DNA of 24,436 nucleotides from the IMG/VR virus record IMGVR_UViG_3300038548_000055, positions 1 to 24,436 of that record; one strand, given 5' to 3'. Shown one piece after another: positions 1-24,436 of this stretch. Within the stretch, counting starts at the first letter, position 1. Every line of letters begins with the position of its first letter. Under the pieces are notes generated by a model that did no database searches, was not told where the DNA came from, and saw only the letters and a program-made list of their open reading frames with translations. This DNA comes from a virus. The translations under genes and the position numbers were made by a program.

Positions 1-1668
1 GGTCCTGCTACCCACAATGTGTTCCAAGCTGATGCGGGTGGTGAGATCCGACTGTACTTCAACAACTCCAGCGTTGCTCGCACGATAACGGCAGCGACTG
101 GTGGCTTGGAAGCTAACAATACGTTGACGGGTGCCGGGTTCGAGCGTGTGCTGACCACGGCAGACATCTTCGGTGGTGCACTCAACGATCTGAGCGATGT
201 CACACTTACCGCGCCTGCGACAGGGGCTGTTCTCTACAAGAGTGCAGGTAACTGGCTGGATACTCCCGGCATCCTCATTGATCCCACAGCGGACGTGAAG
301 CTGCATCAGAACACAGCTGAGGTAGCACGAACAATTACCGCAGCTGCAGGTGGCTTTGCAGCGAACAACACACTGACGGGTGCTGGCTTCGAGCGCGTAC
401 TGACGGCTTCCGATATTTTCGGAGGTGCACTTAACGATCTGAGCGATGTTGTTATCGCTACCCCTTTAACCTCCCAGACCCTGCGCTTCAACGGATCAAA
501 CTGGGTCAACGCATCTCAGATTCAGCAGACAGGCGACGGTCTTACGATGGGAGGCATCACCACGGGCATCACTGGCATGAACGTCCGTGGTCGCTTCGCA
601 AATGCGGGTGAGTCGGGCGGAAGTACGCAGACGACGGTATCGTGGGTGGACGACGACGGGTCAGTATCCTTCGGTGAGATCGAGTGGCGAACCACTGGTG
701 GGGGTAGCGATGGCGACACGATGTACTTCCGCAACCGACGGCATGGCGGCACCATCGAGTTCGAAGGAGAGAACGACGTAGGGACTTTGGTCCCCATGCT
801 GGGCTTCGATCCGCAAACGGTTATCCAGACTATCCACACCGATGTCGTTTTAGACGGTGCGGTGACTCGACTCATCGAACTCTTCCCCACGGGTGGTCAA
901 CGCTTTCAGATATCGTCAGAAGAGACTGGCACCACGGATTTCATCATGGGGTTCGTCGGACAGGCTTCGATACTACGCTCGTCAGAAGTCGGTGCCGTCA
1001 TACTTGGCAACACCATCGGGAGCACAGGCGCGGTAACGATAGGGGGTGGCAATACTGACCGCATCCAGTTCCTGACTGCTACTACTCGGAGTCTGGGGTT
1101 CACGCTGACGAATACGGTTGACTGGGACATCACCGCTGAGGAGAACGGTGGTGAACTCGCACTCCGAGCAACGCAGGGTGGAGGCACCATCGTAGACATG
1201 GTCCTCTGTGATCCCGACGGTGCGGTATCGCTATCTAACCAAGCCGTGGTCACGATGCGTACGCAACAGGGTGATGTCGCGGGCGCTACGTCAGGGGGGC
1301 AGATTGTCGATCACGGTTTGGTGTTTCGCGATATCGGTTTCAACAGCCTGCCGATCATCGAGGTTCCCGCCAGCAGAACGCTTAGCGAAGTAGACGTTGG
1401 AAAGCTTCTGCATCGAGACGGTGGACTCGCGGGGACGATCACGCTTCCCAGTGGCACGTCCGGTGCCATTCCGTTAGTTGGCGCGTGGATCCAATTCGCC
1501 TGCGAAACTGCAACTGCGGTCACGATTTCAGCAGCAGGAACACTGCGCTTCTTCGACGGCACCGGCACACCCGGTACCGGCAACCGCACGATATCGGAAG
1601 GTGGGATCGCAAATCTCTTTCACTACAGCGACACCGAGTGGTGGATCTGGGGATTTGGGATCACCTAA
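1..1668 (+). CDS. Tail fiber protein, 5' end cut by window edge
   Basis: The frame is open back to base 1 (reading Gly-Pro-Ala-Thr before a GTG at 19), so the true start lies upstream and at least 555 residues are visible. The N-terminal part holds two copies of an approximately 83-residue unit with the signature NNTLTGAGFERVL and ALNDLSDV. The middle is Gly/Thr/Asn-rich beta-type sequence (for example LGFTLTNTVDWDITAEENGG). The end carries a compact beta domain (TLSEVDVGKLLHRDGG to EWWIWGFGIT) like the C-terminal domains of phage fibers. The same unit recurs in the second fiber at 3232-5361, supporting a fiber or receptor-binding role at the virion surface. Which fiber touches the receptor cannot be told. 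The family call is confident from composition and repeats; the exact role is inferred. Confidence 0.75.
   Translation, partial: GPATHNVFQADAGGEIRLYFNNSSVARTITAATGGLEANNTLTGAGFERVLTTADIFGGALNDLSDVTLTAPATGAVLYKSAGNWLDTPGILIDPTADVKLHQNTAEVARTITAAAGGFAANNTLTGAGFERVLTASDIFGGALNDLSDVVIATPLTSQTLRFNGSNWVNASQIQQTGDGLTMGGITTGITGMNVRGRFANAGESGGSTQTTVSWVDDDGSVSFGEIEWRTTGGGSDGDTMYFRNRRHGGTIEFEGENDVGTLVPMLGFDPQTVIQTIHTDVVLDGAVTRLIELFPTGGQRFQISSEETGTTDFIMGFVGQASILRSSEVGAVILGNTIGSTGAVTIGGGNTDRIQFLTATTRSLGFTLTNTVDWDITAEENGGELALRATQGGGTIVDMVLCDPDGAVSLSNQAVVTMRTQQGDVAGATSGGQIVDHGLVFRDIGFNSLPIIEVPASRTLSEVDVGKLLHRDGGLAGTITLPSGTSGAIPLVGAWIQFACETATAVTISAAGTLRFFDGTGTPGTGNRTISEGGIANLFHYSDTEWWIWGFGIT
82..510 (+). repeat. 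Two tandem copies of a 249-nt fiber module
   Basis: The stretch beginning TITAATGG (codon at 82) recurs as TITAAAGG (codon at 331), a spacing of 249 nt or 83 residues. Both copies contain NNTLTGAGFERVL, then DIFGGALNDLSDV, then a Trp-containing end (SAGNW and NGSNW). The first copy is complete and the second diverges after about 60 residues. DNA identity is high around the GFERVL and ALNDLSDV segments. Pieces of the same unit occur in the second fiber gene at about 4432-4515 and 4831-4920. Confidence 0.85.
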
Positions 1669-1698
1669 CGGAGTTCGTAAACCAAAGAGAACTAGAAA

Positions 1699-1974
1699 AT
1701 GGCAAACATGAATGCAACACCACAACAGATCCAAGCAGCTGCAACCGCAGGCGTGGAACTGCTTTCTAACAAGGATCTCCAAGTCCCCCTGGGCATTGCC
1801 ATCGGCGGGCAGCTGAGTGTGCTGCTCAGCCTGCTGAGTGCTCTGGCATCCGGAGAGCTGGCTCTGGTGAATCCACCTACCCCTGATCAGCAGGCAGCAG
1901 GCAAGGAGGATGGCGATCAGAAGCCCAACCTCAAAGAAGTTGCAGGGGGTAAGAGCGAGGATCCACCCAAATGA
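1699..1974 (+). CDS. Small protein with one hydrophobic segment
   Basis: This 91-residue protein is not recognised. It has a polar N-terminus, one hydrophobic stretch at about residues 29-56 (VPLGIAIGGQLSVLLSLLSA), and a charged Pro/Gly/Lys/Asp-rich tail. It is separated from the fiber gene by 30 nt, and its stop overlaps the next gene's ATG in an ATGA. The upstream Shine-Dalgarno is weak. The hydrophobic segment could be a membrane helix, which beside the next gene would suggest a lysis cassette, but it could equally be an amphipathic helix of a virion protein. No function is assigned. Confidence 0.7.
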   Translation: MANMNATPQQIQAAATAGVELLSNKDLQVPLGIAIGGQLSVLLSLLSALASGELALVNPPTPDQQAAGKEDGDQKPNLKEVAGGKSEDPPK

Positions 1975-2234
1975 ACGGCGACATCAGCAAGGCGAGTCTT
2001 CCGATCACCGTGGTCGCCGCCATTTTGATGGCAGGGCTGGGGTACTGGGTGAATGCCCAGGACGCGAAGATCGAGAAGAACGCAGAGGACATCGAGGAAG
2101 TCGAGGATGACTTCGTGGAGCAGAGGCTCAAGGTACAGAACGACATCGGGGAGATCCGTACGCAGCAGAGACTAAACGCATTGATGCTGAAGCAGATCTC
2201 AGAGGACATCAAAAAGGTCGCTGACGGAGGCTGA
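1971..2234 (+). CDS. Membrane-anchored coiled-coil protein, holin- or i-spanin-like
   Basis: This 87-residue protein has a single N-terminal membrane segment at about residues 9-27 (LPITVVAAILMAGLGYWV). A long charged helix with heptad-like spacing follows (KIEKNAEDIEEVEDDFVEQ to ISEDIKKVAD). A membrane anchor followed by a coiled coil matches inner-membrane spanins and several small phage holin-type proteins. No second transmembrane helix and no lipobox partner are seen. It overlaps the preceding gene by 4 nt (ATGA). A lysis role is inferred from architecture alone; a small structural membrane protein remains possible. Confidence 0.65.
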   Translation: MNGDISKASLPITVVAAILMAGLGYWVNAQDAKIEKNAEDIEEVEDDFVEQRLKVQNDIGEIRTQQRLNALMLKQISEDIKKVADGG

Positions 2235-2256
2235 CCTCAACCAACGGAGGCTCGAA

Positions 2257-2577
2257 ATGAGCGCACTGACAGCACTGAGCACGATGACCTGTCACCCCGG
2301 CTTGGGTGGTGGCAGCGTCGTTACGCTTGCACAAGTTTCCGAGTTACTGACCCACGTCGAAGCGGGTACGTGCACGGAAGAACAACTCGAAGTCATGGCA
2401 AAGGTAGGGCGCGGACCCACCCCTGTGGAATGGGCAGCGATGAGGGGAGAGGCGAGTGAGCAAGCGACGGATACGACGCCTGAGCCGACACCTGAGGCTG
2501 AGCCTGAGGAGGAGCCCGAGCCCGAAGCAGAAGATGAAGACGAACCCGGAGCCGACGAAGACGTCGCCCCCGTCTGA
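2257..2577 (+). CDS. Small acidic-tailed protein of unknown function
   Basis: This 106-residue protein has a good Shine-Dalgarno (GGAGG 8 nt before the ATG). Residues 1-65 look folded (VVTLAQVSELLTHVEAGTC). From about residue 68 it becomes an almost uninterrupted run of Glu, Pro and Asp (EPEEEPEPEAEDEDEPG), so the tail should be disordered and strongly negative. It sits 10 nt before the adaptor gene. Acidic tails can mask or mimic DNA, but nothing here proves that. The family is not recognised. Confidence 0.65.
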   Translation: MSALTALSTMTCHPGLGGGSVVTLAQVSELLTHVEAGTCTEEQLEVMAKVGRGPTPVEWAAMRGEASEQATDTTPEPTPEAEPEEEPEPEAEDEDEPGADEDVAPV

Positions 2578-2587
2578 GGAGTAACTG

Positions 2588-3232
2588 ATGGCTGTCTCCA
2601 TGACATTCGATTCGCTGCTGAGCGACATGCGTGCGTACCTGGAGCGTGGCACGTCCGTCGATGAGACGGTGTTCGAACAGCTGCCCAGCTTGATCAACCT
2701 GGCTGAGCGTACGCTGGCACAGTCGTTGAAGATCCTGGGCTTTATAAATGTCGTGACGGATACCATGACGATAGGTCAGTCGGTGATCCCAAAGCCTGAC
2801 CGCTGGCGGGCAACTGCCAGCATCAACTTCGGAGTGGGTACGACGCAGGTACGCACCCCTCTGTTTAATCGTTCGTACGAGTACATGAGGCGTTACTGGC
2901 CGGATGAAGATCTCACGGATCAACCAAAGTTCTACGGGGACTTCGATTACTTCAACTGGCTGATCGCACCGTCGGCAGATTTCGCATACCCGTTCGAGGT
3001 GAGCTATTGGCAGTTGCCTGCGCTGTTGGATGCTACCAACCAGACAAACTGGACCACCGACTTCGCTCCCAACGCTCTACTTCACGGTGCGCTCCTGCAG
3101 GCAACTCCGTTTTTGAAAAACGATGAGCGCATCCAGGTGTGGCAGGGGATCTATGACCGAGACGTCATCGTCCTTGAGCAACAGGACGTGAGGCGAATCA
3201 TCGACCGGCAAGTCACGAGGGAGAACGTCTGA
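2588..3232 (+). CDS. Head-tail adaptor protein, SU10-adaptor-like
   Basis: This 214-residue protein begins MTFDSLLSDMRAYLERG, followed by QLPSLINLAERTLAQSLKILG. That helical N-terminal pattern is the one I associate with the SU10-type adaptor proteins of podoviruses. Later segments (SYEYMRRYWPDEDLTDQPKF, YPFEVSYWQLP and the final helix NALLHGALLQATPFLKND) also fit. Such proteins form the ring below the portal to which nozzle and fibers attach. The next two genes are a fiber and a nozzle-like protein, as expected for a podovirus tail cluster. The stop overlaps the next start as TGATG. The assignment is from motif memory, not a search. Confidence 0.7.
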   Translation: MAVSMTFDSLLSDMRAYLERGTSVDETVFEQLPSLINLAERTLAQSLKILGFINVVTDTMTIGQSVIPKPDRWRATASINFGVGTTQVRTPLFNRSYEYMRRYWPDEDLTDQPKFYGDFDYFNWLIAPSADFAYPFEVSYWQLPALLDATNQTNWTTDFAPNALLHGALLQATPFLKNDERIQVWQGIYDRDVIVLEQQDVRRIIDRQVTRENV

Positions 3233-5361
3233 TGCCTTACACCGACGTCTTTGGTGGGGAGCTACTCTTCCCGTCGCAGACAAGTTACAACTCGATTACC
3301 ACGGCTGTAGACGTCACGCTGCAATGGCCGCGAGAGCAACAGATCGGTGGCGTCAACGTCGTTGCTGACTTCATGGATCTTGATGCGTCGGTCCCGTCGC
3401 TCAACATCGACATGCCCTCATCGTCGTTCACGTCTACCGGCAACAAGACGACGTTCAACAACCTGGGCGCGAACACGTTCACTGTGCGTGACAGCACAGG
3501 TGGCACGATTCAATCCGTGCAGCCTGGTGAGCAGTGGGTGCTGGTGCTGACGGACAACACTACAGCGGCAGGACTGTGGTCTACCTTCCAGCTGGGAGGC
3601 AATGCAGCTACGCAGGCATCTGCTTCGGCACTGGCTGGTGATGGTCTCAGACCGATAGGGCAACAGCTCGATCAGATCATCGACTCCGACGTCGAAGCCT
3701 CGACACCGTTTACGGTGGTGGATGGCGACCGAGCGAAGTGCCTGATCTACACCGCTGGCGCAGGGACGTGCAACCTGCCGTCACCCGGTGCTGTTGCTAA
3801 CAACTGGTTCTTCATGCTGCGCAACTCAGGCAATGGCACGCTCAACGTCGTGCCTCCGTCGGGGCTGATAGATGGTGGTGCCAGCATCAACATGGACACC
3901 AACGATGCGGTGTTCATCTTCACCGATGGCACCAACTTCTTCACCATCGGCTTTGGTCAGGGCAACACGTTAGCCTTCGACTTCGTAGAGATCCCGGTCC
4001 CTGGCTCAGGCGACTTCAACCTCTCCGGTGTGAACCTCGACCGGATCTCGTACCGGTTCACGGGTGTACTCACGGGCAACCGACGCATCGTCGTGCCGGA
4101 TACCATCCAGCAGTACTGGGTGGACAACGAGACGACGGGTGCCTTCGATCTGGAGATCAGCACCTCAGCGCAAGTTGGTCCACCGACGGTGGCGCAGGGC
4201 AACACGGTCATCTTCTACGCTGATGCCACCGACGTCATCAACGCAGTTAACACCTCCGCAGTGTCGTTCCCGGTCCTGGTAACCCAGGGGGGCACAGGTG
4301 CGACGACAGCCGCTGCTGCTCGTAGCAACCTGGGCGCTGCGTTCGACGGTCAGGACATGATCGCAGGCGTAGGTATGACCGGGGGAGGAACTCTCGCAGC
4401 AGACCGCACATTCGATGTGACCCCCATCGGACTGGATGAGCTGACGGATGTCACGCTTACCGCACCGGCAACAGGTGGATTGCTGTACAAATCTGCAGGC
4501 GACTGGTTAGACACGAACGCGATTACTGTGGATCCCGCAGCTGCGGTGAACATCCGTCACAACGGAACGGTAGTATTCGACACCACCGCTAACGGTGCGT
4601 TGTTCACTGGGAGTGGCTCACTGTCATTGATCACGCTCTTCAACTCAGCGAACGTTGCAGGGTTTTACTCGATGTACAACACCACCAACGGTGGCGTCGC
4701 ACTGAAGAACCAGAACCCTGACGCTCGCCTGGTGCAGATCAGTGCGGGTGGCGGAGAGGAAGACGTCTGGCTCGACATGGAGCGCAATGGTCTGGTTGGT
4801 CAACGTCACAACGGCACTCAGATGACCCGCACGGTTGTCATCGGCAGCGGTGGCTTGGAGGTCAACAACACTGTTACCGGTGGTGGCTTTGAGCGTGCGT
4901 TGACCACCAGCGATCTAGGCCAGACGCCCATCCTCAAGACAGTTACCCAAGTCCTTCAGAGTGACATCGTCCTGCAAGATGATGATGACTTTTTCTTTGC
5001 TGTGGATGACCAGAGCTGGTGGTCCGTCCTCCTGGTCTTGGTTCTTGAAGGTCAGTCGGGTGCCCCAGATTTCAAGTTTGGCTGGAGCCTCCCGTCCTTT
5101 GGCGAGATCTTCTACACCGGCTGGTCGAATGTCTTCAGCAACACTATCGATCAGCACCTTGGATCGGTTGGGAACTCCCCGGTCATCGATCTATCTGGGG
5201 CTGGACCGACGATGCTCGTCCTCCAGGCAACTATAGAGATTGCTTCGGGGTTTGCAGGGACCGTCCAGTTTCAGTGGGCGCAGAACACTTCCGTCGCAGT
5301 GGAATCCCGCGTGCTCAAAGGTAGCTATATGTACTTCCAGAGGCTGGGGGACGCTGTTTAA
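3232..5361 (+). CDS. Tail fiber protein with shared modules
   Basis: This 709-residue protein starts MPYTDVFGGELLFPSQTSY, an N-terminal domain that probably docks to the adaptor or nozzle, with sheet-rich sequence to about residue 120. The middle has beta repeats with aromatic and Asn/Gly turns. At about residues 353-371 it has the widespread fiber signature GGTGATTAAAARSNLGAA. After that come LTDVTLTAPATGGLLYKSAG and GGLEVNNTVTGGGFERAL, pieces of the unit that is tandemly repeated in the first fiber gene. The last 170 residues form a distinct domain (DDDDFFFAVDDQSWWSVLL onwards), possibly the tip. It overlaps both neighbours by one base. The fiber call is strong; receptor specificity is unknown. 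Confidence 0.85.
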   Translation: MPYTDVFGGELLFPSQTSYNSITTAVDVTLQWPREQQIGGVNVVADFMDLDASVPSLNIDMPSSSFTSTGNKTTFNNLGANTFTVRDSTGGTIQSVQPGEQWVLVLTDNTTAAGLWSTFQLGGNAATQASASALAGDGLRPIGQQLDQIIDSDVEASTPFTVVDGDRAKCLIYTAGAGTCNLPSPGAVANNWFFMLRNSGNGTLNVVPPSGLIDGGASINMDTNDAVFIFTDGTNFFTIGFGQGNTLAFDFVEIPVPGSGDFNLSGVNLDRISYRFTGVLTGNRRIVVPDTIQQYWVDNETTGAFDLEISTSAQVGPPTVAQGNTVIFYADATDVINAVNTSAVSFPVLVTQGGTGATTAAAARSNLGAAFDGQDMIAGVGMTGGGTLAADRTFDVTPIGLDELTDVTLTAPATGGLLYKSAGDWLDTNAITVDPAAAVNIRHNGTVVFDTTANGALFTGSGSLSLITLFNSANVAGFYSMYNTTNGGVALKNQNPDARLVQISAGGGEEDVWLDMERNGLVGQRHNGTQMTRTVVIGSGGLEVNNTVTGGGFERALTTSDLGQTPILKTVTQVLQSDIVLQDDDDFFFAVDDQSWWSVLLVLVLEGQSGAPDFKFGWSLPSFGEIFYTGWSNVFSNTIDQHLGSVGNSPVIDLSGAGPTMLVLQATIEIASGFAGTVQFQWAQNTSVAVESRVLKGSYMYFQRLGDAV
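4432..4515 (+). repeat. Fiber module fragment shared with first fiber gene
   Basis: Residues LTDVTLTAPATGGLLYKSAG and the following DWLDT match the first fiber's LSDVTLTAPATGAVLYKSAG and NWLDT (about 200-265), with clear DNA similarity. A second matching piece (GGLEVNNTVTGGGFERAL) lies at about 4831-4920 of the same gene. Between the two, the second fiber has sequence that the first lacks. Confidence 0.75.
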
Positions 5362-6920
5362 TGCCTGAAGCACCTGCACTACTCGCATCCGCACCGGGCA
5401 TTAAGCGCGACGGTACGAAGTTCGAGGGGAGCAACTACGTCGATGGGCAGTGGTGTCGCTTCCAGCGTGGCAAGCCGCGCAAGATGGGTGGCTACCAGCA
5501 GGTCACTGACCAGGTGCCTGAAGTGACGCGGGGCATGCACTCGTTCTCGGCAGACAACATCCAGTACCTGCACCTGGGGCACCCGAATACCATCGGGCAG
5601 TACCTCGTGTCGAATGGAACCGCGAGCGCGTTCAACGACCGTACGCCTGCAGGCTTCGTCACCAGTTCGGACAACCTATGGCAGTTCGACATCTTTGCGG
5701 ACACGGCAGGCACGGGGAACCATCTGTTAGTTGCGCACGCTGCACCGAACGCAGCCAACATCGACAACTCGGTAGGTGGCAACATCTACATCGACACGAT
5801 TGATGCGCCAGCGATCCTGAACGTCACGGGTTTGGAGGCGGGCGCGACTGGCTGGAACACGGGTGGGGGTGGAGCAGTCAGTGGTGGACTCGTTGTCACG
5901 ACTCAGTTCCTGTTCGTGTTCGGGAGTGACGGGCTCATCCGTTACAACGGCACACCGAACGATCTCTCAGCTGTACCCGTCGAGTTGAACATCGGCACGC
6001 AGAAGATCATCAAAGGCATGCCACTGCGTGGCTCAGGTCAGGGTCCTGCCGTGCTGCTCTGGGCACTCGACTCTGTCATCCGTGCGACGTTCCAGACTGC
6101 GGCACCAACTTTCCGCTTCGACGTCCTCTCCAGGGGCACCAGCATCCTTAGCTCACAGAGCGTCGTTGAGTACGACGGTATTTACTACTGGGCAGGCGTG
6201 GACCGCTTCCTGTTATTCAACGGTGTCGTGCGTGAACTGCCGAACAACCTGAACCTCAACTTCTTCTTCGACAATCTCAACTTCAATGCACGGCAGAAGG
6301 TGTTCGGGTTCAAGGTCCCCCGCTGGGGCGAGATCTGGTGGTGCTACCCACGAGGCAACGCGACGGAGTGTACCCACGCAGTGATCTTCAACGTGCGTGA
6401 GAACACGTGGTACGACACCCCGCTGCCAGACAACGACGAGGTCGATCAAGGGCGCACGGCAGGCGTGTTTGCTAACGTGTACCGACGTCCGTTCATGGTG
6501 GACAACTTTGAGACGGTGAACGGTCGCACGCTGTGGCAGCACGAGACCGCGAAGGACAAGATCCGCATCAGCAACATCAGTGCCATCCAGTCGTTCTTCG
6601 AGACGCACGAGTTGTCGATGCTGGAGTCAGGTCAGAGCACTCAGTCGATTCGCGTCGCACGCATTGAGCCCGACATCGTGCAGTCAGGTGAGATGGATCT
6701 GACCGTGCGGGGACGCGCCAACGCGAGAGCCCCGCAGATCACGGAGAGCCCGAAGACATTCCCGGAGACGGCTTCGACGGGCACGGAGGAGACCATCAAG
6801 CTGAAGACCATCCATCGGCTGATGAGCTTCCGGTGGAACTCGAACACTGTGGGTGGTGACTACGAGTACGGCGACACCTACGCGCACATCGAGCCCGCTG
6901 ACGGAAGGGTTGAGTCATGA
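5361..6920 (+). CDS. Tail nozzle / tail tubular protein-like
   Basis: This 519-residue protein is predominantly beta and rich in Trp, Tyr and Gly turns, with blade-like repeats such as FLFVFGSDGLIRYNG and YDGIYYWAGVDRFLLFNG. These suggest a beta-propeller. The C-terminus reads MSFRWNSNTVGGDYEYGDTY and then HIEPADGR, a tail I associate with podovirus nozzle and P22-gp10-like DNA-stabilisation proteins. Its position after adaptor and fiber supports a place at the distal tail tube, where it would close the channel holding packaged DNA. It overlaps the fiber gene by one base and the next by four. The structural role is likely; the precise family is inferred. Confidence 0.65.
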   Translation: MPEAPALLASAPGIKRDGTKFEGSNYVDGQWCRFQRGKPRKMGGYQQVTDQVPEVTRGMHSFSADNIQYLHLGHPNTIGQYLVSNGTASAFNDRTPAGFVTSSDNLWQFDIFADTAGTGNHLLVAHAAPNAANIDNSVGGNIYIDTIDAPAILNVTGLEAGATGWNTGGGGAVSGGLVVTTQFLFVFGSDGLIRYNGTPNDLSAVPVELNIGTQKIIKGMPLRGSGQGPAVLLWALDSVIRATFQTAAPTFRFDVLSRGTSILSSQSVVEYDGIYYWAGVDRFLLFNGVVRELPNNLNLNFFFDNLNFNARQKVFGFKVPRWGEIWWCYPRGNATECTHAVIFNVRENTWYDTPLPDNDEVDQGRTAGVFANVYRRPFMVDNFETVNGRTLWQHETAKDKIRISNISAIQSFFETHELSMLESGQSTQSIRVARIEPDIVQSGEMDLTVRGRANARAPQITESPKTFPETASTGTEETIKLKTIHRLMSFRWNSNTVGGDYEYGDTYAHIEPADGRVES

Positions 6921-7162
6921 GCATCATCGATCCGCGAGGCTTCGACAGCGTGATCACCTGGGCTGACTTCATGGTGCCGATGTTCGAGCTGGAGTCGGAG
7001 AACTTCCCCCGGCTCGATGATCCGGACAAGTGGCAGACCTGGGCAGCGACCGTGTTCGGAGACGTGGATCCGATTGGGCAGGACGCGCCTGACCCGTACG
7101 CATTTGATAATTGGCGAGACTGGGCTGAGCGGCTCTTTCTCACAACGAATTTCGAGGGATAG
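6917..7162 (+). CDS. Small acidic protein in tail/ejection cluster, unknown
   Basis: This 81-residue protein starts in an ATGA overlap with the nozzle-like gene and ends 3 nt before the next start. It is acidic and rich in Trp, Asp and Pro, with two related segments: PDKWQTWAATVFG and YAFDNWRDWAERLF. These may be an internal duplication of a short helix (D-x-W-x-x-W-A). No family is recognised. Tight coupling to the tail and ejection genes suggests a virion or assembly role, which is inference only. Confidence 0.7.
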   Translation: MSIIDPRGFDSVITWADFMVPMFELESENFPRLDDPDKWQTWAATVFGDVDPIGQDAPDPYAFDNWRDWAERLFLTTNFEG

Positions 7163-7165
7163 GAA

Positions 7166-8992
7166 ATGCCAGCACAAGGCGGATTGGCTGCGATGATCGC
7201 TCAGTCAGGTGGGACGAAGGACCTGGTCAAGACGGCCCAGCAGATCGAGAGCGCACCGGGCGGTTCAGAGTTGCTCTACACCCTTGCCGCCGAAGAGATG
7301 ATGAAGGGCATGGGCGCGACGAAAAAGCAGACCAAGAAGATCCGTCTGTACGACGCAGGCGGACCTGTCAAGGCAGCTCGTGGTGGATCCACGAAGGCAG
7401 CAGCTGAGCGCACGCGCCAAGCAGGACGTGGCGACGACTCGATCATGCTGCACATGAGCCCTGAGGAAGCTGAGGTGATCTCCTCGATGTGGGGCGAGCC
7501 TCAGATGAATCCGAACACCGGTATCGGTGAGTACGGGTTCCTGAGCAAGGCGTTTAAGAAGCTCAAGAAGGGCGTGAAGAAGATCGTCAAGTCGAAGGTG
7601 TTCCAGATGGTCGCACCCATCGCACTGGCAGTGTTCGCGCCAGCAGTCATCCCCTGGATAGGTGGCGTACTGGCACCTGGCGCAGGTGCTGCCACTGCAT
7701 CGATGATCGGCAACGCAGTCGTCCAAGGAGGGCTGGGTGCGGTAGCCGGTGGCAAGAAGGGCGCGATCCGTGGAGCCATCTCCGGTGCAATTGCAGGCGC
7801 AGGAGCAGGGAAGGGTGCAGGCGCGACGTTGGGAAGGAAGCTAGGGATGGATGGGAGGCTCGCAGACACCGTAGGAAGCGCTTTGCTGGAGGGAGCGGGT
7901 GCTGAGCTTACCGGTGGCAAATTCTCCTCAGGAGCCGTCAGGGGAGCTGTGGGAGCACAGACGCGGCCTATGACGGAAGCTCTGAGCAGCAACATCCGTC
8001 GGGGACTGGGGTACGACTACACAGGCGAACCGATTGCCATGGCTGATGCCGCACAGGTCAACCCGATGACGGGTGAGCCGATGGGCATGGGTTCGGAAGC
8101 GATTATGGATCTGGGCGTGAAGGGTGTCGCACCAGGGTCCACGTACACACCTAAGACTCCGCTGAGTGCCCCACCGGGCAGGGCACAACCGGGCCAGTTC
8201 AACTTGGCTACTCCGGGTGCTCCTCCAGCACCTGGCGGACAGGGTGGGCAGGGTGCCCCTGGCAAAACGGACCTTCTCGCCAAATATGGACTCAAGTACG
8301 GACTACCTCTGCTCCTGGGAGCGGGTGCGGTGAGTGGTGGGAAGTATGAGGAGCCTGATCCTCCGCAGTTGCCTCCGACGTTCAACGAGCCCATGCCGCA
8401 ATACCAGATGAACCGTCGTTTCGATCCTCTGGATCCAGCCTCGTACTACTCGTACGGACGGGTAGGCTCACCGACATCAGGGCAGCACCTGTTCATGACC
8501 CCGGAGCCGTTCCCGTTTGAGCAGCAGCAGCAAGGCATGCCTCCACCGGGGGGACTTGGACAGGCTGCAGGTGGCTACCAGCGTGGTGGCGAGTTCGACT
8601 ACTGGAGTCAGAACGAGGACGTGTCGAATGCCACCCCGACGGTGAGCGCTCGCGGTAGCTATGTACGAGGTGGTGGCAGCGGTCGGTCGGATGACATCGA
8701 AGCACGCCTGTCTGATGGCGAGTATGTGATCGACGCTGAGTCGGTAGCGCTGCTGGGCGACGGTTCCGGTGATCACGGTGCGAAGCGACTCGATGAGATG
8801 CGACGTAACCTGCGCAAGCACAAGGGGCAGAACTTGAAGGAAGGTAAGTTCAGCCACAAGGCGAAGAAGCCTGCGAACTACATGAGCAAGATGGGCAGGC
8901 TCCGTCGCTCAGCTAAGTATGAACACGGTGGCGTGATGAACGTGGCGGGCACCAGCCCACCGCACATGGGCGCAACGGGAGTGAATGTCTGA
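7166..8992 (+). CDS. Internal virion (ejection-type) protein with hydrophobic core
   Basis: This 608-residue protein opens with MPAQGGLAAMIAQSGG. A strongly basic helix follows at about residues 128-144 (AFKKLKKGVKKIVKSK), then a Gly/Ala-rich hydrophobic region at about 148-230 with two or more potential membrane segments and glycine-zipper spacing. The middle is Pro/Gly-rich and probably disordered. The end has SGRSDDIEARLSDGEYVIDA and AKRLDEMRRNLRKHKGQNLK, a pattern seen in many podovirus virion proteins. Basic plus membrane-active segments fit a protein ejected with DNA that helps cross the envelope. I see no lysozyme or transglycosylase motif. The role is inferred from architecture and from the next three genes. 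Confidence 0.65.
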   Translation: MPAQGGLAAMIAQSGGTKDLVKTAQQIESAPGGSELLYTLAAEEMMKGMGATKKQTKKIRLYDAGGPVKAARGGSTKAAAERTRQAGRGDDSIMLHMSPEEAEVISSMWGEPQMNPNTGIGEYGFLSKAFKKLKKGVKKIVKSKVFQMVAPIALAVFAPAVIPWIGGVLAPGAGAATASMIGNAVVQGGLGAVAGGKKGAIRGAISGAIAGAGAGKGAGATLGRKLGMDGRLADTVGSALLEGAGAELTGGKFSSGAVRGAVGAQTRPMTEALSSNIRRGLGYDYTGEPIAMADAAQVNPMTGEPMGMGSEAIMDLGVKGVAPGSTYTPKTPLSAPPGRAQPGQFNLATPGAPPAPGGQGGQGAPGKTDLLAKYGLKYGLPLLLGAGAVSGGKYEEPDPPQLPPTFNEPMPQYQMNRRFDPLDPASYYSYGRVGSPTSGQHLFMTPEPFPFEQQQQGMPPPGGLGQAAGGYQRGGEFDYWSQNEDVSNATPTVSARGSYVRGGGSGRSDDIEARLSDGEYVIDAESVALLGDGSGDHGAKRLDEMRRNLRKHKGQNLKEGKFSHKAKKPANYMSKMGRLRRSAKYEHGGVMNVAGTSPPHMGATGVNV

Positions 8993-10110
8993 TGGGATCC
9001 CCTACTGATTTCCTCTTCGAGGGTCAGCCTCCGAAGTCGGTCACGACCTACGGACAGACCATCAAGGATGTCCCGAAGTGGATGTCTGACTACACGCAGG
9101 GGCTGATCGCTCGCGCCAACGCAGCGGCAGCTGAACCGTACATTGCCTACGAGGGACCACGCATTGCCGGGTTCTCACCGGCACAGCAAGCTGCCTTCGG
9201 GCTCACCGAGCAGAACGTCGGCTCGTACCAGCCCTTCGTTGAGGGAGCCACCCAGGCAGCTATGGGTGTCGCAGGTGGACCGTCACCGCTAGAGGAGGCG
9301 CAACCCTACCTGGGTGCGGGCACGGGGTCGTTCGCTGCACCGGGTGCCGCTGAGCAGTACATGAACCCGTACATCCAGAACGTGCTCAACCGCAACGAGA
9401 GCCTCGCCGGTCGTACGCTCGAAGAGCAGTTCCTCCCCAGTCTGCAGCGTACCTTCGCGGGAGCGGGTTCCTATGGTTCCAGAGGCGGCGAAGGATCCAT
9501 GGAACAGATCGGCATGCGAGGTGTTAGGGACATCACCGAAGGGCTCAATGAACAGAACCTTGCTGCACTGTCTGGTGCGTATGGGCAGGCAGCTGACATC
9601 TTCGGCCAGGAAGGTACGCGAAACATCCAGGCAGGGCAGATCGCAGGGTCAGCGGCTACAGCTGGTGGGCAACTTGGACTGGGAGCAGCACGGGAGCTAG
9701 GCGCACTGGGCGAGTTCTCACAGCAGGCAGGCATGATGGATGCAGCGTCACTTGAAGCCATGGGTCAGACGCAGCAGGGGATGGATCAGGCGAGTCTCGA
9801 TCTGGCGTACAGAGACTTCGCCGAACAGCGTGATCTACCGATGGCACGGACTGGCTTCATGTCCGAGATCATCCGTGGTCTGCCACCGTCAGCAGTACCG
9901 TCGGCGCAGACGACTACAGAGGTGGGACCGGCATCGATCTACCAGCCGTCACCGCTATCGCAGGTCGCAGGTGGGTACGGTGTGTACAAAGCGCTTCAAC
10001 CTGAACTCCAGGCTCGTGGTGGTTACATCAGATACGCTAAGGGGGGACTGGCACGAATGATCGACTTGGACCCCAGTGATTACCGGGTGGTCAGCATGGG
10101 AAAGAACTAA
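8992..10110 (+). CDS. Internal virion-type protein, zero-frame (short) form
   Basis: This 372-residue protein is Ala/Gly/Gln-rich and mostly helical. Near the N-terminus it has YIAYEGPRIAGFSPAQQAAF, a motif recurrent in podovirus internal proteins. A long helical middle (LGLGAARELGALGEFSQQAG) follows, and the C-terminus is ARGGYIRYAKGGLARMIDLD. Its start overlaps the previous stop as TGATG. Its stop at 10108-10110 lies four nucleotides after an in-phase G GGA AAG heptamer and directly before a stem-loop, so a fraction of ribosomes probably continue in the -1 frame to make a 438-residue form. No enzymatic motif is seen; a structural or ejection role is inferred from context. Confidence 0.75.
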   Translation: MGSPTDFLFEGQPPKSVTTYGQTIKDVPKWMSDYTQGLIARANAAAAEPYIAYEGPRIAGFSPAQQAAFGLTEQNVGSYQPFVEGATQAAMGVAGGPSPLEEAQPYLGAGTGSFAAPGAAEQYMNPYIQNVLNRNESLAGRTLEEQFLPSLQRTFAGAGSYGSRGGEGSMEQIGMRGVRDITEGLNEQNLAALSGAYGQAADIFGQEGTRNIQAGQIAGSAATAGGQLGLGAARELGALGEFSQQAGMMDAASLEAMGQTQQGMDQASLDLAYRDFAEQRDLPMARTGFMSEIIRGLPPSAVPSAQTTTEVGPASIYQPSPLSQVAGGYGVYKALQPELQARGGYIRYAKGGLARMIDLDPSDYRVVSMGKN

Positions 10111-10169
10111 GCGCTGAACCATTCGCACTCGGAGGTTTGGCGCAGGCAGCGAAGTCAGGTTGGCAGCGC
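10098..10169 (+). promoter_or_regulatory. Programmed -1 ribosomal frameshift signal
   Basis: The heptamer GGGAAAG (10098-10104) is phased as atG GGA AAG in the reading frame of the 372-aa gene, so both tRNAs can re-pair on GGG and AAA after a -1 slip. The same heptamer is used in the lambda tail genes G/T. A 6-nt spacer (10105-10110, containing the zero-frame stop) leads to a stem. GCGCTG (10111-10116) pairs with CAGCGC (10164-10169), AACC (10117-10120) with GGTT (10158-10161) across a 2-nt bulge, and TTCGC (10122-10126) with GCGAA (10149-10153). Heptamer, spacer length and structured RNA are the three parts expected of such a site. Confidence 0.8.
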
Positions 10170-10307
10170 GTGAAGGGCTGGTGGAATTCACTCACCGGAG
10201 GTGGGCGGCGACAAGGTGGGCTGCGTGCAGCATCGGAGATTCTCTACCCCGAGTGCAGCCTGACGACGAACGCTGAGGGAGCGATACAACTGGAGGATAA
10301 TGACTGA
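10104..10307 (+). CDS. -1 frame C-terminal extension of internal protein
   Basis: After a -1 slip at AAG (10102-10104), translation continues through 67 codons (ELSAEPFALGGLAQAAKSGW to AIQLEDND) to a TGA at 10305-10307. The last base pairs of that stop form TGATG with the next gene's ATG at 10307. This is the same coupling seen at most joints in the operon, and it argues that this frame is really translated. The frame is closed upstream by a TGA at 10077 and contains no ATG. The only GTG (10170) and TTG (10137) lack a properly spaced Shine-Dalgarno. The full product would be 371 + 67 = 438 residues. The tail contains a basic, Trp-rich helix (QRVKGWWNSL) and a second GGLA motif. A sequencing indel is the main alternative. 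Confidence 0.75.
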   Translation, partial: ELSAEPFALGGLAQAAKSGWQRVKGWWNSLTGGGRRQGGLRAASEILYPECSLTTNAEGAIQLEDND

Positions 10308-11623
10308 TGGCTAGACGTTACGAGAAAGGCGGACTTGCCCTGGCTGTCGGAGGCACGTTCGATGACGATGAAGATCCTTCTATTGTTCCTGAGATTCTTG
10401 AGGATGTAGGTGCACTCGGAGAGGTAGCAAGTAAACCGGCTCATCTGCCGACTCAGTCTTCCCGGATAGGTCGTCAGATGACCAACACTGATGCCATGGA
10501 GCGGTTGAAGGAGGCACGCGGGAGACTGCAGTCTCGGCTTGAGTCAACCGAGAAGGACAGGACAGGTGAGTGGTTGGCTTTTGCACAAGGCATGCTTGCA
10601 CCAACGAAAACAGGTGGTTTTGGTGAATCGCTAGGTGCTGCGGCAGGCGCGGTAGGTGAGGCCCGCTCAGAACGAATAAAATCGCTGACCGATATCGAAG
10701 AGGAGTTACTCTCCCAGGAAGTGAAGACGCAACAGGTCGAGGCGCAATCACGTGCCCGCCTGGGCTCAAGGTCAACGGTGTACCACCCGGATGATGTCGA
10801 GAAGTATCCAAAAGATAAATCAAAGTGGCGACATATCGAGAAACAAACCATCGTGCACGCCGACGGTGAGACGGAACACATTTTTACAGGGACGACTGAC
10901 GGAAAAGTCCTGCAGGTGGTGTCGAGTCAGAGCCCCATCACAGTATCAGAGAAAGAGATGGCGAAGGTTGCAGCGGGAGATGCTGCGAAGCTGCGATCTA
11001 ATGAGATTGAGCAAGGGCTGAACTCAACGCTGGCAGTAAATAAATTGCAGACGGCTCGTGACCTCTTCGCAGAGCTAAGTACCAGTGGAATTAAAGGGAA
11101 GTACATAGATTTTGCTCAGTTCATGAATATCAAACTCGATGACAATTCCAGCTTCCAGCTGGCACGAAGACTCATGGGCGACGAAGTTCTGAGCCAGTTG
11201 ACTAGGCTGACGGGTACCAAAACCGACTTCGAGTACAGGAAGATCGAGGAACTCAACGCTAGCACTGCGAAGGGTAAGGAAGCCAACCTCAAAATCATCG
11301 ATGACATGCTTGGTCGGTATGAAAAAAGTATTCAGTTCGGGGAAGCAGCAGCGCTGGAGAGAGCAGAGGATCCAGATACCGATCTATCAGTTAGTCGGTT
11401 TAGAAATTTTCGCAACGAGCAGTCTGCGAGAGCAGAGATGAAGCAGGTGCAAGGGCGAGCTAAACAAGAGCCGAACGAAAAAGCTGAGGCCAAGCTGATT
11501 AAAATGTTCGACATTAACGATCCCCGGAATGAAGCGATGCTTGACTCGTACGCGAAGAGGTTCCCCTGGCCCCCGTCACCAGACACGCTCTCTGCGTTGC
11601 GTGCTAAAGGAGCGACGTTCTAA
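10307..11623 (+). CDS. Internal virion-type protein with YHPDDV module
   Basis: This 438-residue protein begins MARRYEKGGLALAVGG. Most of it is charged helix (about residues 65-150 and 215-400), suggesting coiled-coil or helical-bundle assembly. At about residues 157-218 lies a discrete module, TVYHPDDVEKYP to LQVVSSQSPITV, that recurs in the gene at 14378-15922. A Shine-Dalgarno (GGAGG at 10292-10296) precedes the ATG. The gene begins on the stop of the frameshift tail and ends in a TAATG overlap. No catalytic motif is seen. Its place among the internal proteins and its helical content suggest an ejection protein; function is inferred. Confidence 0.65.
   Translation: MARRYEKGGLALAVGGTFDDDEDPSIVPEILEDVGALGEVASKPAHLPTQSSRIGRQMTNTDAMERLKEARGRLQSRLESTEKDRTGEWLAFAQGMLAPTKTGGFGESLGAAAGAVGEARSERIKSLTDIEEELLSQEVKTQQVEAQSRARLGSRSTVYHPDDVEKYPKDKSKWRHIEKQTIVHADGETEHIFTGTTDGKVLQVVSSQSPITVSEKEMAKVAAGDAAKLRSNEIEQGLNSTLAVNKLQTARDLFAELSTSGIKGKYIDFAQFMNIKLDDNSSFQLARRLMGDEVLSQLTRLTGTKTDFEYRKIEELNASTAKGKEANLKIIDDMLGRYEKSIQFGEAAALERAEDPDTDLSVSRFRNFRNEQSARAEMKQVQGRAKQEPNEKAEAKLIKMFDINDPRNEAMLDSYAKRFPWPPSPDTLSALRAKGATF
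10775..10957 (+). repeat. YHPDDV module, copy 1
   Basis: This segment encodes about 61 residues running from TVYHPDDV through KWRHIEKQTIVHADG to VVSSQSPITV. The same order of motifs appears at 14555-14740 in another gene about 3.8 kb downstream. Both share short identical DNA runs such as GAGAAACAAACC, indicating duplication within this genome or its recent ancestors. Confidence 0.8.
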
Positions 11624-13812
11624 TGACCCCGTCAGAACTCCTTGGACTGCAGCTGGAACAGATGGAGGAAGACCGATTACTCATGGAGGCTGGGTATGCA
11701 CCCGGTGAGGTTCCACCGGAGGGGGCGAAGGATCCGCTAATGCAGGCTGAGCTAGAGGCTGAGACAATCCCTGAGGCAGAGGCTCAGTTCCAAACCACCA
11801 CGACGTATTACGATCCCTTTGCAGAATATGATGAGGTTGATGAGGGCACTGCAGATTACGATCCTTTTGCAGAGTACGATGTTCCGGAACGACATGGTGG
11901 TTTGGCAAACCCTCTTGTGAATGAATTCCCCAGTGATTTCCCTATGGAACCGGGCACCTCGCGTGCGTCACAAGAACTGGGCGAGATGTTTGTACCTCCT
12001 CAGATTGGCGGCGTGGCTCCGCAGATTCAGAAGGGGCGCACTGCCCCAGCTACGGGTGGTGGTGTAGGTGAGACTCTGCCGATGAGTCAGCAACTAATGA
12101 TATCAGCAGCAGCGCTGACGATGACTGACCCGGAAGAGATCGCAGAGATGCTGCGCCAGTATCCAGATGACATCGCTGTCCAATACGCACCGGATGGTGC
12201 GATCCTCGCAACCAACATCAAGACGGGTGCCCGTGGGCTCGTTAATCGTCCTGGTACGAGCGTGATGGATGTCCTCCAATCGTTGGGCATCGTTGCCACT
12301 TACGCGCCAGGAGGAAGCTGGGCATCACTGGGTGTGAAGACTGCGCTGCCTAAGGTGGCGAGCGCAACGATGCGTCACCAGATGGAGAAACAAGGAATTG
12401 CAAAAGCAGGAACACGGATGGCTGCGGCCTCAGGGGTCACTGAGACGGGAGTACAAACAGGTCAGCACCTGGCTGGTGGGACGTTCGATCCCGAAGACAT
12501 CGCGTTCGCTACCGGTGCCGGTAAAGCAGGTGAGCACCTCGCTAAGCCCATTGCCCGCGTAGCTACCAAAGGCAAAGAATTGTTTGGCAAAACTGGAGCT
12601 GTCGTACCTAAAAACGTCATGCAAGCATTGGAGTATGCAAAGCAAACAGGTCGGAAGATCTTCACCTCCGATGCTATGTCGGATTTCATGACTCCTGTCC
12701 AGACAATTGCTATGAAGGTGATTGAACGTATCCCCATCACGGGTATCGGTAAGCTGCGACGCAAGCAGAAGGCAGCGAGAACAGACGCACTCGTAGATCT
12801 AGTAAACAAGTACGACATCAACATCGAGGAGGAGCTGGGTCACGACATCGTGCAGAGCTTCTACGACCGGCTGATCAAGCAGCGCTTCTGGGGTAAGAAC
12901 AAGGATCTCATCACACGGTCGGAATGGCCCAAGGCGGGCATCAACCCAGAGACCCGAATCTGGGACCCCGTTACAAAGACCTTCGGAGAACCGGCTACGG
13001 AGGCACGACGGGCAGCGCAGCAAAAGGCGCAGGATCTACTTGAAAGTGCGTTCGAGAAGGAATCCAAAGAAATCATTGACGGTGCACTGGCTAGGCAGCT
13101 GAAGGAGGGCAACCTCGATGATGAGATTGTCGAGCGTGTTCTGGACATGGGTATACCTAAACGTGTGCGGGATCTGTACGACAAACTGCTGCCCGACGGT
13201 AAGAAGGCAGTGAAGAAACGCTTCCTCTCCAAAGGATTGGAGAAAGCGGGCTGGACTCCTGACGCTCCGCAGATCTCTAACCCGGATGAGTTCGTAAAAT
13301 ATCTCAGTGACCCGAAGAACAAGAAGATGCTGAACATTTTCTTTGATCAGGGTGAGAAAGATCTGATCGAAGGAACTCGTGAGTATCTACGGATGACCTC
13401 TGCAGCTGCCAAGACTTCTGCAGGCGCAGGCATGGTTGCTGCGGTAGGGGGAGCTTCCGCTGTCGGTCTCACGATGTTCGCCGGTCTGGGTTGGGCAGGG
13501 ATAACGGCAGGCGCAGGGCGAGTCATTCAGGGCAGAGTGGTGCGCAACCTCCTCCTGAAGCTGGCGTATGCCAAAGGCAACCCGGAAAAAGCGCAGACGA
13601 TCATGCAGGCGCTGCGACCTGCCGTCATGGCACTGGAGAGCCAGTACTTCGAAGAAGGTGGTCCACCGGAGCTGCCTCCCATTGAGGAGTTCGATGAGCA
13701 GATGATGAAAGACCTGGGTGACTACGGCATGGAATACCTGCGCAGCCTGGGCGATGTGGGCATGAAGAAGATCGAAGGCGTGACCGGAACCCTGAGCGAG
13801 ATGTTGAACTGA
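11623..13812 (+). CDS. Large internal virion (ejection-type) protein
   Basis: This 729-residue protein has an acidic, low-complexity N-terminus (about residues 1-130) with two copies of YDPFAEYD spaced 16 residues apart, then RHGGLANPL. A long helical, charged middle (about 300-590) includes IPITGIGKLRRKQKAARTDA. A Gly/Ala-rich hydrophobic stretch at about 600-640 (AGAGMVAAVGGASAVGLTMF onwards) could enter membranes. The C-terminal helices are acidic. This layout resembles the long ejection proteins of podoviruses, which leave the capsid with DNA and build a conduit through the envelope. No peptidoglycan hydrolase motif is visible. It overlaps the previous gene as TAATG and the next by one base. 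The role is inferred. Confidence 0.65.
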   Translation: MTPSELLGLQLEQMEEDRLLMEAGYAPGEVPPEGAKDPLMQAELEAETIPEAEAQFQTTTTYYDPFAEYDEVDEGTADYDPFAEYDVPERHGGLANPLVNEFPSDFPMEPGTSRASQELGEMFVPPQIGGVAPQIQKGRTAPATGGGVGETLPMSQQLMISAAALTMTDPEEIAEMLRQYPDDIAVQYAPDGAILATNIKTGARGLVNRPGTSVMDVLQSLGIVATYAPGGSWASLGVKTALPKVASATMRHQMEKQGIAKAGTRMAAASGVTETGVQTGQHLAGGTFDPEDIAFATGAGKAGEHLAKPIARVATKGKELFGKTGAVVPKNVMQALEYAKQTGRKIFTSDAMSDFMTPVQTIAMKVIERIPITGIGKLRRKQKAARTDALVDLVNKYDINIEEELGHDIVQSFYDRLIKQRFWGKNKDLITRSEWPKAGINPETRIWDPVTKTFGEPATEARRAAQQKAQDLLESAFEKESKEIIDGALARQLKEGNLDDEIVERVLDMGIPKRVRDLYDKLLPDGKKAVKKRFLSKGLEKAGWTPDAPQISNPDEFVKYLSDPKNKKMLNIFFDQGEKDLIEGTREYLRMTSAAAKTSAGAGMVAAVGGASAVGLTMFAGLGWAGITAGAGRVIQGRVVRNLLLKLAYAKGNPEKAQTIMQALRPAVMALESQYFEEGGPPELPPIEEFDEQMMKDLGDYGMEYLRSLGDVGMKKIEGVTGTLSEMLN
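11809..11880 (+). repeat. Tandem YDPFAEYD repeat
   Basis: YDPFAEYD is encoded at 11809-11832 and again at 11857-11880, a period of 48 nt (16 residues). The copies differ only at codon third positions, so the peptide is conserved while the DNA has drifted. This suggests a selected short linear motif in the disordered N-terminal region. Confidence 0.8.
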
Positions 13813-14378
13813 TGGCAGCGAAGCGCATCAGTAGGAAAGCAAGGAACCGAGCCGGTACCTTGATGGCTGAGCGCTCGCGTCTCTTCCTGCCTGACCATCT
13901 CGAACAGGTACGAGCGATTGCCATGCGTGGCATTAGCGAAGAGACAATGTCCCAGGTCTTCGACATCGCGAAGAGCCAGATCAACCTGTGGAAGAAGCAG
14001 TACCCGCTGTTCAAGGATGCCATCGAGGACGGCTACACTGACGCTGACTCAGCTGTGCTCAGTGCACTGTACCAACGTGCCGTCGGCTACCAGCACGACG
14101 AAGAAAAGATCATGCAGTGGGACGGTGAGATCATCCGTGCTGACACGGTGAAGCACTACCCACCTGACGTACCTGCCATCAAGCTGTGGCTTACTAACAG
14201 GCAGCGCGAACACTGGAAGGATCGTCATCACTCATCGCACTCAGGTGGTGACGGTGACAACTCACCCATCGGTCTGCGCGACGAGACCAAGCAAGAAGTC
14301 ATGAGCAGCATCCTCGCGCTGATCCAACCGAAGCCCGACAACGTCACCATCGACGGTAAGACAGGGGAGGTGGAGTAA
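13812..14378 (+). CDS. Terminase small subunit-like DNA-binding protein
   Basis: This 188-residue protein has a helix-turn-helix at about residues 40-70 (ISEETMSQVFDIAKSQINLW). It is followed by the characteristic small-terminase sequence ALYQRAVGYQHDEEKIMQWDGE, and then HYPPDVPAIKLWLTNRQREHW. The latter resembles the conserved block seen in many phage TerS proteins (YPPD-x4-I-x-WL-x-NR-x3-W). TerS recognises the packaging site and hands DNA to the large subunit. Here it follows the ejection genes; the large subunit is not in the window. Starts and stops overlap neighbours by one base. The C-terminal 40 residues are polar. Confidence in the family is good; the partner is unseen. Confidence 0.75.
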   Translation: MAAKRISRKARNRAGTLMAERSRLFLPDHLEQVRAIAMRGISEETMSQVFDIAKSQINLWKKQYPLFKDAIEDGYTDADSAVLSALYQRAVGYQHDEEKIMQWDGEIIRADTVKHYPPDVPAIKLWLTNRQREHWKDRHHSSHSGGDGDNSPIGLRDETKQEVMSSILALIQPKPDNVTIDGKTGEVE

Positions 14379-15922
14379 TGGCTGAGTACACGGCACAGCC
14401 ACCGGAGACGGCTGCGGAGAGGAGGGGTACGAAGGAGAATTGGGCGAGGCTCAAACGGGAGAAGATGCAGGAGTCCCTGAGCAAGCTGCGGCTGCGGGGC
14501 TCGATGAGTCAGGCCGACTCCAACGCAGCACGTCGTCAGGTGGGTGATATGCAGACTGTCTATCACCCAGATGACGTCGCTGCGTATCCAGAGAACCGTG
14601 AGAAGTGGAGGCACATTGAGAAACAAACCGTCGTGCACAGCGATGGCTCAGTGGGACACGCTTTCACGTCCAGTGGGGAGGACGGAGAACCCCTGCAAGT
14701 AGTAAGTCGCTCGAACCCGATTACAGCCCGCGAAGCGGAGGCAGCAGAAGAAGAAGATAAGATCTTCAAGCTGCTGTGGGACCAAAAAATTAACAGCATG
14801 CTGGCTGGTAACACAGCTGGCGGACGCGTTGAGACGTATGTGGATGGCTCCAAGGAGTGGGTTCCCAACCTCCCTGACGGCACTCCGCAGGCAACCACAG
14901 GTGAGGTGTTCTACGATCCTAACGACCCCGCAAAGGGGGGCAAGGCAGTAGGCGCAGCGAAAGGCGGATACCAAAAGGAAAGATCAATGCCATCAAAATC
15001 TCCAGAGCAGTCTGCGCTGATGCGTGCAGTCGCACACGGGTGGAAACCCAGCCGGATGAAGGGACCGTCACGCAGGGTGGCGAAGGAGTTCATGCGTGCT
15101 GACCAGAAGGTTAAGAAGTTTCAGTACGGTGGGATGGCTGGTTCGCCGGAGGATATGACCTTCATGGACAACTACGCTGACGCCGCAGCTTGGCAACCTC
15201 CGCAAGTTACCCAGCCGCAGGCACCGGTTTACCCAACCCCTGGGCCGAGTGGTGTGTCTGAGCTTGAGGATCCCTACCAGGAGACTCCCGGTGCCCCGAT
15301 CTTCCCGGGTAATCCAGGGAGCGGGGGACCTATGCCCCCGGTGACCGCGCCAACTGAGGACACCATCCTTGGTGGTCCGCCAACTGTCCTGGATCAGGGC
15401 ACGACACCTCCAGTTGTGGCACCACCAGTGACGCCGCAACCTCCGATGGGTGGAGGCGCAGGAGGTTCACGTAGCTATGCAGTGCCGTCGCGGTACAGCG
15501 AACAGGCAGCTGCACACCAGGCTAGGATCCGAGCCATGATCGGTGGCGGTGCAGCACGAGGCGGGCCTGTAAGGATGCAGGGGGGCGGTAGGATCCCCCA
15601 ACGACCTGGGGGTCTTGGTCAGGTCGCACAGCGACCACGGGCACCTGGTGTCGGTACGCGGCCACCTATGCCACCGGGTGGTCAACCCCCTGGGCCTGGC
15701 GGACCTGGCGGCGTAGGAATGCGGGGAGGTGCGCCACCATCGATGCGTGGACATCTGCAGGCGATGCGTGCTCAGCAGCGTCAGGCTCAGGGTGGGGGTG
15801 GGAACCGTATCGGGATGGGTGATCAACAGGGTGGGCTCGCGAGAGCAATGCAGACTCAGACGGGGAGACCCCCCATCTCTCGTCGCGCAGCGTTCCCCGG
15901 ATCGAGGCAGAACCAGTACTAA
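14378..15922 (+). CDS. Gly/Pro-rich virion-type protein with YHPDDV module
   Basis: This 514-residue protein has a basic helical start (ENWARLKREKMQESLSKLRL), then at about residues 60-121 the module TVYHPDDVAAYP to LQVVSRSNPITA shared with the gene at 10307-11623. After about residue 280 it is extremely rich in Pro, Gly, Gln and Arg, with runs such as RPPMPPGGQPPGPGGPGG, and should be disordered. It ends with GGLARAMQ and a basic tail. The start is in a TAATG overlap with the TerS-like gene, with a good GGGGAGG. The shared module and its place as the last rightward gene suggest a virion protein rather than a packaging enzyme. No family is assigned. Confidence 0.7.
   Translation: MAEYTAQPPETAAERRGTKENWARLKREKMQESLSKLRLRGSMSQADSNAARRQVGDMQTVYHPDDVAAYPENREKWRHIEKQTVVHSDGSVGHAFTSSGEDGEPLQVVSRSNPITAREAEAAEEEDKIFKLLWDQKINSMLAGNTAGGRVETYVDGSKEWVPNLPDGTPQATTGEVFYDPNDPAKGGKAVGAAKGGYQKERSMPSKSPEQSALMRAVAHGWKPSRMKGPSRRVAKEFMRADQKVKKFQYGGMAGSPEDMTFMDNYADAAAWQPPQVTQPQAPVYPTPGPSGVSELEDPYQETPGAPIFPGNPGSGGPMPPVTAPTEDTILGGPPTVLDQGTTPPVVAPPVTPQPPMGGGAGGSRSYAVPSRYSEQAAAHQARIRAMIGGGAARGGPVRMQGGGRIPQRPGGLGQVAQRPRAPGVGTRPPMPPGGQPPGPGGPGGVGMRGGAPPSMRGHLQAMRAQQRQAQGGGGNRIGMGDQQGGLARAMQTQTGRPPISRRAAFPGSRQNQY
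14555..14740 (+). repeat. YHPDDV module, copy 2
   Basis: This segment encodes TVYHPDDVAAYP, KWRHIEKQTVVHSDG and LQVVSRSNPITA in the same order and nearly the same spacing as 10775-10957. The sequences around the module differ completely between the two genes, which marks it as a domain that has been copied or moved on its own. Confidence 0.8.
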
Positions 15923-15991
15923 CCCCGCAGCGGATGCAGTTGCTGAAGATGGTCCAGTGGTGGAAGAAGTAGCCGTCGCTGCAGTGGATGT
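15923..15991. other. Convergent gap between virion and metabolism blocks
   Basis: A 69-nt non-coding gap separates the last rightward stop (15920-15922) from the stop of the leftward HAD gene. CCCGCAGC (15924-15931) is the exact reverse complement of GCTGCGGG (15996-16003), enclosing a 64-nt loop with weaker internal pairing (TGCAG with CTGCA). No run of T follows either side, so this is not a typical intrinsic terminator. It may act as a bidirectional stop or insulator. Confidence 0.3.
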
Positions 15992-16456
15992 TCATGCTGC
16001 GGGTCTCGTGAGGTCCTCCGGTCCCAGCACTGCTACCTGAGGGTGTTGACGCTTTAGGATATCACGAACCTCTTCCCGGTCATCAACGATGATCATCGGC
16101 TTGTACTTCCAGACCCACTGACACACAAGATCCGGACCCTTGATCGCAGGCTCCTGAGGTAGACGCTGGATCAGATCGACGTGCTCCCATAGCTCGTGCC
16201 CACGCAGCCACTCTTCCTCCTGGTTGTACTTGTTGACGAAGCGGGTGCTGTAGACCAGTGGGCGGATGTCCTTCCGGATCCACTCTCGCACGGCGTACAT
16301 GACGTTCTCGCGAGGCTCGTCATTGATCAGACCCTGGTAGTAGGTCTTCCACGCAGTGCGGTCTTTGGGGTTCAGCTTGGTGGTAGCCTGAAGGACACGC
16401 AAGCGATCCGTGTGATCGCTCAACGTGCCTTCGAGGTCCACGAGGATGGTGGTCAT
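15992..16456 (-). CDS. HAD-family phosphatase, polynucleotide/nucleotide phosphatase-like
   Basis: This 154-residue protein begins MTTILVDLEGTLSDHTDRL, HAD motif I with the nucleophile Asp7. Motif II is VYSTR, a Lys follows in AIKGPDLVC, and the acidic motif is PMIIVDDREEVRDIL. The size and DR-rich ends resemble small phage HADs related to the 3'-phosphatase domain of polynucleotide kinase and to 5'-nucleotidases. It would remove phosphates from DNA or RNA ends or from nucleotides. Oddly, the residue two after the nucleophile is Glu (DLEGT) rather than the usual Asp. It overlaps the upstream gene by 4 nt (ATGA) and is the last gene of the leftward operon. The substrate cannot be read from sequence. 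Confidence 0.7.
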   Translation of the reverse strand: MTTILVDLEGTLSDHTDRLRVLQATTKLNPKDRTAWKTYYQGLINDEPRENVMYAVREWIRKDIRPLVYSTRFVNKYNQEEEWLRGHELWEHVDLIQRLPQEPAIKGPDLVCQWVWKYKPMIIVDDREEVRDILKRQHPQVAVLGPEDLTRPAA

Positions 16457-16641
16457 TTTTTCCGGGGGTTCGTTCTCTTAGGGGTTGCCAGACGGAGTTG
16501 CTTGCGCACCTCGTTGATCCACTCCATCAGAGTCTCCCGGTCACCATGGTTGGTCAGGCTCACCTCGAACTTGCCGGTGAGCTTGCGCCCAGCGTCGTCA
16601 ATTTCGAGGGTGGCCTTTCGGTGTTGCTTGAGGAATGGCAT
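16453..16641 (-). CDS. Small basic protein of unknown function
   Basis: This 62-residue protein is basic, especially at both ends (MPFLKQHRKATLEI and TPKRTNPRKK), with a central predicted strand-helix (KFEVSLTNHGDRETLMEWIN). It lies between the zinc-ribbon gene (9-nt gap) and the HAD gene (ATGA overlap), so all three belong to one short operon behind the promoter at 16892-16921. Nucleic-acid binding is plausible from charge but unproven. Confidence 0.65.
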   Translation of the reverse strand: MPFLKQHRKATLEIDDAGRKLTGKFEVSLTNHGDRETLMEWINEVRKQLRLATPKRTNPRKK

Positions 16642-16650
16642 GTCTTTTCC

Positions 16651-16854
16651 TTATTTTCCTGCCTTACCCACGCGCCTCAGGTACGCAGCCCTGAAACGGC
16701 ATTGGTCTGAGCAGTAGCTGGTGATCGCGAGTCCCTCGAACTTCTTCTGGCATTCGAAGTTCTCGCATACTTTTTTCTCGCGCCTGCGCATCATTGCTAG
16801 CTGTGCACCGACGCTGTCGGACGCGGCCTTAGGGCTCTTCCGTGTTGCAGCCAT
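16651..16854 (-). CDS. Small zinc-ribbon protein
   Basis: This 67-residue protein has four cysteines arranged as C30-x4-C35 and C48-x3-C52, within KKVCENFECQKKFEG and YCSDQCRFRAAYLRR. This is the common phage zinc-ribbon pattern ending YCSxxCRxxAYxRR. The N-terminus is basic and disordered. It would bind one zinc and probably nucleic acid. It is the first gene after the leftward promoter and has a clear Shine-Dalgarno (GGAGAAG, 5 nt before the ATG). Specific function is unknown. Confidence 0.75.
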   Translation of the reverse strand: MAATRKSPKAASDSVGAQLAMMRRREKKVCENFECQKKFEGLAITSYCSDQCRFRAAYLRRVGKAGK

Positions 16855-16891
16855 ATCACTTCTCCATTGAGAACTAGTTCACACAATGGTA

Positions 16892-16921
16892 AGTATAGCA
16901 CATTTAGCGCTACCGTGTAAA
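16892..16921 (-). promoter_or_regulatory. Sigma70-type promoter with extended -10
   Basis: On the minus strand the -35 element is TTTACA (16916-16921), the spacer is 18 nt and the -10 element is TATACT (16892-16897), each matching consensus at five of six bases. TG one base before the -10 makes it an extended -10. The spacer contains the perfect 8-bp palindrome TAGCGCTA (16905-16912). CGCTAA/TTAGCG arms at 16904-16909 and 16935-16940 flank the -35. The gap is also clearly richer in A and T than the flanking genes. It should drive the zinc-ribbon, basic and HAD genes. Confidence 0.75.
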
Positions 16922-16925
16922 CCCC

Positions 16926-17132
16926 TCAATGTTTCGCTAATTCAATGGCTTCTTTGCCTCTTCTGATCAGGACTCTACCCATCTCCATCGCTTGATCTGC
17001 GGGCAGACCCAGCCACGCCACTGGCTTGGGGAACTGGATGATCACGTTGCCATCCTGGATGCCGATGGCTATCTGAATCGCACCTTCGCCTGTCAGGTTC
17101 AGGTGGCCTTCAGGGAACTGGGATTCTTCCAT
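16926..17132 (-). CDS. Small protein of unknown function (68 aa)
   Basis: The start was chosen at the ATG of 17130-17132 (MEESQFPEGHLNLTGEGAIQ), because it forms an ATGA overlap with the preceding gene's stop and has GGAG (17141-17144) 8 nt upstream. A longer reading of the frame to 17300 would lie wholly inside the previous gene. The protein has a beta-like middle (GAIQIAIGIQDGNVIIQFPK) and a C-terminal helix (ADQAMEMGRVLIRRGKEAIE). It is the last gene before the promoter gap. No family is recognised. Confidence 0.7.
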   Translation of the reverse strand: MEESQFPEGHLNLTGEGAIQIAIGIQDGNVIIQFPKPVAWLGLPADQAMEMGRVLIRRGKEAIELAKH

Positions 17133-17395
17133 CACTTGCGCTCCGGGTTGAGGTCTGCGCGTGCCTTCTCCAGCAGCGCTGGGATCTCCTGGCGTCGAAC
17201 GTCCATGCCACGGTCGTGCTGGGAGCAGGCTTCGGTCCAGGTCCAACCGATGGTCTCCGCTCGAACGCTTCCGAGCAACTCTACCAGATCCTTGGCGCAA
17301 CTGAACTCATCGACTGAGCCCCTCTTCCCAGCTGTGATCTCCTCGAACGCTGTGTTGATGATCTTCCACGCTCGCTCTTCATCCCACGTCGCCAT
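17132..17395 (-). CDS. Small helical protein of unknown function (87 aa)
   Basis: The protein begins MATWDEERAWKIINTAFEEI and is predicted mostly helical, with one central Trp pair (TIGWTWTEACSQHDRGMDVR) and two cysteines. It overlaps the upstream gene's 3' end by 17 nt and the downstream start by ATGA, so translation is coupled along this cluster. No family or catalytic motif is recognised. Confidence 0.65.
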   Translation of the reverse strand: MATWDEERAWKIINTAFEEITAGKRGSVDEFSCAKDLVELLGSVRAETIGWTWTEACSQHDRGMDVRRQEIPALLEKARADLNPERK

Positions 17396-17711
17396 CTACC
17401 TTCTCCAGTTCGATGATCCGTTCAGTGATCTTCATGTTTGAGTTCTCCCCGTTGATGACTAGCGGTTCGTTACCGGGGCTGCTGAGGGTCAGGGTGAACG
17501 AGGGATGGACACTCACAAGCGCACGTGCCAGGTCAGTGACGATGTTCGCCAAGACCTCATCCTCATCGATACTCTCGTCCTCCAGCGAAGCAGCGAGGTT
17601 GGTGTGCCCTTCAACGGTGGTCACGATCACCGCTCGCTCTGCTCCGACAGCTGCTCGTACCTGGTCGCAGAAGTGGGTCATCTGCATCTTGGTGATCTCA
17701 TCGTGTTCCAT
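17379..17711 (-). CDS. Small acidic protein of unknown function (110 aa)
   Basis: The protein is acidic and alternates helix and strand: DQVRAAVGAERAVIVTTVEG, then ANIVTDLARALVSVHPSFTL, then TLSSPGNEPLVINGE. That suggests a small alpha/beta fold. It starts 7 nt after the stop of the MazG-like gene and overlaps the next gene by 17 nt. It belongs with the following 87- and 68-residue proteins as a coupled trio. The family is not recognised. Confidence 0.65.
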   Translation of the reverse strand: MEHDEITKMQMTHFCDQVRAAVGAERAVIVTTVEGHTNLAASLEDESIDEDEVLANIVTDLARALVSVHPSFTLTLSSPGNEPLVINGENSNMKITERIIELEKVDGDVG

Positions 17712-17718
17712 AGTGTCC

Positions 17719-18138
17719 TCAGAATCTGTCGCTGACTGGTCCCTTCGGAAGTGCCTCTTCTACGATAGGGAACACGTACTTGAAATTATCATCGCCTTCG
17801 GTTGCGATGCGGATTGCCATGGATGCCACCTGGACAGCTTCGCGCAGCACCATAGCTGTGGTCTGCGAGCCGTCACGATCATGCTCCATGAGCGCTTGAG
17901 CCAGCTCGCCAACTTCCTCTACGAGGGCTGCAAGCTGATGGGTGGACTCGGGGAACTTACCTCGTGCTGCGTCCAGCTCCCCCCTGATCATCGTGATCAC
18001 TATACCATCAACACTATTGTTACGCTCATGTGCAATGTCATCGGGTCGGATGCACCGGCAGAGATCCAGCCCGTTGCCGCACTCGGTGCAGGCAGGTTGG
18101 TTCCTGGGGTCAGAGTAAACGCAAGTCCTGTCCGTCAT
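17719..18138 (-). CDS. MazG-like NTP pyrophosphohydrolase with Cys-rich head
   Basis: This 139-residue protein has the all-alpha pyrophosphohydrolase core at about residues 50-115. It comprises GELDAARGKFPESTHQLAAL, the metal-binding E74-E75-x2-E78 of VEEVGELAQAL, and REAVQVASMAIRIATEG, a version of the REAVQVAAMALR block of phage MazG-like proteins. Such enzymes cleave NTPs or dNTPs to monophosphates and diphosphate. In phages they are linked to clearing odd nucleotides or altering alarmone levels. In front is a cysteine cluster (C6, C17, C20, C27, C29; ACTECGNGLDLCRC) that should bind zinc, an unusual addition. It overlaps the upstream nuclease by ATGA. Confidence 0.75.
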   Translation of the reverse strand: MTDRTCVYSDPRNQPACTECGNGLDLCRCIRPDDIAHERNNSVDGIVITMIRGELDAARGKFPESTHQLAALVEEVGELAQALMEHDRDGSQTTAMVLREAVQVASMAIRIATEGDDNFKYVFPIVEEALPKGPVSDRF

Positions 18139-18566
18139 TTGTCGTATCTCCAGGTGGTCAGAATGTTGTGCAACTGGTAGTGAGCGTTTTTCAGATCCTC
18201 ACGATTCAAAATCCCCACCGAAATTTTCGACAGCTTTTCCCTGGTCGCACCATTAAAGGATTCGATAGCGTTGCCGGGGATCACGTAGATGTCGGGAGGT
18301 GCCTCTGCTATGACGAACACGTAGCCTTGGTGTGCAACCCGCTTCTTAATCCACTTGATCTGCGTCGTACGCAACCCAGGTTTACCGGGGAAGGGGATGT
18401 CCAGGTTCTTGGAGTACTTCAGTTCGATCTGTCCGCTGACGCCGAGCCCAAGGCAGTAGTCCACGTCGGGGTAACCGGGTGCGGTGTGCGATGACTCAAT
18501 CCTGGAATAGTGACCGTTGGGCAGGCTCAGATCCCTCAGCCACTCCCACAGGCTGTCCTCGTTCAC
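18135..18566 (-). CDS. PD-(D/E)XK nuclease, VRR-NUC/resolvase-like
   Basis: This 143-residue protein has the order helix-E24 (SRIES), P33-D34 in GYPDVDYCLG, and E48-L-K50 in SGQIELKYSK. That is the metal-binding signature of a PD-(D/E)XK nuclease. A helix (TTQIKWIKKRVAHQGYVFVI) follows, as in VRR-NUC and phage resolvase-like proteins. Small nucleases of this kind cut branched DNA or trim ends. It sits directly after the SNF2-type helicase with a 4-nt overlap, so the two may act together, as is common for phage helicase-nuclease pairs. The cleavage specificity is unknown. Confidence 0.75.
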   Translation of the reverse strand: MNEDSLWEWLRDLSLPNGHYSRIESSHTAPGYPDVDYCLGLGVSGQIELKYSKNLDIPFPGKPGLRTTQIKWIKKRVAHQGYVFVIAEAPPDIYVIPGNAIESFNGATREKLSKISVGILNREDLKNAHYQLHNILTTWRYDK

Positions 18567-19969
18567 GCGACTTTCCTCTTACGGGTTTTGCGAACTCGGC
18601 GCGTATCTTTTTCAGTGCCTCTGCGGTGTCGGTCGAGGACGACTTGCGAGAAGTCTTTTTTCCGCTTGATCGCTTCATAGTATTCTTCCTCGATGGTGTC
18701 CCGCGCTAACAAGAAGTAGTAGTTGACCTTGGTGGTGTGTTCCATGTTCATGATGCGGAAGCGTGCCTGCTCGAACGTGATGTAGCTGTGGTCCCAGCTG
18801 TAGAAAATATACGTGTTAGATTCGGACAGGTCGAAGCCGAGCCCGCTCTTCACCTGCAGCACGACGACGTCCTTATCGAACTCGCCATCCCACTCTGACT
18901 GTCCGCTGATCTCCTTGTGCGTCCAGTTGAATTCATCGAGGGTCTCACGGATAGCTGCGACCTCATGGGTGAAGCGAGCGCAGATGACCACCTTCTCGTC
19001 ACCGAGACCGGACAGCACACCCATCATGCAGTTCAGCTTCTCTCTGCCATCCAAAGGCACGACCAACCGCTTGCGTTTCTTCTGACCGGGGATACGCATC
19101 TGGTGCAGAAGGAAACCGCCGCACACCTGCTGCAGCTTCTGGATCAGCGTGATCGGCAGCGTGGCATCGATGGTGATGTCCATCTCCTCGATGGTCACCT
19201 CCAGGTCCTTCTTGAACTCCTCGTACAGCTGGCGGGACTTCGTATCCAGGTCGAAGTACTTCTTGTGCCGGTGGATCCTCACTGGACGTTTCCCCATGGC
19301 TATGCGTGCCTCGTTGAACGTGATGCGGTAGCTGTACCGGTGGATGATCTCTAGTAGCTCAGGTGTGTTCTGGTAGCCCGTGACCACCGGGAACTGCTTG
19401 CCATCCCGGCGCTCCTTCTGCTCGATGATGACGTAGCGTCCCTTGAAAGAATCGTACGTCGCACCGAATGCGCTGCCGTGTTGGATGAAGTCGAACACAG
19501 CCCAGAACTGCTCGTAGTTCTTGTCGATGGGCGTGCCGGTCAACGCGAGCCGATACTGCGCACGCTTGCCCAGCGTCCTAACAAATCGTGACTGAGCGGT
19601 CCCAGGCTTCTTGATCTGGTGTGCCTCGTCAGCGATCACCATCAGCGTGCCGCCATGCTTGGCGAACTCGCTCGACCACTTGTACCACGTCTTGCGCAGC
19701 TTCAAATTCTTGACCGGCTCCTGGTACGTGATGATGTAGATCTCACAGTCCCAGTCCACGTCGAGGTGCAGATCGAGTTCCGTCTCCCAGGTCAGCACTG
19801 CCTTCTTCGGGCAGACGATCACCAGCACCTCAGGCTTGTAGTGATCGACTACCGTCAGAGAGATCAGGCACTTCCCTGTGCGTTGCTCCGGGAAGAACGC
19901 GAAGCCGGTATGCTCAAGGGCAGCATCAACAGCCTCGCGTTGGTACGGTCGAAGGGTGGTTCGGATCAA
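18563..19969 (-). CDS. SNF2/DEAD-type DNA helicase
   Basis: This 468-residue superfamily 2 ATPase has all the expected motifs. The front end is LRPYQREAV, the P-loop is EQRTGK (residues 28-33), motif II is ADEAH (113-117), and motif III is ALTGTP (142-147). The second RecA lobe contains VVICARFTHEVAAI, LQVKSGLGFDLSESNTYIFY and the arginine-containing FEQARFRIMNME. The P-loop lacks the usual GxGKT (QRTGKC). The arrangement matches small phage SNF2-like helicases, which translocate on duplex DNA to remodel forks or recombination intermediates. The C-terminus is highly basic. It overlaps both neighbours by 4 nt, joining the annealing protein set upstream to the nuclease downstream. Confidence 0.85.
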   Translation of the reverse strand: MIRTTLRPYQREAVDAALEHTGFAFFPEQRTGKCLISLTVVDHYKPEVLVIVCPKKAVLTWETELDLHLDVDWDCEIYIITYQEPVKNLKLRKTWYKWSSEFAKHGGTLMVIADEAHQIKKPGTAQSRFVRTLGKRAQYRLALTGTPIDKNYEQFWAVFDFIQHGSAFGATYDSFKGRYVIIEQKERRDGKQFPVVTGYQNTPELLEIIHRYSYRITFNEARIAMGKRPVRIHRHKKYFDLDTKSRQLYEEFKKDLEVTIEEMDITIDATLPITLIQKLQQVCGGFLLHQMRIPGQKKRKRLVVPLDGREKLNCMMGVLSGLGDEKVVICARFTHEVAAIRETLDEFNWTHKEISGQSEWDGEFDKDVVVLQVKSGLGFDLSESNTYIFYSWDHSYITFEQARFRIMNMEHTTKVNYYFLLARDTIEEEYYEAIKRKKDFSQVVLDRHRRGTEKDTRRVRKTRKRKVA

Positions 19970-20757
19970 GCTTTGGTCAGCTCATCGACTGGGATTTCCC
20001 ATTCGCCTTCCTCGTCATCGACCACGGTCGCCATGCCCTCTTCGATGTACTCGATGACGCCACCGTACTCTTCGCCTTCGTCCTCGAACGTGACGCGGGC
20101 ACCTGGGCGTAGCGCACCTGACTTCTTCTTCTTGGGGGCGGCTTTCTTCTTACGGGGAGTTTTCTTCGGAGCGGGGTCATCCTCCTCCTCGTCCTCGTCC
20201 TCTTCGTCTTCGGGCTCGTCTTCAGGCTCATCGTCTGGCTCTTCATCTTCCGGCTCATCTTCCGGCTCTTCGTCATCGACGGGCTCGTCTACCAGCTGGG
20301 CTTCGGCAACGTCGTAGTTGAGGTAGCCGGTCACGCGAGGCTGATCCTTCTCTTCGAACTCCTCGTTGGTGATCTCCACCCCCATGGTCTGACCGACGAG
20401 GTCGGCAGGGTCGAACTGGAACTCACCGTCCGGTGTCTCGTAGCCCATGGCATTCAATGCGGTGCGCAAGACCCACAGTGATTGCGGCATCAGCATGAAC
20501 CGGTCGAACACGGTCGAGCCGATGTTGGTGCGGTAGCGACACGTGACCATGTCGTTGCCGTTGGAACTGACTTCCTTCTCAGCGCTGCGCACCTCGACGG
20601 TGTAGATGCCATCCGGTGTGGGCATCAACCCACCGGCATCAACGTCAGTGAAGTCAACAGTAATCATGCTGGCTCTTCGACCACGTCCTTTCTTAGCAGG
20701 TGCCGCACGTTTCTGTGCAGGTGCCTTGCGGGATGTGGGTGTTTTCTTCTTAGGCAT
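19966..20757 (-). CDS. DUF669-like ssDNA-binding protein with added tail domain
   Basis: This 263-residue protein has a basic N-terminus (residues 1-30). A folded domain of about 31-152 (MITVDFTDVDAGGLMPTPDG, DMVTCRYRT, LVGQTMGVEITNEEFEEKDQ) resembles the DUF669 family, which acts as single-strand binding protein beside phage recombinases. A Glu/Asp/Pro run covers about 157-195 and a Lys-rich patch about 198-213 (PKKTPRKKKAAPKKKKSG). The final domain at about 216-262 (LRPGARVTFEDEGEEYGGVI) looks like a KOW- or Tudor-type barrel. The acidic linker resembles SSB C-tails placed mid-protein. It overlaps the Sak4-like gene by 8 nt. The DUF669 call comes from motif memory and the neighbour gene. 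Confidence 0.7.
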   Translation of the reverse strand: MPKKKTPTSRKAPAQKRAAPAKKGRGRRASMITVDFTDVDAGGLMPTPDGIYTVEVRSAEKEVSSNGNDMVTCRYRTNIGSTVFDRFMLMPQSLWVLRTALNAMGYETPDGEFQFDPADLVGQTMGVEITNEEFEEKDQPRVTGYLNYDVAEAQLVDEPVDDEEPEDEPEDEEPDDEPEDEPEDEEDEDEEEDDPAPKKTPRKKKAAPKKKKSGALRPGARVTFEDEGEEYGGVIEYIEEGMATVVDDEEGEWEIPVDELTKA

Positions 20758-21580
20758 TCGCCTTTCTCCTTCGTTTTGGTTTGATGCCTGCGATCAGGTT
20801 CCGGATCTTGTCGAACGTCGCGTCTACGATGAACTCCGGGATCGGTCCTGCACTAACAGGTCGGCGTATTTTTGTTGAGTAGAATGCGTGTGGACCTAGC
20901 CTCATGCAGTAGTCCACGTGTCGTACCTCCTCCTTGTCTTCGGTCTCCCATCTCTCTTTGATGTACGTCGAACCGATGGCATCGACTGCTCCATCGATGA
21001 AGGAACTCACGGATGGCATCACACGAGCGCCGATGCTGGGCTCGATGGATTCATCCTCGTCATCACCTGGTTCATCAATGCGCTCGTGTGCAATGAATAA
21101 CAGGTTGTATTGGTCGGCTAGCTCACGCCAGTCGGTGATGGTCTGCTTGAGCATCCCGCCCAGTTGTCCCCAGTTGCGTTGGCTGAACGTCTCGTCTCTG
21201 CCCTTGCGTGAGCGACGTAGCACCTCAGCCATGCCCAGGTCCTGCAGGTTGGTGATCTGATCGATCACGACGGACTCGTACTGCACTTCGGTCTCACGGT
21301 TGAGCAGCGCCCAGTACAGTTCATCAATCTGCTCCCACTGGGTGACGCGCACGACGTACACGTCCTCTTCCTGCTTGATCGTCTCGGTGCCGCGCTCGTT
21401 GGTGTCGATGAACAGGATGGGCTTCGGGAACGTCGCACCGAATGCTGTCTTGCCAGTGCCGCTCCTGCCGTACACCATCATCACGAGGTTGGTCTCCAAC
21501 TCTGCGACGGGCTGGATCAAGTCCAGGATGGATACCTTCCGCACTGCTTTCTTCTTCTTCAGTTTCTTCTTCGCTGGCAT
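20750..21580 (-). CDS. Sak4-like RecA-fold single-strand annealing ATPase
   Basis: This 276-residue protein has a Lys-rich start, Walker A G38-RSGTGKT45, FIDTNERGTETI after the first strand, and Walker B SVVIDQITN (Asp107). The QLGGMLKQTITDWRELADQY helix and a conserved FIAHER follow, as in the AAA_24/Sak4 family. These proteins anneal or pair single strands during phage recombination and work with an SSB; the next gene is a DUF669-like SSB, the usual partner. The C-terminus is again basic (KPKRRRKANA). The start is immediately adjacent to the upstream nuclease stop. This is one of the most secure calls in the window. Confidence 0.85.
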   Translation of the reverse strand: MPAKKKLKKKKAVRKVSILDLIQPVAELETNLVMMVYGRSGTGKTAFGATFPKPILFIDTNERGTETIKQEEDVYVVRVTQWEQIDELYWALLNRETEVQYESVVIDQITNLQDLGMAEVLRRSRKGRDETFSQRNWGQLGGMLKQTITDWRELADQYNLLFIAHERIDEPGDDEDESIEPSIGARVMPSVSSFIDGAVDAIGSTYIKERWETEDKEEVRHVDYCMRLGPHAFYSTKIRRPVSAGPIPEFIVDATFDKIRNLIAGIKPKRRRKANA

Positions 21581-22564
21581 CTATGAGTCTCCGATCTCGC
21601 GCTCCGTGTAGTCCGCCTTGATGATGAACTCGGCATCCAGTCCACGGACCTCTGCCTCGCACACCGGTCGGAACTCACACGTGTTGCAGTTGAATGAAGT
21701 CATGCTGCGTGAGCAGCGTGCTTTGGGTTTTCGTTTCTCCTGGATCTCTACCGCTGACTGCAGGAAGTCGGTGGTCACCTCCTCAATCATGTGAGCGCTG
21801 GGCTTCGGCAGGAACACGCGCTCGTAGAATGTGTCCTCCTTGCCCTCAAGGTGGGCGAGCATGTCCTGGTAGTCAGCCGGGTTGAGGTTGTTCTCCGCGA
21901 TGGTCAGCAGGTAGGTGTGCGGATCGCAGTCCAAGTTTTTGCGCTTCGACAGTCCGCCCTTCTTCAGCACCTCAGGCCGAGTCGGTGCCTTCGACCGGGC
22001 GTAGTCCCACAGCACACCGTCGATGGGCTGGTCGGGTTTCTTCTTGTTCCATGCCCAGACATACAGCAGCAGCTGCAGATCGCTGAAGCGGTCGGCGGCA
22101 GTCGGGATGCTGGCAACGAACTTGTGATCGACAATCCACCTGCGGTCTTCCTTGTCGGTGGCGATCTTGTCGATGAACCCGGCGAACCTGAGCTTGTCGG
22201 TGATGTCGAAGTAGCACTCCTGCTCTGACGCCTCGTAGGTCAGCGGATCCTTGCGGTACTTGCGCAGGTAGCCCTCGAAGATCGCACCGCAGTCACCGAT
22301 GATGTCACCGTACTGCTCGCGTTCCTCCGCGAAGTAGTTGGCGTATTCCGTGGCGTATTTTTCCAGCACGTCCCACGGGTCATCCCCGACATAGCCCTTG
22401 ACCATCTTGATCTTGATGTGAGCGTTGAGCATCTCGTGCAGGATCTCTCCCTTGAAGAGACGGATGCCCTTGAGCTTGCGCTTCAGCCCGATCTTGTAGC
22501 GGTACTCCCATGCCTTGTGACACCGTCGGAACGAGTTCACCTCAGAGAAGCTAACGGTCGGCAT
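21581..22564 (-). CDS. Cas4/RecB-like PD-(D/E)XK exonuclease with Fe-S cysteines
   Basis: This 327-residue protein has His43 in GEILHEML, Asp132 in FAGFIDKIA, D146-x-K148 in IVDHKFV and Q164-x3-Y168 in DLQLLLYVW. These are the catalytic motifs of the RecB-type nuclease family. Cys15 (FRRCHKAWEYRY) plus C293-x2-C296-x5-C302 near the end match the iron-sulfur cluster of Cas4 and AddB nucleases. It would resect duplex DNA ends for the Sak4 annealing system encoded next. The start is set at the ATG of 22562-22564 rather than a TTG 13 codons earlier, because GGAGG (22571-22575) sits 6 nt upstream and the upstream small gene ends just inside. Confidence 0.85.
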   Translation of the reverse strand: MPTVSFSEVNSFRRCHKAWEYRYKIGLKRKLKGIRLFKGEILHEMLNAHIKIKMVKGYVGDDPWDVLEKYATEYANYFAEEREQYGDIIGDCGAIFEGYLRKYRKDPLTYEASEQECYFDITDKLRFAGFIDKIATDKEDRRWIVDHKFVASIPTAADRFSDLQLLLYVWAWNKKKPDQPIDGVLWDYARSKAPTRPEVLKKGGLSKRKNLDCDPHTYLLTIAENNLNPADYQDMLAHLEGKEDTFYERVFLPKPSAHMIEEVTTDFLQSAVEIQEKRKPKARCSRSMTSFNCNTCEFRPVCEAEVRGLDAEFIIKADYTEREIGDS

Positions 22565-22724
22565 CGTCGTCCTCCGCTGGCAAGTCATACAAGACATCGT
22601 CAATCGCGTCGCAGATGATCGCTGCAGCTATGAGGATGCTGACAGCCATGCTGTTCTCCGCCGCGCTGTCGTACCTGTCGTTCAGTGTGTTCGCCAACCT
22701 GCTGAAGAATTTGTCAGGCAGCAT
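22551..22724 (-). CDS. Small protein between polymerase and nuclease (57 aa)
   Basis: A 57-codon frame fills the space between the DNA polymerase and the nuclease: ATG at 22722-22724, TAG at 22551-22553. It overlaps the polymerase end by 11 nt and the nuclease start by 14 nt, which is how every other gene here is spaced. AAGGGG (22732-22737) lies 7 nt before the ATG. The protein reads MLPDKFFSRLANTLNDRYDS, then a hydrophobic segment (MAVSILIAAAIICDAIDDVL) and an acidic end. The hydrophobic helix is moderately short with two Asp residues after it, so it may be packed or membrane-associated. No family is recognised. Confidence 0.7.
   Translation of the reverse strand: MLPDKFFSRLANTLNDRYDSAAENSMAVSILIAAAIICDAIDDVLYDLPAEDDDADR
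22571..22575 (-). promoter_or_regulatory. Ribosome binding site fixing nuclease start
   Basis: GGAGG on the minus strand lies 6 nt before the ATG at 22562-22564. The alternative in-frame TTG at 22603 has nothing comparable in front, so this site decides the start of the Cas4/RecB-like nuclease. Confidence 0.75.
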
Positions 22725-24436
22725 ATTTGGTCCCCTTACCCCACGGACCCAGCTCTGCCTCGCCTTCCATCGGCACGCTGAGTTTGATTTTGAATGTGTT
22801 CATCAGCGCTGGTCGCGCTGCGATCTTCAGCAGCACCGGCACGCAGTCATCGATGTGCTCGTCCTTCACGATCATCAGCACGGCATCGTGGTGCTCACCT
22901 ACGATCCTCAGCTGGGAGCGGTCGAAGGTCTTGTGCACCTCGATCAGGATCATCACCTTGAAGTCACCGATCATGGACTGGACCCCGGAGTTGACCGCTT
23001 GCCTCTCAGCCTCAGCGCGAACTCCGCGATCCTTGGCATGGATGCCAGGGAGGCGACGCAAGCGTCCCGTCAGGCAGCGCACAGAGCCGCTGAGGCGGGC
23101 TAGCTTCTTCACCTTGCGATGCCAAGCCTCCAGCATGGAATACAGCGAGAAGTAGGCATTGCGGTTCTGCTTGGCCTCAGTAGCGGTCGGCTCCCAGCCG
23201 TAGTCCTTCTTCGCCATCTCGATGTATTTGGGCTCGCGCATGCCGTAGATGTAGCCAAAGTTGGTTGCCTTCGCTCGCGTGCGTCCCTCGTACCAGCGCT
23301 TGTTGACCTTGATGCACGCACCTGAGCCTGCCATCCGCAGCACTTCGAGTGCGTCGGAGTAGCTGGGCGTACCGTTGAGGATGGCGACCTTCTCCGCTGT
23401 CTTGCGTACGAGCCCAGCGAACTCACCCTGGGTGCCGATGCTCAGCGTCTCGATCATGGTGCGCCAGTGGATGTCCTCGCCACGCTGGAAGACACCGAGC
23501 ATCTCCGGGTCCTTCGACAGGTGGGCGGCGATCCGCATCTCTGCGGTGGCGACATCGAGCGCGACGAAGGTCCAGCCCTCAGGTGCCGTGACCAGGTTCC
23601 TGATCGTGCCGTCGCGTGGAATGGGGTGGAGTGGTGAGGAGTAGCGTCCAGTGACAGTGCCGTGCAGTTTGTAGTCGAAGTGATACCGGTCACCGATGCG
23701 GTACTGCTCCCAGCCCTTGATGTAGGTGCTGAAAAATTTGTCTGCGGTTCGGTACTCCAGCAATTTGTCCACCACCGGATGTTTTCCCACCAGGTGTAGG
23801 AGCGCGGCCTCAGATGTGCTCTTTTTCTTTTTCGGCGTCAGAATTTTGCAGGGTAGCCCGAGATCCTCATATAGGGCTTTTGCGATCTGGTCGGGCGAGT
23901 TCCAATTCACCTCGTAGCCCATGAGATCGAGTAGCTCTTCGCGCAGCGTAATCTTCCTCGACAGCAGGTCGAGCCCGATCTCCTTGCGGGCCGCAGCGTC
24001 GATGGTCAGCCCCTCCATCTCGACGTCTTCCATGGCGCGGGCACCTGGCATGACCAACTTCCAGAACAGCCGGTGCAGACTGGGCTCCTGGCGTAGCATG
24101 CCCTCGAACAGATGGCCCAGGCGCAGGGTGTAGGTCGCATCCTGAGCGCAGTATTTGTAGTTGCGCATGGGCTTCTTGGACTTGCCGTTCTTCTCCTCGA
24201 TGGGGATGTCGTATTCGGGCTCATCGAGGTAGGCACGGCACAGGCTGGTCAGGTCATGGTGGACATTCTCGTCCAGCAGGTGATGCGCAAGCATGGTGTC
24301 GAAGCTGAGCCGGAAGGAGCCACCGAACATGCAGCGCATCCACTTGTTATCGAACTTGCCTCCCTGTGCATAACTTCTCTTGCCATCTCGGCGTGCGATG
24401 GAAAACAGTAGTTGCATCAGATACTTGAGAGCGTTA
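22714..24436 (-). CDS. DNA polymerase I-like family A polymerase, 5' end cut
   Basis: The frame runs off the right edge (six more codons, NALKYL, before the Met at 24417), so at least 573 residues are visible. Numbering from that Met, exonuclease motifs are GGKFD23 (Exo II) and Y89-x3-D93 (Exo III); Exo I is off the window. Polymerase motifs are TVTGRYSS (255-261), motif A D288 in VALDVATAEMR, motif B R379-K383-F387-Y391 in RTRAKATNFGYIYG, ERQAVNSGVQ (471-480), and motif C EHHDAVLM with H510-D511. Motif C has Ala where Pol I has Glu (HDE). Phe at the O-helix site should disfavour dideoxynucleotides. It replicates the phage genome with proofreading. It heads the replication and recombination operon. 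Confidence 0.9.
   Translation of the reverse strand, partial: NALKYLMQLLFSIARRDGKRSYAQGGKFDNKWMRCMFGGSFRLSFDTMLAHHLLDENVHHDLTSLCRAYLDEPEYDIPIEEKNGKSKKPMRNYKYCAQDATYTLRLGHLFEGMLRQEPSLHRLFWKLVMPGARAMEDVEMEGLTIDAAARKEIGLDLLSRKITLREELLDLMGYEVNWNSPDQIAKALYEDLGLPCKILTPKKKKSTSEAALLHLVGKHPVVDKLLEYRTADKFFSTYIKGWEQYRIGDRYHFDYKLHGTVTGRYSSPLHPIPRDGTIRNLVTAPEGWTFVALDVATAEMRIAAHLSKDPEMLGVFQRGEDIHWRTMIETLSIGTQGEFAGLVRKTAEKVAILNGTPSYSDALEVLRMAGSGACIKVNKRWYEGRTRAKATNFGYIYGMREPKYIEMAKKDYGWEPTATEAKQNRNAYFSLYSMLEAWHRKVKKLARLSGSVRCLTGRLRRLPGIHAKDRGVRAEAERQAVNSGVQSMIGDFKVMILIEVHKTFDRSQLRIVGEHHDAVLMIVKDEHIDDCVPVLLKIAARPALMNTFKIKLSVPMEGEAELGPWGKGTKYAA

Follow-up and report, generated by a model that had tools for sequence, protein, structure and literature searches.

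An unnamed beta-domain present in a putative DNA-ejection gene and in a post-terminase gene of one phage genome, with possible import in a two-module cassette

The closest described systems are the ejection proteins of phages T7 and P22 (gp15 or gp20, and gp16). The part of PMC8954989 used here reports the gene orders gp15/gp16 and, in P22, gp20/gp16, and gives P22 gp20 a length of 471 aa. It also describes domain swapping among ejection proteins, in that the hydrolase activity of T7 gp16 is found on gp15-like proteins of phages K1E and K1-5. More broadly, fragments common to otherwise unrelated phage proteins have been described as phage protein mosaicism (PMC10684548, again in the part used here). 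Both phenomena are already in print, and the case presented below is otherwise ordinary mosaicism.

The window, i.e., the whole stretch of 24,436 nucleotides that was analysed, is taken from IMG/VR virus record IMGVR_UViG_3300038548_000055. The genes and modules considered first are the following:

8992..10110, plus strand: 372-aa gene, located 5' of the 438-aa gene; relative of gp064 from Caulobacter phage GB2A
10307..11623, plus strand: 438-aa gene, an open reading frame with predicted long helices, a beta module and a C-terminal helical region; gp15/gp20-like position, putative ejection protein
10775..10957, plus strand: module copy 1, residues 157-217 of the 438-aa frame (61 residues; TVYHPDDV...WRHIEKQT...VHADG...LQVVS...PIT)
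11623..13812, plus strand: 729-aa gene, DNA-transfer-protein-like (phrog_770, DNA transfer protein, E 8.3e-12)
13812..14378, plus strand: small terminase gene (phrog_309, terminase small subunit, E 9.8e-38)
14378..15922, plus strand: 514-aa gene directly 3' of the small terminase gene; an extension (residues 1-203) precedes a core common to relatives (residues 204-514)
14555..14740, plus strand: module copy 2, residues 60-121 of the 514-aa frame (62 residues)

As with the T7 and P22 ejection genes, a mid-sized gene directly precedes a larger DNA-transfer or transglycosylase gene: the 438-aa gene lies immediately 5' of the DNA-transfer-like 729-aa gene. Its product is close in size to P22 gp20, as given in the part of PMC8954989 cited above, and its model is mostly helical. 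In the cultured Caulobacter phage GB2A and in the complete metagenomic genome ctpbd312, both reached via the 519-aa gene (44% and 41% identity, respectively), the next gene after the position of the 438-aa gene has an SLT transglycosylase domain. In a comparison against eight proteins, the ctpbd312 gene at that position matched the window protein weakly (E 5e-4) and the GB2A gene did not match it. Because the GB2A gene is unmatched, its equivalence rests on position and on the match of the preceding gene, for which the 372-aa gene and gp064 are 36.6% identical over 322 columns (E 9.6e-55, also against eight proteins).

In sequence, however, the 438-aa protein showed no homology to known gp15/gp20 families: it gave no match at the Pfam and NCBIfam cut-offs, among solved chains at E<=1 or among PHROGs at E<=0.1 (0 families). 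Among the 21 aligned members of its own family, 0 had a Pfam match at E<=0.05 and 0 an NCBIfam match; the ortholog from relative L003 matched phrog_7775, a family of unknown function (E 0.0056). Because the gene order is that of gp15/gp16 and of P22 gp20/gp16, we infer that the 438-aa gene encodes a putative ejection protein. The initial annotation had called both module-bearing genes virion genes, which may be so, judging from gene order for the 438-aa gene and from one weak virion-protein PHROG match (E 0.013) for the 514-aa gene. The common virion partner that it proposed for the two modules is a plausible candidate and a reasonable guess.

The module had been described as duplicated in the 438-aa and 514-aa genes, and both segments indeed translate at the positions listed. 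The copies were 61% identical in a tblastn search of a database of four sequences (E ~2e-23), and their Smith-Waterman score of 205 compares with a shuffle mean of 24.4, with 0 of 500 shuffles as high. In a composition-corrected all-against-all comparison of the 24 window ORFs taken as genes, the module pair and a tail-fibre-like pair were the only ones with segments in common at E<0.01, and the module alignment covered 67 columns (residues 148-213 versus 51-117). The flanks were said to be unrelated, and this held: against copy 1 and the three orthologs, the 58 aa upstream of copy 2 scored at the level of shuffles (p 0.16-0.94), as did the 60 aa downstream (p 0.08-0.93).

One larger homologous domain covering both genes, with the module as its best conserved part, was the outcome that the annotation itself had set against its claim. 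Such a domain would agree with BLAST without composition correction, in which the alignment runs to 120 columns, and with the structural models, which both place long helices on each side of the module. With flanks that alone score like shuffles and a composition-corrected match limited to 67 columns, we consider it very improbable. A homologous fragment between non-homologous flanks, as is typical of mosaicism, is what the two genes contain, and these comparisons support the module as a discrete unnamed unit.

That the module is not a named domain was borne out: no Pfam family above its cut-off, no NCBIfam family and no PHROG family covers it. The best Pfam match, Sema, was found with copy 1 only (E 0.026) at 14.9 bits, versus a cut-off of 23.7. 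Designed propeller chains matched the module profile with values down to 1e-9 for the whole chain, with no single stretch passing. A general-term literature search found no paper on the module. The window resembles the mosaicism of PMC10684548 in having a fragment common to otherwise unrelated phage proteins, but none of the family libraries searched contains its module; the words 'ejection', 'internal virion', 'same genome', 'paralog' and 'intragenomic' have 0 occurrences in the main text of that paper. What the window has in common with the swapping described for K1E and K1-5 in PMC8954989 is that a domain occurs in, or has passed between, distinct virion genes among related phages. The window unit differs in being small, lacking a known enzyme signature and occurring in two genes of one genome, the second of which follows the small terminase gene and is not part of the ejection cluster.

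In the AlphaFold2 models of both copies, a helix, a strand and a short helix are followed by two more strands in copy 1, or three in copy 2, and by another helix. The mean pLDDT values were 64 and 58, with a pTM of 0.34 for the 438-aa model and 0.24 for the copy-2 model, whose input alignment included copy 1 with its flanks. Structure prediction, which had been proposed as a check on independent folding, thus gave a small beta unit between long helices in both models, but at low to moderate confidence. Of 281 PDB matches to the copy-2 model at E<=10, none reached E<=0.001 (best 0.99), and the four matches of the 438-aa model in the viral fold library BFVD at E<=0.001 are all uncharacterised or unnamed. 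No convincing solved-structure or fold match for the module emerged from these searches.

Among 2.9 million viral contigs, the module, its profile and the 438-aa alignment all yielded the same three contigs (L001-L003); because these scans begin from short exact peptide patterns, diverged copies may be missed. All three show synteny with the window. Each contains a single module, located at the corresponding place of its ortholog of the 438-aa gene (54-63% identical), with a second copy absent from all three. Cultured phages gave nothing usable with the module as query: copy 1 had one match, at E 5, and copy 2 had none at E<=1. When the 438-aa and 514-aa proteins were used at full length, nothing matched at E<=0.01. 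A set of 10650 ORFs from 90 sources was searched iteratively with the module profile; it excludes L004-L009 and L014-L019, which comprise the window, repeats of contigs already included and the spurious L009. This search added no further strong member, the next being L069 at E 0.5. The bacterial match in L009, an Acidobacteria MAG, was dropped as a chance WRHIEKQ that runs antisense to an ORF resembling Hsp70/DnaK by eye.

To place the module, we looked at the family of the 438-aa protein. A conserved-motif scan found 321 related viral loci, the best 80 of which were kept. The family comparison used 66 distinct proteins, 44 after removal of those >80% identical, and 43 with >200 residues past the motif. 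The family alignment consists of the window protein and 20 relatives, picked by eye for an alignable middle part, i.e., 20 of the 43 (window included) plus L001, with the other 23 left out. In these 21 members a fast-diverging segment sits between a helical part (WLALAQGMLxPTxTGGFGE) and the helical C-terminal part; many other family members have a quite different sequence at the place of the module. Relative L012 scored above all of 3000 shuffles with copy 2 and at p 0.004 with copy 1, and for L069 0 of 3000 shuffles were as high with either copy. In hhalign comparisons the module matched the L012 group (E 2.3e-4, modest probability of 44) and the L035 group (E 1e-4, modest probability of 57), for subgroups that were also cut by eye, which favours their looking alike. 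No module link to the L010 and L011 groups was found by hhalign, and shuffles revealed no detectable similarity of the module to the L010 group (p 0.14, 0.40) or of copy 2 to the own beta-domain of L023 (p 0.15). Because of the L010, L011 and L023 comparisons, family-wide homology of the beta-domain rests partly on position. For two subgroups and L069, the data support the module as a version of the fast-evolving middle beta-domain of this putative DNA-ejection protein family.

The 514-aa gene holds more than the second copy:

14819..14920, plus strand: second module (GGRVETYVDGSKEWVPNLPDGTPQATTGEVFYDP), residues 148-181 (GGRVETY...EWVPN...VFYDP)
14975..14989, plus strand: AAGGA, 7-nt spacing, then ATG (M204), at which an ancestral start of the core may have been retained
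14987..15124, plus strand: PSKSP...AVAHGW motif opening the core (phrog_16759)

The phrog_16759 profile matched residues 204-249 with E 2.7e-8. Orthologs in L001-L003 have the same core (PSKSP..AVAHGW; C-terminus DQQGGL, GRPP) and a different N-terminal part. In seven relatives (L011, L013, L023, L038, L039, L041 and L042), some of which may be one virus and most of which had their upstream DNA examined, the core gene can start at MPS[KT]..AHGW right after the terminase gene, and M204 of the window matches that gene start. The 203-residue extension contains module copy 2 and, 26 residues on, the second module, part of which is modelled as a beta-hairpin.

Four other viruses (L010, L041, L023/L024 and L107) proved to have the second module; in them it lies in an N-terminal extension of the gene at the 438 position, whereas in the window it lies in the 514-aa gene; the L107 gene was placed by synteny because the contig ends there. 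The initial profile was built from the same four sequences that it found (window, L010, L041 and L023), with a leave-one-out search of 10650 ORFs as control, and each was recovered (window 1.8e-14, L010 8e-24, L041 1e-24, L023 8e-20). The L107 sequence was an independent find (6e-23). L001-L003 did not contain the second module. In the 519-aa gene, L010 and L107 are 70% and 69% identical to the window, versus 74-77% for L001-L003; in the 372-aa gene identities are ~60% each, with L010 and L107 not farther than L001-L003.

Virus L023 is the same as L024, with 99.995% identity over 19293 bases in two assemblies. Ahead of the second module, its own beta-domain recurs in a shortened form (0 of 3000 shuffles as high; HMM E 0.042 among 10650 ORFs), so that, with the window, two phages show a doubling of the beta-domain beside the second module. 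The N-terminal segments of L041 and L107 resemble further decayed beta-domains by eye; the tests were weak (best p 0.02 and 0.009, with seven comparisons each) and the segments were not counted, nor was that of L107 on the basis of its comparison with the N-terminal beta-domain copy of L023 (p 0.004, shuffles).

The age of the copies bears on how the second one arose. The initial annotation had pointed to short DNA runs still identical between them. This is literally so, with a longest common run of 12 nt, but carries little meaning at 112 identical bases of 183 (61%) and 48% identity at third codon positions. By the NG86 method, which is rough with 61 codons, dN between the copies is 0.36 and dS ~4.4, a saturated value outside the reliable range. 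For copy 1, dS was 0.73 to L001 and 1.36 to L003; for copy 2 it was 1.84 to L001, with no value computable for L003. The pair thus seems no younger than the divergence from the three relatives, and it carries constraint at the protein level. Since the copies are old and constrained, the identical runs would be a residue of protein conservation rather than the trace of a recent copy, and saturation of the synonymous sites argues against a recent jump inside the genome. Nor is the proposal of a domain mobile within the genome supported by the lack of a second copy in the three syntenic relatives or by the companion module, which outside the window was found in further phages of the group only. 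These data fit better with a cassette that is old or was imported.

An old duplication, in which the post-terminase gene received part of the 438-aa gene within the lineage and L001-L003 branched off earlier or lost it, is the main rival to import. The unrooted protein tree of the five modules sets both window copies apart from the three relatives (66% bootstrap), as a duplication would, and L023 provides a genome with the domain doubled beside the second module. The unrooted DNA tree disagrees, placing copy 2 with L001/L002 (67%). The saturated dS between the copies also exceeds the values from copy 1 to L001 and L003 and from copy 2 to L001, within the limits of 61 codons, and the second module beside copy 2 is found in other phages and not in L001-L003. 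We regard duplication as rather unlikely, and infer import instead.

The extension might also be a recombination scar, in which genes swapped at the terminase boundary left behind an in-frame fusion that has no function, with the core still starting at M204. N-terminal extensions at this spot vary among relatives, and the AAGGA 7 nt before M204 is like a Shine-Dalgarno sequence. Against this, copy 2 combines a low dN with saturated dS and has kept the WRHIEKQT core, so that it was constrained for most of its history, although this constraint could predate the fusion, in the donor gene. A mere scar therefore seems improbable to us. A short form of the 514-aa protein starting at M204 is possible and weakly supported: a Shine-Dalgarno-like match of >=5 bases precedes 8 of the 141 internal in-frame ATGs in 14 plus-strand genes, M204 included.

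An assembly chimera could in principle place two such segments in one contig, and the window is a single viral record for which no second assembly was found. However, 39% of bases differ between the copies, no break interrupts the reading frame between the terminase overlap and the conserved C-terminus, and the parallel arrangement of L023 is present in two assemblies. We find a chimera hardly credible.

The reading that we favour, with about even confidence, is that a version of the beta-domain and the second module were fused as a two-module N-terminal cassette before the apparent ancestral start of the 514-aa gene, likely after import from a phage of the same group. The moving unit would be the 203-residue cassette of beta-domain, spacer and GGRVE..EWVPN..VFYDP module, exchanged between phages, and recombination with a second member of this phage group is its most likely route. 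In the window it is joined in frame ahead of the apparent ancestral start M204 of the gene 3' of the small terminase gene. Among the viral contigs searched, none had copy 2 in the putative donor position.

As a working model, the beta-domain may be a docking unit, whose fusion would let the 514-aa protein join the assembly of the 438-aa protein, in the portal or ejection complex. A bolder version, to which we assign a low probability, is that the plug-in cassette acts as an exchangeable address tag that would route any fused virion protein into the ejection complex, with a tagged long form and an untagged short form from M204 of the 514-aa protein. The window is a clean case of mosaicism: its domain is unnamed, the companion module can be traced and a start codon has apparently been retained. 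It may therefore offer a practical route to studying how proteins are targeted to the phage ejection complex.

Designed beta-propeller chains (Cake8) matched the module profile with an E-value of 1e-9 over the whole chain, and no individual stretch of these chains passed against that profile. The likeness probably reflects a common beta-hairpin pattern rather than homology.

10808-10909, module positions 12-45, the part matching designed beta-propeller chains

Other recurrences were also seen in the window.

19-1668, 549-aa tail-fibre-like gene
3232-5361, 709-aa tail-fibre-like gene
11807-11881, short in-frame repeat YDPFAEYD in the 729-aa gene
7343, 8912, 10030, 10313 and 15113, [YF]xxGG motif sites
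24378, minus-strand site of this motif

In an all-against-all comparison of the window ORFs, the two tail-fibre-like genes had in common the segment LSDVTLTAPATGxxLYKSAGxWLDT (52% over 63 columns); a further shared piece reads VxGxGFERxLTTxD. YDPFAEYD occurs twice in the DNA-transfer-protein-like 729-aa gene, the in-frame copies lying 48 bases apart. Several putative virion proteins of the window carry the short [YF]xxGG motif, in forms such as YEKGGLA, YAKGGLA and FQYGGMA, and relatives have the motif too. Since the loose pattern also matches the polymerase, the 729-aa gene and a fibre gene, its recurrence may be partly due to chance.

8621-8758, C-terminal piece ARLSDGEYVIDAESVALLGDG of the 608-aa protein, residues 486-531

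This piece matched several tape-measure PHROGs, and gp065 of Caulobacter phage GB2A contains a piece 64% identical to it. From sequence comparison, ARLSDGEYVIDAESVALLGDG appears to be another travelling piece.

In related viral contigs (L handles), the position after the small terminase gene, where the window has its 514-aa gene, is occupied as follows.

L010:9561-10169 and L029:13929-14825, next ORF, containing HEFGH
L035:13186-15720 and L040:13559-14887, next gene, with HGTPYTF..GEGAAAYGHG
L001:11547-13676, also L002, L003, L012 and L031, different extension (GLGGFLKKV or GIGSFLKKV)
L030 and L054, this extension in other ORF arrangements

HEFGH presumably resembles a metallopeptidase motif, and we take HGTPYTF..GEGAAAYGHG to resemble polyvalent-protein or ADP-ribosyltransferase-like segments. 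Because the core motif (PSKSP...AVAHGW) is preceded in some relatives by this different extension of roughly 200 aa, which is a separate ORF in L054 and is joined to another ORF in L030, the spot after the small terminase gene appears to be a swapping site.
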